Below, piece by piece: positions 1 through 64,000 of a stretch of 64,000 nucleotides of DNA; the stretch's first letter is position 1, and every line of letters starts with the position of its first letter. The notes beneath the pieces were generated by a model. The model did no database searches. It was not told the DNA's origin and saw only the letters and a program-made list of their open reading frames with translations. The stretch comes from Methanolinea mesophila (GTDB taxonomy: Archaea > Halobacteriota > Methanomicrobia > Methanomicrobiales > Methanospirillaceae), in contig NZ_JAGGKR010000001.1 in the NCBI RefSeq assembly GCF_017873855.1, positions 930,001-994,000 of the forward strand. Direction: 5' to 3'. The position numbers and the translations under genes were made by a program.

Positions 1-448
1 TGATCCTGTCGATCGATCCCACCGACCTCCTGTCGAACACGCGGTGACCACCCACCCAGGCCCGGAATGCTTGTCGGGTCGCGAATCCCTGGCGCCCCAG
101 GAATGTCGCATAGAGATCATAGAAGGGCCTGACAGGCGTATAACAGTACCATAGATTCGGGTGATGCCGCCGTGCCGCATAATGGCTCCAGTTCCCGGTA
201 AAAATAAAAAAATCGTATTCATCCGAATAATCAGCCCGAGAAAACAGGTATGATGCCGACATCTGCTTGAAGGGCGGTATCTTAATGGTCCTCCCAATGC
301 TGATCACAGGAACGTCGTCCGCAATCCTGGGAACCGCATCGACATCCGTAGTGATTACATCGGCCTGCAGAATTCTGGCCATGGTGAGTACTACCCGTTC
401 CCCGCCTCCGATGGCACCGAAATAGTCGTGAAAAATCGCTATTTTCAT
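1..448 (-). CDS. Glycosyltransferase family 4, N-terminal part (cut by window edge)
   Basis: The gene reads from an ATG at 448 toward base 1 and leaves the window, so only about 149 N-terminal residues are visible. They begin MKIAIFHDYFGAIGGGERVV, the usual start of a GT-B fold retaining glycosyltransferase (the glycine-rich GGGER loop binds the acceptor or nucleotide-sugar domain interface). A Tyr/Pro-rich stretch near residue 100 (WYCYTPVRPFYD) also fits family GT4. It probably transfers a hexose onto a lipid-linked glycan in the cytoplasm. Downstream of Wzm/Wzt on the same strand, it likely belongs to the same polysaccharide locus. The donor-binding C-terminal half lies outside the window, so substrate cannot be judged. 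Confidence 0.8.
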   Translation of the reverse strand, partial: MKIAIFHDYFGAIGGGERVVLTMARILQADVITTDVDAVPRIADDVPVISIGRTIKIPPFKQMSASYLFSRADYSDEYDFFIFTGNWSHYAARRHHPNLWYCYTPVRPFYDLYATFLGRQGFATRQAFRAWVGGHRVFDRRSVGSIDRI

Positions 449-840
449 TATGATTCTCCGGTCATGCCATAACCGGTTGACTGCCGGATCGGTTTCACGA
501 GTGGCTTTGGATTCGTTGCCCGAGATCCCGGCGTATACAACGGAAACCTCCGCATCTCCTTTTCTTTTATCCTGATCCACTCCCTGACCCCGTTCTTCCC
601 GTATGAAGCAACCGGGAGATCGGGAGTATTTCCAGGTCCGGATTGCACGTTCTTTCGCGGGAGCCGGCCTCCTAATTCTTGATGATTCTCCCCCTTTTCC
701 TCCAAAGATTCTGTTTTCCAGGAAAATAACATTAACATCCCTCAAAAAAATGAGATTTCGGGAGTTTCGTCAAGACCCCTCCCTCCTGAAAAATTCTGCC
801 CGAGTGAGGACGAATGAGATGAAAGGCCCACCATGATACA
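449..840. other. Intergenic region without a convincing gene
   Basis: Spacer of 392 bases between wzt and the truncated glycosyltransferase. Open frames exist on both strands but they are Arg/Pro-rich, match no family I recognise and have no good ribosome-binding site. It may hold the promoter of the downstream glycosyltransferase; I see no clear TATA box. Confidence 0.5.
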
Positions 841-1626
841 TTATTTGACGGTCTCCATGTAGTCATCTATCACTTTTTCGGTCTGGTCAAGCGCCTTTAT
901 GTATCCTTTCTGGATGAACATCGTCCGGCTGCAAAGATCCCGTATCAGATCCATATCATGAGAGACGAGCAGGATGGTCTTCCCTTCCTTTCGGAACTCA
1001 TCTACTTTATCCGCACACTTCCGCTTGAACGCCTCGTCCCCGACCGCAAGCACCTCGTCCACCAGCAGAATGTCCGGGTCCGACTGGATTGCGGTTGAAA
1101 ATGCGAGGCGAACCTGCATACCGGAAGAAAGGTGACGGAGTTTCATGTTCTCGAAGCGTTTCAGCTCCGCAAAATCCATGATCTCCTCGTACCTTTCCCG
1201 GATCTTTTTCAACGGGAGCCCAAGGACCGCCCCGTATAAAAAGACGTTATCTCTCGCGGTCAGTTCCGGGTGGAATCCAACTCCAAGCTCGAGGAACGGT
1301 GCGATCCTGCCGTTGATGCCAATCTTCCCGGTATCCGCGTATATTACTCCGGCGAGCAGTTTCAGCAGGGTTGATTTCCCTGAGCCATTCGGGCCGATAA
1401 TACCGAATGTCTCACTGTGCTCCACCGTGAAACTAATATCCTGGAGTGCCCGGAACGTATCGTACGCATGCCCGTGCCCGGCAAGAAGGCTGGTGATATG
1501 CTGGTAAAGTGTGAGCTTCTTCTCTCTCGGGATTCGAAATTCCTTCGATAGCCCGGTGACCTCGATTGCATGAGTACCTGACCGGTCCCCGACAACTCTC
1601 AGGTCATTTCGATACCGTGTCCTCAT
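841..1626 (-). CDS. Polysaccharide ABC exporter, ATP-binding subunit (Wzt/TagH-like)
   Basis: This 261-aa ATPase powers export of a lipid-linked polysaccharide across the cytoplasmic membrane with the permease encoded just upstream. Visible motifs are Walker A GPNGSGKST (residues 78-86), the ABC signature LSSGMQ (about 165) and Walker B ILLVDEVLAVGDE (about 185), the last typical of the Wzt/TagH/KpsT branch. It lacks the C-terminal carbohydrate-binding domain of long Wzt proteins, so it resembles the short KpsT/TagH type, which exports without reading a terminal sugar cap. The start ATG lies 1 nt after the wzm stop and has GGAGGAG about 8 nt upstream, so the two genes are translationally coupled. 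Confidence 0.93.
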   Translation of the reverse strand: MRTRYRNDLRVVGDRSGTHAIEVTGLSKEFRIPREKKLTLYQHITSLLAGHGHAYDTFRALQDISFTVEHSETFGIIGPNGSGKSTLLKLLAGVIYADTGKIGINGRIAPFLELGVGFHPELTARDNVFLYGAVLGLPLKKIRERYEEIMDFAELKRFENMKLRHLSSGMQVRLAFSTAIQSDPDILLVDEVLAVGDEAFKRKCADKVDEFRKEGKTILLVSHDMDLIRDLCSRTMFIQKGYIKALDQTEKVIDDYMETVK

Positions 1627-1627
1627 G

Positions 1628-2389
1628 TCAGATCTCCTCCGCGAACCTTCTCTCTAGCCTTTTGAAGATGAAAGTCCCGACACCCAGCATCACGAACGAA
1701 GTTCCCAGGAGATACGCGAGTTCCCAGAGGGGGGGAGTAACCCCATTCAGCAAAATGTCACGATAAGACTGGATCATTACGGTGATCGGGTTGAGCATGT
1801 AATAGGGAATGAGGCTTTCGGGCAGGATCGATACAGGATACACGATAGGGGAGAGGAAAAACCCGAGTTGGAGGATAACTTCCCAAATCTGGTTCAGGTC
1901 GCGGTAATAAACATAAAGGCCTCCAAGCACCAGTGCGACCCCGAATACGAGAATGAAATACAGCGCCTGCAATACGGGGAAAAGGAAAACGTTAAAGGTA
2001 ATATGCGGGGAGAAGAGCGCCACAAAAAAGAATAGAACTCCGAATTCCAGAAGCGAGCTGATCAAGCTGGAGAGAACGCTGGACATGACGAGGATCTGCC
2101 GGGGGATAAACACTTTCGTAACCAGGCTCGCCTTGTACACGATTGAAGGCACTGCTGCTGACGTCGCATTGGCGAAGAACCGCCAGGTAATGATCCCTAC
2201 CAGCAGGTAGATGGCAAAATTCTCTTCAGTGACCCGGAAGATGCTGGAGAACACCACGTAAAGAATGAGCATCAACAGCAACGGATTTAACAGGGACCAC
2301 AAAAATCCTAGCACCGAGCTCTGATACTTGATTTTCAGGTCGCTTATTGTCAGAATCCAGATCAGATCCCTGAAATCAGCGATCCACAT
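1628..2389 (-). CDS. Polysaccharide ABC exporter, permease subunit (Wzm/TagG-like)
   Basis: ABC-2 type membrane permease of 253 aa with about six hydrophobic segments, pairing with the ATPase directly downstream. The N-terminal amphipathic stretch (DLIWILTISDLKIKYQSSVL) and the LGFLWSLLNPLLLMLI segment are characteristic of the Wzm/TagG/RfbA family. I chose the ATG at 2389 rather than an in-frame GTG at 2407 because GGGAG sits 8 nt before the ATG and the family begins near this point. Gene order wzm-wzt with a 1-nt gap marks a two-gene transport operon. The exported polymer is unknown; nearby glycosyltransferases suggest a surface glycan. Confidence 0.92.
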   Translation of the reverse strand: MWIADFRDLIWILTISDLKIKYQSSVLGFLWSLLNPLLLMLILYVVFSSIFRVTEENFAIYLLVGIITWRFFANATSAAVPSIVYKASLVTKVFIPRQILVMSSVLSSLISSLLEFGVLFFFVALFSPHITFNVFLFPVLQALYFILVFGVALVLGGLYVYYRDLNQIWEVILQLGFFLSPIVYPVSILPESLIPYYMLNPITVMIQSYRDILLNGVTPPLWELAYLLGTSFVMLGVGTFIFKRLERRFAEEI

Positions 2390-2598
2390 TACACCAGCTC
2401 CCGGCACTTGTCTCTGTTCTAACTCCCCGATGAAATTTCACTACTGTTCTCACTTCCTGATTATTTTTTTCATTCCGCTATTATGGTTCTTATTCCAGTT
2501 AGGTTGGGGCCCCAAACCCGACCTGTCCCCCTTCTTCCGCGAACACGGCGAAAAACTCGTCCCACGGGTCTTTCCGGGGGACGCTCACTTACAGGAGA

Positions 2599-4263
2599 CT
2601 ATCCGGTGGCCCGCCCTGTGTCCGTCCTGTATATCCAGCAGTAGTCGATCCCGTTTAGTGTTATGACCTTTTCAGGGGCCTCCCCCTGATACTCGTCCCA
2701 AAGCCTGATATCATAATGCCTCTGCACACCGCTGATATAAAACACCAAATAATCCGGATAGGGGTCGGTTTCCTGGGTAAGATCTCCCATCCTGATTGAT
2801 TTGCCCCCAAAATACTCGGGGAACCCGAAATACTGGTAGGCAACGGTGAGATTTGCCGCATCAGGTTTCTGATTAAGGTACTCCGCTGCAAGATCGTTCC
2901 CCTCTCCCCAGCCGACAAGTACGATCTCCGGTGCGTGGGTTGGACCTCCGAACGCCACCGGGTTGAAATATGAGTTGAAGTATGGCGTTACGGGGATAAT
3001 TAAGGCAGATTGTATGATAATGACTGCCACGATCGCGCCGGTGAAAAGGACACCGGTACACCCGAATGATGTTTTCTCTTTCCCTTCAGCCCGGAACCTG
3101 TCACATATTGCGCGAATGCCATAACATATTCCGGCGGCAGCAAGGATATCGAGTATCGGGAATACCGGGAGAATATAGCGATCCATCTCCTTCCTTGCGA
3201 TGGCCATCTGTAACGAAAAGAGGATGATATACAATATCAGGACAACAAGAAATAACTCGTAATTTCTGAATTCCCGTTTTGAACCCTTGTAGAGGATAAA
3301 GCCGAGGCACACCAGTGAAAATACCAGAACGAGTGGGGTTAACCGCATAAGCAGTGCAACCGGGTAAAATAACGGCCCGTAATTACCATCCGAGATCTCT
3401 CCAAAGAAGAAACCTGTGCCATGCGGCTCGACTGTCGCCTTCAGGAGCCCGCATGAAGGGTCGGCGACCATCCCGTAGAGTGTGTTTGCGGGGGCGACCC
3501 AGATCGACGGCCAGAGGGCCACACAGGTTACCCCGCATACGATCCCGAATAAGAGTATGCTGCCGAGGATCTGTCTCCAATCCGGTGCCCCCCGCTTCCC
3601 GCCGGGGCGCCACCAGATATTCCATACCAGAACCACGAACGGGATGAACAAGAGTAAAAATAATGCCGGAAGTTTCGTTAACAAGGCCAGCCCGGCAAAG
3701 AATCCCGCTGCCGCAAGCAGGTATTGTTTCTCTGTTTCTTTCAGGTATGCAAGGAGGGAGAGGACCGATAACAACATGAATGCGGTCAGAAGGGCATCGA
3801 CATGGATGAATCTGGAATATGCGATGAAGAAGGGGTCGAGCGCAATGAAGACTGCCGCGAGAAATGCAAGTTTTGACCCCGCTATGTATTTTAATAGGAA
3901 ATATGCGATGACGACTGCCACGGAAGTAACCAGTACCACGGGAAGTCTTCCTGAGATGAGCAGATCGCTGAATTCCATACCCGGAACGCGAAGTAAAAAC
4001 ATCGAGATTCCGGCTATCCACATGGTGGTAACACCTGGATGGGGTGCCTGATATGTTCCGGCCCAGTCCTGGTGCTGGACTGCATCGAAAAATTCGGGTG
4101 CTCTTTCAAGCCACAACCGTTCATCGGCGGTAAGTCCGGTACCCAAATCTACGCAACGCGGAATGAGGGCTATTGCAAAGATGAAGAGCGGAATCGCCAC
4201 GTTAAAGAAATAGAAATACGCATCCCTCCGAGCTCTGACGTCTCCTGTACCTGATTGCGCCAT
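2599..4263 (-). CDS. GT39/ArnT-like membrane glycosyltransferase
   Basis: A 554-aa polytopic membrane protein with ten or more hydrophobic segments and a soluble C-terminal region. The first outward loop contains DLGTGLTADERLWLERAP, whose acidic pair is the catalytic signature of GT-C enzymes of the PMT/ArnT/GT39 group. These use polyprenyl-phosphate-linked sugars and act on the outer membrane face. The C-terminal 100 residues form a soluble extracytoplasmic tail (contains WGEGNDLAAEYLNQKP). It lies 5' of wzm on the same strand with a 209-nt gap, so it may have its own promoter. Likely role: transfer of a single sugar from a lipid carrier to a surface glycan or protein. The acceptor is not predictable. 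Confidence 0.82.
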   Translation of the reverse strand: MAQSGTGDVRARRDAYFYFFNVAIPLFIFAIALIPRCVDLGTGLTADERLWLERAPEFFDAVQHQDWAGTYQAPHPGVTTMWIAGISMFLLRVPGMEFSDLLISGRLPVVLVTSVAVVIAYFLLKYIAGSKLAFLAAVFIALDPFFIAYSRFIHVDALLTAFMLLSVLSLLAYLKETEKQYLLAAAGFFAGLALLTKLPALFLLLFIPFVVLVWNIWWRPGGKRGAPDWRQILGSILLFGIVCGVTCVALWPSIWVAPANTLYGMVADPSCGLLKATVEPHGTGFFFGEISDGNYGPLFYPVALLMRLTPLVLVFSLVCLGFILYKGSKREFRNYELFLVVLILYIILFSLQMAIARKEMDRYILPVFPILDILAAAGICYGIRAICDRFRAEGKEKTSFGCTGVLFTGAIVAVIIIQSALIIPVTPYFNSYFNPVAFGGPTHAPEIVLVGWGEGNDLAAEYLNQKPDAANLTVAYQYFGFPEYFGGKSIRMGDLTQETDPYPDYLVFYISGVQRHYDIRLWDEYQGEAPEKVITLNGIDYCWIYRTDTGRATG

Positions 4264-4502
4264 CTATGCCATCCTTACGCCCTGTAATCTGCCTTATTAG
4301 ATATATTTCATAAAACAGATAACACCTTTCAATCACGAAAGAAAATGTGGTTTTTCATAATCCGACCTGAGTTCCGTTACGACGATTGACACTTCCGTCA
4401 TGCAACGTGAATACAATACTTCTGGAATGACATCTCCGCTAACACTCGGAATCACCCAACGATTCAAATAGTTCCTCTGCAAGTATCCATATCGTGAACA
4501 CC

Positions 4503-5804
4503 ATGCGACACTTAATTCCGATGCTGTGTGCCGCGGTCCTGCTCGCGGGACTGTGCGGGGTCGCCGCCGCCCAGATCGGCGGGGACGTCGGCTATTACTA
4601 TATCACCTCCTCTCCCTCGGGGGCGAGCGTGTACTTCGACGGCAGTTACAAGGGGACCACCCCCACCACGGTACAGGTCTATACTTCGGGGACGCCCGGA
4701 CATACTCTCTCACTCACCCTGTCCGGGTACCAGACCTACACCCAGTCGATCGCGGGTAACCCGTCCGAGGGTCAGACCGTGACCATCTTCGCCACGCTGA
4801 CCCCGATGCCCGGGAGCCAGACCGGGTACTACCAGATCAGCTCCTCTCCGTCCAACGCGGACGTGTACTTTGACAGCGTCTACAAGGGGACCACCCCCGT
4901 TACCGTGGAGGTCTCCACCACCGGGACCCCCGGACACACCATCAACGTGTACAAGTCGGGATACGAGTCCTTCTCCCAGTTCTATCCCGGAAATCCCTCG
5001 TCAGGGCAGACGGTGTACGTGTATGCCGCACTGACCCCGGTCCAGAGTACCGGGAGCGTATACGCAACCAGCAGCCCGTCGGGGGCAAGCGTATATTTGG
5101 ACGATGTATACATGGGGACCACCCCGAATACCTTCACCTCGATCTCCACCGGCACGCATACCATCAGGATCTCCCGTTCCGGGTACCAGACCTACACGGG
5201 GAGCGTTACGGTCTCCTCGGGGAGCACTACCACGGTGAGCGTCACCCTCCCGCCCATCTCCAGTTCTGTGGGAAGCCTGTACGTGACCAGCAGCCCGTCG
5301 GGTGCTTCGCTTTATATTGATGGCACCTACCGGGGGACCACACCAACTACTGCCGGAAGCCTCACTCCGGGGAGCCATACGGTGCGACTCAGTCTCGCAG
5401 GCTACCAGGACTTCACCACCACGGCTACGGTCTATGCGGGCCAGACTACCACGCTGAGCGCCAACCTGGTCCAGGTAACTCCCACCACCACGCTCGGGAC
5501 ACTCGCTATCTCCTCCTCGCCTTCCGCCGCGGAGGTTTACGTGGATAATGTGTTCCGGGGCTATTCCCCGCTCACATTAAACGACATCTCCCCGGGGTCG
5601 CACGCGATAACGCTGCGGCTCGCCGGGTATCAGGACTGGCAGGGCAACGTCCAGGTGAGCGCCGGGCAGACCACTTCGGTCCAGGGCACCCTCATCCCGG
5701 TCCCCACCACCGTGCCCACCACCAAGGCCCCGGGCTTCGGGATCCTCGCCGGGATTGCGGCCCTGGGACTTATCGGTGCGGTGCTGGTCATTAAAAGGGA
5801 CTGA
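4503..5804 (+). CDS. Secreted PEGA-repeat surface protein with PGF-CTERM-like anchor
   Basis: A 433-aa exported protein. It has a signal peptide (MRHLIPMLCAAVLLAGLC, cut near AAAQ), then five PEGA domains starting near residues 31, 112, 193, 262 and 338. Each is marked by SSPSGA-x-VY-x-D and a G-TP turn. A Pro/Thr linker follows, and the C-terminus is PGFGILAGIAALGLIGAVLV then KRD, the PGF-motif/TM/basic tripartite signal that archaeosortase A processes in archaea. The protein is therefore probably anchored at the S-layer surface through lipid. PEGA domains are beta-sandwich modules thought to mediate protein or wall contacts. The start is taken at the ATG at 4503; an in-frame GTG lies 9 nt upstream and neither has a strong Shine-Dalgarno. 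Confidence 0.88.
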   Translation: MRHLIPMLCAAVLLAGLCGVAAAQIGGDVGYYYITSSPSGASVYFDGSYKGTTPTTVQVYTSGTPGHTLSLTLSGYQTYTQSIAGNPSEGQTVTIFATLTPMPGSQTGYYQISSSPSNADVYFDSVYKGTTPVTVEVSTTGTPGHTINVYKSGYESFSQFYPGNPSSGQTVYVYAALTPVQSTGSVYATSSPSGASVYLDDVYMGTTPNTFTSISTGTHTIRISRSGYQTYTGSVTVSSGSTTTVSVTLPPISSSVGSLYVTSSPSGASLYIDGTYRGTTPTTAGSLTPGSHTVRLSLAGYQDFTTTATVYAGQTTTLSANLVQVTPTTTLGTLAISSSPSAAEVYVDNVFRGYSPLTLNDISPGSHAITLRLAGYQDWQGNVQVSAGQTTSVQGTLIPVPTTVPTTKAPGFGILAGIAALGLIGAVLVIKRD

Positions 5805-5812
5805 ATCATGCT

Positions 5813-5846
5813 CGAAGTGCCATGTGCACTTCGTTTCTTTTTTTCC
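5813..5846 (+). terminator. Hairpin plus T-tract terminator after the PEGA gene
   Basis: A perfect 8-bp inverted repeat (CGAAGTGC, 5-nt loop CATGT, GCACTTCG) at 5813-5833 is followed directly by TTTCTTTTTTT. It starts 8 nt after the PEGA stop codon and lies between convergent genes. Archaea terminate mainly at T-tracts, so the T-run alone would serve; the hairpin is an addition. Confidence 0.7.
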
Positions 5847-5937
5847 GACGGCTTTGCTGTTACCTGTGAAAATGCAGGGAAGATCCGATCCCTGGTAGCG
5901 AGCACCGTCCGGGCTTCGATATCACACTCCACGGATA

Positions 5938-8445
5938 TTATCGCGGTACGTGGATACTGATGCAGGTGCCCTGGTCGCGGACGATCTCCACGGTGGCATC
6001 GATCTGGCGGGAAAGGACAAATACCAGTTGGAGCCCGAGCGATTCGGTCTTCTCGGGGTCGATGTCGGGAGGAAGACCAATTCCGTCGTCTTTCACCGTA
6101 AGGGTGAACCCGTCCGGCGTCCCCCTCATGCTCACCCGGATGGTCCCCTCGTCCTTCCCCCTGAAGGCGTACTTGATCGCATTTGTCACGAGTTCGTTGA
6201 CGATCAGGCCGAGCGGGATGGCGGTATCGATAGAGAGCGGGATATCATCGAGCTCTGACAGAATCCTGACCCCCGGCTGGTGCAGGTAGGAGGCCTCGAT
6301 GCCGGAGAGGAGTTCCGAGAGGTACTTTTTTGCATTGATCTCCCTCATGGAGCCCGAATGGTATAACTGTTCATGGACGAGGGACATCGTGCGGATGCAT
6401 CCCTGGCACTCCTGGAGCATCTGCAACGCGGCCGGGTCCGCGAAATTGTGCTGCTGCAGGGTCATCAGCGCCGAGATTATCTGCATGTTGTTCTTGACCC
6501 GGTGGTGAATCTCCCGAAGCAACACTTCTTTTTCCCGGAGAGAGTCCTCCAGGGATTCCTGTTCGCGTTTGCGGTCGGTGATGTCCACGATGAAACAGAT
6601 AAGCCCGGCGACGTATCCTTCTGCGTTATTATATGTCGACTTGTAAAATACCCCGGTCCTCCCTTTCCCCTGGCTGGTGTTCACCCGGCCTTCGTGGACC
6701 TGGACCCCGCCCTTTGAGAGCAGTTCGAGGTCCTTTGCGTGCTGGTCCGGGCCCAGGTCCTCGGAGAGGAATGGAATCTCCTCCGGCGTATGCCCCACGA
6801 TCTCTTCTTCCACAACGCCGAAGAGCGAGGCGAATCGTGTGTTGCACCCCAGGAAGGCTCCGATGGAGTCGGTGTAGTATATCGGCCCGGGGATGGTGTT
6901 CATGAGCGCCTTGACAAACTCGAGCTGCTCGCGGATCGCCCTCTCGGCCTCTTTCTGTTCGGTAATATCCACGATGCTCTCCAGGAAATACTTCTTCCCG
7001 GAGATATCGACAGGGACCAGCGTGGCCAGGATGGGCCTTTCTTCACCTGTCGCCGTCACCAGCACCTCTTCGGAGAAGCCCCGTTCTTTCCCCGGGCCTC
7101 TCTTCCCGGCGGTCACGAACCGGTTCCATGATTCTCCGAGGATCTTTTCCCGGGGGGCGCCGATGAGCTGCTCGATGACCGGGTTGACATCCACCACGTT
7201 CCAGGTGTCCTGATCGATAAGGATCACCCCGGTGGGGAGACGGCTGATAATTACCCGAAGCCGGGCCTCGTTCTCCCGCAGGACTTCCTCGGTCTTTTTC
7301 TGGGCGGTCATATCGGTGACCATCACGAGAAGGCCGGATACCGACAACCCGTCGTCAAAGTACGGTGATGCCGACAGGCGAAGATACCGGGGCGTGCCGT
7401 CCTTGTGCGCTGCACGTACTTCGATCTCCCCGGAAACACCATCCCCCCCCAGGTCGAGCCCGCTGTCTCGCTGATCCTCCTGCTCCGGCGTGAGGAACGC
7501 CGAAAAATTTTTTCCATGCACCTCGGAGAGCCGGTATCCCATGATCCTCAGGAATGCGGGGTTTGCGTAGGTGATCAGCATCAGCGAGTTCAGGATGACC
7601 ACCCCTTCGTGGGCGTTTTCAATGAGGTTACGGAACTTCCATTCGGATTCTTTCAGGTCGGCGTCAGCCTGTTTCCTGGAAGTGATGTCGAGGATTATCC
7701 CGGTCACCATGGACCCGTTTACCTTCGACCCGGTCAGGATGACGTCCCGGTACGAACCGTCGGTGGCGCGGAGGCGGGTCTCCATCTCCGGGGACGTCCC
7801 GCCGCTCCCGACGTCCCGGGAGAACTTCTCGAACGGCTCGGGGGTGTAAAAGAAGGCCTGCAGGGGTTGTCCAACGATCTCCGTCCGTGAGCACCCCAGT
7901 ATCTCGCAGAATTTTTTATTCACCTCAAGGAGAGTAAAGTCGGGGGCCGCGGTGAATACTCCTGCCTGCGAAGTGAGGAATATAGTCTCGTATTTTTCCT
8001 CCCGGTTCTTCGTCGCCTCGAAGAGCATCGATATCAGGCCCCCAATCCCGACGATCATGCCGCCCTCGATAAAGATGAGCGAGACTACAGACGCAGGTGA
8101 CGCGAACATACTTATAAAGAACATGTTAATCGCGACGAAAACTGCCGCCATGATGAGCGAAGCCGCTACTCCCCACCGGGGGTAGTGATATGCCACGAAT
8201 ACGATAGGGAGGTAGAATATCTGGGAGTACAGATAGAACAGCCCGTTCTGGATGCTGAGTGCGGTCACCGCGATGTCTATCGCGATCAGGATCATTATGA
8301 GGATCAGCCAGGGGTTTTTCAGGGCGGAGCCGAGGGCCGACTCCCCGGCAGGGGCCGCTCCCGGCCTTGGATCGTCCTCCGCAGGGGGTCGTTCGCGGGG
8401 ATCCTTCCCTTCTCCTGCCGGTACGTCGACCTCCGTCAGAATCAT
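5938..8445 (-). CDS. Membrane sensor histidine kinase, multi-PAS, HisKA_2 type
   Basis: An 835-aa kinase. After a charged Pro-rich N-terminus come four hydrophobic segments (about residues 45-142), then four PAS/PAC modules (about 150-265, 268-385, 390-505, 510-635). Next is a HisKA_2 dimerisation domain with the phosphoacceptor motif REIHHRVKNNMQ, and a HATPase_c domain with N-box NELVTNAIKYAF and G-box DDGIGLPPD. The membrane part has no large outer loop, so the signal is probably sensed in the membrane or by the cytoplasmic PAS domains (redox or small ligands). It is divergently transcribed from a response regulator 77 bp away, its likely partner. Such PAS-rich HisKA_2 kinases are abundant in Methanomicrobiales; ligands are mostly unknown. 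Confidence 0.93.
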   Translation of the reverse strand: MILTEVDVPAGEGKDPRERPPAEDDPRPGAAPAGESALGSALKNPWLILIMILIAIDIAVTALSIQNGLFYLYSQIFYLPIVFVAYHYPRWGVAASLIMAAVFVAINMFFISMFASPASVVSLIFIEGGMIVGIGGLISMLFEATKNREEKYETIFLTSQAGVFTAAPDFTLLEVNKKFCEILGCSRTEIVGQPLQAFFYTPEPFEKFSRDVGSGGTSPEMETRLRATDGSYRDVILTGSKVNGSMVTGIILDITSRKQADADLKESEWKFRNLIENAHEGVVILNSLMLITYANPAFLRIMGYRLSEVHGKNFSAFLTPEQEDQRDSGLDLGGDGVSGEIEVRAAHKDGTPRYLRLSASPYFDDGLSVSGLLVMVTDMTAQKKTEEVLRENEARLRVIISRLPTGVILIDQDTWNVVDVNPVIEQLIGAPREKILGESWNRFVTAGKRGPGKERGFSEEVLVTATGEERPILATLVPVDISGKKYFLESIVDITEQKEAERAIREQLEFVKALMNTIPGPIYYTDSIGAFLGCNTRFASLFGVVEEEIVGHTPEEIPFLSEDLGPDQHAKDLELLSKGGVQVHEGRVNTSQGKGRTGVFYKSTYNNAEGYVAGLICFIVDITDRKREQESLEDSLREKEVLLREIHHRVKNNMQIISALMTLQQHNFADPAALQMLQECQGCIRTMSLVHEQLYHSGSMREINAKKYLSELLSGIEASYLHQPGVRILSELDDIPLSIDTAIPLGLIVNELVTNAIKYAFRGKDEGTIRVSMRGTPDGFTLTVKDDGIGLPPDIDPEKTESLGLQLVFVLSRQIDATVEIVRDQGTCISIHVPR

Positions 8446-8522
8446 TTCACCCGTCTCTCCATTATAAAACTAGTAATATTAATTTACTATGGTGGAGATT
8501 GTCACGTAACCTGGAGGACATG
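8446..8522. promoter_or_regulatory. Shared divergent promoter region of kinase and response regulator
   Basis: An AT-rich 77-bp spacer. ATTATAAAAC at 8461-8470 is well placed as a TATA box for the rightward response regulator. TAGTAAATTAATATT, read on the minus strand near 8476-8490, could serve the leftward kinase. GGAGG at 8513-8517 is the ribosome-binding site of the response regulator and favours its second ATG at 8523 (5-nt spacing) over the ATG at 8520 (2 nt). Confidence 0.5.
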
Positions 8523-9287
8523 ATGGAAAAACGCGTGTTGATCGTCGAGGACGAGGGTATCGTGGCCATGGCCATCAACGACACCCTGAAAAAAATGGGA
8601 TATACCGTCACCGGGATCTGCAGCACGGGAGAAGATGCCATAGTCACGGCGGCAAAGACCGTCCCCGATGTGGTCCTGATGGACATTCACCTCAAGGGGG
8701 AGGTGGACGGGATCGAGGCTGCCGATAAGATCAACAAATTGTACGGTATCCCGGTGATCTATCTCACCGCGTACGCCGACGACGAGACCATCCGGCGGGC
8801 GCTCTCCACCGGGTCGTATGGCTATCTGGTCAAACCGTTCAATGCCAGGGAGCTCTTTTCCAACATCGAGCTTACGATCTACAAGCACCGGGTGAAGATG
8901 AGGATCGGTTCCGATACCGAAAACCTCGAGGGGCCGCTCTCCACGCTCCCCGAGGCGGCGGTCCTCGTCGATGCCCGCCAGGCGATCCTCTATATGAATC
9001 TCCCCGCAGAACAGATGACAGGATACAATCTCCGGGACATCCAGGGGAAGAATTTCTTCAGCGTCCTCGGGCTCAATCCCTCCACGACCGAAGAGCCGTG
9101 CTCCCTCGCTCTGGAGAAGATCAAGGGCTACACCTCTATCCGCCCCATCCCTTCGGTCGCCGTGATCACGACGAGGGGAGGAAAGGCCCGGCGCGTATGC
9201 ATCCGGACCAACATCATCGCCAACAGCGACGGGACGATCGGGAAGATCCTGCTGGTGATGAAACCGCACACCCCCGATATTACCTGA
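8523..9287 (+). CDS. Response regulator with REC and PAS domains
   Basis: A 254-aa cytoplasmic two-component receiver. The REC domain (residues 1-120) carries the acidic pocket VEDEG near residue 10, phosphoacceptor Asp54 in VVLMDIHLKG, and the Lys of YLVKPFN near 104. A PAS domain fills residues 130-250 (FFSVLGLNPST and a GKILLVMKP end). There is no DNA-binding output domain, as is common for archaeal REC-PAS proteins, which probably pass signal by protein contacts or phosphorelay. The divergent HisKA_2 kinase is the likely partner. The start at 8523 is set by GGAGG five bases upstream. Confidence 0.92.
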   Translation: MEKRVLIVEDEGIVAMAINDTLKKMGYTVTGICSTGEDAIVTAAKTVPDVVLMDIHLKGEVDGIEAADKINKLYGIPVIYLTAYADDETIRRALSTGSYGYLVKPFNARELFSNIELTIYKHRVKMRIGSDTENLEGPLSTLPEAAVLVDARQAILYMNLPAEQMTGYNLRDIQGKNFFSVLGLNPSTTEEPCSLALEKIKGYTSIRPIPSVAVITTRGGKARRVCIRTNIIANSDGTIGKILLVMKPHTPDIT

Positions 9288-9353
9288 ACGAAGTGCCGGG
9301 CTTCCGAAAAACCCGATGCCATTCACGGGAAAATTTCCCGGTCCATCCGACGT

Positions 9354-9860
9354 TTCCGGGGCTTCCCTCTGCCGCTGTGGCGTCCTAACAGGATAGGGCC
9401 GAACTGTTGGGCGCAGAGGCATTACTGGAAAATCTATAATTGAGATGTCCCTATTGAATCGAGAGAACAAGTCCCTGATCCGCCGCCGGGGCGCCCTTCG
9501 GGGGCGGCGGAACCATCCTGATCGGTAGACTCGGATTAGTAACGGGACCTGTCGCTCCAGAGGCTTCGTCCCGCCGCTGTGGCGTCCCCAACGTGATAGT
9601 CTCAGACTGCCGGGTGCCGAAACAATCCTGGAAAAATCACCAGAACACAGTCCCTGATCCGCCGCCGGGGCGCCCTTCGGGGGCGGCGGAACCATCCTGA
9701 TTGGAGGCTCATCAAATAGACGCTCCCGGGGCTTCGCCCCGCCACTGGGGCGTCCCCATGGGACATGCCCGTACCGTTGGATGTGAGATCTTCCTGGAAA
9801 ATCACAGAGCAGGTTCCTGATCCCCGCCGGGGTGCCCAGGGCGGGCGGAACCATCCTGAT
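9354..9860. repeat. Three imperfect tandem repeats with conserved GC-rich hairpins
   Basis: Three head-to-tail copies begin near 9354, 9556 and 9724. Each opens with a block like CCGGGGCTTC...CCGC-TGTGGCGTCC. A central CCTGGAAAATCA-like box follows, and each ends in a hairpin block ending GGAACCATCCTGAT. Hairpin blocks lie at 9471-9522, 9650-9701 and 9814-9860 (spacing 179 and 163 bp). The first two blocks are identical over 52 bp, with arms CCGCCGCC/GGCGGCGG. The third keeps a pairing stem with changed sequence (CCCGCC/GGCGGG). No gene is visible here. An antisense open frame runs through but is explained by GC bias. It resembles a dispersed, structured intergenic repeat family or small-RNA cluster. 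Confidence 0.8.
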
Positions 9861-9982
9861 CGGCTGTAACAGACACCGCACAAACATGTCAACAGAGGAT
9901 GTTCACGCCGTTAACATCCTACACGGATACTGGTCATTCCTGGTGAATGTTCCCCAGCTCAACCTGGATTTCAAAAAAGGGA

Positions 9983-10774
9983 TTATATCTTCGGGAACTG
10001 CTGCGGGGTGATGTACTGCAGCTGGGGTGCAAACCAGTTTGGATAAGGCTTGTTCGAGATGAAGGTCATAGTGTACCCGTACCCGTTCGACCCTTCGAGG
10101 TACTGGGGCACGGTCCACTTCAGGTAGGATGGGTTCACCTCGAAGGAGTTCGTGACCGCGTTCCACCGTTTCCCGACCGAGATATAGAAGTTGTAGGTTC
10201 CCGGCGGGATCAGCTGGTAGAAGGTCTGGAAGTCCCCCTGCTGCACGTAGACCGCAGCACTCGCGGTTTTTAACCCCGGCTGGGAGACTGCCACCACCAC
10301 GTCCCACATTCCCTGGGTGTTATCGACGGTCAGGTACTGCCACCCCGGCTGGGTGGAACCGGACAGGATAGTTCCGCTGGGGATCGCGGGGTACACGATC
10401 GCTTCAGAACTGGCCAGGTAACTCTGTACCATGGGGGCAAGCCCGGGGGAGAGGGCGATCGCCTGCCGATAGGCTTCGATCGCGTTCATGTGGTCCCCGA
10501 GCGCCGCGTAGGACTGTCCCAGGGCGAAGTACGCCCGGGCAAAGGTGGGGTCGAGCGCCACCGCCTGCTGGAACTCCTGGATCGCCTGGGCGTGCCGGGC
10601 CACCTTCGCATCCGCAAGTCCCATCTGGTAGTAATTGTCCGCGGTGAGCAGGGGGTAGGCCCCGGTGCCGTTCATCACCATCACCAGTGGTTCGCCGTCC
10701 GCCGCCGCAACACTCCCAATTCCCGTCGCCAGAAGCAGAAGCGCAGCCAGCAACGGAATCAACCTGATATGCAT
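9983..10774 (-). CDS. Secreted TPR-repeat protein
   Basis: A 263-aa protein with a signal peptide (HIRLIPLLAALLLLATGIGS, cleavage near AAADG). At about residues 45-130 there are two to three tetratricopeptide repeats (ADAKVARHAQAIQEFQQAV, ALDPTFARAYFALGQSYAAL, DHMNAIEAYRQAIALSPGL). A C-terminal 130-residue beta-rich domain of unknown family follows (LKTASAAVYVQQGDFQTFYQ, Tyr/Asn/Pro-rich end). It probably sits outside the cell, with the TPRs binding a peptide partner. Start: ATG at 10774; an in-frame GTG precedes it directly. Lone gene between the repeat block and a divergent small membrane protein. The function of the C-terminal domain is not known to me. Confidence 0.8.
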   Translation of the reverse strand: MHIRLIPLLAALLLLATGIGSVAAADGEPLVMVMNGTGAYPLLTADNYYQMGLADAKVARHAQAIQEFQQAVALDPTFARAYFALGQSYAALGDHMNAIEAYRQAIALSPGLAPMVQSYLASSEAIVYPAIPSGTILSGSTQPGWQYLTVDNTQGMWDVVVAVSQPGLKTASAAVYVQQGDFQTFYQLIPPGTYNFYISVGKRWNAVTNSFEVNPSYLKWTVPQYLEGSNGYGYTMTFISNKPYPNWFAPQLQYITPQQFPKI

Positions 10775-10777
10775 CAC

Positions 10778-11078
10778 AAACCCGTCCTTTTCGGGAGCCC
10801 CACACCGCCACCCGGGAGAGAGCTCCGGATGCTTTTCTCATGTACCGGCGGGATGATATAGTTTATTTAAATGTGCCGGGCAGGCCGGAGCGGGATAAAC
10901 GGTTGAGAACACACGATTTTTTAATTTTAGCGTTATTCTCCACCCCTTTCAAGGCCGGATTGCTTCTATCAGGCCGGCACCTTCGGAAAATCCCCTGGAG
11001 AACCCATAAGCATAAACTATTTATCCGAAAAAAACCTCCGGGAATCGTACTACCTCGGTTTTCGGGAGGCAGGTTTGC
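10778..11078. promoter_or_regulatory. Divergent promoter region
   Basis: A 301-bp spacer between the TPR gene (leftward) and the 186-aa membrane protein (rightward). On the minus strand, ATTTAAATAAACTATATC (10857-10874) is a probable TATA box for the TPR gene. On the plus strand, CATAAACTATTTATCC (11009-11024) is a TATA candidate for the rightward gene, and GGGAGG at 11064-11069 is its ribosome-binding site. Confidence 0.45.
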
Positions 11079-11639
11079 ATGCAGTCCGGCACAATCTTTA
11101 TCCTGATTCTTATCGCCCTGTTATCGGCAGTCTTTTCATTTCAGGCCCTTACACAAGCGGATTTGATTACTCTGGGAGAAGTTGTTGTTGCAGACCCTTT
11201 GGCGGGCCCGGATGTCGGTATTTCGGGAACCGGTGAGATCGCGATGAACATGATCCCGGAGGGATCATCCCTCACGGTCCCGGGAGTGGATACGCTCATT
11301 GACAGGGATGCTGATATGCCGGTCAATATGGTTCCCGAAGGGGCGCAGATTTCGCCTTCCGGGGCCGAGAACATCGGAATCCAGGAAGAGGGAGCGGGCA
11401 TTGATACTGCACGGGAAGAATCAGTCACTATTCCTTCAGCCGAACAGACGGTTCTCCCCGAGTCCGTCTCCTTCCCTCCCCGGGGAGCCGGACAGTCGCC
11501 GGGAATATTCACCAAGACCCCGCCCAATAAATTGTTACTCTACGGCGCTGCGTTACTTGTGATTATCATCACTATATCTTCCCTCGCATTGGTTGGACGA
11601 TCGGAAGGGTGGTGGAATCGGAGAAAACCGCCATCTTAA
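11079..11639 (+). CDS. Small surface protein with N- and C-terminal membrane segments, unknown family
   Basis: A 186-aa protein I cannot assign to a family. An N-terminal hydrophobic segment (residues 4-24, FILILIALLSAVFSFQALT) acts as signal or anchor. A 120-residue Gly/Pro/Glu-rich outer region follows, then a second membrane helix (about 155-172, LLLYGAALLVIIITISSLAL) and a short basic tail. The outer part holds a twofold repeat: AMNMIPEGSSLTVPG near 50 and VNMVPEGAQISPSG near 81. GGGAGG lies 9 nt before the ATG, so the start is well supported. The next gene in the same direction is the giant double protease about 290 bp on. A role as its partner, or as a structural surface protein, is only inference. 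Confidence 0.7.
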   Translation: MQSGTIFILILIALLSAVFSFQALTQADLITLGEVVVADPLAGPDVGISGTGEIAMNMIPEGSSLTVPGVDTLIDRDADMPVNMVPEGAQISPSGAENIGIQEEGAGIDTAREESVTIPSAEQTVLPESVSFPPRGAGQSPGIFTKTPPNKLLLYGAALLVIIITISSLALVGRSEGWWNRRKPPS

Positions 11640-11928
11640 AGGTAATGCTGTGGGACCTTCGTTTGATGTGCCCGGAATAGACTGAAACGAATCTACGTAT
11701 CATGGAGATCTCGTCTGCTTGAACCGTATCGCACTGGATACCCAGGGCACCCCGGGTGTCCATGGGAGCGAAGAGGACTGCGGAGAAACGAACGGTGGGG
11801 GAATGACAAAATCCGGGAGAATTCCGGCAGACCGGGACAGAAGAGAGGACCATACCCCGAAGATCCTGCGTAGAACTTCCTTCATCCATGACTTTTTTGT
11901 TATAGGAGATAAAACCCTATTGATCCTG

Positions 11929-14900
11929 ATGGGAAGAGAAACGAGGGGTATAAGGAACTGTCTTGTCTGCTTCATCGCATTGCTGCTGCTGTTATCTATG
12001 GGTGGGGTTTCTCTTGGAGAAACTCTTTCGGATACGCCTCCCGGGTCAATCCCTGGTGCACTCTTACCCTCCATACCCGAACCAAACACTACCCCCGCCC
12101 AGGAACTCACGCTTCCTGTAACATCAGAGACCTCCATCCCCGTGACCCTGTCGGCATCTCCGGTCACCGAAGGATCACAGGACCTCGATATCACTCCCTC
12201 TTCAACAACTCCATCATCACTTCCTCCCGATTCACTCATGACCCCTGACGAAGGGTCCTTCGGGTCACCGGCATACGCACCTGCGGAGGTCTTGGTCAGG
12301 TTCAAACCGATTACCGGGGTCACGGCAAATCAGAAAAAGGTCCGTTATGCAGCCACCCATTCTTTTGCCGGAGGCGAGCCTTCAAAGGATTTTTCCAACG
12401 CAGGACTTCCCGATCTGCAACTGGTAAAATTAAAGGAGGGGGTAAGCGTTGAAGATGCGGTAGCCGCATATTTGCAGTCGCCCGATGTCGCCTACGCTGA
12501 ACCAAATTATCTGATCACCGTATCGCCTGATACCCCGGTTTCGATCTTCGCCATCCCGGACGGACAGGATTCACCCGTAAACGATCCCTGCTTTCCCCTC
12601 CAGTGGGGTCTGATGAATACAGGACAGGTGGTGAATAATGTATCAGGGACCCCAGGGGACGATATTTCTGCACCCGGCTCCTGGAAGGTCAGCACGGGGT
12701 CCCCCTCCGTGGTAATCGCGGTCATCGACACCGGGATAGATCTCGCCCACCCGGACCTTGCCCCCAACATCTGGACTAATTCTGGAGAGATCCCGTCGAA
12801 TGGCATCGACGACGACCTCAACGGCTATGTGGATGATGTCCATGGATATGACTTCTATGCAAATGACGCGCTTCCTTCAGACGAAAATGGACATGGATCA
12901 CATTGCGCAGGGATCATCGGGGCCACCGGAAATAACGGCCAGGGAATCACGGGGATCGGCTGGAACGTAAATCTTATGCCGATCCGGTTCCTGGGTCCTG
13001 ACGGATCGGGGACGATCGCCGATGCCATCGAGGCGATAGGGTATGCAAACCGGATGGGGGCGGATATTATCAGCCTCTCCTGGGGCTCTCCCGTGAGGGA
13101 CCAGGCACTGGATGAAGTACTGTCGCAGTCAGGCGCACTTGTGGTCTGCGCCGCGGGTAATTCGGGTGCAGATATCGATTCTCTTCCTTATTATCCAGCC
13201 TCGTTCGGAAGTCCCAATATCATCTCCGTGGCCGCGACCGACCAGGATGACAAACTCCCGGTATTTTCAAATTACGGGGAACAATCGGTTGACATCGGGG
13301 CCCCGGGCGTCAGCATCCTGAGCTGCACTCCCGGTGCGTCATACTCCTATATGTCCGGTACCTCAATGGCGGCACCATTCGTGGCGGGTGTAGCAGGACT
13401 TCTGAAATCTCAGGATCCGGCGCTCACTCCGGGCGAAATGAAGGAACGGATTCTCTCAGGATGCACTCGTGTGTCTTCCCTTGAAGGAAAGGTGGCGTGT
13501 GGCGGACGATTAAATGCTGCCGGGGCCCTCGAGGTTTCCACCGGAACAGGATCCGCGGTGCCTGAACCGACCGCGACGCCCACGGCCACGCCTCAGCCGA
13601 TCTCCGATATGCCGTCGATCGCCCCGGAAAACCCTGGGTTCACAGAATATCGCGAGTCTTCCGCTCTGATGTCGACCGGACAGGACTCGACCCAGGTGAG
13701 CGAAGGGTTCAGGCCCTCCCCGGTGGATAAAACCGCCATGACGGGGGCATCACTGGAGTTCTCAGAAGTCCAGATATTTTCTCTCCCCGACTCATACGAC
13801 CTCCGGACGGAGAACAAAGTCACCAGCGTAAAAAACCAGGGCTCGTGCGGATCCTGCTGGGCGTTTGCGACATTCGGATCCCTCGAATCGGTGCTCCTCA
13901 CCTCAGAGTACCGGGACTTTTCGGAGAACAACCTGAAAAACACCCATGGATTCGATTACGGGTCCTGTTCGGGCGGCAACTTCGATATGTCGACCGCCTA
14001 CCTGGCACGATGGAGCGGGCCGGTCAACGAGACCGATGATCCGTACGACCCGTATTCCTCAACATCGCCCACAGGACTCACGTCCCAGAAACAGGTTCAG
14101 GAAGTCTTCCTCATCCCTGCACGCAGCGGTCCGCTGGACAACGACAACCTCAAGACTGCGGTGATGCAGTATGGTGGAGTCGCGACTGCATTTTACTGGA
14201 GCAGCGCGTATCTCAGCGGGTATAACTACTATTATTCCGGTACAGCATCCGAGAACCACGCAGTAACAATCGTGGGATGGGACGACAACCGGGCAATCTC
14301 CGGGGCCCCGGGCCCGGGGGCTTTCCTGATAAAGAACAGCTGGGGGAGCGGATGGGGTGATGGAGGGTATTTCTGGATCTCTTACTACGATTCGAGGGTC
14401 GCAAAACAGAACATGCTGGTCACATCCGAGCCGCGGGGAACTTATGAAGCGATTTACCAGTACGATCCCCTCGGATGGACCGCCCAACTGGGATACGGTT
14501 CAACGACGGCGTGGGGCGCCAACGTGTTCACTTCAACCGGAAACGAACATATCAGCGCGGTAGGATTCTATTCGGAGGTGCCCGGCACCCAATACCAGGT
14601 CTACATCTATAAAAATCCCACAAGCGGCCCCCTCAACCCTGCAGGATACTCCGCCTCAAAGACCGGAACGATCGCGATCCCCGGATATCATTCAATCAGC
14701 CTGGACGAACCCGTGGAGATCGGTACAGGTGAAAAATTCTCCGTTGTTGTACGGCTGACCACCCCCGGATACGTGTACCCCCTTCCCATAGAGAGACCCA
14801 TCACCGGGTACTCGAGCGCGGCACGTGCATCGGCGGGACAAAGTTACGTGAGCTCATCCGGGTCTTCGTGGCAGGACCTTTCAACGCTGTACGCGAACAC

Positions 14901-17900
14901 GAACGCATGCATCAAGGCATATACCGCAAAAAGCAGTCTCCCGGTCGCTGACTTCTCCGGTAGTCCCAAAGAAGGCATAGTCCCGTTGACGGTGACCTTT
15001 TTCGATTCATCGACCGGAAATCCCACATCATGGAAGTGGGACGTGAACGGAGACGGTGTGACCGATTTTTCAACGAAGAACTGTTCTTTCACGTATACTA
15101 CTCCGGGGGTCTACACGGTAAAGCTGAACGTGACCAACCAGTTCGGCTCATCCGAAATAGTAAAAACAGGGTATATACGAGGGATTGCCGCTCCTCCCTT
15201 CCCCGAGGGCTGGACCTATCGGAAGCTGCATGCCCTGGCAGGGTCGTCTTCCGGCGACCAGACCGATTACCAGATCAGATTTATAGTGCATCGCATAGCC
15301 GGTACCGACCTGGGAGAGAATGTGTATCTTGGACCCGATGTGAAACCTGACTTCTCCGATCTCAGGTTCACCACGCTCGACAACGTCCCGGTACCATACT
15401 GGATCCAGGAAACCGGGTCAGACTATGCGATCGTCTGGGCTAGGATCCCGTCGATCCCCTCTACAGGGACACAGGTATATCTCTATTATGGCAATCCCTC
15501 CGCTTCTGCAGTGAGCAGTGGGGAATCTACCTTCGTCTTCTTCGACGATTTCAACGATAACCACCTTGATTCCGCGAAATGGACCGGTGTTGCCTCGGGA
15601 GGTTCCTCAGCGATGGTTGAGCAGAACCAGCGCCTCGAAGCCCGGTCCGACGGCACGAACCGCCCATATATCCGGAGCATCGGTACCTTCTCCGCGCCCT
15701 ATGCCCTCGACTTCTCCGCACAGAAATCCGAGGATATCGAGACTGCCGTTCACTGGGATGGGACAATTACCGGGACGGCCGACGTCATCACGAACGGCTA
15801 TTACGCTCCCTGGTACGTGTCATGGAACACCCCGAGCACCTTCCGGATCACGAGGTCCGCCGGGGGATCCCGAACCGATCTTTCGAGTGTGGCGGCATCC
15901 CTTGATACCGCCTGGCATTCCTATTCGGTCAGAATGTTGCCCCAGGGCATCTCGGTATTCTTTGACGATGTTTCCCTTATGAGTGCTGAGACCTCCTGGA
16001 GGACTTCAGGCTATATCGGACTTTCCGCAAGAGAGAGACCCAGCGGCACAACAGCGTCCTATGATGACGTGAGGGTCAGAAAACTGGTGCCGGATGAGCC
16101 CGATCATGCAAGCTGGGGATCTGCCGAGTATCATCCGGTGCCGCCCGTCGCATCTTTTTCCGCCGAACCGCGTTCCGGCGAGGTCCCTCTGACGGTCAGG
16201 TTTACCGACACTTCCACCGGGAACCCCACGTCCTGGGCATGGGATGCGAATGGTGATTCGGTGATTGACAATACCTCGCGGAACTGTACCTTTACCTACA
16301 CGAATCCGGGGAGCTATTCGGTCTCCCTCACCATAAGGAACGCATCAGGGTATTCCAATACCACGGTAGTATCCAACTATGTGACTGCTTCCCCCCCAAT
16401 GCCTTTCCTCTCTGGCTGGTCCAACCGCAAAATTCATACCATCACCGGATCGCCGGCCGGCGACCAGACCGATTACCAGGTCAGGTTTAAAGTGTATCGC
16501 ACGTCGGGAAGTGACTCGGGTGAAAATGTGTTCCTTGGATCCGGCGTAAAACCTGACTTCTCCGATCTCAGGTTCACCACCTCCGACAACACCCCGTTTC
16601 CCTACTGGATCCAGGAGACAGGATCCGATTATGCTCTTGTATGGGTCAGGATCCCCTCAATTCCCTCTGCAGGTACGCAAATTTATCTCTATTACGGCAA
16701 CCCGTCCGCACCTGCAGTGAGCAGCGGAGAATCAACATTCGTCTTCTTCGATGATTTCAACGACAACCACCTTGACTCCGCGAAATGGACCGGTGTAGCC
16801 TCGGGAGGATCCTCGGCGCTGGTCGAACAGAACCAGCGGCTCGAAGCGAAGTCCGACGGGACAAACCGCCCCTATCTCAGGAGCATCGGCACTTTCTCCG
16901 CGCCCTATGCCCTCGATTTCTCCGCACAAAAATCAGAGGACCTCGAGACTGCCGTCCACTGGGACGGCACGATCACGGGAGTCGCCGATGTCATCACGAA
17001 CGGATATTACGCCCCATGGTACGTGTCCTGGAACACCCCCACTACGTTCAGGATTACCAGGTCTGCCGGAGGGTCGAGGACCGATCTTGCGAGCGTCGCC
17101 GCATCTCTCGATACGGCCTGGCATTCCTACTCGATCAGGACCCTGCCTTCAGGGATATCGGCATACTTCGACGATTCTCTGCTGCTCGCAAGTTCGGACA
17201 CTTCCAGGACTTCGGGCTATTTCGGGCTCTCCGCCAGGGAAAGGCCCGCTGGGACCACCGCGTATTATGACAACGTCCGTGTGAGAAAATATGTGGCAAA
17301 CGAACCGGGGCATGGGTCCTGGGGAGCGGACGAGTACCATCCTGTGCCTCCCGTCACTTCATTTTCCGCGGAACCACGGTCAGGCGAAGTACCGCTGACA
17401 GTCTGGTTTACCGACACTTCCACCGGGAACCCCACGTCCTGGGCGTGGGACGTGAATGGCGATTCCGTGATCGACAATACCTCGCGGAACTGCACCTTTA
17501 CGTACTATGACCCCGGGAGTTATCCGGTTTCCCTCACCATCACGAACACAACGGGATACTCCAACACCACCACGATATCCGGGTACATCACCACGACCCT
17601 GCCACCACCCTTCCTGGCAGGATGGTCCTACCGTAAGGTACACAGCCTGACCGGGTCGTCATCCGGCACCCAGAGCGACTACCAGGTCAGGTTTAAAGTA
17701 TACCGAACGACCGGTACCGACTCGGGGGAGAATGTCTACCTCGGATCAGCCGTAAATCCGGACTTCTCTGATCTCAGGTTCGCCACTCCGGACGATATCC
17801 TGATGCCGTACTGGATCGAAGAAAGGGGATCCGATTATGCTCTTATATGGGTCAGGATCCCCTCAATTCCCTCTGCAGGTACGCAAATTTATCTCTATTA

Positions 17901-18555
17901 CGGCAATCCGTCCGCACCTGCAATGAGCAGCGGGGAATCTACATTCGTCTTCTTCGATGATTTCAACGACAATCAGCTTGACTCCGCGAAATGGACCGGT
18001 GTTGCCTCGGGAGGATCCTCCGCGCTGGTTGAACAGAACCAGCGGCTCGAGGCAAGGTCCGACGGGACAAACCGCCCCTATCTCAGGAGCCACGGTACCT
18101 TCTCCGCGCCCTATGCCCTCGATTTCTCCGCACAAAAATCAGAGGACCTCGAGACTGCCGTCCACTGGGACGGCACGATCACGGGAGTCGCCGATGTCAT
18201 CACGAACGGGTATTACGCCCCATGGTACGTGTCCTGGAACACCCCCACTACGTTCAGGATTACCAGGTCTGCCGGAGGGTCGAGGACCGATCTTGCAAGC
18301 GTCGCCGCATCTCTCGATACGGCCTGGCATTCCTACTCGATCAGGACCCTGCCTTCAGGGATATCGGTTTACTTCGACGATTCTCTGCTGCTCGCAAGTT
18401 CGGACACTTCCAGGACTTCGGGCTATCTCGGGCTCTCCGCCAGGGAAAGGCCCGCGGGGACCACCGCGTATTACGACAACGTCCGTGTGAGAAAATATGT
18501 GGCGAACGAACCGGGACATGCGCTCTGGGGAAGCCCGGAGGACTACAATCCATAA
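11929..18555 (+). CDS. Giant secreted protease: subtilisin (S8) plus papain (C1A) domains, then three PKD-DUF2341-lectin units
   Basis: A 2208-aa exported protein. Order: signal peptide (about 8-35), Thr/Pro linker, inhibitor-like propeptide (about 105-185), and a subtilisin domain with Asp267 (VIDTGID), His322 (NGHGSH) and Ser479 (GTSMAAPF). After a Thr/Pro linker comes a papain-like domain with Gln/Cys643 (NQGSCGSCWAF), His777 (ENHAVTIVGW) and Asn803 (KNSWGSGWG). Then a beta-rich extension (about 815-1000) and three units of 402 residues. Each unit holds a PKD domain, DUF2341 (W-YRK start) and a concanavalin-like sandwich (DDFNDN). Both catalytic sets look complete. There is no PGF-CTERM tail. 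I start at the ATG at 11929, just before the signal peptide; an in-frame TTG at 11920 has GGAG 11 nt upstream and is possible. Likely an extracellular enzyme that binds glycans and degrades protein. Confidence 0.88.
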   Translation: MGRETRGIRNCLVCFIALLLLLSMGGVSLGETLSDTPPGSIPGALLPSIPEPNTTPAQELTLPVTSETSIPVTLSASPVTEGSQDLDITPSSTTPSSLPPDSLMTPDEGSFGSPAYAPAEVLVRFKPITGVTANQKKVRYAATHSFAGGEPSKDFSNAGLPDLQLVKLKEGVSVEDAVAAYLQSPDVAYAEPNYLITVSPDTPVSIFAIPDGQDSPVNDPCFPLQWGLMNTGQVVNNVSGTPGDDISAPGSWKVSTGSPSVVIAVIDTGIDLAHPDLAPNIWTNSGEIPSNGIDDDLNGYVDDVHGYDFYANDALPSDENGHGSHCAGIIGATGNNGQGITGIGWNVNLMPIRFLGPDGSGTIADAIEAIGYANRMGADIISLSWGSPVRDQALDEVLSQSGALVVCAAGNSGADIDSLPYYPASFGSPNIISVAATDQDDKLPVFSNYGEQSVDIGAPGVSILSCTPGASYSYMSGTSMAAPFVAGVAGLLKSQDPALTPGEMKERILSGCTRVSSLEGKVACGGRLNAAGALEVSTGTGSAVPEPTATPTATPQPISDMPSIAPENPGFTEYRESSALMSTGQDSTQVSEGFRPSPVDKTAMTGASLEFSEVQIFSLPDSYDLRTENKVTSVKNQGSCGSCWAFATFGSLESVLLTSEYRDFSENNLKNTHGFDYGSCSGGNFDMSTAYLARWSGPVNETDDPYDPYSSTSPTGLTSQKQVQEVFLIPARSGPLDNDNLKTAVMQYGGVATAFYWSSAYLSGYNYYYSGTASENHAVTIVGWDDNRAISGAPGPGAFLIKNSWGSGWGDGGYFWISYYDSRVAKQNMLVTSEPRGTYEAIYQYDPLGWTAQLGYGSTTAWGANVFTSTGNEHISAVGFYSEVPGTQYQVYIYKNPTSGPLNPAGYSASKTGTIAIPGYHSISLDEPVEIGTGEKFSVVVRLTTPGYVYPLPIERPITGYSSAARASAGQSYVSSSGSSWQDLSTLYANTNACIKAYTAKSSLPVADFSGSPKEGIVPLTVTFFDSSTGNPTSWKWDVNGDGVTDFSTKNCSFTYTTPGVYTVKLNVTNQFGSSEIVKTGYIRGIAAPPFPEGWTYRKLHALAGSSSGDQTDYQIRFIVHRIAGTDLGENVYLGPDVKPDFSDLRFTTLDNVPVPYWIQETGSDYAIVWARIPSIPSTGTQVYLYYGNPSASAVSSGESTFVFFDDFNDNHLDSAKWTGVASGGSSAMVEQNQRLEARSDGTNRPYIRSIGTFSAPYALDFSAQKSEDIETAVHWDGTITGTADVITNGYYAPWYVSWNTPSTFRITRSAGGSRTDLSSVAASLDTAWHSYSVRMLPQGISVFFDDVSLMSAETSWRTSGYIGLSARERPSGTTASYDDVRVRKLVPDEPDHASWGSAEYHPVPPVASFSAEPRSGEVPLTVRFTDTSTGNPTSWAWDANGDSVIDNTSRNCTFTYTNPGSYSVSLTIRNASGYSNTTVVSNYVTASPPMPFLSGWSNRKIHTITGSPAGDQTDYQVRFKVYRTSGSDSGENVFLGSGVKPDFSDLRFTTSDNTPFPYWIQETGSDYALVWVRIPSIPSAGTQIYLYYGNPSAPAVSSGESTFVFFDDFNDNHLDSAKWTGVASGGSSALVEQNQRLEAKSDGTNRPYLRSIGTFSAPYALDFSAQKSEDLETAVHWDGTITGVADVITNGYYAPWYVSWNTPTTFRITRSAGGSRTDLASVAASLDTAWHSYSIRTLPSGISAYFDDSLLLASSDTSRTSGYFGLSARERPAGTTAYYDNVRVRKYVANEPGHGSWGADEYHPVPPVTSFSAEPRSGEVPLTVWFTDTSTGNPTSWAWDVNGDSVIDNTSRNCTFTYYDPGSYPVSLTITNTTGYSNTTTISGYITTTLPPPFLAGWSYRKVHSLTGSSSGTQSDYQVRFKVYRTTGTDSGENVYLGSAVNPDFSDLRFATPDDILMPYWIEERGSDYALIWVRIPSIPSAGTQIYLYYGNPSAPAMSSGESTFVFFDDFNDNQLDSAKWTGVASGGSSALVEQNQRLEARSDGTNRPYLRSHGTFSAPYALDFSAQKSEDLETAVHWDGTITGVADVITNGYYAPWYVSWNTPTTFRITRSAGGSRTDLASVAASLDTAWHSYSIRTLPSGISVYFDDSLLLASSDTSRTSGYLGLSARERPAGTTAYYDNVRVRKYVANEPGHALWGSPEDYNP
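14935..18552 (+). repeat. Three in-frame 1206-bp repeats inside the protease gene
   Basis: Units begin near 14935, 16141 and 17347, with exact 1206-bp (402-codon) spacing; for example GATTTC-type boxes lie at 15709, 16915 and 18121. Units 2 and 3 are almost identical over several hundred bases (16885-17330 against 18091-18536, few substitutions), while unit 1 is more diverged. This points to recent duplication or gene conversion between the last two units. Confidence 0.9.
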
Positions 18556-18849
18556 TCCTTTTTCGGAGACGAACCCGGTAACCCGGAGACCCGGGAGCGC
18601 GGCCGTCCGGTTTTCCAGGCCCCCCCTTTAACAGGTCAGCACCCCCGTAAGACGGCAGTATCATGATGAATATCAGGGGATCCCGGGAGAAGGAGCATTT
18701 CTCCTCAATTTCATATCCCCTGGAATGCTATGCTGCACGACGTTGCTCTTTTTCGAGCTATACCGGGCGTTGTACGCATCCCGATCAGGGAGATTTCCGA
18801 TATAAATTACTGGAAGCGCGATGGGAGAACAAGAAAAAGGGTTCCGGGG

Positions 18850-21800
18850 TTATATCCAGACCCCGGTGACGGGTTTGTCATTCGTCTGCCCGTAGTTGAT
18901 TGTGGTATAGGTTGTTGCTGCGGCGGTATTTGCAGGCCTGAGGTAGAAGATGTGGGTCGACGGCCTGAATAAGCCTACCTCGGTGATCCCGTCCGCGTTC
19001 CAGTCGCCGCTGATGGGGAGATCCGTGCTCGATCCCATGCCGAAGGTGATCTCCGGAGTTGTCGGGTAGTTCGCGGGCCTAAGGTGGAAGTACCTTGTAG
19101 AAGGTGTGTAGGTCCCCACCTCGGTACGTCCGTCGCCATCCCAGTCCCCGGTAACGGGGAGATCTCCATTCGTACCGAACGTTATCACGGTATAGGTCGT
19201 TGCCCCGGCATTGTTCGCGGGCCTGAGATAGAACGTGTGGGTCGACGGCCTGAATACGCCTACTTCGGTAATCCCGTCGCCGTTCCAGTCGCCGCTGATG
19301 GGGATATCAGTGCTTAGTCCCATTCCGAATTGGATATAGGGGCTTGCCGGATAGTCCGCCGGCCTGAGGTAGAAGTTGCGGTTGGACGGCCGCCAGACCC
19401 CCACCTCGGTGAGTCCGTCCCCGTTCCAGTCGCCACTGATGGGAATATCCCCGGTAGATCCCATCAGGATGGTGATTTGAGGTATCGTCGGGTATCCTGT
19501 GGGCCTGAGATAGAAGTTGCGGTTGGACGGCCGCCAGACTCCTACCATCGATGCCACGACGACCGGAGCTGCCCCGATCTGAGCGACGTTCGAGGGCGTG
19601 GAGTTCGTCTCTATCTGGGGGAACCCGACCGAGGGTGCAGGATAGGTGAAGTTGTCCCCGACAAGGTTGGCGGAGAGCGTCCTCCAGTAGTAGTCTGTGC
19701 CGGGTATCCCCGTAGTATCAATGTAGCTCACATTGCCTCCCTTCTCCGGGCCGGTCGTGGACTGGAGCGCCGCGATGGGGGTCCACGGTCCCGAGGAGTT
19801 GGTGCTCCGTTCCACGTAGAACCCTGTCTCGCTCAGGGAGTCGTCTGTCCAGGTCAGGTTGACCGCGGAGGCGTTCACCTCGGTGGCGGTGAGATTGACC
19901 GGCGGTTGCGGAGGCACTACGAACGGCATGGAGTGCATCATGTCCATCTCCTCGTGGGAGAGGATGTGGCAGTGGAAGACGTACTCGTTCCCGAAGTTGA
20001 CCAGGTGGTTAAACACCGTTACCGGGTTGGCCTGGGGATCGAAGAAGCCCAGTCCGCCCGGGGCCCCTATTAGCTGCTTGCCGATAGGCTCTGTCGGTGC
20101 GATGGGCCTGATGCTGTTCGGCAGGTCGAAGGGCAGCCGCATCTGGATCGGCCGCATGGCTACGATTGTGTCCTCGAGCGGGTGGATCTTGATCGTCTCC
20201 TTCCATCCGAGTTCGTTCGCGTCTGGGGGATAGATGAACCCGTCCCACCCCACCCGGTTGATCAGCTGGAGGTTGAACAGGTGCCAGTGTAGCGGGTGGG
20301 TGTCCACCCCATTGTGGGTGATCTTCCAGATCGTGGTCCCGTCACCGAGTTCCCCGATCTGCGTACCGTAGATCGTGTCGTTGATGAAGTCGATGGGCGG
20401 GCTCATGTAGCTGTAGAGCAGCAGGTTCTGCTGGTTGTTCACCGCGACCTGGAGCCCCAAAAGCCCGCTCATCCGTCCGTACTCGTCATATGCCTCGCCC
20501 ATCTCGTCCTGGATGGACTTCGGGGCGAGGGGGAGGGTCACGGTCTGGCCCATGAGCGTCTGGAAGGTCGTCGAGGTCTGGAAGATCCTCACATAGGTGT
20601 CGGCGGGGAAACTTGCGTCGTAGGCAGTATTGTACCGCGAATCAGGTATGATGATATCATCCTGATCGGTCTCGAAGACTCCGTTCTTTCCGGAAGTCTT
20701 TGCAAAGACCGCATTCAGGGTGCTGAGGTCGTAGGGATCGGCTACCGGTCCGGGAGCCACGTTGATCTGCATGATGGTGCGGGTGTTCGGCCCATACCCG
20801 GCCTGAGTGGTGGGAGTGCTCCCGTAACTGGTGCCGTCGGGGTTCCCGGTGTAGTAGTCATAATGCGGGTCGAGCGCCGGGGTCGGCGCCGGGGCGTCGT
20901 TGTAGAGGATCAGGGTCTTGCCCGCGTACTGGGAAAAGTCGACGATCACGTCCGCCCGCTCTGCAGGCCCGAGGAAGAGCGAGTGCAGGTTGACGTTCCC
21001 TGCGGTGAACAGGGTCGGGTCGACGACCCAGGTGATCGGCTGGTTCGGGACCACCACCGGGGCGGGCAGGAACCCACCCTCGGTCCCGACCTGGATCCAC
21101 GAGGGGCCTATCGTGGTGGGGTCGGGGACTCCACCGGCCCTCCCGTCCGTGGGCCAGTCTGCCGGCCAGCCGGGCGTGACCGCTGCGGGGACCATCTTCA
21201 CCTCGGTGTTGATCCTCCCGTCGGCGGTGACCACGTCGGGGTCGGCGACGTACATCTGCAGGTTAAAGAACCGGTCGTCCGCCGCGTTCAGGATCCTGAA
21301 CCGGTAAGCCTTCGGTTCAACGGTGAGGTTGGGATACACCGCACCGTTCACCAGCGGGGTGTCCATGAATGCCTCCGCGACCGCGGACGGGTTCGGGGTC
21401 CCGGGTATCATCGGACCTTCCCAGGGGGCCTGGCCGTAGTACGGGTTTGCCACCGGACCGTATGCGGTACTCGTGGGGGGCCAGAACCATGGACCGTAGG
21501 CCCACCTTCCAAGTGCGTTCACCCCGTCGACCACGTAGGGGTTCGCGGCAGGCATGTACACGTGCGGCCACCAGAGGTCGCCCGTCCTCGGCACGGGGGG
21601 AGTGGTCCCCCAGTTCCAGGTGGGGTCCTGGACCGCGATCGTGTCCGCGTCCACGAAGGTCTTGTCCTGGATGACCAGGGGGATCCCGATATCGGGGAGG
21701 ACTGCGGCATGCGTCGGGTTCACTCCCGTCAGGTCGGTGCCGTTGATCAGGTCCTGCTCCACCGCGTCCGTAATGAGGTAGGGGGATGCCATCCCGGCAT

Positions 21801-23568
21801 AGACGTTGAGACGGGTGATGGCGTGGGCGTGGTCATGGTAGAACATGAGACGGGCGCTCTGCTGGTTGGTGTAGTAGAGCGTCACCGCGCCGTCGCCGGG
21901 GTCAGGCATATCCGGTACGTTCCGGACGCTCACCCCTGTGGGATAGTCGGTGTTCTCTCCGGCGGGCGTGATCCATTGGAGCGGAGTCCCGTCGCTTATC
22001 CATGGGGTCACTCCTCCATGGAGGTGGATCACCGCCCTGTTCTGGGTATAGTATATGGGTTTGCCCGGACTGGTGTTCATCTCCAGCGGGCCCATCCCGG
22101 CGCCCATCAGGGTGAAGTCGACCGGGAGGAAGAGGTCGCCACCCGCGTTCGTGGGAAGGTTGTTGGTGAACTTGATCCGGACCGGCCGGTCACTCTGGGC
22201 GATGATCGTCGGGCCAGTATAGCTGAACCGGTCGACCGCCGGGTCCCCGCTATTGGTCTGCCGGTACCCTCTCAGGGTGGTCGGGGGGATGTCGGGGTGG
22301 AGTTGCTCGATGTACTCGCCGAGCTCGATCTCGTAATAGTCGGCACCCACCAGGGAGATGTCCTGGATTACCCCTCCGGTCACGTTCGCCTTCCCGATCG
22401 CGTTCACCGTGGCGCCGCCGCCGACAAAGCTTACAAATGGATCATCCGAGTACCCGCTCCCTCCGTCGGTAACCGTGACTGTCGTTACCTTTCCCCCGGA
22501 GATCGCCGCGGTGGCGGTCGCGTTCGTCCCGGTGGGGTCAGTGATGACCACCTGCGGGACAGAGGTATACCCGTTTCCTCCGGCAGGATACGTGGTGGTG
22601 TCGGGCACGGCGATAATCACGTACTGCCCGAGGCTGTTCTGGTTCGCGGGACCGATTCCCGGCATCGAGTCGATGAACTTCCTGATCCCGCCGAAGAATG
22701 GTCCCCCGATTGTTGCGGCCGCCTCGGCACCGTTCCCGGTTCCGTCCGGGTCAACGACGGTGAGGAGCGGTGCGGAGTAGTTCACGCCCCCGTTCACGAT
22801 CGTAGCCCCGGTGAGCGTCCCGTTGATAAGCACCGGAGTGATGTTCGCCCCGGACCCGGTCTGGTAGAAGTCCGTGACGTTTATCGTGGTATTTGCGGAA
22901 TAATTGACTCCTCCGCTCACGATGGTGATGTTGGCGATCGGACCTCTCGGCATCGGGCTGTTGGCGTAATTCGGGTAGGGCCCGAAATAATGGGGGATTC
23001 CGCCCGGGTCCATCTGGGCGAGCACCTGGTAGGGTGCCCCCTCCGGCTGCACGGAGTTATACAGTTCCCAGAACCGATCCGCGGCCGCCTGTCGTTCGGG
23101 CTGCGAGACGACCTGGCTCGTCCTCAGGTTGAACTGGCTGTCCGGGTCGGTACTGGCCCTGATAACTCCGGGGATATCCGGGAGGGTCGCGGAAGGCGTG
23201 ACCGCCGCGAGCGTGTCCGTGACCGGCGGGACTGCGGTCAGGACCTCTTCCGGCGTGGGAGGCACCGTTGTCTCTTCGGTCGTCAGGATTGCGGTCGTCT
23301 CTTGGGTCGTCGGGACTGCGGTCGTTTCCTCCGTTGTCGGGGTCGCGTTCAGCTCCGTCGTGTTGCTATCAGGGTCGAGGACGGTATCGTTCACTATCCC
23401 GGTCGGGGCCGGGCTCACGTCCGTGTCATTACTGGCGGTCACGAACCCGATGCTTACAATTGCTATTGCACACAGGACCCCGAGGGTGAACCATACCCCC
23501 GTATTTCCTGCCCTGACCCGCCGGCCTCGTTGCGGGCCCCGTTTCTTTTCACTTCTGATATCTGACAT
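18850..23568 (-). CDS. Giant exported multicopper oxidase with C-terminal WRPS repeats
   Basis: A 1572-aa protein: basic N-terminus, membrane helix (about 20-40), Thr/Val/Pro linker, and an unusual block of GG-x-NYSA / GGSGYS repeats (about 200-400). A CotA/bilirubin-oxidase-like multicopper oxidase follows, with all four copper motifs: HLHGG (His515), FYHDHAH (His578), HPLHWHL (His1091) and HCHILSHEEMDM (Cys1200, axial Met1210). Then an Fn3 domain (about 1220-1320) and five GVWRPS...FYLRP repeats interleaved with GDWNGDG motifs, like FG-GAP/VCBS blades. It should oxidise metal ions or phenolics outside the cell, reducing O2. ATG 23568 follows GGGGA; an in-frame ATG lies 24 nt upstream. It ends convergent with the protease gene. 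An oxygen-linked enzyme in a presumed strict anaerobe is notable. Confidence 0.88.
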   Translation of the reverse strand: MSDIRSEKKRGPQRGRRVRAGNTGVWFTLGVLCAIAIVSIGFVTASNDTDVSPAPTGIVNDTVLDPDSNTTELNATPTTEETTAVPTTQETTAILTTEETTVPPTPEEVLTAVPPVTDTLAAVTPSATLPDIPGVIRASTDPDSQFNLRTSQVVSQPERQAAADRFWELYNSVQPEGAPYQVLAQMDPGGIPHYFGPYPNYANSPMPRGPIANITIVSGGVNYSANTTINVTDFYQTGSGANITPVLINGTLTGATIVNGGVNYSAPLLTVVDPDGTGNGAEAAATIGGPFFGGIRKFIDSMPGIGPANQNSLGQYVIIAVPDTTTYPAGGNGYTSVPQVVITDPTGTNATATAAISGGKVTTVTVTDGGSGYSDDPFVSFVGGGATVNAIGKANVTGGVIQDISLVGADYYEIELGEYIEQLHPDIPPTTLRGYRQTNSGDPAVDRFSYTGPTIIAQSDRPVRIKFTNNLPTNAGGDLFLPVDFTLMGAGMGPLEMNTSPGKPIYYTQNRAVIHLHGGVTPWISDGTPLQWITPAGENTDYPTGVSVRNVPDMPDPGDGAVTLYYTNQQSARLMFYHDHAHAITRLNVYAGMASPYLITDAVEQDLINGTDLTGVNPTHAAVLPDIGIPLVIQDKTFVDADTIAVQDPTWNWGTTPPVPRTGDLWWPHVYMPAANPYVVDGVNALGRWAYGPWFWPPTSTAYGPVANPYYGQAPWEGPMIPGTPNPSAVAEAFMDTPLVNGAVYPNLTVEPKAYRFRILNAADDRFFNLQMYVADPDVVTADGRINTEVKMVPAAVTPGWPADWPTDGRAGGVPDPTTIGPSWIQVGTEGGFLPAPVVVPNQPITWVVDPTLFTAGNVNLHSLFLGPAERADVIVDFSQYAGKTLILYNDAPAPTPALDPHYDYYTGNPDGTSYGSTPTTQAGYGPNTRTIMQINVAPGPVADPYDLSTLNAVFAKTSGKNGVFETDQDDIIIPDSRYNTAYDASFPADTYVRIFQTSTTFQTLMGQTVTLPLAPKSIQDEMGEAYDEYGRMSGLLGLQVAVNNQQNLLLYSYMSPPIDFINDTIYGTQIGELGDGTTIWKITHNGVDTHPLHWHLFNLQLINRVGWDGFIYPPDANELGWKETIKIHPLEDTIVAMRPIQMRLPFDLPNSIRPIAPTEPIGKQLIGAPGGLGFFDPQANPVTVFNHLVNFGNEYVFHCHILSHEEMDMMHSMPFVVPPQPPVNLTATEVNASAVNLTWTDDSLSETGFYVERSTNSSGPWTPIAALQSTTGPEKGGNVSYIDTTGIPGTDYYWRTLSANLVGDNFTYPAPSVGFPQIETNSTPSNVAQIGAAPVVVASMVGVWRPSNRNFYLRPTGYPTIPQITILMGSTGDIPISGDWNGDGLTEVGVWRPSNRNFYLRPADYPASPYIQFGMGLSTDIPISGDWNGDGITEVGVFRPSTHTFYLRPANNAGATTYTVITFGTNGDLPVTGDWDGDGRTEVGTYTPSTRYFHLRPANYPTTPEITFGMGSSTDLPISGDWNADGITEVGLFRPSTHIFYLRPANTAAATTYTTINYGQTNDKPVTGVWI

Positions 23569-24327
23569 GGTATCCCCATTTCCACCAATCATCCGGTGCT
23601 TATCTTCTTCTCATATGTTGCTATGTTGGATCAGGAGTGATCCTTGCTCTCGTCGTTCTCTGATCAAGGATATAATAATATCTAAACCCGCAGCAGAGAT
23701 GGTTCAGGAAGCGTCTTCTTATTTTCATCAAAAAGCCCTGAACAGATAAAATGAAGCACTTCTTTAGAGAGAAAAGAAATTCCCGCCCCGAGTGCTTTTT
23801 CCATTGGCGGGCATTAATAATCCGGCGTTGTCGAGAGCCATATCGATCCCGGGCGAACCGTCGGGTTTGTAGTACAGGCGGGGTGTTGGATCCATATCCC
23901 GGGGCGGGCACAGCCTTCGGAAGTCGCGGGAGGAGGAGGGCGGATCCCCGGACCGCTATACCCTGCCTACTTCTTCTCCCGCAATTCCCGGCGCTCCTGC
24001 TTCTTGTTCTACAGGAACGTTACTCAACCGGGATGAGATGCGGAGTACCGGGATCACCTACAATTCCGGAATGTCACGGCCTGGTCTCTTGACAGTGACG
24101 TCTCTCCAGGCCGGGGGCGGTCAGGTTCCGGTACCTGAACTACGTCGTCTTCATGGAATCAGCGTTCCTGTGCGACATGCCTGAATACGCGTCCCCGAAG
24201 TATCCCGATCGGGAGGATAAAAAAACTCAGTGTCAGAAATCAGATTCCCGCGTTTTTAAGTGGATTCTGGCAGATCCCTGTCCATAATGATAAGATTAAT
24301 AAGTGTCCCCGTCCATGAACACCTTTC
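23569..24327. promoter_or_regulatory. Divergent intergenic region with palindrome and TATA box
   Basis: A 759-bp spacer between the oxidase (leftward) and the DUF4418 gene (rightward). TATAATAATA at 23671-23680 is a good TATA element for the oxidase. Between it and the start lies the palindrome GGATCA-GGAG-TGATCC (23628-23643), a possible operator near the transcription start. A TATA-like AAGATTAATAAG stretch at 24291-24302 lies about 30 nt before the DUF4418 ATG, suggesting a very short leader. A 44-codon frame at 24153-24287 is the only other coding-like stretch and is unconvincing. Confidence 0.45.
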
Positions 24328-24756
24328 ATGAGTTCGGACAAGATGATTAGCGGGACCGGCGCATTGCTGGTCATCCTCGGCATCCTGGTAATCCTCACCC
24401 CATGGGTGCTTTTCCCGGTGTGTGAGGTGGAAGGACTATACCTCAAGACCGCTTCGGGCGTCCAGATGCCGATGAAGTGCGGATGGACTGCCAGGGCAGA
24501 GACCGGGATGGGTGCACTGATCGTCCTCGCGGGAGGGATGCTGATCGCCCGTCACACGCCGGAGACGCGGCAGGCCGTGGGGGTGTTCACCATCGCCTTC
24601 GGTGTCCTGGTGGTGCTCTTCCCGACCTTCCTGATCGGGATGTGCGCCCTCGCCGACCATCCCTGCAGGCTGACCACCCTCCCCGCCCTCGAGCTCCTCG
24701 GGGTGATCGTCGTCATCGTCGGAGGGTTCCTGCTCTGGAAACGAGGGAATGAGTAG
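24328..24756 (+). CDS. DUF4418 family membrane protein
   Basis: A 142-aa protein with four transmembrane helices, matching DUF4418 in length and motifs. The conserved cysteines and basic/acidic run occur in VQMPMKCGWTARAE between helices 1 and 2, with further Cys in GMCALADHPCRL. The family has no assigned reaction. Here, as often, it is the first gene of an ABC transporter operon: its TAG stop overlaps the ATG of the permease (ATGAGTAG). It is therefore probably an accessory subunit of the transporter, possibly contributing a Cys-based ligand or metal site. TATA-like sequence lies about 30 bp upstream. Confidence 0.85.
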   Translation: MSSDKMISGTGALLVILGILVILTPWVLFPVCEVEGLYLKTASGVQMPMKCGWTARAETGMGALIVLAGGMLIARHTPETRQAVGVFTIAFGVLVVLFPTFLIGMCALADHPCRLTTLPALELLGVIVVIVGGFLLWKRGNE

Positions 24757-25957
24757 CCCCCCCGGGTTCCATTTTTTCAGGTTCGTATTCCGGAACCTGG
24801 CCAACCGCCCCTCACGAAACATTGCGACGGTCTTCGTGTTCGCACTGGTCGCGGGGATCCTGTTCTCGTCCCAGTTTCTTATCGCGGGTGCAGAGCAGAG
24901 CCTGGACGCGGGGATGTCCCGTATGGGGGCGGACATCCTGGTCGTCCCGGAGGAGTACGTCCTCTCCGGGGAGTCCATTCTCATCACTGGAGAGCCATCC
25001 AGCTTCTTCTTCGAGGACACCGGGTACGAGAAGATCGCCCGCATCCCCGGAGTCGCGAAGGCGAGCCCGCAGATCTATATCGCCACGCTGTTCGCGTCGT
25101 GCTGCGCCGCCCCGGTCCAGATGATCGCCATCGACCCCGCGACCGACTTCACCGTGGCAACCTGGCTCCTGGACCACAAGGTCACCATGGGGAAGGACGA
25201 GATCATCATCGGGAGCTCGATCATCCAGAACCCGGGGAACGACCTGATGTTCTACGGCCATAACTTCCATGTGGTGGGATGGCTCGAGCCGACCGGGATG
25301 GGGATGGACAATGCGGTCTTCACCAGGTTCGAGGACGCCTACGTCATGGCGGACGAGTCCGGGGAGAAGGCGGTGCAGAAACTCACCATACCGGAGGGGA
25401 TGGTCTCCGCAGTAGTAGTAAAGGTCGAGCCCGGCGCCTCTGTAGACGAGGTCGCCCGGGAGATCCGGCGGCAGGTGCCGGGGACAAAGACGATCGTGCA
25501 CAGCGGGCTCCTCAGCGCGGTGAACGCACAACTGGGCGCCCTTACCGGGCTTCTCTTTGCCTCGACGCTCGCGGTCGCCGTCGTGGCGGTCCCCCTCCTC
25601 GGGGTCGTGTCCGCCATGACCGCCCACGAGCGGCGGAGGGAGATCTCGGTCCTCCGTGCACTCGGGGCGGGAAAGGGGTTCGTTGCCCGGCTCATGCTCG
25701 CCGAGGCGTTCTCCCTTGCACTCATCGGCGGCCTCATCGGCATCGCGACCTCCGCAGGCCTCCTGGTGATCTACCAGGATTACCTCATGCACAGCGTAAA
25801 GATACCGTTCATCATTCCTTCCCCCCTTTCGGTGCTCGCGGGCGGGGGGATCGCACTGGCCCTGGTCATAGGGATTGCAGGCATATCCTCGCTCTACCCG
25901 GTGCTTCGGGCCACCCGCCTCGAACCGTACGAGGCCATCAGGAGGGGAGAACTGTGA
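24749..25957 (+). CDS. MacB/FtsX-type ABC transporter permease 1
   Basis: A 402-aa permease: one N-terminal helix (about 22-45), a 220-residue extracytoplasmic MacB_PCD-like domain, and three C-terminal helices of the FtsX domain (about 265-390). The outer domain carries an adjacent cysteine pair, FASCCAAPVQ (Cys118/Cys119), not kept in the paralogous permease downstream. The conserved motif HERRREISVLRALGAGK precedes the second FtsX helix. It overlaps DUF4418 by 8 nt and the ATPase by 4 nt (GTGA), so all three are co-translated. MacB-like systems are mechanotransmission transporters that move lipids, peptides or signals outside the membrane rather than simple importers. Substrate unknown. 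Confidence 0.9.
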   Translation: MSSPPGFHFFRFVFRNLANRPSRNIATVFVFALVAGILFSSQFLIAGAEQSLDAGMSRMGADILVVPEEYVLSGESILITGEPSSFFFEDTGYEKIARIPGVAKASPQIYIATLFASCCAAPVQMIAIDPATDFTVATWLLDHKVTMGKDEIIIGSSIIQNPGNDLMFYGHNFHVVGWLEPTGMGMDNAVFTRFEDAYVMADESGEKAVQKLTIPEGMVSAVVVKVEPGASVDEVAREIRRQVPGTKTIVHSGLLSAVNAQLGALTGLLFASTLAVAVVAVPLLGVVSAMTAHERRREISVLRALGAGKGFVARLMLAEAFSLALIGGLIGIATSAGLLVIYQDYLMHSVKIPFIIPSPLSVLAGGGIALALVIGIAGISSLYPVLRATRLEPYEAIRRGEL

Positions 25958-26640
25958 TAGAGGTACGCGATGTATCCAAGATCTACCGGACCGGGGGGGG
26001 CGAGGTCCGGGCGGTGGACCGGGCGAACTTCGTGATCCGGCCGGGAGATTTCGCACTTATCCTCGGGAGGTCCGGGAGCGGGAAGTCCACGCTCCTCGGG
26101 ATGCTCGCCGGGATCATCCGCCCCACCCTGGGGACCGTCCTGGTGCGGGGCGAGGACCTCGCCTCGCTCTCGGACGACCAGATCTCCGGGCTCCGGGCCC
26201 GGGAGATCGGGTTCGTCTTCCAGTTCTCAGGACTCCTTCCGACGGTGACGGTGCGGGAGAACGTACTTGTCCCCACTCTCTTCTGCCGGGGGGGGCCGGG
26301 ATGCGGCGACCGTGCCGCGGAGATCCTCGAGTTGGTGGGACTTACAAGTCGGGTCGACGCGTACCCCCGCACGCTCTCGAGCGGGGAGATGAAGCGGGCG
26401 GCGATCGCACGGGCCCTGATCAACGGTCCGTCGATCCTTATCGCGGACGAACCGACCGGGGACCTCGACGCCCGCACCGAGTACGAGATCATGGAGATCT
26501 TCCGGGAGCTCAACCGGGAAGGTACGACGATCGTCATGGTCACCCACAACCCGGACCTGGTCGCCTACGGAACCCGGGTATTCGACATGGAACAGGGTGT
26601 GATCACTGAGCGATCCGGAGGTGCCGGCCATGCCGGGTGA
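25954..26640 (+). CDS. MacB/LolD-type ABC transporter ATP-binding protein
   Basis: A 228-aa ATPase starting at GTG 25954, which overlaps the permease TGA and has AGGAGGGGA about 5 nt upstream. Motifs: Walker A GRSGSGKST (38-46), Q-loop in FVFQFSG, signature LSSGEMKRAAIARAL, Walker B ILIADEPTGDLD and the switch His in VMVTHNPDL. It energises one or both FtsX-like permeases of this cluster. The frame stays open a long way upstream of the GTG, but only the C-terminal 228 residues resemble an ABC ATPase. Confidence 0.93.
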   Translation: MIEVRDVSKIYRTGGGEVRAVDRANFVIRPGDFALILGRSGSGKSTLLGMLAGIIRPTLGTVLVRGEDLASLSDDQISGLRAREIGFVFQFSGLLPTVTVRENVLVPTLFCRGGPGCGDRAAEILELVGLTSRVDAYPRTLSSGEMKRAAIARALINGPSILIADEPTGDLDARTEYEIMEIFRELNREGTTIVMVTHNPDLVAYGTRVFDMEQGVITERSGGAGHAG

Positions 26641-26827
26641 AGTGGAAAAAAGACATCACGATCGCTCCGGCGGAGCTTGGACCCGGGGCATTCATTTCGT
26701 GTTTGGTTCGGGAGGACCGGGAGATCCGGGTGTTCCTGCGCGGATCAGTGCCGGGAATTGGGACGTCTTTTGCGTGGAGGTCGCCGGATTTTATGGAATT
26801 CCGTCCGTCACCAGGGGGAAGGCATGA
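26630..26827 (+). CDS. Candidate small ORF coupled to the ABC ATPase (65 aa)
   Basis: ATG at 26630 overlaps the end of the ATPase gene by 11 nt and has a strong GGAGGTG at 26617-26623, 6-7 nt upstream. The predicted product is Gly/Arg/Val-rich, has no helix or motif I recognise, and ends in a TGA that overlaps the next ATG. A competing frame starts at GTG 26637, also overlapping the ATPase stop, and reads 76 codons; it looks about as protein-like. Evidence is only translational signals, so this may be non-coding or a degenerate remnant. Confidence 0.3.
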   Translation: MPGEVEKRHHDRSGGAWTRGIHFVFGSGGPGDPGVPARISAGNWDVFCVEVAGFYGIPSVTRGKA

Positions 26828-26997
26828 ACCCTGTCGCATTGGTGGACCTGGGCAGGACGCGAATTGAGGGGAAACTGTTCACGCGGAATACCCCCATGGT
26901 TCCTTTTGCCCTCCAAGAAACCGCAGGCAACACATTCGATGGCCCTGTGTTCACCCGTCCATGTACATGCGGACCGCGGAGAGGTGGCCCAGGATGA
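26824..26997 (+). CDS. Candidate small ORF in the ABC operon (57 aa)
   Basis: ATG at 26824 overlaps the previous stop by 4 nt (ATGA), with GGGGAAGG just upstream. The product starts MNPVALVDLGRTRIEG and ends in a Cys/Arg/Gly-rich tail (CTCGPRRGG). No family recognised. Supported only by its place in a chain of overlapping stop-start codons. Confidence 0.28.
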   Translation: MNPVALVDLGRTRIEGKLFTRNTPMVPFALQETAGNTFDGPVFTRPCTCGPRRGGPG

Positions 26998-27140
26998 GGG
27001 CGGATGAGATTATCCCGGTTTACGGGGGAGTTCAAAAGTTCATTCAGGAGATTCGGCATGCGAAGATTCCCTTGAACACGTCTCCCCACCCGGGATCCGC
27101 AGGTGAACGCCGGTACAGAGCGATGGGGGGCATACCGTGA
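26994..27140 (+). CDS. Candidate small ORF just before permease 2 (48 aa)
   Basis: ATG at 26994 again overlaps the preceding TGA (ATGA). The frame ends in TGA at 27138-27140, which overlaps the GTG start of permease 2 (GTGA). The 48-residue product starts MRADEIIPVYGGVQKFIQEI, hydrophilic and possibly helical. It may be a leader that couples translation to permease 2 rather than a functional protein. Confidence 0.3.
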   Translation: MRADEIIPVYGGVQKFIQEIRHAKIPLNTSPHPGSAGERRYRAMGGIP

Positions 27141-28372
27141 CCGGGATAAGCCTCCTTTCATATATCGTCGCGGGCGTGCGGAACAAGCCCGGGAGGAACC
27201 TCGCGACTGCCTTCTGCTTCGCGTTCATCGCAGCGAACCTTTTCGCCGGACAGTACCTGTTCACCGGCGCAGCCGGGAGCGCCGACCAGGGGATCGCGAG
27301 GATGGGGGCGGACCAGATCGTAGTCCCCAGCCGGTACCTGGTCTTCTTCCGGGGCAACACCCAGAACAATACCGCCCCCCTGGTCAGGGCGGAAGCGTCG
27401 ACCTTCCGGATCGGCGGCAGCGTGATGGAGGACATCCGGGAGGTCGACGGGATCGCCGCGGTCTCACCGCAGGTATACATAACCTCCCTCCAGCTCCCCC
27501 ACCTCTCCGACCTGCCGGTGGACGTCTTCGGCATCGACCCGTCGACCGACTTCACCATCCGCCCCTGGCTGCGGCGGCCTCTTGCGGGCCCGGTCCGGCC
27601 CGGCGATGTGATTGTCGGGAGTGGGATCCGGACCGACGCGACAGGCAGGATACGGATCGGGAAGACCGAGTACACCGTCGTGGGAACACTCGACCCGACC
27701 CAGTCCCCCGTGGACCGGACCGTCTTCATGACCCTGGACGACGCCTACGCGCTCGCCCTGGTGAAGGGCGCTCTTCCGGAGAACGCCCCCTCCATATCCC
27801 GAGGGGACATCAACGCGGCGATGATCCGCCTCGAGCCGGGCGCGGACAGCGCCGCGATCGCCACGAGGATCAGGATGCTCTTTCCCGCAACCTACCTCGC
27901 GGTGGTGGAGCGGCACTTCTCCCTCGACCCCGCCTCGCAGGAGATCCGTGGAGTTCCCGCACTCCTCAACCTGGTCTCTGTAGTGGTCGTGGTCGCGGCC
28001 CTCCCCCTCATCGCCCTGATCGCGGCCATGGCCGCCCGCGAACGGCAGCGTGAGATCGGGCTCCTCCGCTCCATGGGCGCGAGGAAGAGGGTCATATTCT
28101 TCCTGGTGATCTCCGAGTCCCTGTTCCTCGCTGCAGCCGGAGGGCTTGCCGGAGTCGCTGCGAGCGTGCTCCTCCTCTCCGGCATGAATTCCGCAGGCAT
28201 CCTCACCCGCACGTTCGCAGTCTCCGCCCCGGTGCCGGACGCGGCGGGCATCGGGGCGATGGCCGGGGTTGCTCTCCTCGTAGTGATCGCCATCGGGAGC
28301 ATCGCAGCCCTCTACCCCGCCTACCAGAGCAGTATGATGAATCCCTATGATGCAATCAGGAACGAGGGGTAA
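27137..28372 (+). CDS. MacB/FtsX-type ABC transporter permease 2
   Basis: A 411-aa paralogue of the permease at 24749 with the same plan: N-terminal helix, outer domain, three FtsX helices and the motif RERQREIGLLRSMGARK. The outer domain shares the phrases MGADQIVVPSRY and VFGIDPSTDF with its partner, but where permease 1 has a Cys-Cys pair it reads SLQLPHLSDLPVD. The two permeases probably form a heterodimer with the single ATPase. Start GTG at 27137 overlaps the stop of a 48-codon frame. No terminator-like element is seen directly after it. Confidence 0.9.
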   Translation: MTGISLLSYIVAGVRNKPGRNLATAFCFAFIAANLFAGQYLFTGAAGSADQGIARMGADQIVVPSRYLVFFRGNTQNNTAPLVRAEASTFRIGGSVMEDIREVDGIAAVSPQVYITSLQLPHLSDLPVDVFGIDPSTDFTIRPWLRRPLAGPVRPGDVIVGSGIRTDATGRIRIGKTEYTVVGTLDPTQSPVDRTVFMTLDDAYALALVKGALPENAPSISRGDINAAMIRLEPGADSAAIATRIRMLFPATYLAVVERHFSLDPASQEIRGVPALLNLVSVVVVVAALPLIALIAAMAARERQREIGLLRSMGARKRVIFFLVISESLFLAAAGGLAGVAASVLLLSGMNSAGILTRTFAVSAPVPDAAGIGAMAGVALLVVIAIGSIAALYPAYQSSMMNPYDAIRNEG

Positions 28373-28575
28373 AAAGAGCGTTGTGGCAGAGGGAAAGAGA
28401 CATTATTTTCCCGATGTTCACCTTGAAATGATCAACCCTGGAAAATGACTCCCCTCATCGAAAAATTCGTAACAATGGCTACAAGGTCAGCCATTCAGCA
28501 ATATTTGAAGAAACACTGCGCCCATGACACCCGTCGACCTCAGGACGCGGAGGGCAGTCACCTCCTTATATGAGC

Positions 28576-28686
28576 CCTATCCCCGGTCATTGAATTCGCC
28601 TCTTATAATGTTGAATTTCGTCCCCCATTTGACATATCTCAATCCTCACCGATAATCTCTCAACATTAACGTATATGCCACGAGAC
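28576..28686 (+). repeat. Direct repeat, copy 1 (111 bp)
   Basis: Starts CCTATCCCCGGTCATTGAAT and ends CGAGAC. It matches copy 2 at 28706-28817 with only a handful of changes and one indel, after a 19-bp spacer. It contains TCTTATAATGTTGA, which resembles a TATA element, and a CAACATTAACGTATATGCC end. No coding frame. Confidence 0.85.
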
Positions 28687-28705
28687 TCGCCACCCTGGCG
28701 AAATT

Positions 28706-28817
28706 CCTATCTCCGGTCATTGAATTCGCCTCTTATAGTGTTGAATTTCGTTCCCTCATTTGACATATCTCAATCCTCACCGATAATCTCTCAACATTAA
28801 CGTATATGCCGCGAGAC
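28706..28817 (+). repeat. Direct repeat, copy 2 (112 bp)
   Basis: Near-identical second copy of the 111-bp element (see 28576-28686), ending about 160 bp before the YdjM-like gene. The rest of the 606-bp gap from 28373 shows no gene. The pair could be a duplicated promoter/operator or a mobile-element scar. Confidence 0.85.
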
Positions 28818-28978
28818 GGCCTGCCCCGTAAAATTCCACATCACCCCCGCGATCCCTTTCACCGGAAAAACCGGTACCTCTCCCCGTATTTTCATACCTA
28901 CATCGGACGACCCCCGACGCCGGGGGCTCGTCACCCTCATCGTCGCCATTATCGCTTCCCCTTCCAAACTACTCACCA

Positions 28979-29716
28979 ATGTTCGTGCTCGCCCACCTGC
29001 TCGTGGGAATCCTGATCGGCATCCTGCTCTATCTCTGGAGACGGGAACGGTGGCTGGTCCTTGCCGCTGCGGTGGGGAGCATCTTACCGGACCTGATCGA
29101 CAAGCCGCTGGGCCATATTTTTCTCACAGGATCAGTGAACTTCGGCAGGATCTACTTCCATACCCTCATATTCCTCCTCGCATTCGTGATCGCGGGGGTG
29201 CTCATCTGGTGGAAGTACCGATCCTTCATCGGCATCGCCCTGGCCCTCGGGGTGCTCTCCCACCAGGTGCTCGACCGGATGTGGGTCGAGTACTGGAACT
29301 GGCTCTGGCCATTCCTCGGGCCTTTCCGGGGAAGAGAGATCGAGAATTTCTTCCTCGACGGGCTCCTCCGGGAACTCGCAAACCCCTCGGAATGGATATT
29401 CGGCCTCGCAATCCTCCTCGTGCTGATAAGCCTGCCCCGAATAGGGATGCGTGCCGGCGATTCCCCCGGGCATCATCCCTGGGCACGCGATCATCCCCTG
29501 ATTTTCCGGATTTTTGCCGGGATTTGTGTAGTTCTCCTGGCGCATGCCGGGGCCTTCGCGATAGCCTGCGGAATTACAGGGACGCCCTGCCCGGCGACCG
29601 GCCTCAACGATCCGGAGGATAACCTCCTTTTGGGAATCGTAATGATCGGGGGAGCCTTGTTCCTGGGCTGGATCGATCTGAAAAGAGATTCTCCGGGACA
29701 TAATCCAAAAAAATGA
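28979..29716 (+). CDS. YdjM/LexA-binding-type membrane-bound metal-dependent hydrolase
   Basis: A 245-aa integral membrane protein with about six helices. It shows the metal-binding pattern of the DUF457/YdjM family: His6 in MFVLAHLLVG, the acidic loop SILPDLIDKPLGH, His in IYFHTLI, and LSHQVLDRMW. Members are predicted zinc phosphohydrolases or lipid-active enzymes in the membrane. In archaea they occur as lone genes. It begins at ATG 28979. The last 40 codons and the following bases were duplicated downstream (29752-29883). Confidence 0.78.
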   Translation: MFVLAHLLVGILIGILLYLWRRERWLVLAAAVGSILPDLIDKPLGHIFLTGSVNFGRIYFHTLIFLLAFVIAGVLIWWKYRSFIGIALALGVLSHQVLDRMWVEYWNWLWPFLGPFRGREIENFFLDGLLRELANPSEWIFGLAILLVLISLPRIGMRAGDSPGHHPWARDHPLIFRIFAGICVVLLAHAGAFAIACGITGTPCPATGLNDPEDNLLLGIVMIGGALFLGWIDLKRDSPGHNPKK

Positions 29717-29751
29717 CCGTACACATTTATTAATGACTATCAACGGGACAG

Positions 29752-29883
29752 CCCGGCGACCGGCCTCAACGATCCGGAGGACAACCTCCTTTAGGGGATC
29801 GTGATGATCGGGGGGGCCTGTTCCTCGGCTGGATCGATCTGAAAAGAGATCCTCCGGAATATAATCCAAAAAAATGACCATAT
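29752..29883 (+). pseudogene. Degenerate duplicate of the 3' end of the YdjM-like gene
   Basis: Aligns with 29590-29721 (162-bp offset), including the stop and the CCAAAAAAATGACC tail. The copy has an in-frame TAG and a deleted base, so it cannot encode the same peptide. Probably a tandem duplication or slippage scar. Confidence 0.8.
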
Positions 29884-30515
29884 GCCGCTATTTATTGCAT
29901 CAACAGAACGGCCCAGGAAGAATTTTCAATCGGCACCTAAAAGCTGAACCACTGGCGAAAATCCGGTCCGTCGTTATCAGTGTAGACATTTTCGTATCTT
30001 CCCCGCATTTCTGAATAAATGGCAGAATGGAAGCCGAAACACCCAATCTTCCCATGTCCGATCACATTCGACTAATCTTTGCATCCAATGAATATGCGAT
30101 CACCCTAATCCCATACTTTTCCGGGAATATCCGGCCCCTTTCACAGGAAAAACGCCATGAAATCATCCCCCGAATAATCCCCAACCGCACCGCGCACATT
30201 TCCACTGGAAGATTTCTCCATACCGGATCCCTTATTATTTGACCTTTATGAAAATATTGTAATAATCCTTAATCATCAATATTCCGCAAAATTGCATGAT
30301 TTCCACTGGATGCGCTCCTCCCCTTCCGAGCGCGATCCCGGCGATTTCACGGCTTTTTTCCAGCCCATTGCACCCATTTTTTCCTTAACGGTGGGTCAAT
30401 GAAGGCACTTTTTTCGAAGAAATTGGAAAGACTTTTTATCCCCTCATGCTAATTTTGATCTGCCGATACAATTTCATTCAATAAATCGCGCAAAATGGTG
30501 GCAACACGACTTACA
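29884..30515. other. Transition spacer into the AT-rich glycan island
   Basis: About 630 bp with no convincing gene. Base composition shifts here from GC-rich to AT-rich. A 71-codon frame at 30027-30242 has no recognisable features. The last 100 bp probably hold the island promoter. Confidence 0.5.
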
Positions 30516-30537
30516 AAGACCAAGGGGGGTTGGTCTT
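30516..30537 (+). promoter_or_regulatory. Hairpin masking the ribosome-binding site of the first island gene
   Basis: AAGACCAA - GGGGGG - TTGGTCTT is a perfect 8-bp stem with a six-G loop, ending 1 nt before the ATG at 30539. The G-run is the only Shine-Dalgarno-like sequence (9 nt from the ATG), so it lies in the loop of the hairpin. This suggests translational control of the operon. Confidence 0.5.
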
Positions 30538-30538
30538 C

Positions 30539-31681
30539 ATGTCCGATCAACGGGATTTGATCTCAGAAGTACCTGATCACAAAAAGTACGATGATTATAC
30601 CTCGTCCCTATTGGGACAGTATTCGCAGTTCCAGAATACACTCCGTGCCAATTCGGCGACCGTGATGTTGGATAGGAAAGAAACTACCGATTCAAATCTC
30701 AATGTTGATCGATTTAACGAATTAAATATAATATTCCGCTCCTCAACCTTCAAAAATAGAGAGGAATCCACTTCGGAAAACACTGCAACATATCGCAATC
30801 AGAAAATTGCAGTCGTCGTTCCGGCATTCAACGAAGAATTACTCATTGGAGATGCTCTCTCTTCAATCCCTGACTTTATCAATACTATTTACGCAGTGGA
30901 TGACTGTTCAACAGATCAAACAATGAATATTATCCAAGAATACTCTTTAATTGATAAACGAATAGTGCCGATCCATCACGAGATAAATGGGGGTGTAGGA
31001 AAGGCAATTACATCGGGATTTAAAAGGGCAATCCAGGATAACTTAGACATTGTGGTAGTTATGGCAGGCGATAATCAGATGGACCCCCAATATCTTCCAA
31101 ACCTGCTTGACCCAATAATAGAGAGACAATGTGATTTTACTAAAGGAAACCGGTTAAAAAATGGATTTTGGAAAGGGATGAGCGCCTGGAGGTTGTTCGG
31201 GAACATCCTATTGACAACTCTGAATAATATTGCATCGGGATATTGGTACATTAAGGATCCGCAAAATGGCTATGTTGCAATTTCGACAAATGCCTTAAAG
31301 AAAATTAATCTCGAACATCTCTATCCGCGTTATGCGTTTGAAAACGACCTCATGATTAAAACAAATATTGCAGATATCAAAATGCTAAATATCGATATCC
31401 CTGCAAAATACGGAAATGAACAATCTAAAATTAAATATTTAAATTTCATTTTTTCCACAAGTGCATTCCTTCTTAAATCTTTTATATACAGAATTTCGGA
31501 GAAAAGTAAACAATCATTAAACCCTGTTTATCCTTTGTACTTTTCCTCGCTTATTCTGGTGTTTGCAGGTATTCCCCTTGTTGTCATGAATATTGGCGTT
31601 ATTTTCGCACTTGGTCTGATCCTTTTCGCATCAGCGTGCGCATTGGAAGCCTTTCAGCAAAAAAGATCATCTAAGGGGTAG
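30539..31681 (+). CDS. GT2 glycosyltransferase with C-terminal membrane helices (DPM1/GtrB-like)
   Basis: A 380-aa protein. An unusual hydrophilic N-terminal extension of about 85 residues precedes the GT2 domain. That domain starts IAVVVPAFNEELLIGDAL and has YAVDDCSTDQT and the metal/donor motif VMAGDNQMDPQYLP. Two C-terminal helices (about 325-370) anchor it. Such enzymes load dolichol phosphate with a sugar or extend a lipid-linked glycan on the cytoplasmic face. It opens a six-gene AT-rich operon; the next ATG follows 4 nt after its stop. Start chosen at ATG 30539; a TTG at 30530 is in frame. Confidence 0.85.
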   Translation: MSDQRDLISEVPDHKKYDDYTSSLLGQYSQFQNTLRANSATVMLDRKETTDSNLNVDRFNELNIIFRSSTFKNREESTSENTATYRNQKIAVVVPAFNEELLIGDALSSIPDFINTIYAVDDCSTDQTMNIIQEYSLIDKRIVPIHHEINGGVGKAITSGFKRAIQDNLDIVVVMAGDNQMDPQYLPNLLDPIIERQCDFTKGNRLKNGFWKGMSAWRLFGNILLTTLNNIASGYWYIKDPQNGYVAISTNALKKINLEHLYPRYAFENDLMIKTNIADIKMLNIDIPAKYGNEQSKIKYLNFIFSTSAFLLKSFIYRISEKSKQSLNPVYPLYFSSLILVFAGIPLVVMNIGVIFALGLILFASACALEAFQQKRSSKG

Positions 31682-31685
31682 AATA

Positions 31686-32765
31686 ATGAAAAATATCGGA
31701 ATATTTGCCATTACTCCTGCTCAAATTCATTTTTATAGAAACATCATTTGCGAGTTGAATAAAAAGGATACTAATACATATTTGTTGGTTAGAGATTATG
31801 GCGAAACAATCCAGTTGGTAAAAGAATTTGAGATGCCACACTTCATTTTTTCAAGACCTCCTGACTCAAAATATGGAAAAATCCTCAATTTGCCCAAAGA
31901 GGTGCTTACGGCCTACAAATATCTTAGAGAGAAAAATGTTGATCTTGTCACGGGATTCGGTATATACGAGTCTTTCACTTCTGCATTACTCAATGTCCCT
32001 GCCATCACATTCACGGATTCTGAATATTCGGTCAACGCCTTCACATACGTAATTCAATTTTACATATCTTCATTATTCACAGACAAGTACATCACCCCCA
32101 CATCGTTTAAACAGGACTTAGGGAAGAAACAAATCCGGGTAAATTCCTTCAAGGAACTTGCATATCTCCACCCGAAATATTACCATCCGGATGATTCCAT
32201 TTTTCCGTTACTTGGACTTTCCAAAGGAGAACCCTACATTCTTATCCGGTTCAACGCGTTTGATGCAGTACATGATTTTGGGGTAACCGGCTTTTCTCTT
32301 GAAGAGAAAATAGAAATGGTCAGGAGCCTTGAAAAACACATGCGTGTATTTATTTCATCCGAGGGATCCTTACCTGAGGAATTGTGTAAATACCAGGTTA
32401 GAATACCGAAAAACAGAATACACGATGCCATCTACTTTGCCAGCCTGGTGATAACGGATACCCAGACGATGGCCACTGAGGGCGCAATACTTGGTACACC
32501 TACAATCCGATGCAATGGCTTTGTAGGATCGGCAGACATGGGAAATTTCATCGAACTGGAGCGTAGATATGGACTTTTGTATAACTTTTCAAAATATGAA
32601 GAAATATCACCATCCAGTAAAAAAATTATCCAAAATCCAAATTCCAAGATAGAATGTCAAAGAAAAAGGGAGATTCTGTTAAACGAGAAAGAGAATATTA
32701 CTGATTTAATTTCGCAAATATTGATTCATTCGGTTAAATTGGAGAATACCCCCTATGCAATTTAA
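31686..32765 (+). CDS. DUF354 family protein (GT-B fold glycosyltransferase/epimerase-like)
   Basis: A 359-aa protein of the DUF354 family, which folds like UDP-GlcNAc 2-epimerase and GT-B glycosyltransferases. It opens IGIFAITPAQIHFYRNII with the family's His after the first strand. It contains VDLVTGFGIYES and the C-terminal donor-site-like region SLVITDTQTMATEGAILGTP, similar to the TDSGG region of 2-epimerases. DUF354 genes are common in archaeal and bacterial glycan loci, but no biochemistry is established. Its stop overlaps the PaaK-like gene by 11 nt, so the products are probably made together. Confidence 0.82.
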   Translation: MKNIGIFAITPAQIHFYRNIICELNKKDTNTYLLVRDYGETIQLVKEFEMPHFIFSRPPDSKYGKILNLPKEVLTAYKYLREKNVDLVTGFGIYESFTSALLNVPAITFTDSEYSVNAFTYVIQFYISSLFTDKYITPTSFKQDLGKKQIRVNSFKELAYLHPKYYHPDDSIFPLLGLSKGEPYILIRFNAFDAVHDFGVTGFSLEEKIEMVRSLEKHMRVFISSEGSLPEELCKYQVRIPKNRIHDAIYFASLVITDTQTMATEGAILGTPTIRCNGFVGSADMGNFIELERRYGLLYNFSKYEEISPSSKKIIQNPNSKIECQRKREILLNEKENITDLISQILIHSVKLENTPYAI

Positions 32766-34128
32766 GTTCTCGGACAATTTTATCAGAAGAAATATTTTCA
32801 TGTTCTCACATAATCTCATTGATAAATCTTTTTCTTCCGAATATTACAGATTACAAAAAAACCAATGGGAACCCAGAGGAGAATTAATTCGTCAGCAGGA
32901 AAAAAATTTAAGAGCGATTATTAAATATTCCTACGAAAATGTGCCATATTATTCAAAATTATTTAAAAAATTAGATTTAAAGGTTAATGATATATCAAGA
33001 ATAGAGGATCTCAATAAGATACCGATTCTCACGAAAGACATTATTAAAAAGAATTGGGAGGATTTCAAACCAGTTAACCTTGAAAGACTTAAATATTCAG
33101 AACGATCCACAGGAGGCTCAACTGGCACCCCCTTTCGTTATCGCTTATCAAATAATGACAGATATTTATCAGGGGCTCTACTCTACCGAGGTTGGAGCTA
33201 TGCTGGATACCAACCTGGAGATAAAATGGTTTTCTTTGGAGGTTCCTCAATCAATGGTCAAGATACTACTTCTTTAAAATCTAAAGTTCTTGAAGGCGTT
33301 CGGAATATTAAAAAGTTTTCAGCATTTGATATGAAAGAAAACGATTTGAAAAACTATCACACTAAAATCAGGAAGTTCAGACCAAAGTACATATATGGAT
33401 ATCCTTCAGCATTATTTGAATTTGCAAATTGGCTTGAGATCCATGATTTACCTGTTAGAAATGACTTAATTAGTATTTTCACAACTTCGGAAAAAATCTA
33501 TCCACATATGCGCAATAAAATCGAAGAGGTTTTTGATTGCAAAATATGTGATTGTTACGGGTTAAATGATGGTGGGGTCAGTGCGTTTGAATGCACCGAA
33601 CATACTGGCCTTCACCTCGATACCGAAAGGAGTATAATTGAGCTAGCGGATGATTGCGAGTCATCAATTGAAAATGGCGAGGGCAGAATTATCACTACGA
33701 GTCTTAAAAATTTTGCAATGCCGTTTATTCGATATGATACCGGAGATCTTGGTTCTGTAACTGATGAAGAGTGTAACTGTGGGAGGCAGTATAGAAGTTT
33801 AAAGGAGCTGATCGGCCGAAGCGTTGACATATTAATAGCCCCAGATGGAAAGAAGGTTCATGGATGGTTTTTTCTTTATATATTTTGGGAAGTTTTTAAA
33901 GGGATTCAGGAATATCAGGTTGTTCAAAATTCCGTTAATACAATCACTATTAATATCGTACCCGAGCAGGAATTCAAGGATAATAATTTGGAAATTATTA
34001 GGTCAATAATTGAGGGAAAATGTCCTTATTGGGACGTAGAATTTAATATTGTCGATAATATCCCAAAATCAGGATCAGGGAAATATAAATTCATTATTAA
34101 CAAAGTGAATGGCGGAAATGAAAATTAG
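32755..34128 (+). CDS. PaaK/CapK-like adenylate-forming ligase
   Basis: A 457-aa member of the ANL superfamily, phenylacetate-CoA-ligase branch. The AMP-binding P-loop is SERSTGGSTGTPFRY (about residue 118). It also has a DCYGLNDGG motif (A5 region, about 265), RYDTGDLG and the C-terminal lysine region SGSGKYKF. A Cys cluster (EECNCGRQY) near 345 is common in this branch. It likely activates a carboxylate as an acyl-adenylate and passes it to an amine, thiol or hydroxyl, here presumably to decorate a sugar with an acyl or aminoacyl group. GGAG lies 10 nt before the ATG at 32755, which overlaps the DUF354 stop. The actual acid and acceptor are unknown. Confidence 0.85.
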   Translation: MQFKFSDNFIRRNIFMFSHNLIDKSFSSEYYRLQKNQWEPRGELIRQQEKNLRAIIKYSYENVPYYSKLFKKLDLKVNDISRIEDLNKIPILTKDIIKKNWEDFKPVNLERLKYSERSTGGSTGTPFRYRLSNNDRYLSGALLYRGWSYAGYQPGDKMVFFGGSSINGQDTTSLKSKVLEGVRNIKKFSAFDMKENDLKNYHTKIRKFRPKYIYGYPSALFEFANWLEIHDLPVRNDLISIFTTSEKIYPHMRNKIEEVFDCKICDCYGLNDGGVSAFECTEHTGLHLDTERSIIELADDCESSIENGEGRIITTSLKNFAMPFIRYDTGDLGSVTDEECNCGRQYRSLKELIGRSVDILIAPDGKKVHGWFFLYIFWEVFKGIQEYQVVQNSVNTITINIVPEQEFKDNNLEIIRSIIEGKCPYWDVEFNIVDNIPKSGSGKYKFIINKVNGGNEN

Positions 34129-35191
34129 AATTTGTGCTGTTGGAGATATAATGTTGGGTGAACATCCATTATGCATAAATTTTGGTGTTAAAAGCAGTAT
34201 TGATAGAAATGGGTTTAATTATTTGATTTCTGAGATTATCCCAACTCTTCAAAATTCTGATTTCACAATAGGTAATTTAGAAACTCCTTTTATAAAAGAT
34301 CCAAAAAAACGAATAAATAATTATTTTTATTCTGAATCAAAAAATGTATCCACTTTGAAAGAGAATAATTTTAATCTTCTTTCGATAGCGAATAATCACA
34401 TAATGGAACAAGGGAAAGAGGGATTTCATGATACAATAACAGCTTTACAAAATTATAATATTACCCCACTCGGCCTTAAAAATCAAAAATATATTATCAA
34501 GAAAAATGGCCTTAATCTTGCCTTTTTGGCATACTCCCTTATTGAGGATTTTAAAGATGATGGATTATATAATAAACTAAATTCTTATTCTCAAATTATC
34601 ACAGATATTCATGAAATTAGACCAAATTCTGATATTGTTATAATATTACTCCATTGGGGTGATGAATACGTTCCAAAGCCATCTTTATCTCAAATCGAGA
34701 TGGGACGAAGAATAATAAATGAAGGCGCAGATATTATTATCGGAAGTCATCCTCATGTTTTACAAGGTTATGAAGAATATAATGATAAATTAATTATTTA
34801 CAGTTTGGGAAATTTTATTTTTGATATGAAATATATAAAAAAAACGCTAAATTCAGCAGTTGCGCTAATTGAAATCGATGAAGAATGTAATATTTCTTTG
34901 AAATTTTTACCGATAACGTGTAACCCCAATGATTTTTCTTTGAAAATAGCTAATGGAAAAGAATATACTCAAATCTCTGATTCTCTTTACAAGATTTCGA
35001 AATTTTTATCGAATAATTTCTTTGATTCAAAGAAATATCAAAATAATTATGAGAAGAATAAAAATAAATCTGCATTTTTTGCTAAACTAAGTATGATTTT
35101 TCATTTTATTAAAAACTATACTAAATATCCTTCAATTAATAGAAATCAGATAATAATTAATTTTTTAAAAAAAAATAGGTGTCGAAAATGA
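34118..35191 (+). CDS. CapA/PgsA-like metallophosphatase family protein
   Basis: A 357-aa protein of the CapA family (calcineurin-like fold). Metal-binding motifs are clear: ICAVGDIMLGEH near the start, IGNLETPF, LSIANNHIMEQG, VIILLHWGDEY, IIGSHPHVLQG and YSLGNFIFD. There is no signal peptide or anchor helix, unlike Bacillus CapA, so this copy should be cytoplasmic. CapA is needed for poly-gamma-glutamate capsule in Bacillus, but its reaction is unsettled. Position directly after an adenylate-forming ligase suggests the two act on the same acyl/aminoacyl-modified product. I prefer ATG 34118, where family proteins start (MKIRICAVGD); ATG 34109 is also in frame. Confidence 0.88.
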   Translation: MKIRICAVGDIMLGEHPLCINFGVKSSIDRNGFNYLISEIIPTLQNSDFTIGNLETPFIKDPKKRINNYFYSESKNVSTLKENNFNLLSIANNHIMEQGKEGFHDTITALQNYNITPLGLKNQKYIIKKNGLNLAFLAYSLIEDFKDDGLYNKLNSYSQIITDIHEIRPNSDIVIILLHWGDEYVPKPSLSQIEMGRRIINEGADIIIGSHPHVLQGYEEYNDKLIIYSLGNFIFDMKYIKKTLNSAVALIEIDEECNISLKFLPITCNPNDFSLKIANGKEYTQISDSLYKISKFLSNNFFDSKKYQNNYEKNKNKSAFFAKLSMIFHFIKNYTKYPSINRNQIIINFLKKNRCRK

Positions 35192-36306
35192 AAATTTTAC
35201 TTTCGATTGGGCTCGCAGACCGCTCAATGCAGCATCACATTGCACCTCTAGCAAACGTTGACAAAATTTCTGAAATACTTGTTGTACGAGGATCTGAAGG
35301 TCCGAATATTCCTAAGGTCAAGTATTTTTGTCCCCCAGTTTTTTTTAGAGATAATTCATTTTTTAAAACTGTATTTAAATACATTTTACTGTATAAAGTT
35401 GCTTTAACCGAGAAACCGAATTATATTCATGGATTTATGTTTTTCCCTGATGGTTTAATGTGTTTAACAATTGGAAAGTTATTACATATTAAAACCGGTG
35501 TTTCATTAATAGCAGGACCGGTCGAAATTTACAAACCAGGAAGAAGTCCGATAAATAAATATTCATATACGAAGACATTACCCAAAATTACTGGGATTAC
35601 TAGGTTTTATAAATGGCTATTAGAAAAATTTGATTTCATTACATGTACAGGAACTTTTACGTCTGATTTTTTAATAAATCACCAAATTAGAAATGATAAG
35701 ATTTACATCGTACCACATATTGTTGATAGCAGGTTTCAAAAACAAATTGCATCTGAAAAAATATTTGATATCATATATATCGGAAGACTTGCACCAGTTA
35801 AACATTTGGAAAAAACTATTGATATAATTAACATGATAAAAAAAGAAATTCCTGAAATTTCTACAGCTATAATTGGAACAGGTCCTCAAGAAGAAGAATT
35901 GAAACAAATATCTAAACAAATGAACTTAGAAAATACAATTCATTTCCTTGGGTATAAGGAAGATGTCTGGAATTGGTATAATTTAGCGAAAATTTCAATA
36001 TTAAATTCTGAAAGGGAAGGTTTCCCATATTCGGTTATTGAATCATTAAGCTGCGGAGTACCTGTAATCACTTCAAATTGCGGCGATGTCTCAGATGTAA
36101 TTGTAAATAAATATAATGGAATTATAATTAATGATAATGAGGATATAAAATCATTCAGTAAAGCGTTTATTGACCTTCTTAAAGATGACGAATTATTAGA
36201 AGAAATCAGCGATAATGCTTTAAAAAGTTCTAAAGATTATAGTGACCTTTCAGCGACAAACGTCTGGAAAGATCTGTTATATCAAAAGGTTTTACAAAAA
36301 AGGTGA
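35188..36306 (+). CDS. GT4 glycosyltransferase
   Basis: A 372-aa cytoplasmic GT-B glycosyltransferase. The C-terminal donor domain begins IIYIGRLAPVKHLEKTI and contains the family's glutamates in NSEREGFPYSVIESLSCG (EX7E-like). ATG 35188 overlaps the capA stop (ATGA) and is preceded by AGGTG 6 nt away; a GTG 9 nt upstream is less likely. The stop overlaps the next gene (GTGA). Strongly AT-rich codon use (many AAA, ATA, AAT) like its neighbours. Sugar and linkage unknown. Confidence 0.88.
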   Translation: MKILLSIGLADRSMQHHIAPLANVDKISEILVVRGSEGPNIPKVKYFCPPVFFRDNSFFKTVFKYILLYKVALTEKPNYIHGFMFFPDGLMCLTIGKLLHIKTGVSLIAGPVEIYKPGRSPINKYSYTKTLPKITGITRFYKWLLEKFDFITCTGTFTSDFLINHQIRNDKIYIVPHIVDSRFQKQIASEKIFDIIYIGRLAPVKHLEKTIDIINMIKKEIPEISTAIIGTGPQEEELKQISKQMNLENTIHFLGYKEDVWNWYNLAKISILNSEREGFPYSVIESLSCGVPVITSNCGDVSDVIVNKYNGIIINDNEDIKSFSKAFIDLLKDDELLEEISDNALKSSKDYSDLSATNVWKDLLYQKVLQKR

Positions 36307-37865
36307 TTAAAATTTTAATATCCCGCTCACGGGCAAATAAAGTTACTTTAATTTTATTTTTTTTATCAATTTGTATTCCATTATTAATGTTCAATGGAAC
36401 AATAGATGATTTTGTTCCAAAACAAATTGTTAATGTTCAAGAAACTTTTAATTATGGTACATTAGTCGAATTTTCAGGTCATACAATTCAAGTTCCAGGA
36501 TTTAATATTTATGGTGCAATAATTTTAAATCTTACGGGAATGTCTTCAGAAAATTTAATTTTTTTCCCTTTTCAGTTATTTCCTTATACAGTTATTTTTT
36601 TCACAATTATATATCTAATTTCAGATAATGGGATAATTGCCGGTAGTATTACATTAATCACAATGATCTCAGGGTCAACAGGAACGACCACAATTTTCTT
36701 CTGGCCACATGGCATTGGATATATTCTATTTTTTACATTTTTAATTCTTATTTACGTTTTATTCAAAAATAAAAATTTTAAACCTGTAGTTTTAATAGCT
36801 ACAATTACAGGTTCAGCTCTTGTTTATATTTCTTACAATTTAATGGCGGTCTCATTAATCTTAATTGCGACGATAGTTGTTTTTTTATTTATATATATAA
36901 CAACAAATAAAAAAATATATTTTCAGAATAAAAATTCGTTAAAGATTTTTACAATTTTGTTTTTAGTGTTAGCAATAGTCGAATTAGGACTGTCAAAATT
37001 TGTCTATGGAGTTTTTATTCCCACGATACAATCTGCTCAGGAATTAGATCTTAGCGGTTTAGATAAATTTCTACAGGCCTATTTTAATTCAAATATTTCC
37101 TCATCTCCGATCAATGTTTTACTTCTCCAATTCCCTTCAATAATTTCAATTATCAGCGGTATTAAATATTCAATAATTGTTTTATCTATTGCATTATTTA
37201 TATCATATTTTATCTTCAATAGGATTCGTAAAACGGAGCTGACTTTCCAACATCTTTTTTTATTAGCCTTTATCGCGACCTTTTTAATTTATATGATTCC
37301 AAGATATTATATTGGAGGTGTGGTCATTACCTTACTATGGCTACCAGGAATATTCTGTATCGCCCATTTTTATCGTTTTTCAAATACATTTAAACTATTC
37401 GCAACCATATCAATTGTAATAATAGCCGGATGTGTAATAACATATTATTATACGATGGATGAATATAATTATATAAATCATAATGATTACAACACTAAAT
37501 TATATAAAATTCCTGCAAAATGGCTAATTACATATTCTAATGAAAATCCTACAGTTTCAGATGAGCTGACAAAAAATTTTCTGATCTTTTATACATATAA
37601 AGAATTTGGTTATTCTAAGGATTCTCTATATGAAATAACTCAAAAAAATGGTTTAATTTTAAGTAAGGATGCTCTAAGTCTGACCCAGTTATCTAATAAT
37701 CCCACGGAAAATAGCTATTTTGTACTAAATGATAAATTGCCTCAATTAAGCCTCCAAAATTGGATTGTCATTAAACCATGGAAAAATTACGAACTCCAAA
37801 TTGATAGCAATCAAAAAATTAATAAAATCTATTCAATTCCGCTTTTATCAATTTATTATTCATAA
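36303..37865 (+). CDS. Polytopic membrane protein, possible GT-C or polymerase
   Basis: A 520-aa protein with roughly ten to twelve hydrophobic segments, an outer loop after helix 1 (GTIDDFVPKQIVNVQETF) and a soluble C-terminal tail of about 130 residues. The acidic pair in the first outer loop recalls GT-C glycosyltransferases, and the overall plan also fits Wzy-like polymerases; I cannot decide between them. It starts at GTG 36303, overlapping the preceding stop by 4 nt, and closes the operon that began at 30539. It probably joins or extends the lipid-linked glycan made by the upstream enzymes. Confidence 0.6.
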   Translation: MIKILISRSRANKVTLILFFLSICIPLLMFNGTIDDFVPKQIVNVQETFNYGTLVEFSGHTIQVPGFNIYGAIILNLTGMSSENLIFFPFQLFPYTVIFFTIIYLISDNGIIAGSITLITMISGSTGTTTIFFWPHGIGYILFFTFLILIYVLFKNKNFKPVVLIATITGSALVYISYNLMAVSLILIATIVVFLFIYITTNKKIYFQNKNSLKIFTILFLVLAIVELGLSKFVYGVFIPTIQSAQELDLSGLDKFLQAYFNSNISSSPINVLLLQFPSIISIISGIKYSIIVLSIALFISYFIFNRIRKTELTFQHLFLLAFIATFLIYMIPRYYIGGVVITLLWLPGIFCIAHFYRFSNTFKLFATISIVIIAGCVITYYYTMDEYNYINHNDYNTKLYKIPAKWLITYSNENPTVSDELTKNFLIFYTYKEFGYSKDSLYEITQKNGLILSKDALSLTQLSNNPTENSYFVLNDKLPQLSLQNWIVIKPWKNYELQIDSNQKINKIYSIPLLSIYYS

Positions 37866-38076
37866 ATTGGCACGGGACTATCCTGTACAATTTTTTATCC
37901 GAAATCAGGAGAATTCCCTGTTACCTCGAAGATTATTCTTCAATAACAGGAATCCGCGGGTCAATTGTACCTTCACCGTATTCTATTACAAAAGTACAGG
38001 GAAAATATAGGGAGATGATAAAATAGAAACGATAAATTTCCTCCATTTTTTGATTTCCTGCCGAAGGAAATCCAGA

Positions 38077-38298
38077 TCAGCTTAATATAAGGCATTTTGA
38101 GGGACTCATATTTTCGGGGTCTGGCCAGTAATAGATATATGTTTCAGATTTTCTAGCATGAGATAAAAGTGATCTCACGATAATTCCATTCGAAATTTTT
38201 ATTTTGTAGACAATAATCGGGAGTTTACCGTCTGTTCTCACATTATGAGAGCTTGAACCGTAAAATAGGTGGAAAAGAAAGCATTCCTCATGCCAGAC
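38077..38298 (-). pseudogene. Gene remnant, 73 codons without a start
   Basis: The 671-bp gap 37866-38536 has no intact gene. On the minus strand, a frame open from 38298 to a TGA at 38077 reads as natural protein (for example YGSSSHNVRTDGKLPIIVYK and YYWPDPENMSPSK) but has no start codon or ribosome-binding site. It looks like the C-terminal piece of a lost gene of unknown family. A second coding-like stretch may lie at about 37866-38010 on the plus strand. Confidence 0.4.
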
Positions 38299-38536
38299 CT
38301 AACCAGTGTAGAATCATGATATTAGGTTATACATACAACTCAATAGAATAAATCAATCAATATGCAATCCCAGAGAAATCGCTATTCAGCAGTCATCAGG
38401 AATCCTTCATCTATTGTTTTTCTGAACCGCGTGTTAATACCAGCCTTTGTATTACTACCGCTAAAATGTATTCCCTCAGGGTTATTTACAATAGATATAT
38501 ATTATCTAATATCATAAATAATTATTATCGATTAAT

Positions 38537-39286
38537 ATGACAGAAAATATCAAATACTTTATTTGTGGATTATGGAGATTAAAAACTATCCAAAAATGGA
38601 TTAACCATCATTATAATGATAATGAGAATTTAATCATTGATAGCAAGTACTTTCCCTATGTGGTCACAAAGAATGGGGAAATATTCTCTAATAGTTCCCA
38701 GATTTACACGGTTAAACAAGCAATGACAGATTATATTTTAGATGATATTCAAAAGGATGATATTGTAATAGATATCGGGGCAAATGTAGGTGGATTTTGC
38801 ATCCCTGCAGCGAAGTTATCTAATTATGTTTATGCAATCGAACCCATAACAACTGACGAATTACGTCATAATATTAGTAAAAATAATTTGAATGTGAGGG
38901 TTATCGAAGGTGGTCTTGGAAATGGAATGCCTTCTGAAGTTATTTGGAATAAAAAGAAAACCGTTAAAACATATACCTTCGCCCAAATAAAGTCTATATG
39001 TGGAGGATGTGATTTTTTAAAATGTGACTGTGAGGGCTTCGAATGGTTTATCCGTCCAAGCGAATTAGAGGGCATAAGACGATTAGAGATGGAGATTCAT
39101 AATTTTAACCCATCACCTAATGACCCAACTATACTTATAAATGGGATACTGAATGAATTTAATATTTCGTTAAATTCTATGTTTTTCAAGAAAAGTGATG
39201 ATTTTTTTAAGTTTAAATTCAAAAAAAATATTAACCGAATAGGAGAAATCGATGAAGTTGCCATACTACATGGAAATCGAAAATAA
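38537..39286 (+). CDS. FkbM family SAM-dependent methyltransferase
   Basis: A 249-aa protein with a Rossmann methyltransferase core: SAM-binding VIDIGANVGGFCIPAAKL (about residues 75-92), acidic loop YAIEPIT, and the FkbM signature FLKCDCEGFEWFI (about 155-167) followed by EMEIHNF. FkbM proteins O-methylate sugars or small molecules, here probably a glycan hydroxyl. Flanked by gaps with gene remnants, so it is likely a single acquired gene with its own promoter (AT-rich TATA-like sequence just upstream, around 38495-38530). Confidence 0.85.
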   Translation: MTENIKYFICGLWRLKTIQKWINHHYNDNENLIIDSKYFPYVVTKNGEIFSNSSQIYTVKQAMTDYILDDIQKDDIVIDIGANVGGFCIPAAKLSNYVYAIEPITTDELRHNISKNNLNVRVIEGGLGNGMPSEVIWNKKKTVKTYTFAQIKSICGGCDFLKCDCEGFEWFIRPSELEGIRRLEMEIHNFNPSPNDPTILINGILNEFNISLNSMFFKKSDDFFKFKFKKNINRIGEIDEVAILHGNRK

Positions 39287-39321
39287 ATTAAACATAAATG
39301 GTCTTGAAAAATGCTAAAGAT

Positions 39322-39338
39322 CCCCCTATTTTAGGGGG
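39322..39338 (+). terminator. Possible hairpin after the FkbM gene
   Basis: CCCCCTA-TTT-TAGGGGG, a 7-bp perfect stem 36 nt after the stop codon. No strong T-tract follows, so termination is only a guess. Confidence 0.35.
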
Positions 39339-39412
39339 TAATGAATAAAAATAATGATCCTAATTTAACCATTAAAAAATATCAGAATTAGAAAAGGCCA
39401 TTTGCTTCCTCA

Positions 39413-39517
39413 TCACCACTCAACCAATTGATTAAATGATAAATAGATTTGCTCTTCGATACTTGGTTGTGCTGATTTTTTATAATTCTTACCAGGTCTT
39501 AAATGATATAAATCTGG
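39413..39517 (-). pseudogene. Short C-terminal gene remnant in a 618-bp gap
   Basis: In the spacer 39287-39904 no intact gene is visible. On the minus strand a 34-codon frame (PDLYHLRPGKNYKK... ending QLVEW and TGA) reads like the end of a real protein. The frame upstream is full of stops. Family not recognised; a decayed transposase or glycan gene is possible. Confidence 0.35.
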
Positions 39518-39904
39518 CTATTAGAAATCTTGCTATTCTATTCCTATCGATTAGTGTAATTGGGCATATCAGATTCCTTTTTGTTCAAAGATAGTGTGTT
39601 TCAGCATTCCTCAAATCCCTTTTACCCTTTTTTATTTCAATGCCAGCAGGCTTTGTGAATATTCTGAATGATCTTGGAAATTAAATATTTCGATCTGTCA
39701 ATAGATTTTTATTTCAACTTAAATGCTCAATTTGAGGCTAATTTAGGCTGATTTCTCTTATTTTTCCCTTATCATGTCAATTATAGTACAATTTACCTGT
39801 TGAAAGGGTCTATCAGCCAAATTTTAACAGGTTCTTCATTATAGAAAAAATTATCAATTAATAATTGACAGATATTATATAATAGTTTTGAGAGCAGATT
39901 GAGA

Positions 39905-40978
39905 ATGAAAATCGCAATTGTAACGAGTTATTGGAAAAATAGCCAAGGTGGTGGTCTAAAAAATTATTTGATTAATCTAGTCGATATTTTTAAAAAAAAA
40001 GGATATAATGTAAGCGTTCTTTTTCGGGAAGGAGATGATCCACAACAATATCAGTGTGGAATAAATAAGATTTGGTTTTGTTTTAACTGTTATCGACATT
40101 TACGAAGGATTAAGCCTAGTGTAATTCATTCCCAAGGAGCATGGTTCTGTCTTTTCCCCAGTGTAGTTTATAAAAAAATCTATAAATGCAGACTTGTTCA
40201 TACGTTTCATACGGCGCCAACACAAAAACTATCAGTCCCAGCTAGGTTTTTTTTTCAATGGATTCTGAATAATTGTGACTGTATTACATTTGTCTCTAAA
40301 AGCCTACAACAACAAATTATTGAAATGGATAAATTAGTTGTATCTAGGACAAAAATTACCTATGCGGGAGTTCAACCCATCACAGTTACTGATGATGAGG
40401 TTAAATGGTTCCGAGAGCAGCATAATATCGATAAAGATGCAATTGTCCTTCTAGCGATCGGAATGACCGCTCTTTCATATAAGGCAGAAGGACTAAAAAA
40501 ACTAATAAGTGCTATCCACATACTTCGAGAGCGCTATCCAAATATTTTATTGATTGTTACACGAAACGCTAAATATTCAGAGGAATTGAGAGCTTTCTCA
40601 AATGAGTTAGGTATTAACAAACAACTTATTTTTATTGGAGATATAATTAACCCATTTGTTCCGCTGAAATTATGTAGTATTTATACACATACACCTTTGG
40701 GAGAGGGAGGGGTGTCATTGGCTGTTCTTGAGGCAATGTCTATGGGTAAACCAATTATTGCAACCAATGTAGGAGGAATTCCGGAAGCAATAGATGATGG
40801 GGTAAATGGGATACTCATCGAACCTGATTCAATTCAAATAGCAGCAAAAATTGACCTTCTTTTACAAAATAAAGAATATGCAGAAATGATAGGACAATTT
40901 GCGAGGAATACTGCAGAAAAAAATTTCAATTGGGAGAAGACTGCAGAACAATTTTTAAAAGCTTATTCAGGCCAATGA
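39905..40978 (+). CDS. GT4 glycosyltransferase
   Basis: A 357-aa GT-B glycosyltransferase. The N-terminal motif SYWKNSQGGGLKNYLINL binds the acceptor side; FVSKSLQQQI lies mid-protein. The donor domain has the EX7E motif in GVSLAVLEAMSMGKPIIATN followed by VGGIPEAIDDGVNGILI. ATG 39905 is preferred over TTG 39899. It stands alone between decayed regions and is AT-rich like the rest of the island. Likely transfers a hexose to a lipid-linked glycan. Confidence 0.88.
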   Translation: MKIAIVTSYWKNSQGGGLKNYLINLVDIFKKKGYNVSVLFREGDDPQQYQCGINKIWFCFNCYRHLRRIKPSVIHSQGAWFCLFPSVVYKKIYKCRLVHTFHTAPTQKLSVPARFFFQWILNNCDCITFVSKSLQQQIIEMDKLVVSRTKITYAGVQPITVTDDEVKWFREQHNIDKDAIVLLAIGMTALSYKAEGLKKLISAIHILRERYPNILLIVTRNAKYSEELRAFSNELGINKQLIFIGDIINPFVPLKLCSIYTHTPLGEGGVSLAVLEAMSMGKPIIATNVGGIPEAIDDGVNGILIEPDSIQIAAKIDLLLQNKEYAEMIGQFARNTAEKNFNWEKTAEQFLKAYSGQ

Positions 40979-40992
40979 CGATGTTTCACTTT

Positions 40993-41250
40993 TTATTCAA
41001 AACCGAGTTTTCTGACATACCAACGCATTAGTTCCGCATAGAATAACCACGACATGTAATCCACTCTTTCATTGGTATCCATCCGTATAGTGCATGCAAA
41101 CCAAATAAAGAATCATCATTTCGGGAATGTTCCAATTTACTCAATCATACAACCCGTTTTGCCATCCAGTCTGTGATGTATTTTTATTTGCTATCGGTGA
41201 GATATTCAAGTAAAATTTTTAGATCATTCCCTGTTTTCTTGTGTTTGCAA
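40993..41250 (-). pseudogene. Decayed coding region of unknown family
   Basis: Reading the minus strand from 41250, one frame gives GNDLKILLEYLTDSK, stop, KYITDWMAKRVV, stop, LSKLEHSRNDDSLFGLHALY then GWIPMKEW. A +1 shift then gives NERVDYMSWLFYAELM ending at TAA 40993-40995. Protein-like segments broken by two stops and a frameshift indicate a pseudogene. It lies just after the Wzx-like gene on the same strand, so it may be the relic of a former downstream operon gene. Confidence 0.5.
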
Positions 41251-41305
41251 TTATATTGGATATATGGTTTTTTTCAATTTTTCATCACTTGGTGTAATAA
41301 CATAT

Positions 41306-42544
41306 TTAAATCCAACCCCTCTTCTTTATAAGTATACTGATTCCTATTCCAAGTATCATATAGGTGATCAACCAAGCATACCCTGCTCCAATAACCCCCA
41401 ATGTAGTAAGCAGCCAAAAAGTAAGTCCAATAAGCAGCCCAAATCTTATAGCATTTAGGATTACGATTCCACCAACTCGTAAACGAATATTCTGAAGGGG
41501 AATAAACAGGTTGTAGATGGTCACGAAGAGGCTTGAAATAGCAATGATCCTTAGCAGGTTAAACGCCGCGAGATACTCTGTCCCAAACAGGCCGAGAAGG
41601 TAGTTTCCAAAGAAAACAACGAATAAAACTGCCGGGATCAGGATTGCATACGTAACCCCAAGGGTCCGGATCGCTCCGCTCCGGAGATTGATTCCGTGAC
41701 TCCCTTCTACAAAGAAGGATGTGGTGATCGCATCCGGAATGATAAGAACGAGATTTCCCACTGCAAACGCAATGTAATAGAGTGCTGCGTCCTCCGGGCT
41801 GATGAGGTTAACAATGATTATTGGGATAATCAGAGTTGGAATGCTCTGGAAAAGGCTTGCAATATAATTCTGGACAGAGAACCTGAATGTCTTCCGGATA
41901 AATTCGTAGTCAATCTTAAAAGATATGGTAATAAATCTGGCGATTACAATAAATGCATAAATCGAGGCGATCAGATATGCAATTCCGAGTGACGAAAAAA
42001 TCCCCAGACTTCCCAGGAATACAAATGGAAGAAGGAGGAGCAGCCTTCCTCCCATAATGATATTCTGAATGAATTTAAGGTCTGCTTTTCTCAATGACAA
42101 AAGGGCATTACCCGTAGTAATAACGATGGAGTTAACGACTGCAATAATTATGAAAAGAACAGCATATTCTTGGATAAACGCAATATCCGGTGAAATAAAG
42201 TTAATAGCGGCAAGATAGACGAAACTGGCAACAATTGCAGCTCCAATAGTTATCCAGAGGCAGGTATTGAACACGCGGTTGTAGTCGTGGGAGGGCATGA
42301 AACGAATGAGAGTAATGTCGAATCCAAGTCGGGAGAATGCCATCACGAGGCCCAGTGAAGATATCAGAGCAACGGCAAGTCCTACATCGGTTACTGAATA
42401 AAATCGAGCAGCGACTGTCCAGAAGAAAAATCCAATTCCTACGTCAAAAAACCTGCCAAGAGCGATATAAATGGAATTTTTATAGAGAGGATTTTTCCAA
42501 TAATTCCTGACCTGTCCGGGGCGTTTCAGCAGCGAAAAATCCAT
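41306..42544 (-). CDS. Oligosaccharide flippase (Wzx-like, MATE/MOP superfamily)
   Basis: A 412-aa membrane protein with about twelve helices. The N-terminal region RNPLYKNSIYIALGRFFDVG type start, and SLGLVMAFSRLGFDITLIRF, are characteristic of polysaccharide transporters of the MOP superfamily. It should flip a dolichol-linked oligosaccharide from the cytoplasmic to the outer face. AGGTAGGA lies just before the ATG. It is the only flippase in the island, whereas the left end of the window carries an ABC exporter, so two export routes coexist. Confidence 0.88.
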   Translation of the reverse strand: MDFSLLKRPGQVRNYWKNPLYKNSIYIALGRFFDVGIGFFFWTVAARFYSVTDVGLAVALISSLGLVMAFSRLGFDITLIRFMPSHDYNRVFNTCLWITIGAAIVASFVYLAAINFISPDIAFIQEYAVLFIIIAVVNSIVITTGNALLSLRKADLKFIQNIIMGGRLLLLLPFVFLGSLGIFSSLGIAYLIASIYAFIVIARFITISFKIDYEFIRKTFRFSVQNYIASLFQSIPTLIIPIIIVNLISPEDAALYYIAFAVGNLVLIIPDAITTSFFVEGSHGINLRSGAIRTLGVTYAILIPAVLFVVFFGNYLLGLFGTEYLAAFNLLRIIAISSLFVTIYNLFIPLQNIRLRVGGIVILNAIRFGLLIGLTFWLLTTLGVIGAGYAWLITYMILGIGISILIKKRGWI

Positions 42545-42617
42545 TTCCTACCTGACATTAGAATTATATTTTTCTTATCTTGTCTTTTTTAGGCGGGTTC
42601 CATTTATCGAAAGACTA

Positions 42618-42710
42618 TTAATAATCATGTTCCTGTGCCATTGCATGGATAACTCTTGCACCAGTAACACAATCGAAATTAGGCCCCCAGTATAAGAGTA
42701 AATCTATCTC
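42618..42710 (-). pseudogene. In-frame 30-codon extension or remnant after the FkbM stop
   Basis: Directly after the TAG stop of the FkbM gene, the same frame continues for 30 sense codons (EIDLLLYWGPNFDCVTGARV then IHAMAQEHDY) to a TAA. It reads as natural protein. The FkbM product itself looks complete at the TAG, so this is probably the tail of a lost gene fused by deletion rather than read-through. Confidence 0.4.
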
Positions 42711-43427
42711 CTATTCAATCTTCCTTTTTAATTTATTTTTATTATTAAAAATAAAACAAAAATCTTCATTATTTCCCGAAACCGAAAATAAACAATAACC
42801 CGCCTTTTTTAATTCCATTATGGCCTCCTCAGTCGCCGGAACCCCTACATTTGGAAATCTATGGTGGAATTCAACCAGAATTTGAGTGGGAATTATCTTC
42901 GATTCAATCAGATCATGAATTACCTGGTATTCGGCTCCTTCTATATCCATTTTCAGAATGTCTACATGCTGATGCTCCAGCTCCCGCATAATTGTCTTCA
43001 ACTTCTTTACATCGACAATGATGGCATTATTACCCGTCTCCGGCCGGTCTAGGATAGTATGGGATACATGATTTGGATTTTTGGGAGGATTGAATTTTAT
43101 TACTCCGTCAAAATCGGCAAGACCATATTCATGAACAATAAATGAATCCGGAAAATGCTGTTCGTGAACCCACTGGATCGATTTGGGAGGAGGATCGAAG
43201 GCATGTATCGTTACTCCGAGTCTTTGTATCATTTCCAGGTCGAATGATGCATCCTCTCCGATTCCAAATGAATAAACAACAGAGTCCTTGGAAATATCTT
43301 CAACAGCAACATCCCACCCCCCAAACCTGGAACCGAATCTTTCCTTTTTACGGGTGCAATCAAGCTGGGAAGAAAATCTGTCCGATAAAATTATATTTTC
43401 AATTAATTGCTTTATTCTGACTATCAT
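42711..43427 (-). CDS. FkbM family SAM-dependent methyltransferase
   Basis: A 238-aa methyltransferase: SVVYSFGIGEDASFDLEMI replaces the usual SAM loop (about residues 50-68), followed by HAFDPPPKS and the FkbM signature ILKMDIEGAEYQVI (about 160-173), then QILVEFHHRF. The ending CLFSVSGNNEDFCFIF is normal for this subfamily. It is encoded in the same direction as and upstream of the Wzx-like gene, 166 bp away. Likely O-methylates a sugar of the surface glycan. Weak ribosome-binding site; start ATG 43427. Confidence 0.85.
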   Translation of the reverse strand: MIVRIKQLIENIILSDRFSSQLDCTRKKERFGSRFGGWDVAVEDISKDSVVYSFGIGEDASFDLEMIQRLGVTIHAFDPPPKSIQWVHEQHFPDSFIVHEYGLADFDGVIKFNPPKNPNHVSHTILDRPETGNNAIIVDVKKLKTIMRELEHQHVDILKMDIEGAEYQVIHDLIESKIIPTQILVEFHHRFPNVGVPATEEAIMELKKAGYCLFSVSGNNEDFCFIFNNKNKLKRKIE

Positions 43428-43587
43428 AACAGTTGATCGATCCCTGCTGAATTTGAATTATATCCAATATAGTTTTATCTTAAGATTTGGTAGTTTTGCT
43501 CATTTAAAAATAATGAGATAAAATTTCTTACGTTGGCGATTATAATTGCCTTAAATTATTAAATACTTAATATCCTACTCTTGAGTA

Positions 43588-44301
43588 ATGAAATTAAAAG
43601 TGAATGACGAATTACAAAAATATTATGATAATTATTATAGTAAAGAAGAAAATAAAAGCGAATGGAGAGATTTAGGGGCTATTGATAAAGTTAATAATAT
43701 AGTAGAATTATGTGGAAAATATCCTCATGAAAAGATACTCGAGATAGGGTCTGGAGAAGGTGCTATACTAAAAAGACTGTCAGATCTCAAATTTGGCAAG
43801 GAACTCTGCTCGTTAGAAATTTCATCTTCCGGTATTAATTCGATACTTAAAAAGAATATCCCTACCTTAAAGGAGGTAATAATTTTTGATGGATACGATA
43901 TTCCATATACTGACAAGGAATTTGACCTAGTCATATTATCTCACGTGATTGAGCATGTAGAACATCCTCGAAAATTATTGTACGAGGCTACACGGGTTGG
44001 AAAATTCATTTTTATCGAAGTGCCACTGGATGATACAATCCGTCTGAAAGAACAACATTTAAATAAATCAGGCCATATAAATTTTTATTCTTTAAAAACC
44101 ATCAAAATGCTGCTCAGGTCATGCAATTTGAAAATTCTGAATTATTCCGTGACTAATATCTCGTATCCGGTCAGGAAATACCTGTCTGGCAATAAGGCAC
44201 TAATTTATTATCCTTTAACAGAATTCTGCCTGAAAATCTTTCCAAATCTTGCCCCGGTGATATTACCTTATCATTGCGCTTTAATCGCAGAGCAGGAATA
44301 A
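43588..44301 (+). CDS. Class I SAM-dependent methyltransferase (Methyltransf_11)
   Basis: A 237-aa protein with motif I ILEIGSGEGAILKRL (about residues 50-64), acidic motif SLEISSSGI, and motif IV FDLVILSHVIEHVEHPRKLL (about 112-131). This is the UbiE/COQ5-like pattern found in glycan-locus methyltransferases. It may methylate a sugar or a lipid carrier intermediate. It is the last AT-rich gene on the right side of the island; composition rises to GC-rich in the next gene. Divergent from the FkbM gene with a 160-bp promoter spacer. Confidence 0.87.
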   Translation: MKLKVNDELQKYYDNYYSKEENKSEWRDLGAIDKVNNIVELCGKYPHEKILEIGSGEGAILKRLSDLKFGKELCSLEISSSGINSILKKNIPTLKEVIIFDGYDIPYTDKEFDLVILSHVIEHVEHPRKLLYEATRVGKFIFIEVPLDDTIRLKEQHLNKSGHINFYSLKTIKMLLRSCNLKILNYSVTNISYPVRKYLSGNKALIYYPLTEFCLKIFPNLAPVILPYHCALIAEQE

Positions 44302-44529
44302 TTCTTTAATTTCACATTGTTATTAGATTAAATAATTCCAGGTTATTAAGGGAAAATTTTGACCATATACGTTTCATTTCAGATCTTAACTGAAGATCCG
44401 AATACTTCATCTTCCCTTTTTGGATACCATTCCCTGCCTTGATATTCCGATTAAACTGAAGAATTAGAATTCAATTGTTAGCAAAACCCACACAAAGATA
44501 ATCACATCCTATAAAAGAATATTAATCAA

Positions 44530-45456
44530 ATGCCCGAAACGGAAAAATCTTCCAAATCGGTAGGCCTCATCTATGCAATAATCCCTGCCTTCAACGAAGA
44601 GGTGGCGATAGGGTCGGTGGTCCTTCGGACGAAAAGAAATGTCGACAGGGTCCTTGTGATAGACGATGGTTCGACCGATGCCACTGCCGAAATTGCTGCA
44701 GAAGCCGGTGCCGAGGTACTCCGCCTGGATGAAAATCGTGGAAAGGCATATGCAGTGATCAGTGGGTTTTCCAAATTGAAGGAAATGCATCCGATAGCTG
44801 TGGTGATGCTGGATGCCGACGGCCAGCACAATCCCGACGAGATTCCGCGGGTAATTCAACCTATTCTCAACGATGACGCGGACCTGGTGATTGGCTCGCG
44901 ATATCTCGGCCAGGAGAACATCGTTCCAAGCTACCGGAAGGTCGGGCAGAAAACCCTTGACCTTGCCACCAGCATGAGTTCGGGGTATTCTTCCACCGAT
45001 TCACAGTCCGGATTCCGGGCGATCGGAGGAAAGGGGATCGATTGTTTCAATTTCACCTCGGAGGGCTACAACCTTGAATCGGATATGATAGAGACGTTCC
45101 TCAGGAAAGGGTGCAGGATCATTGAGGTCCCTATTACAGTAAAATACGATATTGCCAATACACACAAAAAACATCCCCTCGCACACGGGGTCGACGTGAT
45201 GAGTCACCTCTTCGGGCTTATCGGGTACAAGCGACCTCTAATCTCGTTCGGTATGCCAGGACTGATCTTTACCGGGTTTGGGCTTGGCGGAATAATTTAC
45301 ACGTTTTCAGTGTATTATTCGGGCGGAGATTTTCACTATATTGTCTTCATAATGGGAATCGTGGGGATCATTCTCGGGCTCCTGCTGCTCACTTCAGCCC
45401 TTATCCTCAATTCGCTGTTGATTATTATCCGGGAACAAAACATGGAACGGCCGTGA
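44530..45456 (+). CDS. GT2 glycosyltransferase, dolichyl-phosphate sugar synthase-like
   Basis: A 308-aa enzyme: GT2 core beginning YAIIPAFNEEVAIGSVVL, VIDDGSTDATAE, and the DXD-containing motif VMLDADGQHNPDEIPR. Two C-terminal membrane helices (about 240-300) follow. This is the layout of archaeal DPM1/AglJ-like enzymes that move a sugar from a nucleotide to dolichol phosphate. It could start N-glycan or exopolysaccharide assembly. A 228-bp spacer precedes it; the next gene follows 40 nt after its stop, so it heads the plus-strand operon running to 50542. Confidence 0.87.
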   Translation: MPETEKSSKSVGLIYAIIPAFNEEVAIGSVVLRTKRNVDRVLVIDDGSTDATAEIAAEAGAEVLRLDENRGKAYAVISGFSKLKEMHPIAVVMLDADGQHNPDEIPRVIQPILNDDADLVIGSRYLGQENIVPSYRKVGQKTLDLATSMSSGYSSTDSQSGFRAIGGKGIDCFNFTSEGYNLESDMIETFLRKGCRIIEVPITVKYDIANTHKKHPLAHGVDVMSHLFGLIGYKRPLISFGMPGLIFTGFGLGGIIYTFSVYYSGGDFHYIVFIMGIVGIILGLLLLTSALILNSLLIIIREQNMERP

Positions 45457-45496
45457 AAATAGAAGACTTCAGGTTCAGGATCGTCGGGGGACAATC

Positions 45497-46708
45497 ATGA
45501 GCCGCCTTTCAGTCGCAATCCTGACACCCGAGTTCATCCCGGTCCGGGGAGGAACCGGGGCGTATGTGGAAGGCCTCGCACGTAATTTCCCTCGGGATGT
45601 GGATGTCCATATCGTAACCCCCTACGTTGCAGGAGAGCCGGAAAAAATGATCTCTCCCCTGGGAGGCCACATAACAGTACATAGGCTGGGGACCACGTCC
45701 AACAGTTTTATCGATAATTTGAGGTTCCAGCGTATTGTCGGAACACAATTACCCCTGCTCGTGGAAGAATATGCAATTGATATCGTCCATTCACAAAGTG
45801 CCCTGCCAGACCGGTATATCGATCCCAGGATGCTGAAAGTCCCTATCGTGACCACGATCCATTCGACCATCGAGGAACAGATCGCCACGATCGAGGCAAC
45901 CAAACAGGGATTTTTCAGGTTGTCGGACTCGGAACGCTATTGCATTCTTTTAAGCCCTTTTCTTAAAAGAATTGAAAACAAGTATTACACCAGTGACAGG
46001 TATTTCATCGCGGTATCCGAATGGACTAGAAATCAGGTCATCCGGGCAAAGCAAATCGACCCTGAAAAAATCACCGCTATTCACAATGGTGTGGATCCCG
46101 AAAAATTCCGGCCTCGAGAGAAAGAAGAGGCGGCCAGGCATTTCCCCTCTCTCGATACCTCGGACACCCTAAACGTCCTGTTTCTCTCAAGGATGAATGC
46201 AAGCAAGGGACTGTATACTTATCTTGATGCTCTTGAAGATATTTCGAAGAACACTCACCTCCACTTCATCTTCGCAGGCCCGGGAGAATTTCCTGAAGTT
46301 TCTCTTCCCGGTGACTCGTTCACCTATCTAGGACCGGTTGATCACGATATTGCCCCTTATCTCTACAACCTTGCAGACGTTTTTATCCTGCCGTCATTTT
46401 ACGAAAATTTCCCAATAAGCGTTCTTGAAGCAATGGCATCCGGGTTACCGGTAATCGCATCCGAAGTGGGAGGGATCCCGGAAATGATCAGGAACAGGGT
46501 CAATGGGATACTGATCCCGCCAAGGGATCCCAAAAGAATTACAGAATCACTTATCATGCTTGCAAATGACGGTACTTTAAGAAATTTGCTTGGTCGAAAT
46601 GCCAGGGGTTCCGTTGTTTCAGAATTTACCTGGAACCATGCCGCTACTGATACGATGAACTATTATAGAGAGATATTAGGCCGTAACAATGGAGATCCTG
46701 CTCGTTAA
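45497..46708 (+). CDS. GT4 glycosyltransferase
   Basis: A 403-aa GT-B glycosyltransferase. N-terminal glycine loop PVRGGTGAYVEGLARN, mid region AVSEWTRNQVI, and donor site EX7E in ENFPISVLEAMASGLPVIA followed by EVGGIPEMIRN. ATG 45497 is preceded by GGGGG 6 nt upstream. Its 3' end overlaps the radical SAM gene by 20 nt, a sign of co-translation. Probable cytoplasmic addition of a sugar to the lipid-linked chain started by the GT2 upstream. Confidence 0.9.
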   Translation: MSRLSVAILTPEFIPVRGGTGAYVEGLARNFPRDVDVHIVTPYVAGEPEKMISPLGGHITVHRLGTTSNSFIDNLRFQRIVGTQLPLLVEEYAIDIVHSQSALPDRYIDPRMLKVPIVTTIHSTIEEQIATIEATKQGFFRLSDSERYCILLSPFLKRIENKYYTSDRYFIAVSEWTRNQVIRAKQIDPEKITAIHNGVDPEKFRPREKEEAARHFPSLDTSDTLNVLFLSRMNASKGLYTYLDALEDISKNTHLHFIFAGPGEFPEVSLPGDSFTYLGPVDHDIAPYLYNLADVFILPSFYENFPISVLEAMASGLPVIASEVGGIPEMIRNRVNGILIPPRDPKRITESLIMLANDGTLRNLLGRNARGSVVSEFTWNHAATDTMNYYREILGRNNGDPAR

Positions 46709-48128
46709 CCCCCCCAGGCTAGATGAAAGAATACCGGTAATCCGGGAGGATCGCTGCGAGATTACCGATCGGTATGCAATCATCCCTCCCTATTCCCTCC
46801 TGCAGATGGCATCGATACTCAGGGAAAAGGGTCACCTGGTGCACCTTATCGATGCGAACGGGGAGAATATTACGTACTCCCAGGTCAGGGAAAGAATTTC
46901 CGCCATCAATTTTGACATAATTTTTTTCCGGTTCGGGCCGACGACATTCGACTGGGACATGCGGGTCTCGCAGATCTCAAAAGAACTCAGGCCTAAAGCC
47001 GTTACCGCAGGAATATGCTACACAGTATGGTCAATTCAGAGTGAGGTGATGCAACAGGCGGATAATCTTGATATTTTAGTTTCCAACGAGTGGGAACAGA
47101 TTATTCCACGGATCGTGACCTCAATCGGGGCCAACACGGCACTCGAAGGAATCACAGGAATTTGTTTCCGTCAAAACGGAAAAATCGTAGAAACCTCGAG
47201 AATTGAGACGGTGAAAGAATATGGGGATCTCCCGCTTCCAGCATACGATCTAATTGCAGATTTCAGAAATTACAGGCCAAATACTCCTACAAATGGAAAT
47301 TTCACGATAATTTATACCAGCAAGGGGTGTCCCTTCGGATGCACATACTGTACAGTTGCCCGGACACCCTATCATTCGAAACCCGCGAATAAGGTGATCG
47401 AGGAGCTCCTGCTCCTGTACAACAATTACGACGTGAAGCTGGTCACGTTTTTCGACGAGACCTTTACCATAGACCGGAAGCGGACTGTCACAATCTGCGA
47501 GGAAATATCCCGAAAGATGCCGGAATTACGATGGTATTGCAACACCAGGGTGAACCTGGTCGATGACGAGCTCCTCGGGATCATGCATGAGGCAGGATGT
47601 CGGGGGATCGCCTACGGGATCGAATCCGGCTGCCAGAACATTTTGGATAATGTCCACAAAGGAATCACAGTCGAGCAGGCACGGACTGCGATCCTGCTCA
47701 CTAAAAAGAACAGGATAAAGGTGTACACGAGTTTCATTCTCGGACTGCCGGGTGAGACAAGCGAGACCGTCGCCGAAACGTTCTCGTTCCTGAAGAGTAC
47801 GACACCCCACGGGGCACAATTCAATATCGCAGTGCCTTACCCGGGGACAGAACTCCTTGACTACGCAATTCGGGAAGGATTGATATCAGAGTACCGGTGG
47901 AAAGAATTGTACCAGCACCAGGCAATGCTGAAATCCGAAACTCTTACGCCAGAAGAACTGGAAGCGTTCAGGAAAAAAGCATACAGGATCCTGTATCTTA
48001 ATCCGATGTGGGTGGCCTCGAACGTACGCTGGGTCCTTGAAAATCCCGAAGATCTGCGGCTGGGAATCCGCTACTATCTTAAGGCCCTCAGGAACCTGTT
48101 TATCCACGACATGGAGCATGCTCACTAA
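46689..48128 (+). CDS. Radical SAM protein with B12-binding-like N-terminal domain
   Basis: A 479-aa protein. Residues 1-160 form a cobalamin-binding-like Rossmann domain (starts ILLVNPPR; SLLQMASILREKGHLVHLID) but lack the DxHxxG cobalt-ligating His, as in many class B homologues. The radical SAM core follows, with the cluster motif CPFGCTYC (about 217-224), GIESGCQNILDNVHKG and SFILGLPGE. Such enzymes methylate unactivated carbons or rearrange sugars and lipids. Lying between GT4 genes (20-nt overlap upstream), it probably modifies a sugar or the lipid carrier of this glycan. Substrate not predictable. Confidence 0.87.
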   Translation: MEILLVNPPRLDERIPVIREDRCEITDRYAIIPPYSLLQMASILREKGHLVHLIDANGENITYSQVRERISAINFDIIFFRFGPTTFDWDMRVSQISKELRPKAVTAGICYTVWSIQSEVMQQADNLDILVSNEWEQIIPRIVTSIGANTALEGITGICFRQNGKIVETSRIETVKEYGDLPLPAYDLIADFRNYRPNTPTNGNFTIIYTSKGCPFGCTYCTVARTPYHSKPANKVIEELLLLYNNYDVKLVTFFDETFTIDRKRTVTICEEISRKMPELRWYCNTRVNLVDDELLGIMHEAGCRGIAYGIESGCQNILDNVHKGITVEQARTAILLTKKNRIKVYTSFILGLPGETSETVAETFSFLKSTTPHGAQFNIAVPYPGTELLDYAIREGLISEYRWKELYQHQAMLKSETLTPEELEAFRKKAYRILYLNPMWVASNVRWVLENPEDLRLGIRYYLKALRNLFIHDMEHAH

Positions 48129-48129
48129 T

Positions 48130-49320
48130 ATGGAAACAAAAAAAATCCTGCTGACTTCCACTTTTTTTCCTCCCTACCACATAGGAGGGGATGCACTCCA
48201 TGTCTTCGCCCTCGCACACGAATTACAGGACAGAGGATACGAAGTCCACGTCATCCATCTTCTGGACTCGTATTATTTCAAAAGAGGAAAGGGCGGGGTA
48301 CCACGAGATGACGAATTTGTAACTGATGCACAAATCCACTCGATTAAATCCCAATATGGCTTTTTCTCTTTGTTGAGTGCTTATTCGGCGGGAGTCTCAA
48401 GGGCCATCGACAGGAGAGTTGAGGCGATCATCGATGAAATCCATCCCGATGTACTGCATCACCACAATATCGCCGGGTTCGGACCTTCAATTCTGTTCCA
48501 TCATGCCCCAAATGTGCTCTACACCGCACATGATTACTGGCTTGTCTGCCCTCTCGGGAGTATGATGTTCAGGGATTCACTCGAATGTGGGTATAATAAA
48601 AATTGTACGCTGTGCCTTCTTGCCAACCGGAGACCCCCCCAGTTATGGAGAAGATCCAACCTGTTCAATTCAGAAAGAAACCAGGTCAGGACAATTATTT
48701 CTCCCAGTGAGTATGTCAGAGATGTTCTGATCCGCTACGGAATTAAGCAAGATGTAGTGCATATCCCGAATTTCATCGACCCCCCTCCGGATGATGAATC
48801 CTCTAATCCTCCAGTCTTCGAAGACTTCTTCCTGTTCGTAGGGGTTTTGGAGCACCATAAGGGAATACTTGACCTGATACAGGTATTTCGTGAGGTCCGG
48901 AATAAAAACCTGGTAATCATCGGAACCGGCTCACTCGAAGGTAAGATCAGGGAATCTTTGAACGCAGAAGGTGATGCTAATATCCGCTATCTAGGCAGAG
49001 TGGCTAAAAAGACATTGTTTCACTATTACCGGAACGCGAACGCGGTGATCATTCCCTCACTCTGGCCGGAAAATAATCCGTTGGTCGCACTGGAATCCCT
49101 ATCGGTAGGAACCCCTATTATTGTCTCAAATAGAGGCGGACTTCCTGAAATTGCCGGAAAAATAGGTGCAACGCTTATCTTCGATCCATGCGATTTCGGG
49201 CAGTTAAAACGGATCATCGAGGAATTCCAGGGATCAAGAGCAGATATAAAAGAGATCTTTGATGATAATTATTCACAGGAAGCATTCTTCAGGCAATATA
49301 TCCCATTGATCAAAGAATAG
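48130..49320 (+). CDS. GT4 glycosyltransferase
   Basis: A 396-aa GT-B enzyme. N-terminus METKKILLTSTFFPPYHIGG with the Gly-Gly acceptor loop; a Cys-rich insert (CGYNKNCTLCLLANRR, about 155-170) of the type seen in some GT4 proteins that bind zinc. Donor motif in SLWPENNPLVALESLSVGTP followed by NRGGLPEIAG. I chose ATG 48130; an in-frame ATG at 48118 overlaps the radical SAM gene. Part of the same plus-strand operon. Confidence 0.88.
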   Translation: METKKILLTSTFFPPYHIGGDALHVFALAHELQDRGYEVHVIHLLDSYYFKRGKGGVPRDDEFVTDAQIHSIKSQYGFFSLLSAYSAGVSRAIDRRVEAIIDEIHPDVLHHHNIAGFGPSILFHHAPNVLYTAHDYWLVCPLGSMMFRDSLECGYNKNCTLCLLANRRPPQLWRRSNLFNSERNQVRTIISPSEYVRDVLIRYGIKQDVVHIPNFIDPPPDDESSNPPVFEDFFLFVGVLEHHKGILDLIQVFREVRNKNLVIIGTGSLEGKIRESLNAEGDANIRYLGRVAKKTLFHYYRNANAVIIPSLWPENNPLVALESLSVGTPIIVSNRGGLPEIAGKIGATLIFDPCDFGQLKRIIEEFQGSRADIKEIFDDNYSQEAFFRQYIPLIKE

Positions 49321-49327
49321 GAATTGC

Positions 49328-50542
49328 ATGCACATTCTTGATAGCCATGAATTTATCGAGTTATATCGGGGAGATAAGGACCTCCGGATCGGAAAAATTC
49401 TTGCGTTGGATTACGACTGCACTTATACGGTCATGGTTCCGGACTTGCAGAGCCCCGCTGATAGAAAAATTCTCGATGAAAAATCTAAAATTTTTTCAGA
49501 ATTCATGAAAGGTTTTCCGGAAAAAATGAATTTTATTCATTATAAGACTCACTTAATCTATTTCAACAGGAAAAATATTTCCCTCGGAGGATTTTTCCAG
49601 GTATCTTTGACCTACTTTATGAAATTGTTCAAAGCAAAACGCGTTGATCTGATCCTAGAAAATGTGTACACTACCTTTACCCCGCGTATGTACATGACTT
49701 TTTTCTACAGTATTTTGACAAAAACACCAGTAATTTACGTTGATGCAGGAGATATCCCCGCAAAAGGGACTATGAAAAAATTTTTGAGCAAATTTGAAAA
49801 AATTTGCATAGAGAATTCGAAAGGCATAATCGTATATAACGAACTTGGATCCAAACGCTACCTGCTCGAGTATGGCATTTCATCGGATCGAATTAGCGTT
49901 ATCCCAAAACCTGTGGATTCTATCGAATTCAATCCCATGGTATCAGGGGCTGATTTTAAAACACGGTTCAGTCTTGAAGATAAGTTTGTCGTAGGGTATT
50001 TCGGCCGGCTTGATGCCAACAAGGGATCCGCGTGCCTCCTGAAGGTCGCCAAGGAATTATCGGAACGAAATCTCGATAATATCATCTTCCTTTTTGTCGG
50101 CGGAAATATCGAAAACAAAAGCAGTACAAACTTCAAACAAATACTTTTGGACTATGATCTCCCAAATGTTGTAGTAACTGGGATGATATCGCACGATGAA
50201 ATGCCTATGGCATATGCATCGACGGATATTGTTGTTTTTCCGGATATTACTAATATCCCCGGTTTCCCCACAGTCCTTGCCGAAGCGATGTCCATGCAGA
50301 AACCTATCGTTGCCGGAATAAATGGATATGAAGAGGCTTCTCCATTGAATCCGGAGATGGGACTCATTATTCCCCCTCGCGATATTGGAAAAATTATCGA
50401 GAGTATTCTTCTTTTGAAGGATAACCCACATATAAGGGAGAAATTTGGATTAAACTGCAGAAAATTCGTTGAATTAAATATGGATTATGATAAAGTTGTG
50501 CATAAGTACTATGCCTTGTTCCTGAAGGCCGTCGCAAAATAA
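49328..50542 (+). CDS. GT4 glycosyltransferase
   Basis: A 404-aa GT-B glycosyltransferase, last gene of the plus-strand operon, 7 nt after its neighbour. The donor domain starts KFVVGYFGRLDANKGSACLL and carries the EX7E-equivalent in NIPGFPTVLAEAMSMQKPIV with NGYEEASPLNPEMGLII, in which the usual GG-PE loop is altered. The N-terminal half is divergent. It ends convergent with the 2-epimerase gene, 133 bp away. Confidence 0.85.
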   Translation: MHILDSHEFIELYRGDKDLRIGKILALDYDCTYTVMVPDLQSPADRKILDEKSKIFSEFMKGFPEKMNFIHYKTHLIYFNRKNISLGGFFQVSLTYFMKLFKAKRVDLILENVYTTFTPRMYMTFFYSILTKTPVIYVDAGDIPAKGTMKKFLSKFEKICIENSKGIIVYNELGSKRYLLEYGISSDRISVIPKPVDSIEFNPMVSGADFKTRFSLEDKFVVGYFGRLDANKGSACLLKVAKELSERNLDNIIFLFVGGNIENKSSTNFKQILLDYDLPNVVVTGMISHDEMPMAYASTDIVVFPDITNIPGFPTVLAEAMSMQKPIVAGINGYEEASPLNPEMGLIIPPRDIGKIIESILLLKDNPHIREKFGLNCRKFVELNMDYDKVVHKYYALFLKAVAK

Positions 50543-50675
50543 TTCCTTTTCCATCATGAAAGGCAGCATTATCACCATTTTCATTCCTATTTGGCCAATT
50601 CTTCGATAAATACTCATATTAAGATAAATGCTTGATTTGGCCAGTATAGAGTTTTTTTGATTTAATTGAAAATTA

Positions 50676-51746
50676 CTAACAGATTTTAATGGAATTTAAA
50701 ATGTCAGCAATCCGCCTGCTTGCTCCGATTGTGCCGAAAACACCAATTTTTCTTTTTGACGATTTGATATTAACGATTTCAGATAAAATCATGAAATAAT
50801 CTGCTCCAACTAGGACATTCCACCCGTCCTTCACGGTCTCGACCCATTCGGTATTTTCCCTAAGGGTGATGCAGGGAACATTAAGCAGATATGCCTCTTT
50901 CTGCATTCCGCCGGAATCGGTGAGTATCTTTTCTGCATGAGCCATTAAACGGATCATATCCAGGTAGCCGAGCGACTCACTAAGGATAATGTTCGCGGGA
51001 AGTGTATCGAGAAGGCCATAATCCGAAAGGCATTTCCTTGTCCTCGGATGTATCGGGAACACCACCCGTTTCCCCGATCGGCCCAGGGCGGAAAGAATCG
51101 CTTCCATGTGTTCCCGGTTGTCCGTGTTTGACGGCCGATGGACGGTGACTACTAGGTAGGACCCAGGTACCAAAGCAAACCGCTCCAGTATGCGGGACTT
51201 TTCTTCAGCAATCTCCCGGTTGTACTCCAGGGCGTCCACCATCACATCTCCGGTGAGATGCACCCCGCTCTTGATACCTTCCTGAGCAAGATTGTCGATC
51301 CCCGTCTGCGTAGGACAGAAGAGGAGGTCGGATATATGGTCCGTCAATACCCGGTTGATTTCCTCGGGCATTGTCCGATCAAAACTCCGTAACCCGGCCT
51401 CCACATGGGCCACCGGAATGTGGAGTTTCGCGGCCGCAAGAGCCCCGGCAAGGGTGGAGTTCGTGTCACCGTATACAAGCACCAGTTCCGGCTTCTCCTT
51501 GATTAGTACCTCCTCAACTTTTGCGAGGATCTTCCCGGTCTGCTTCCCATGGGATCCGGATCCCACTCCAAGGTAATAATCGGGCTTCGGAATATGGAGT
51601 TCCTCGAAGAATATATCGGACATCTCCAGGTCATAATGCTGTCCGGTATGGACGAGTAGTTCGGTATGCTTTTTTCGCAATTCGCGGGACAACGGGGCAC
51701 ACTTGATGAACTGTGGCCGGGCTCCAACGATTGTAACGATCTTCAT
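50676..51746 (-). CDS. Non-hydrolysing UDP-sugar 2-epimerase (WecB/WbpI family)
   Basis: A 356-aa 2-epimerase. Motifs: MKIVTIVGARPQFIKCAPLS, VYGDTNSTLAGALAAA, HVEAGLRSFDRTMPEEINR and TDSGGMQKEAYLLNVP. It inverts C2 of a UDP-2-acetamido sugar by anti-elimination and re-addition. As last gene of the Wbp-like operon it most likely converts UDP-GlcNAc3NAcA to UDP-ManNAc3NAcA (WbpI role). A WecB role (UDP-GlcNAc to UDP-ManNAc), or a CapG role with the CapF-like enzyme at 57486, cannot be excluded. Start ATG 51746, with GAGGTG 10 nt upstream; it follows the dehydrogenase gene by 28 nt. Confidence 0.88.
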   Translation of the reverse strand: MKIVTIVGARPQFIKCAPLSRELRKKHTELLVHTGQHYDLEMSDIFFEELHIPKPDYYLGVGSGSHGKQTGKILAKVEEVLIKEKPELVLVYGDTNSTLAGALAAAKLHIPVAHVEAGLRSFDRTMPEEINRVLTDHISDLLFCPTQTGIDNLAQEGIKSGVHLTGDVMVDALEYNREIAEEKSRILERFALVPGSYLVVTVHRPSNTDNREHMEAILSALGRSGKRVVFPIHPRTRKCLSDYGLLDTLPANIILSESLGYLDMIRLMAHAEKILTDSGGMQKEAYLLNVPCITLRENTEWVETVKDGWNVLVGADYFMILSEIVNIKSSKRKIGVFGTIGASRRIADILNSIKIC

Positions 51747-51774
51747 GGCTATGCAACACCTCACACCGGTTCAA

Positions 51775-53205
51775 TTACTGTAGCGGGTGTAGATTCTTAT
51801 CCCCTCTCCCGATACCCTTGTACACGAATCCGTTACGGATGAACAAATCTGCATCAACAACGTTCCTGCCGTCGACAATAACCGGGTGTTTTTCCTGCAT
51901 TAACATCTTCAGAAAAACCGGGTCCAGGTCATAGTACTCCGAATGCCCAGTAAAGATTGCGATCGCATCCGCTCCTTCCAAAACCACAGCTAAGTCCTTC
52001 TCGATCTCCACTCCCGGATATTCTGTTATCCAAGGATCATGCACTTTCACAATGGCCTTGGCTTCCCGCATTCGGTTCCGGTATAACTCCGAGGGGGTGT
52101 TTCTTGCATCGGCGGAGTTGGTCGTGAACGCCCACCCAAGTAATGCGATATTAGCTCCTTCTACTGTTTTTCCTGCCCTTTCAAGTCCCGCTATTGTTAA
52201 GTTGAATATGTGCTTCGGCATGAAGTCGTTGATATTCCGGGCCAGGACGAAGAGGGAATCTTTCCCTTCGGGATAGTCCAACGGCCCACCGAGGACCTTC
52301 ACCCCCCGTTCCAGGTGATAGGTGTCCTTTGTCAGGCAGTGTCCGCCGACCCCGGCACCCGGCCAGAGGATCGCCCTTGTCACCCCTTCTTCCTTCAGGC
52401 TTGCAATCCCCTCCCGTACGTCGTACACGTTGATCCCCATCGCCTCGCAGTAGAGGGCGAGCTCGTTCACCGCGGCGATCTGCAGGTCACGGAACGTGTT
52501 CTCCGCGGTCTTGGTAACCTCCGCCGCCGTCGCGGTCATGGGGATGATCTTCCCTTTCGTGAGAAGCGGAGAGTAGAGCTCTGTCGCCCGCGTCGTACTC
52601 GTCTCGTCGATGCCCCCGACGATCCTGTCGTGCTCCTGGATATTCCGGATCAGCCTTCCCACCATCACCCTCTCAGGGGCATGGGCGAGGGCAAAATCCT
52701 CCCCGGCTATCATCCCGGACTCCTTTTCCAGGATCTCCCGGGCGATACCGCTGGTCGTCCCTGGGGTTATCGTCGACTCGAGGACTACGAGAGTACCCTG
52801 CTCCATGTTCTTTCCCACAAGCCTGAGGCCTTCGAAGAGGGCAGTAAAATCGGGTTCCAGGTCTTTTGGGTTCCTGAAGGGCGTCTGGATGGCCAGGGTG
52901 ACCGCGTCGCATTCCCCGATTTTCGAAAAATCGGAAGTGCAGGCGAATTTCCCGGCTTCGACCACCTTTCCGATGAGTTCTTCGAGCCCGGGCTCTTCAC
53001 CCTTCAGGGGGCTCTCGCCACAGTTGAGCATCTCGATCTTGTAGCCCGAGGTCTTTGAGGCCCGCTGGAAACCATACACCTTTTCGATGCCGGGAAGGTC
53101 GGCAAAGAGCACTGCCGAGGGGATTCCGACATACCCCATCCCGACCACCCCAATCCTGCGGATGGGACCTCTTTTCTTCAGTAAACCGGAAAGAATGGAA
53201 TTCAT
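51775..53205 (-). CDS. UDP-N-acetyl-hexosamine 6-dehydrogenase (WbpA/WecC family)
   Basis: A 476-aa NAD-dependent nucleotide-sugar dehydrogenase. Rossmann motif IGVVGMGYVGIPSAVLFADL near the start; catalytic Cys in GAGVGGHCLTKDTYHLE (about 300); C-terminal NDP-binding domain with WAFTTNSADARNTPSEL. It oxidises C6 of UDP-GlcNAc (WbpA) or UDP-ManNAc (WecC) to the uronic acid. Within this operon WbpA is favoured because the next enzymes act on UDP-GlcNAcA. I use ATG 53205 (AGGGA upstream) instead of 53229. A 166-nt gap separates it from the oxidoreductase gene upstream. Confidence 0.88.
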   Translation of the reverse strand: MNSILSGLLKKRGPIRRIGVVGMGYVGIPSAVLFADLPGIEKVYGFQRASKTSGYKIEMLNCGESPLKGEEPGLEELIGKVVEAGKFACTSDFSKIGECDAVTLAIQTPFRNPKDLEPDFTALFEGLRLVGKNMEQGTLVVLESTITPGTTSGIAREILEKESGMIAGEDFALAHAPERVMVGRLIRNIQEHDRIVGGIDETSTTRATELYSPLLTKGKIIPMTATAAEVTKTAENTFRDLQIAAVNELALYCEAMGINVYDVREGIASLKEEGVTRAILWPGAGVGGHCLTKDTYHLERGVKVLGGPLDYPEGKDSLFVLARNINDFMPKHIFNLTIAGLERAGKTVEGANIALLGWAFTTNSADARNTPSELYRNRMREAKAIVKVHDPWITEYPGVEIEKDLAVVLEGADAIAIFTGHSEYYDLDPVFLKMLMQEKHPVIVDGRNVVDADLFIRNGFVYKGIGRGDKNLHPLQ

Positions 53206-53371
53206 GTCTGGCCATTCCCTATTCGCCATGATGTGGGATATTGTATCGGTTGTTCATTATTCCCGGCGCACACGAAATAATATCTCTTCAATTCCTGGAG
53301 GTTCACTTCATTGCACGATGGTTCATGGTCCCCGGACGCAACCGCGGATATCGTCCGGTAGCTGATGGAAT

Positions 53372-54280
53372 TCACGAAAGTCCCGCCTTGATCGATTCGC
53401 AGATCCGGAGGTCCTCGTACGCCTGCAAAGCGGTTACCGGGAACTCTTTTCCGTCCTTTGCACATTCGAGGAACGTCTTTAACTCCACCTTGAGAGGCTC
53501 GACCTTGTTGACCATCACCTTCTCGATGATGTTCTCCTGGACATAGCGCTCGTTCTCCACATGGTAGGTCTCCGGTTTCCAATAGGAAAAAATCTCCTGG
53601 TTCATGAAGTCTCCCTCGATCGTGAGCTCTTCCTCCTCGATGTAGATCCTGCGGATCTTCTTGGAGGATTTTCTGCTTGCCGAGAGAAACGCCGGAGTCT
53701 TCCCGAACCGGAACAGTGCCGTCGCGACATCTTCGGTACCCCCGGGAGTGAGATCGAATCCGTCCGAGAAGAGGACGTGGCGGAGGATATCGATATCGTG
53801 GATCATCAGGTCTTCCACCACCGATGCCCCTGTGACACGGTACGAGGCGGGATTGTGCCGGTTCATCTCCACGTAGAGGGGGTCTTTGCAGATACGGCGC
53901 ACTTCGGGAACGATCGGGTTGAACCGCTCGATGTGTCCCACGCCGAAGGTGGTCCCTTTCCCAATAAGGGGAAGAAGTGCCTCTGTCTCCTTCGTAGTTG
54001 CACATATCGGCTTCTCCATCAGGACGTGAATATTCTTCGGGAGGACCGTCCTCGCTACTTCGAGATGAAACTGGGTGGGCACACAGATACTCACCGCTTC
54101 CACGTTCTTCACCAGCTCCTCGATACTGGAACAGGGTGTCGCACCATTCTCCATGCCGACCGCTGTCGCGGCCTGGTAGTTCACATCATAGACGTATAAA
54201 CCGGAGACGGGCCTCAGTTCTGAGTACACCCTGACATGATTCTTCCCCATGACCCCGACGCCTATTACCCCTACATCCAT
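53372..54280 (-). CDS. Gfo/Idh/MocA oxidoreductase (WbpB-like, 3-dehydrogenase)
   Basis: A 302-aa NAD-dependent oxidoreductase. N-terminal Rossmann motif VGVIGVGVMGKNHVRVYSEL, VSICVPTQFHLEVA, and the conserved catalytic Lys in HVLMEKPICATTKE (about residue 95). In the Wbp pathway WbpB oxidises C3 of UDP-GlcNAcA to the 3-keto sugar, coupled to the next aminotransferase. The start ATG follows the aminotransferase stop by 2 nt with GAGGTG 8 nt upstream, so they are co-translated, in keeping with the known coupled WbpB/WbpE reaction. Confidence 0.88.
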   Translation of the reverse strand: MDVGVIGVGVMGKNHVRVYSELRPVSGLYVYDVNYQAATAVGMENGATPCSSIEELVKNVEAVSICVPTQFHLEVARTVLPKNIHVLMEKPICATTKETEALLPLIGKGTTFGVGHIERFNPIVPEVRRICKDPLYVEMNRHNPASYRVTGASVVEDLMIHDIDILRHVLFSDGFDLTPGGTEDVATALFRFGKTPAFLSASRKSSKKIRRIYIEEEELTIEGDFMNQEIFSYWKPETYHVENERYVQENIIEKVMVNKVEPLKVELKTFLECAKDGKEFPVTALQAYEDLRICESIKAGLS

Positions 54281-54282
54281 GA

Positions 54283-55371
54283 CTATTTCACCTCGTTCAA
54301 TATTGTGACGATATAATCCCTCTCCGTATCAGTCACCGACGGGTGAACCGGGATACTGATGACTTGATCTGCAAGCCTTGCGGATACCGGGCATTTCGTA
54401 TCACCCGCAATCTCTCTGAACACAGGTTGCCTGTGCAGAGGTATCGGGTAATGAACTGCATTCCCGATGCCTTTCCCGGAAAGGTATGCAGAAAGGCTTT
54501 CTCTCGTCATAGGACCGTTCTCCATGACTTTGAGCACATACTGATGGAAAACGTGAGTTGCTCCGGGGACTTCGAACGGAGGGATTATTCCTGCGGCCCG
54601 GATATTCTTCGAATAATACCTTGCAATCGCTCTCCTTCGCGAATTAAACGAATCGAGTTTATTCAGCTGGACACATCCCATGGCGCCTCCGATATCGCTC
54701 ATCCGGTAGTTGAACCCGAGGCAGGAATGGAGATATTTCTCGCTCTGTCCGTGATTAATTATTATCCGGATCCTTTCGGCGAGGTCCCGGTTGTCGGTGG
54801 TCACCATACCCCCCTCACCGGTGGTCATATTCTTCGTGGGATAGAACGAGAAACATGCCGCATCCCCTAACCCTCCGGCCTTTTTATTATGATATTCCGC
54901 CCCGTGAGCCTGGGCAGCGTCCTCGATCAGGGGTATCTTCGCATCTTCGCAGAGTTCCCAGACCGGGGTGACCTCAAACGGCTGTCCAAACAGGTGTACA
55001 CCTATCACAGCCCTGGTTTTCGGGCCAATACACTCCTGAACTGAAATGGGATTCACATTGAATGTCCTTTCCTCCACGTCGGCGAATACCGGCCTGGCCC
55101 CGCACATGCACACGCTCGATGCCGTGGCGAAGAACGTGAAGTCCGGCACGATCACCTCGTCCCCTGGCCGTACCCCGAGAGCAAGAAGCGTCGCGTGAAG
55201 CGCGGCAGTTCCATTATTTACTGCGACGGCCTCAGCCACGCTACAGTACTCGGCAAAATTTTTCTCAAACCGGGCCACGTTCTCCCCCTGGGCGAGCATC
55301 CCGGAATACAGGACGTCCGCGACCGCCGACACCTCTTCCCCCCCCATCGAGGGTTTCGCAATCGGAATCAT
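54283..55371 (-). CDS. DegT/DnrJ/EryC1 sugar aminotransferase (WbpE-like)
   Basis: A 362-aa PLP-dependent aminotransferase. Pattern: [42 protein letters not shown] and the PLP lysine in [18 protein letters not shown] (about residue 185). It moves an amino group from glutamate to the 3-keto-UDP-GlcNAcA formed by the WbpB-like enzyme. Its ATG overlaps the acetyltransferase stop (ATGA). All family landmarks are present, so the enzyme is probably active. Confidence 0.9.
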
Positions 55372-55967
55372 ATGAACGTCCTCATCTGATCGGGGAGGTC
55401 CCGTATCCGTGCGGGAGATCCGATCGCCATCTTCCCTTCGGGAACGTCCCTGGTCACGACCGATCCCGCTGCAACTGCTGCCTTTTTCCCGATCCTGATG
55501 CCGGGCAGAATGGTACAGTTAGCCCCGATGACTGCCGAATCACCGACCACAGGTCCTTTCAGTTCAGGTTTCCCTGTCGGGGGGTACCGGTCATTCGTGA
55601 GGACCGCATTCGGGCCGATAAACACATTATTTCCTATCTCCGTAAGGGTTGGAATGAAGACCATGCTCTGGATCCTCACCCCGTTTCCGATAGTACAGAA
55701 TCCCTCGATTACCGTCGCAGTCCCTATCGCAACATCCGACCCGATTCTGGTCTTTTCCCGGATCATGACGTTATGGCCGGTCTGGAAATTATCCCCTATC
55801 TCCACATCGCAGTAGATTATCGTCCCGGTCCTAAGTATCGCATGGTTTCCTATTACTGTGCCGGGAAAATCCGTTTGTCCTAGCCGTTCCCGTGAAGGGA
55901 AACCAAGGATCACTGGTTCAAAAAGCTGAGCGGAATTCCCAATGGAATTTTTTCCATATCGTGTCAT
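55368..55967 (-). CDS. Hexapeptide-repeat N-acetyltransferase (WbpD-like)
   Basis: A 199-aa left-handed beta-helix acyltransferase with many [LIV]-G-x-x hexapeptide repeats ([53 protein letters not shown]). It would acetylate the C3 amine of UDP-GlcNAc3NA using acetyl-CoA, completing UDP-GlcNAc3NAcA. First gene of the Wbp-like operon; the next ATG overlaps its stop. I start at ATG 55967, preceded by a G-run; a longer in-frame GTG start at 56018 is possible. The 229-bp upstream spacer probably holds the operon promoter. Confidence 0.87.
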
Positions 55968-56247
55968 TGTTGGTGTACGCCCCCCCAGAGCGGGATATGA
56001 AGTGATTTTAAAATTCACTCAATAAATGGAAGATATAATTCAAGATAAATACATCGTTTTTGAAAAAAAGCCTATCCATAGTTGCCACCTCAAGATTTCG
56101 CGGCAAATTCGGTTTCATAACTCCCTGGAGTGTTTTGTCGAGCGCGCCGCCTGACCCGAATTTCATAAGATCCAGGCGCAAAATCCAAAAAAATCTTTTA
56201 CTGGGCGAAGGATGTGAAAACCGGGGTTAGGTCTTACCACCTTCGGG

Positions 56248-57165
56248 CTACCCTTTGAAAGGTTGATATTTCACTGACCTTGCACACAGAATCAATCCAT
56301 TGAGGAACCCCTTGAAATAACAGAACAATAATTTTGCACTTTTATGCTTAACCAAATGAACATACACCGTATGCCCGATATCATAAGAGAATAAATAAAA
56401 ATAAAATTTGAAAAAACGGGCATCCGTGGAATATTTTTTCATGAAATACATCCGGTTACGTGTCATATAATATTCAAAAAACCCGGTGATTCTTCTCGTG
56501 GTGAAAGAAACCTTATGCCAGACTTTGGCATTCTTCAGACAAACGATCCTCAATCCCAGTTTTTTCACTCTTACACAAAAATCCACGTCTTCCCAGTAGG
56601 CGAAATATTCGGGATCGTATAGTCCGGTCCGTATGATAGTATTGTGTGAAATGAGGAGAAACCCGTGATAATCGATGTCCAGGCACGCAGGAAATTCTGT
56701 ATCTTTTTGTCCGTTATAGAGAAGAGACGTGGTTGCATGGTCCCAGTCGATCATTGCGCCTCCGAGTTGAATGATTTCAGGTGCATCGTAATAATAGACC
56801 AAGGGTGACGCAATCCCGATCGAAGGATCGGATTCCATGCAATGCAATAATTCCTTGAGCATGTTTTCGTTGCACATCACATCGTTGTTGGAAATAAAAA
56901 GATAATCAAAACCCATTTCGAGTGCATGCCGGATCCCGACATTCTGCCCTTCCGCAACACCGTAATTTTTCCCGAGCTCGATCACGGTGAATTCAGGGAA
57001 AAGAGTCTTTACCATCTGCTGAGAGCCGTCTTTTGATCCATTATCAACGACAATTACGTCATAATTTGAATAGTCAATTTTTTTATAGGAATGTAAACAC
57101 TCTTCAAGAACATTTTTCGCATCCCAGTTTACGACAACGATAATTACCTTTTTTGGATGTTCCAA
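56248..57165 (-). CDS. GT2 glycosyltransferase (rhamnosyltransferase/WbbL-like)
   Basis: A 305-aa GT2 enzyme: VIIVVVNWDAKNVLEECLHS, VIVVDNGSKDGSQQMV, SNNDVMCNENMLKELL (metal-binding NND) and YFAYWEDVDFCVRVKKLGLR. This matches the WbbL/rhamnosyltransferase group, inverting enzymes that extend lipid-linked glycans. It starts at TTG 57165 with AGGTGA 6 nt upstream; no ATG is available near that point. It lies upstream of the Wbp-like operon on the same strand and may use its product, though that is inference. Confidence 0.87.
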   Translation of the reverse strand: MEHPKKVIIVVVNWDAKNVLEECLHSYKKIDYSNYDVIVVDNGSKDGSQQMVKTLFPEFTVIELGKNYGVAEGQNVGIRHALEMGFDYLFISNNDVMCNENMLKELLHCMESDPSIGIASPLVYYYDAPEIIQLGGAMIDWDHATTSLLYNGQKDTEFPACLDIDYHGFLLISHNTIIRTGLYDPEYFAYWEDVDFCVRVKKLGLRIVCLKNAKVWHKVSFTTRRITGFFEYYMTRNRMYFMKKYSTDARFFKFYFYLFSYDIGHTVYVHLVKHKSAKLLFCYFKGFLNGLILCARSVKYQPFKG

Positions 57166-57485
57166 ATATTTTCACCTTTATGGGGCAATTTTTATTGAGA
57201 GAGGGGTTTAAGTTCCAACTCTAAAAATTATCCTATTTAATCCAAATTCGAATCACTTAAGAGGGTTCGCACAATAATTCTGGATGCTATCCGGGGGGAG
57301 TACCAATTTTCAGTTATGTACCGGAAAGGGGCCAGGTACATTGTTTCGGGACAGCCCGGATTCTGTGAAAGGTACTGTGACAGCCCAAAATGCCTGTAAC
57401 CTGGAGGCAGAGCAGGAAAGTCTTGCAAATTAGGTTCTTTCTCCAGCGGGTACTTTTCGCTCAGGAAGATCCGGGAATTCAATGT
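57166..57485. other. Divergent spacer upstream of the CapF-like gene
   Basis: A 320-bp gap between the leftward GT2 and the rightward CapF-like gene. A 93-codon leftward frame (57237-57518) is fairly protein-like but has no ribosome-binding site, overlaps the CapF start and matches nothing I know. Probably promoter sequence, perhaps with a decayed gene. Confidence 0.4.
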
Positions 57486-58925
57486 ATGAAACACAGGGTA
57501 GGGATCACGGGCCGGCACGGGTTCCTTGGCACAAGTCTCGACAGGTATCTCCAGAGATATGAGGATGAGATCGAGGTAATCCCATTTTCCCGGGATATGT
57601 TCTCACAACCGCATGACCTGATTGAATTTTGCCGGAACTGCGATACAATCGTTCATTTTGCCGCGGTGACCCGGGGTGACGAAGAGGCCGTGTACCGGGT
57701 CAACATGGATCTCGTGCTATCACTCTGCTCGGCCCTCGAACATGTGGAACACGTTCCTCACGTGATATATGCCTCATCGGTGCATGAAACCCGGAACACC
57801 GGGTACGGGCGGTCGAAACGTGAGGGAAGGATGCTGCTGGAGGAATGGGCCCGGAAGAACGGGTCCCCCTTTACCGGCCTGGTGATCCCGAATGTCTTCG
57901 GCCCGTTCTGCCGCCCGTTCTACCTTTCCTTCATCGCAACCTTCTGTTACCAGCTCACTCACGGGCAGGAGGCAGAGATCCACGTCGATGCCCTCATGAA
58001 CCTGGTGTACGTGGAGGAGCTGATGGAACTGCTGGTATCCCTGATCCGTACAGGTCCGCAGGAGTCCTGCATCACCGTCCCGCCGGGCGGGGTATTCCTG
58101 GTCAGCGAAGTGCTCGAAAAACTGACCGGCTTTCGCGACCTGTACTGTGTCCAGGGGATTGTCCCCCCGCTGGACGAACCCTTCGACCGCAGACTTTTCA
58201 CCACGTTCCACTCGTACGTTGAGCCGGCCCATTTCCCGGTCCCCCTGGACGTTTCCCGAGAGGGGGATACAAGAGTCGCAGCACCGGGAGAGAAAGACAG
58301 AGAGGGGGTAGTCATCTCCATGCTGGCATCAGGAGGGGAGAAGGATCATGAGAAGGTTGTCATCTCCATGCTGGCATCAGGAGGCGAGAAGGACCGTGGA
58401 AAGGCCGTCGTCTCCATGCTGGCATCAGGAGGCGAGAAGGACCGTGGAAGGGCCGCGGTCTCCATGCTGGCATCAGGAGGCGAGAAGGATCGTGAGAGGG
58501 CCGCGGTCTCCATGCTGGCATCAGGAGGCGAGAAGGATCGTGGAAGGGCCATCACCTCCATGCTGGCATCAGGAGGTGAGAAGGATCGTGAGAGGGCCGC
58601 CGTCTCCGTGCTGGCACTTGGAGGTGAGAAGGATCGTGGAAGGGCCGTCGTTTCGGTGCTCGCACCGGGCAAACGCATGGGAAATCACTACCATGCCGAA
58701 ACATTCGAACGTCTCTCCATCCTCCAGGGGAATGCGTCCCTGCGGATGAGGAGGATCGACTCGGAGTGGGTCACCGAATACGACCTGGATGGAGATGCTC
58801 CGGGCTATATTGATATTCCGGTGTATCATACGCATGAAATCACAAATACCGGGGTCTCTGATCTCGTCACAGTGGTATGGAGCGATACGAGCGACGAACG
58901 GGATACCTTTTTTGAGACGATATGA
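57486..58925 (+). CDS. CapF-like bifunctional nucleotide-sugar reductase-cupin epimerase with inserted tandem repeats
   Basis: A 479-aa homologue of CapF, the enzyme that with CapE and CapG makes UDP-N-acetyl-L-fucosamine. Residues 1-250 are a short-chain dehydrogenase domain: GITGRHGFLGTSL, Tyr107/Lys111 in TGYGRSKREG, PNVFGPFCRPFYLSFIATFC. Residues about 388-479 are the cupin with GNHYH (His401, His403) and the ending typical of CapF. Between them, residues 276-387 are seven 16-residue repeats absent from normal CapF. Removing them leaves 367 aa, close to the usual length of about 370. Start ATG 57486. No CapE homologue is in the window; the 2-epimerase at 50676 could act as CapG. Whether the enzyme stays active is uncertain. 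Confidence 0.83.
   Translation: MKHRVGITGRHGFLGTSLDRYLQRYEDEIEVIPFSRDMFSQPHDLIEFCRNCDTIVHFAAVTRGDEEAVYRVNMDLVLSLCSALEHVEHVPHVIYASSVHETRNTGYGRSKREGRMLLEEWARKNGSPFTGLVIPNVFGPFCRPFYLSFIATFCYQLTHGQEAEIHVDALMNLVYVEELMELLVSLIRTGPQESCITVPPGGVFLVSEVLEKLTGFRDLYCVQGIVPPLDEPFDRRLFTTFHSYVEPAHFPVPLDVSREGDTRVAAPGEKDREGVVISMLASGGEKDHEKVVISMLASGGEKDRGKAVVSMLASGGEKDRGRAAVSMLASGGEKDRERAAVSMLASGGEKDRGRAITSMLASGGEKDRERAAVSVLALGGEKDRGRAVVSVLAPGKRMGNHYHAETFERLSILQGNASLRMRRIDSEWVTEYDLDGDAPGYIDIPVYHTHEITNTGVSDLVTVVWSDTSDERDTFFETI
58311..58646 (+). repeat. Seven in-frame 48-bp tandem repeats within the CapF-like gene
   Basis: Units start at 58311, 58359, 58407, 58455, 58503, 58551 and 58599. Each encodes a 16-residue unit close to VVSMLASGGEKDRGRA, with RGRA and RERA variants alternating. 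A degenerate half-unit precedes (58275-58310), and the native sequence VVSVLAPGKRMGNHYH follows at 58647. All units keep the reading frame. Confidence 0.95.
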
Positions 58926-59194
58926 AAATCGAGGCGCATCAACCCCGCCCGACCCGTTGTTCCACGGGGCCCGTGTTTTTTCCCACTATCAGCATTGATC
59001 CGGTTTCGTTCTCCCGATTCCGGAGAATGGCGGTGATGCAACCACCTGAGAGTAGAATCTGGTGCGGAAGTGAACAATGTCGGCGCATTGAGAGCAGGAT
59101 TCGGGTGACAGAGATATCCCAGAATAAACCGAAATAGTTTCTATCGCTAAAAAAAAATACGTAACACATACGAAATCCCACGTGTGAACCTGGC

Positions 59195-60421
59195 ATGCCT
59201 CCGCTGTTGTCGATCATAATACCCACGAGAAACAGGCAGAAATATGCAATCTCTACCGTTGAGAGTATTTTGAACATTCAGGATCCCGATCTCGAACTCG
59301 TGGTTCAGGACAACAGTACTACCGGGGAACTGGGAGAGTACCTGCGGAACACCACCGATGATGAACGCCTGGTCTATCACTATAATCCCCGTCCCGTGTC
59401 GATGATAGACAATTTCGAATGTGCGGTCAGATCGTCTTCAGGGCGGTATTTGTGTTGTATCGGGGATGACGACGGTCTCAATCCCGGGATCCTCGAGGTA
59501 GCACGCCAGGCGGATGAGGAAGGGTGGGATGCGGTCATACCGGCGATCAATGTCGTGTATTACTGGCCGGGTTCCCTGGGACGCGGTAGTACAAAAAAAG
59601 ATCCGGATGACGGGGTATTGCACATTAATCCGTATTCAGCGGATATTTCGTTCGCCGATTCAGAGTCCGAACTCAGGAGACTTGTCCGGGACGGAGGACT
59701 GAATTACTTTCTCGCGGGAATTCCGAGGTTATACCACGGGATTGTAAGTCGAACGGTGTTACACGCAATATATGAAACAACCGGCTCACATTTCGGGGGA
59801 TTGTCCCCTGATGTCTATATCGCCGTTGCGAGCGCCGGTTATGCAAAAAAAGTAGTTACGGTAAATTATCCGTTGACTATCTTAGGTGCCTGCGAAGCGA
59901 GCGCTACCGCCCAATCCGAGCGCGGGGAACATAGCGGACCACTTGAGAACGCTCCCCATTTCCAGCACAGGGAACACTATCAATGGTCGACGCGTGTCCC
60001 CTGTTTCTATTGCGTCGAGACGATTTGGGCCGATTCCATGGTCGCTGCCTTGACCGCCCTGGGAAGACACGATCTCCTGCGCGAGTTCAATACCACGAAT
60101 CTCGCAGCCCATTGCATTCTCTATTACCCGAAATATTTCCCGGTCATCATCCGTGACATGGTACGGTATTTCAGGGAAACACCTACGGACCTTGCTACCG
60201 GAATGGTGAGATTCTCACACCTGATAGTGCATAATTTCAGGAACGACGTGCTGAAACGGTATCGTGCGAGAATCTGGGGGACCTCAGGACCTCCATGCAC
60301 CACATACCATAATGTTCGCGACATACAGGAAGCGATGGGCATCCTGGCCGGGTACCTGGATCAGAACAACCCGGAATTCATGGACTCGATATCGAACACG
60401 AAACTGGAACAGGGGATTTAA
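59195..60421 (+). CDS. GT2 glycosyltransferase
   Basis: A 408-aa GT2 enzyme. Core motifs: PLLSIIIPTRNRQKYAISTV, LELVVQDNSTTGELGEYL and the metal-binding YLCCIGDDDGLNPG (about residue 90). The C-terminal 200 residues are not typical of short GT2 proteins and have no clear membrane helix. It may act on the same glycan as the CapF-like enzyme 269 bp upstream. It ends 93 bp from the convergent GalU gene. Donor sugar unknown. Confidence 0.85.
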   Translation: MPPLLSIIIPTRNRQKYAISTVESILNIQDPDLELVVQDNSTTGELGEYLRNTTDDERLVYHYNPRPVSMIDNFECAVRSSSGRYLCCIGDDDGLNPGILEVARQADEEGWDAVIPAINVVYYWPGSLGRGSTKKDPDDGVLHINPYSADISFADSESELRRLVRDGGLNYFLAGIPRLYHGIVSRTVLHAIYETTGSHFGGLSPDVYIAVASAGYAKKVVTVNYPLTILGACEASATAQSERGEHSGPLENAPHFQHREHYQWSTRVPCFYCVETIWADSMVAALTALGRHDLLREFNTTNLAAHCILYYPKYFPVIIRDMVRYFRETPTDLATGMVRFSHLIVHNFRNDVLKRYRARIWGTSGPPCTTYHNVRDIQEAMGILAGYLDQNNPEFMDSISNTKLEQGI

Positions 60422-60514
60422 TGTTCCTGGTCCGGGCCGACGGCCTCACGTGAAACCTCATCCGCCTGGACCTGGGTTTGCATCAGGGAGGGCCCGGTAC
60501 GAACGATCGATCCC

Positions 60515-61393
60515 TTACATCCCCTTTTTCCTGATATATTCCCCCAGTTCCCCCTTCATCCCCTCATCCTCCATCGCGTACTCGATGATCGTCTCGATAT
60601 AGCCGAGTTTATCCCCGGTGTCGAACCTCTTCCCGGTATATTTGTACGCATATACATCCTCTTTTTTCATCAGCTGCCGGATTGCATCGGTCAGCTGGAT
60701 CTCTCCGCCAGCACCCGGGGTCACCAGATCAAAGCAGGGAAATAGTGCGGGTGTGAACACGTACCTTCCAATCGCCCCGAGATTTGACGGAGCGTGTTCA
60801 GCCCGGGGTTTCTCTACGATATCCTCGAGAAGAAAGAGGTTGTCGCCCTCTTCACGTCCTTTGATGATCCCGTACTTGCTGATATCCTTCTTTGCAACCT
60901 CCTGTACCGCAATCACGGATCCACCGGTCTTCTCGAACACGTCGATGAGCCGGCGTGTGCAGGGGATCCCGTCCTTCATGATGTCGTCGCCGAGGAGCAC
61001 CGCGAACGGGTCGTCACCGCAATGCTTTTCGGCCGAACGAACCGCATCGCCGAGGCCTTTCGGCTCCGTCTGGCGGGTGAAATGGATACCCCGGAACCTG
61101 GATATCTCGTTCAGGTCCTTCAGCTGCTGGTTCTTTCCATGACGCTCGAGGTGCATCCGGAGCTCCGGTGCGTCGTCGAAATAGTCCTCGACCGCGCGTT
61201 TCCCCCGCCCGGTGATGATCAGGATGTCATCGATCCCCGAATCGAAGGCTTCCTCGACGACATAGTGGATGACCGGCTTATCAATGATGGGAAGCATCTC
61301 CTTGGGCATCGATTTCGTCACGGGAAGGAATCGCGTGCCGAGACCCGCCGCCGGTATGACCGCTTTCCTCACCCGGGTCTTCTTCTTCACCAT
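60515..61393 (-). CDS. galU: UTP-glucose-1-phosphate uridylyltransferase (GalU/AglF-like)
   Basis: A 292-aa nucleotidyltransferase that makes UDP-glucose from UTP and glucose-1-phosphate. Signature AVIPAAGLGTRFLPVTKS and KEMLPIIDKP, HFTRQTEPKGLGDAVRSA, VLLGDDIM and GGEIQLTDAI are all present. The start at ATG 61393 has GGTGA 8-9 nt upstream and gives normal length; the longer open frame adds only a Gly/Pro-rich stretch. It lies 94 nt downstream of the UDP-glucose dehydrogenase gene on the same strand, so the pair should turn glucose-1-phosphate into UDP-glucuronate. Confidence 0.93.
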   Translation of the reverse strand: MVKKKTRVRKAVIPAAGLGTRFLPVTKSMPKEMLPIIDKPVIHYVVEEAFDSGIDDILIITGRGKRAVEDYFDDAPELRMHLERHGKNQQLKDLNEISRFRGIHFTRQTEPKGLGDAVRSAEKHCGDDPFAVLLGDDIMKDGIPCTRRLIDVFEKTGGSVIAVQEVAKKDISKYGIIKGREEGDNLFLLEDIVEKPRAEHAPSNLGAIGRYVFTPALFPCFDLVTPGAGGEIQLTDAIRQLMKKEDVYAYKYTGKRFDTGDKLGYIETIIEYAMEDEGMKGELGEYIRKKGM

Positions 61394-61487
61394 GATATGC
61401 TCACCCCGGAAATCGGGCGTCCGGCAGGAAGGGGGTCGCCTGCCCGCCCCGCCGCGCAGCGCCGGAGGCAGCGCAAATCCCCCCGCA

Positions 61488-62762
61488 TCACCAGCACACT
61501 CCCTCGTAGATTGCTGCCTCCCTGCGGGCCCTGGCGATCCTCCGGCCGTCAATCACGATCTTCCCCCGGTAGTCCAGGTCCTCGAATTCCTTCCACTCGG
61601 TGACGATAAGGACCGCATCGGCGTCGAGCACCTCTTTCGCGGTCCCTGCGTACCTGATATCCGGGAAGAGCGGCCTGAAGTTGTCTGCCGCGATCGGGTC
61701 GAACGCGACAACCCTCGCTCCTTCGCGGAGCAGTGCCCGGATCACCGGGACCGCTCTGCTCTCCCTCACGTCGTCGCTGTCCGGCTTGAACGCGAGGCCC
61801 AGGACCCCGATGGTCTTCCCGCGTAGTTCCAGGTGCCGTTCAAGGAGGCTGACCAGGTTCGCAGGCTGCGCCTCGTTCCGTTCCATCACGGCGTCCAGGA
61901 TAAAGGGCTCGATGCCGGTCGCCCGTGCATGCGCAATGAGCGCCCGGACGTCCTTCGGGAAGCAGGAACCGCCGAACCCGATCCCGGACCGGAAGAACTG
62001 GTGGCCGATCCGTGAGTCCATGCCTACCCCTTCAAACACCTCGTAGCTGTCGATACCGAGCTTCTTGCAGAGATTCCCGATCTCGTTCGCGAAACTGATC
62101 TTGGTGGCGAGGAAGGCATTGCTGGTGTATTTTATCATTTCCGAGGTACGGAGTGTCGTGAAAAAAACCGGGGCGTCGAGAGGTTCGTAGACCTGCTCCA
62201 TGACCTTCCTGCTCCTGTCGTCGTGTACCCCGATGACCACCCGGTCCGCGTAGAAGAAGTCCTCCACCGCGGTCCCTTCTTTCAGGAACTCGGGGTTGGA
62301 TGCCACGCCGAAGTCGAGGAATGCCTTCTTCCCGGATTCACGTTCCAGTATCGGGATCACGATGGTCTCCGTGGTACCGGGGAGGACGGTACTCTTCATG
62401 ATGATCGTGCGATAGTTCCCATCCGACCCGAGACTTTTCCCTATCGTCCGGGATACCTCTTCCACCTGGCCCAGATCGATCGATCCGTCCTCCAGTGAAG
62501 GGGTACCGACGCAGACGAACGTGACCTCCGAATCGCGGACCGCACCGGCGAGATCGGTCGTGGTCCGGATCCTCGCCGTGTTCCTCTCCAGCAGGTCGTC
62601 GAGCCCCTTCTCGAAGATGGGGCTCACCCCGGAGCTGATCAGGTCGAGCTTCCTCTGGTCACGACCCACGAACACGACATTGTGCCCCATTTCCGCGAGG
62701 CACGCTCCGGTGACGGCTCCGACATACCCGGTCCCTATCACGGTGATATGCATCGTGTTCAT
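61488..62762 (-). CDS. UDP-glucose 6-dehydrogenase (AglM-like)
   Basis: A 424-aa NAD-dependent dehydrogenase: VIGTGYVGAVTGACLAEMGH at the start, VGTPSLEDGSIDL, catalytic Cys in FGGSCFPKDVRALI (about 260) and GLAFKPDSDDVRESRA. It oxidises UDP-glucose to UDP-glucuronate, a precursor of N-glycan uronic acids in archaea. A G-run (GGGGGG) 9 nt before the ATG supports the start at 62762. Operon with galU downstream. Distinct in sequence from the WbpA/WecC-type dehydrogenase at 51775. Confidence 0.93.
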   Translation of the reverse strand: MNTMHITVIGTGYVGAVTGACLAEMGHNVVFVGRDQRKLDLISSGVSPIFEKGLDDLLERNTARIRTTTDLAGAVRDSEVTFVCVGTPSLEDGSIDLGQVEEVSRTIGKSLGSDGNYRTIIMKSTVLPGTTETIVIPILERESGKKAFLDFGVASNPEFLKEGTAVEDFFYADRVVIGVHDDRSRKVMEQVYEPLDAPVFFTTLRTSEMIKYTSNAFLATKISFANEIGNLCKKLGIDSYEVFEGVGMDSRIGHQFFRSGIGFGGSCFPKDVRALIAHARATGIEPFILDAVMERNEAQPANLVSLLERHLELRGKTIGVLGLAFKPDSDDVRESRAVPVIRALLREGARVVAFDPIAADNFRPLFPDIRYAGTAKEVLDADAVLIVTEWKEFEDLDYRGKIVIDGRRIARARREAAIYEGVCW

Positions 62763-63055
62763 AGACGTACGCCCCCCGTTCGAGAAGGAGACGACCCTGT
62801 GGAAGGAAAAAAAATCATTATTTGTCCGGGAGTGCAGCGTTTCATTCTCAAAACCTTCCCGTTATTGTTCGTAGTATGAAATTATAATAATTCTTCAATT
62901 TTTTCAGATCGTGCGGCCGCTTCATCCGGGAAGCATCTGTCTCTCCCGTTCACCAGAAGCATCCCGGGATTCAGGTTCATTTTTCGCCCGATACCTCACC
63001 TTTATTGAGCCCGGACAATCACTAAAGGTTAAATGCTACCCTGATGACCTAGTAG
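62763..63055. promoter_or_regulatory. Divergent spacer between UDP-glucose dehydrogenase and FkbM genes
   Basis: A 293-bp region. GAAATTATAATAATTC at 62878-62893 is the best TATA candidate and reads well in both directions. No coding frame. Confidence 0.35.
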
Positions 63056-63913
63056 ATGAGGGGAGCGTTGAGGTTATTATCAGGAAGCAAGGAATATGGA
63101 GGCAAATTCCTCGGTCTTTGCACCCGCTTATTGTCCGGGAAAGAACCAGGACAGGAGCAGTATTGTGAAGAGGAGATCCGGTTATTGCCCTGTTTATGCG
63201 ACAAAAATAAGATTTCCCTCGATATCGGGGCCCATTGGGGAGAATATACCTTCTGGCTGGAGAAATATTCGAAATGCACCTATGCCTTCGAACCCCACCC
63301 GGATATGATCGAAAAACTCCATGAAAGATTTTCACAATATCCCAATGTGAAAATTATTCCCTATGCGGTATCGGACAGGAATGGTAGTGCCGAGCTTTAT
63401 ACTCCGTCGGTACACGGGGAAGAGATCATCGGCCTGTCCACGATCAACCTGGAAAAGAACAAACTGGACGGTTTTCCAATCGTAAAAAATCCGGTGAAAA
63501 CGATCCGGCTGGACGATTGTCACCTGGATGAGGTCGGGTTCATCAAAATTGACGTCGAAGGGAACGAACGGGAAGTCCTCGAAGGAGCACAGAATATCCT
63601 TGAAAAGTACCACCCTGGCATTATGGTCGAGCTGGAAAACAGGCATCACCCCGGTGCAATCGATTCCATCGGTCGGTTCATGGAAGAATTCCATTATATG
63701 GGCTATTTCTTTTTCGAGGGAAAATTATTCGAAATGGTACATTTTCAACCCGAAGACCACCAGAATATAAAAAATCTGAATGAGACCGGCACCGGCAGGC
63801 GGGAAAATACCATCTACATTAACAATTTCATTTTCATACACAATTCGGACCGATCCACACTCAGGAAACTTACGAAATTCCTGAAACCGAAGGAACCCAT
63901 AAAATTACACTGA
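63056..63913 (+). CDS. FkbM family SAM-dependent methyltransferase
   Basis: A 285-aa methyltransferase: SAM motif ISLDIGAHWGEYTFWLEKY (about residues 53-71), YAFEPHPDMI, and FkbM signature FIKIDVEGNEREVLEGA (about 165-181) with IMVELENRHH. The third FkbM protein in the window and the only GC-rich one. It has a C-terminal extension ending in a basic stretch (FLKPKEPIK). Likely O-methylates a sugar in the surface glycan. Start ATG 63056; ribosome-binding site not obvious. Confidence 0.85.
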   Translation: MRGALRLLSGSKEYGGKFLGLCTRLLSGKEPGQEQYCEEEIRLLPCLCDKNKISLDIGAHWGEYTFWLEKYSKCTYAFEPHPDMIEKLHERFSQYPNVKIIPYAVSDRNGSAELYTPSVHGEEIIGLSTINLEKNKLDGFPIVKNPVKTIRLDDCHLDEVGFIKIDVEGNEREVLEGAQNILEKYHPGIMVELENRHHPGAIDSIGRFMEEFHYMGYFFFEGKLFEMVHFQPEDHQNIKNLNETGTGRRENTIYINNFIFIHNSDRSTLRKLTKFLKPKEPIKLH

Positions 63914-64000
63914 GTTTCGAGGGGTTGTCCCCCCGGGCGGGAGAATAATCAGGATTATTTTTTCAGAATGCCTCCGATTGTAGTTCTCCGCACGTTACTA

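Follow-up and report, generated by a model that had tools for sequence, protein, structure and literature searches.

The CapF-like gene and its tandem array

The window, that is, the whole stretch of 64,000 nucleotides analysed here, contains the gene of a CapF homologue in which an array of tandem repeats lies between an SDR reductase domain and the remainder of a cupin domain (Table 1). An in-frame ATG is also found upstream, at 57390, while the start at 57486 fits that of the family. The CapF homology proposed in the initial annotation is supported by the Pfam domains PF01370 (SDR/epimerase, N-terminal) and PF14667 (Polysacc_synt_C cupin, C-terminal), by sequence matches in the PDB to the Staphylococcus aureus CapF structures 2zkl, 3st7, and 3vhr, and by the fold of the model, for which the best matches are CapF crystal structures (E = 1.2e-30 for 3st7). 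The score for NF047837 (CapF / UDP-2-acetamido-2,6-dideoxy-hexulose reductase), of 163.6 bits, does not reach the curated 500-bit cut-off, which is also missed by two array-free archaeal homologues tested (252.7 and 217.2 bits) that are located between capE and capG, or adjoin capG.

Table 1. Features of the CapF-like gene, with positions in the window.
Feature	Position	Strand	Remarks
CapF-like gene, 479 aa	57486..58925	+	SDR reductase, array, and cupin
SDR (Rossmann) domain	57486..58256	+	Conservation normal; TGxxGF, Ser, and YxxxK kept; pLDDT 91-98
Junction REGDTRVAAPG	58257..58289	+	Conserved D-[DNEP]-RG-x-x-x-E strand in the relatives
Seven extra 48-bp units	58290..58625 (starts 58290, 58338, 58386, 58434, 58482, 58530, 58578)	+	Frame kept; free of indels
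Eighth unit, corresponding to the native strand before GNHYH	58626..58673	+	Source-like copy
Remaining cupin	58674..58922	+	HxHxxxxE and later His retained; Lys, Phe, and NE-FDP segment gone

TRF recovers the array at 58311-58651, with a period of 48 bp, 7.1 copies, 88% matches, 0% indels, and a score of 477. In the CapF frame, the array is resolved into eight units of 16 residues (48 bp each), which cover 58290-58673 (384 bp) without indels. The first seven units are extra copies, in order EKDREGVVISMLASGG, EKDHEKVVISMLASGG, EKDRGKAVVSMLASGG, EKDRGRAAVSMLASGG, EKDRERAAVSMLASGG, EKDRGRAITSMLASGG, and EKDRERAAVSVLALGG, and the eighth (EKDRGRAVVSVLAPGK) is the native segment, which continues directly into RMGNHYH, the metal motif of the cupin. 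With a unit length of 48 bp, a multiple of three, the whole frame of 479 codons remains open through the array. The frame reading and TRF agree with the earlier description of seven extra in-frame units next to a native segment, and with a unit length divisible by three, and the array is confirmed as a real feature of the sequence. Its flanks are single-copy in the genome, and no flanking repeat was found. The protein was also expected to have the normal length of a CapF once the extra units are removed, and this holds, given that the one-unit version has 367 aa and the homologues are mostly of 365-395 aa.

Origin and divergence of the units

The placement of the units was evaluated with a CapF profile built from 85 homologues, in comparison with shuffled sequences. 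Unit 8 fits best at the native strand position before GNH, with a score of 8.5 bits, reached by 1.25% of the shuffles, which is weak in relation to the 34-40 bits obtained for five relatives. Units 1-7 have no significant match to this profile at any position. The array had been attributed to the duplication of a native beta-hairpin, and the strand before GNHYH does emerge as the source, through unit 8, while the hairpin does not, given that the unit is modelled as one strand and a loop. Unit 1, which MAFFT aligns with the lost first cupin strand, may replace this strand, although its score against the profile of the strand is not above chance.

The pairwise identity of the units ranges from 58% to 94%, being highest between adjoining units (94% for units 3-4 and 4-5) and lowest between the ends (58% for units 1-8), a pattern indicative of stepwise tandem duplication followed by time for divergence. 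The near identity of units that is typical of phase-variable repeats is not found at these values, and the divergence counts mildly against a frequent turnover of the array, as far as this can be read from the units themselves. Adjoining units do, nonetheless, share up to 46 bp of exact identity at a lag of 48. The variable positions are distributed over the three codon positions without bias (7/8/12, p = 0.46), and the pairwise pN/pS between units is 0.43-0.58, in comparisons that are not independent of one another, which makes a weak constraint possible.

Distribution among the homologues

A window search across 60 relatives yielded only one clear homologue, and a phylum-wide search of the family provided six more full-length sequences. 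Scanning genome contigs with an alignment added 80 further loci with named organisms; a search of the genome contigs with the window protein as the direct query found no relative. An array common to all the relatives, with the same seven units, which the initial annotation had named as evidence against its own reading, is ruled out, given that an insert between the SDR and cupin domains is found in none of the 86 CapF homologues, bacterial and archaeal, aligned with the window protein. The exceptions to the usual length of these homologues are open reading frames of 408, 434, and 656 aa, together with a truncated one of 275 aa, all with provisional ends, and their linkers have no insert. When the array was used as the query in 232 genomes of the order, the sole hits were the array itself and, weakly (E = 3.1e-4), an unrelated-looking phosphoesterase-like ORF, the latter judged to be due to chance.

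The archaeal homologues from the same order (G059, G277, G408, G199, and G364) are 45-48% identical to the window protein, with G059 and G277 being the closest by tree path. Unlike the window gene, they lack the array and are located inside capE-capF-capG clusters.

Divergence of the cupin domain

With the two domains compared separately, and the normal archaeal CapF of G059 as the reference, the SDR domain of the window protein has an identity of 48%, which is within the normal range and similar to that of many relatives. The identity of the cupin downstream of the array, by contrast, is 41%, the lowest of the 85 sequences, whereas the median cupin identity is 58% in the 32 sequences with a similar SDR identity. 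The identity of the strand region to the same reference is 31% versus 55%. The end branch of the window protein is the longest in the whole-protein tree and in the cupin tree (rank 1), where it has 7.1 times the median length; in the SDR tree it ranks third, at 2.5 times the median.

Of 60 near-invariant columns, 48 are kept and 12 are lost in the window protein, the fewest kept in any of the 51 sequences when the full array is included in the alignment, and a second alignment, with the one-unit version, retains 46 of 59. The losses include the Glu of the first strand, the Gln of the second strand, the Lys and Phe downstream of HxH, and the NE-FDP segment. At the junction, the Glu of the D-[DNEP]-RG-x-x-x-E strand is gone with either alignment. 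In S. aureus CapF, Lys285 and Phe297 line the cupin pocket and are reported contacts of a pocket inhibitor, and the naming of metal ligands in that protein covers His290 only (PMC5393024). Counted along the alignments, Lys285 corresponds to Met398 and Phe297 to Leu410 in the window protein. Judged by these comparisons of sequence, the whole cupin half is abnormal, while the SDR half is as conserved as in the relatives.

Other residues of both domains are kept. The SDR motif TGxxGF and the Ser, Tyr, and Lys are present in two alignments, and the metal site of the cupin is kept, with H401, H403, E408, and H450 being invariant across the aligned set, the window protein included. These four positions are presumed to be metal ligands on the basis of the general cupin motif. 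The alignment with the Staphylococcus protein that had been called for at the outset places the window protein beside S. aureus CapF (Cap5F; 2zkl, 3st7, 3vhr, and 4yrd), a bifunctional UDP-sugar C3-epimerase/C4-reductase, with which it shares the domain order, the fold, and the metal-ligand positions. The window protein differs from Cap5F in the seven extra units between the domains, the degenerate first cupin strands, the missing conserved pocket residues, and the absence of capE and capG from the neighborhood of its gene.

Genomic setting

Among the archaeal relatives that were read, capF adjoins capE and capG. In the present genome, the capE-like and capG-like genes are found at 485-488 kb of contig C1. 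The capF-like gene is approximately 0.5 Mb away, at 987 kb, among polysaccharide genes, with a glycosyltransferase gene on either side, these two being on opposite strands. The presence of capE-like and capG-like genes in the genome means that the substrate of a CapF-like enzyme could be made. The distant pair is directly preceded by an RmlD-like reductase gene, and this clustered pathway has another reductase candidate. The consecutive genes of this locus (L053:8648-11677; G000:C1:484.6-487.7 kb) encode the RmlD-like reductase, a capE/PseB-like dehydratase, and a capG/wecB-like epimerase, a trio that looks like a separate UDP-amino-sugar pathway. A literature search on WbvR/L-QuiNAc returned nothing relevant.

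In another genome (G097, L045:7314-8353), CapF is encoded by two adjoining, overlapping genes between capE and capG, one for the SDR and one for the cupin, so that the two domains are naturally separate. A low-GC island adjoins the polysaccharide genes, with a GC content of about 30-32% at 32000-40000 of the window, compared with 57.7% for 400 kb sampled from the genome.

Structure models

The AlphaFold2 model of the full protein, run with 50 homologues, has a pLDDT mostly of 88-98 in the SDR and cupin blocks, and mostly of 27-60 in the array, where the residues are mostly modelled as helices, some of them short, with unit 8 supplying a strand of the cupin. The array folded alone is modelled as eight strands, with a pLDDT of 76 (76.4) and a pTM of 0.70 in the best of five models, which range from 43.6 to 76.4. 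A fold search with this model returned no match with E < 0.07, and the array sequence has no match in the PDB. Given a report that AlphaFold2 assigns high confidence to unrealistic beta-solenoids when it models repeats (PMC11795689), neither model of the array is trustworthy.

Interpretation of the array

On balance, the array probably arose through an ordinary tandem duplication in frame, tolerated in a cupin on which selection is relaxed or altered. In this scenario, a CapF homologue would have left the capE-capF-capG cluster, with the cupin (epimerase) half coming under relaxed or changed selection and the SDR reductase half remaining constrained. A tandem duplication of the 48-bp stretch encoding the strand before the metal motif would have come first, followed by stepwise growth of the array through slippage or through unequal recombination of neighboring units. 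The array would have been tolerated either by a cupin for which the native geometry is no longer needed or through looping out of the insert. The epimerase activity may have been lost, and the array may be close to neutral. An ordinary origin is also likely given the other in-frame minisatellites of the genome, where a TRF survey of 20 sampled stretches (~0.5 Mb) found further arrays with periods divisible by three within long open frames. A number of observations count against the tolerated duplication, that is, the open frame of 479 codons, the confident AlphaFold2 fold of both domains, the survival of the metal-ligand positions and of the SDR Ser, Tyr, and Lys, and the pN/pS of the units, which is below 1 and hints at some constraint. 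The divergence of the cupin could also reflect a new substrate instead of decay, and, in a single genome, effects of the mutation rate or of a donor lineage may lie behind it. These same retained residues, together with the high-confidence cupin core in which unit 8 forms a strand, and the capE-like and capG-like genes elsewhere in the genome, would fit a working bifunctional CapF that receives the CapE product from the distant locus and has the array as a harmless surface loop between two cupin strands. This is rather unlikely, given the loss of the near-invariant cupin Glu, Gln, Lys, and Phe, the acceleration specific to the cupin, and partner genes that do not adjoin and have their own reductase candidate. 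It is improbable that the cupin has ceded its epimerase role to leave a plain SDR reductase, with the array as a spacer or solenoid and a UDP-amino-sugar different from that of the relatives.

Recruitment of the array as a structural element, either a beta-solenoid or a helical spacer, for oligomerization or binding, is equally improbable: the eight strands modelled for the isolated array and the pN/pS below 1 speak for it, but the full protein is modelled with low-confidence helices in this region, the isolated models vary widely, solenoids predicted for repeats may be unrealistic, and the fold and PDB searches found no counterpart. Still less probable is the reading in which cells or strains differ in the number of units, so that the enzyme, and hence a surface sugar, is tuned or switched. 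The gene is situated among polysaccharide genes, the exact identity between neighboring units is long enough for recombination, and in-frame repeat switches of enzymes are known, as in the mutL of Salmonella (PMC2955026), where the unit length also keeps the frame and a change in copy number would likewise alter the protein without a frameshift. The mutL units are short, however, and have been shown to change in number, whereas those of the window are of 48 bp and known from one genome, the only one of its genus covered. With their divergence they appear old, in contrast to a frequently renewed array, and they lie in a domain that has already lost conserved residues. In the promoter repeats of Mycobacterium tuberculosis (PMC12817950), as in the array, the number of units could change by recombination or slippage, but those repeats are in promoters and their variation is shown by long reads, while the present array is in a coding region of one genome. 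An assembly artefact is the least probable explanation. Tandem repeats are a known source of assembly errors (PMC6868369), and neighboring units have 46 bp in common, but the units all differ in sequence, the frame is uninterrupted, and the array is embedded in a contig of 2.38 Mb, so that the number of units could be off, while the existence of the array is hardly in error.

Under the tolerated duplication, the locus is a clear-cut example of a minisatellite that lies in frame within a conserved enzyme domain, with a source strand that can still be read and an insert absent from 86 homologues, and would link the tolerance of the insert to a domain of reduced constraint whose partner domain remains constrained. 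If the reductase half works alone, this would be a natural test of a two-step enzyme that loses one of its steps.

Other tandem repeats in the genome

A 131-bp tandem duplication (95% matches) is found at 28576-28817 of the window, in no open frame. Elsewhere on the same contig, a predicted secreted protein contains an in-frame repeat of 177 bp in 2.7 copies (L148:1201-1684; G000:C1), and another, with a dockerin-like end, has an in-frame repeat of 75 bp in 4.6 copies (L145:10402-10744; G000:C1), the unit of which is CPFEPTTPTGPVSPFPADSG.
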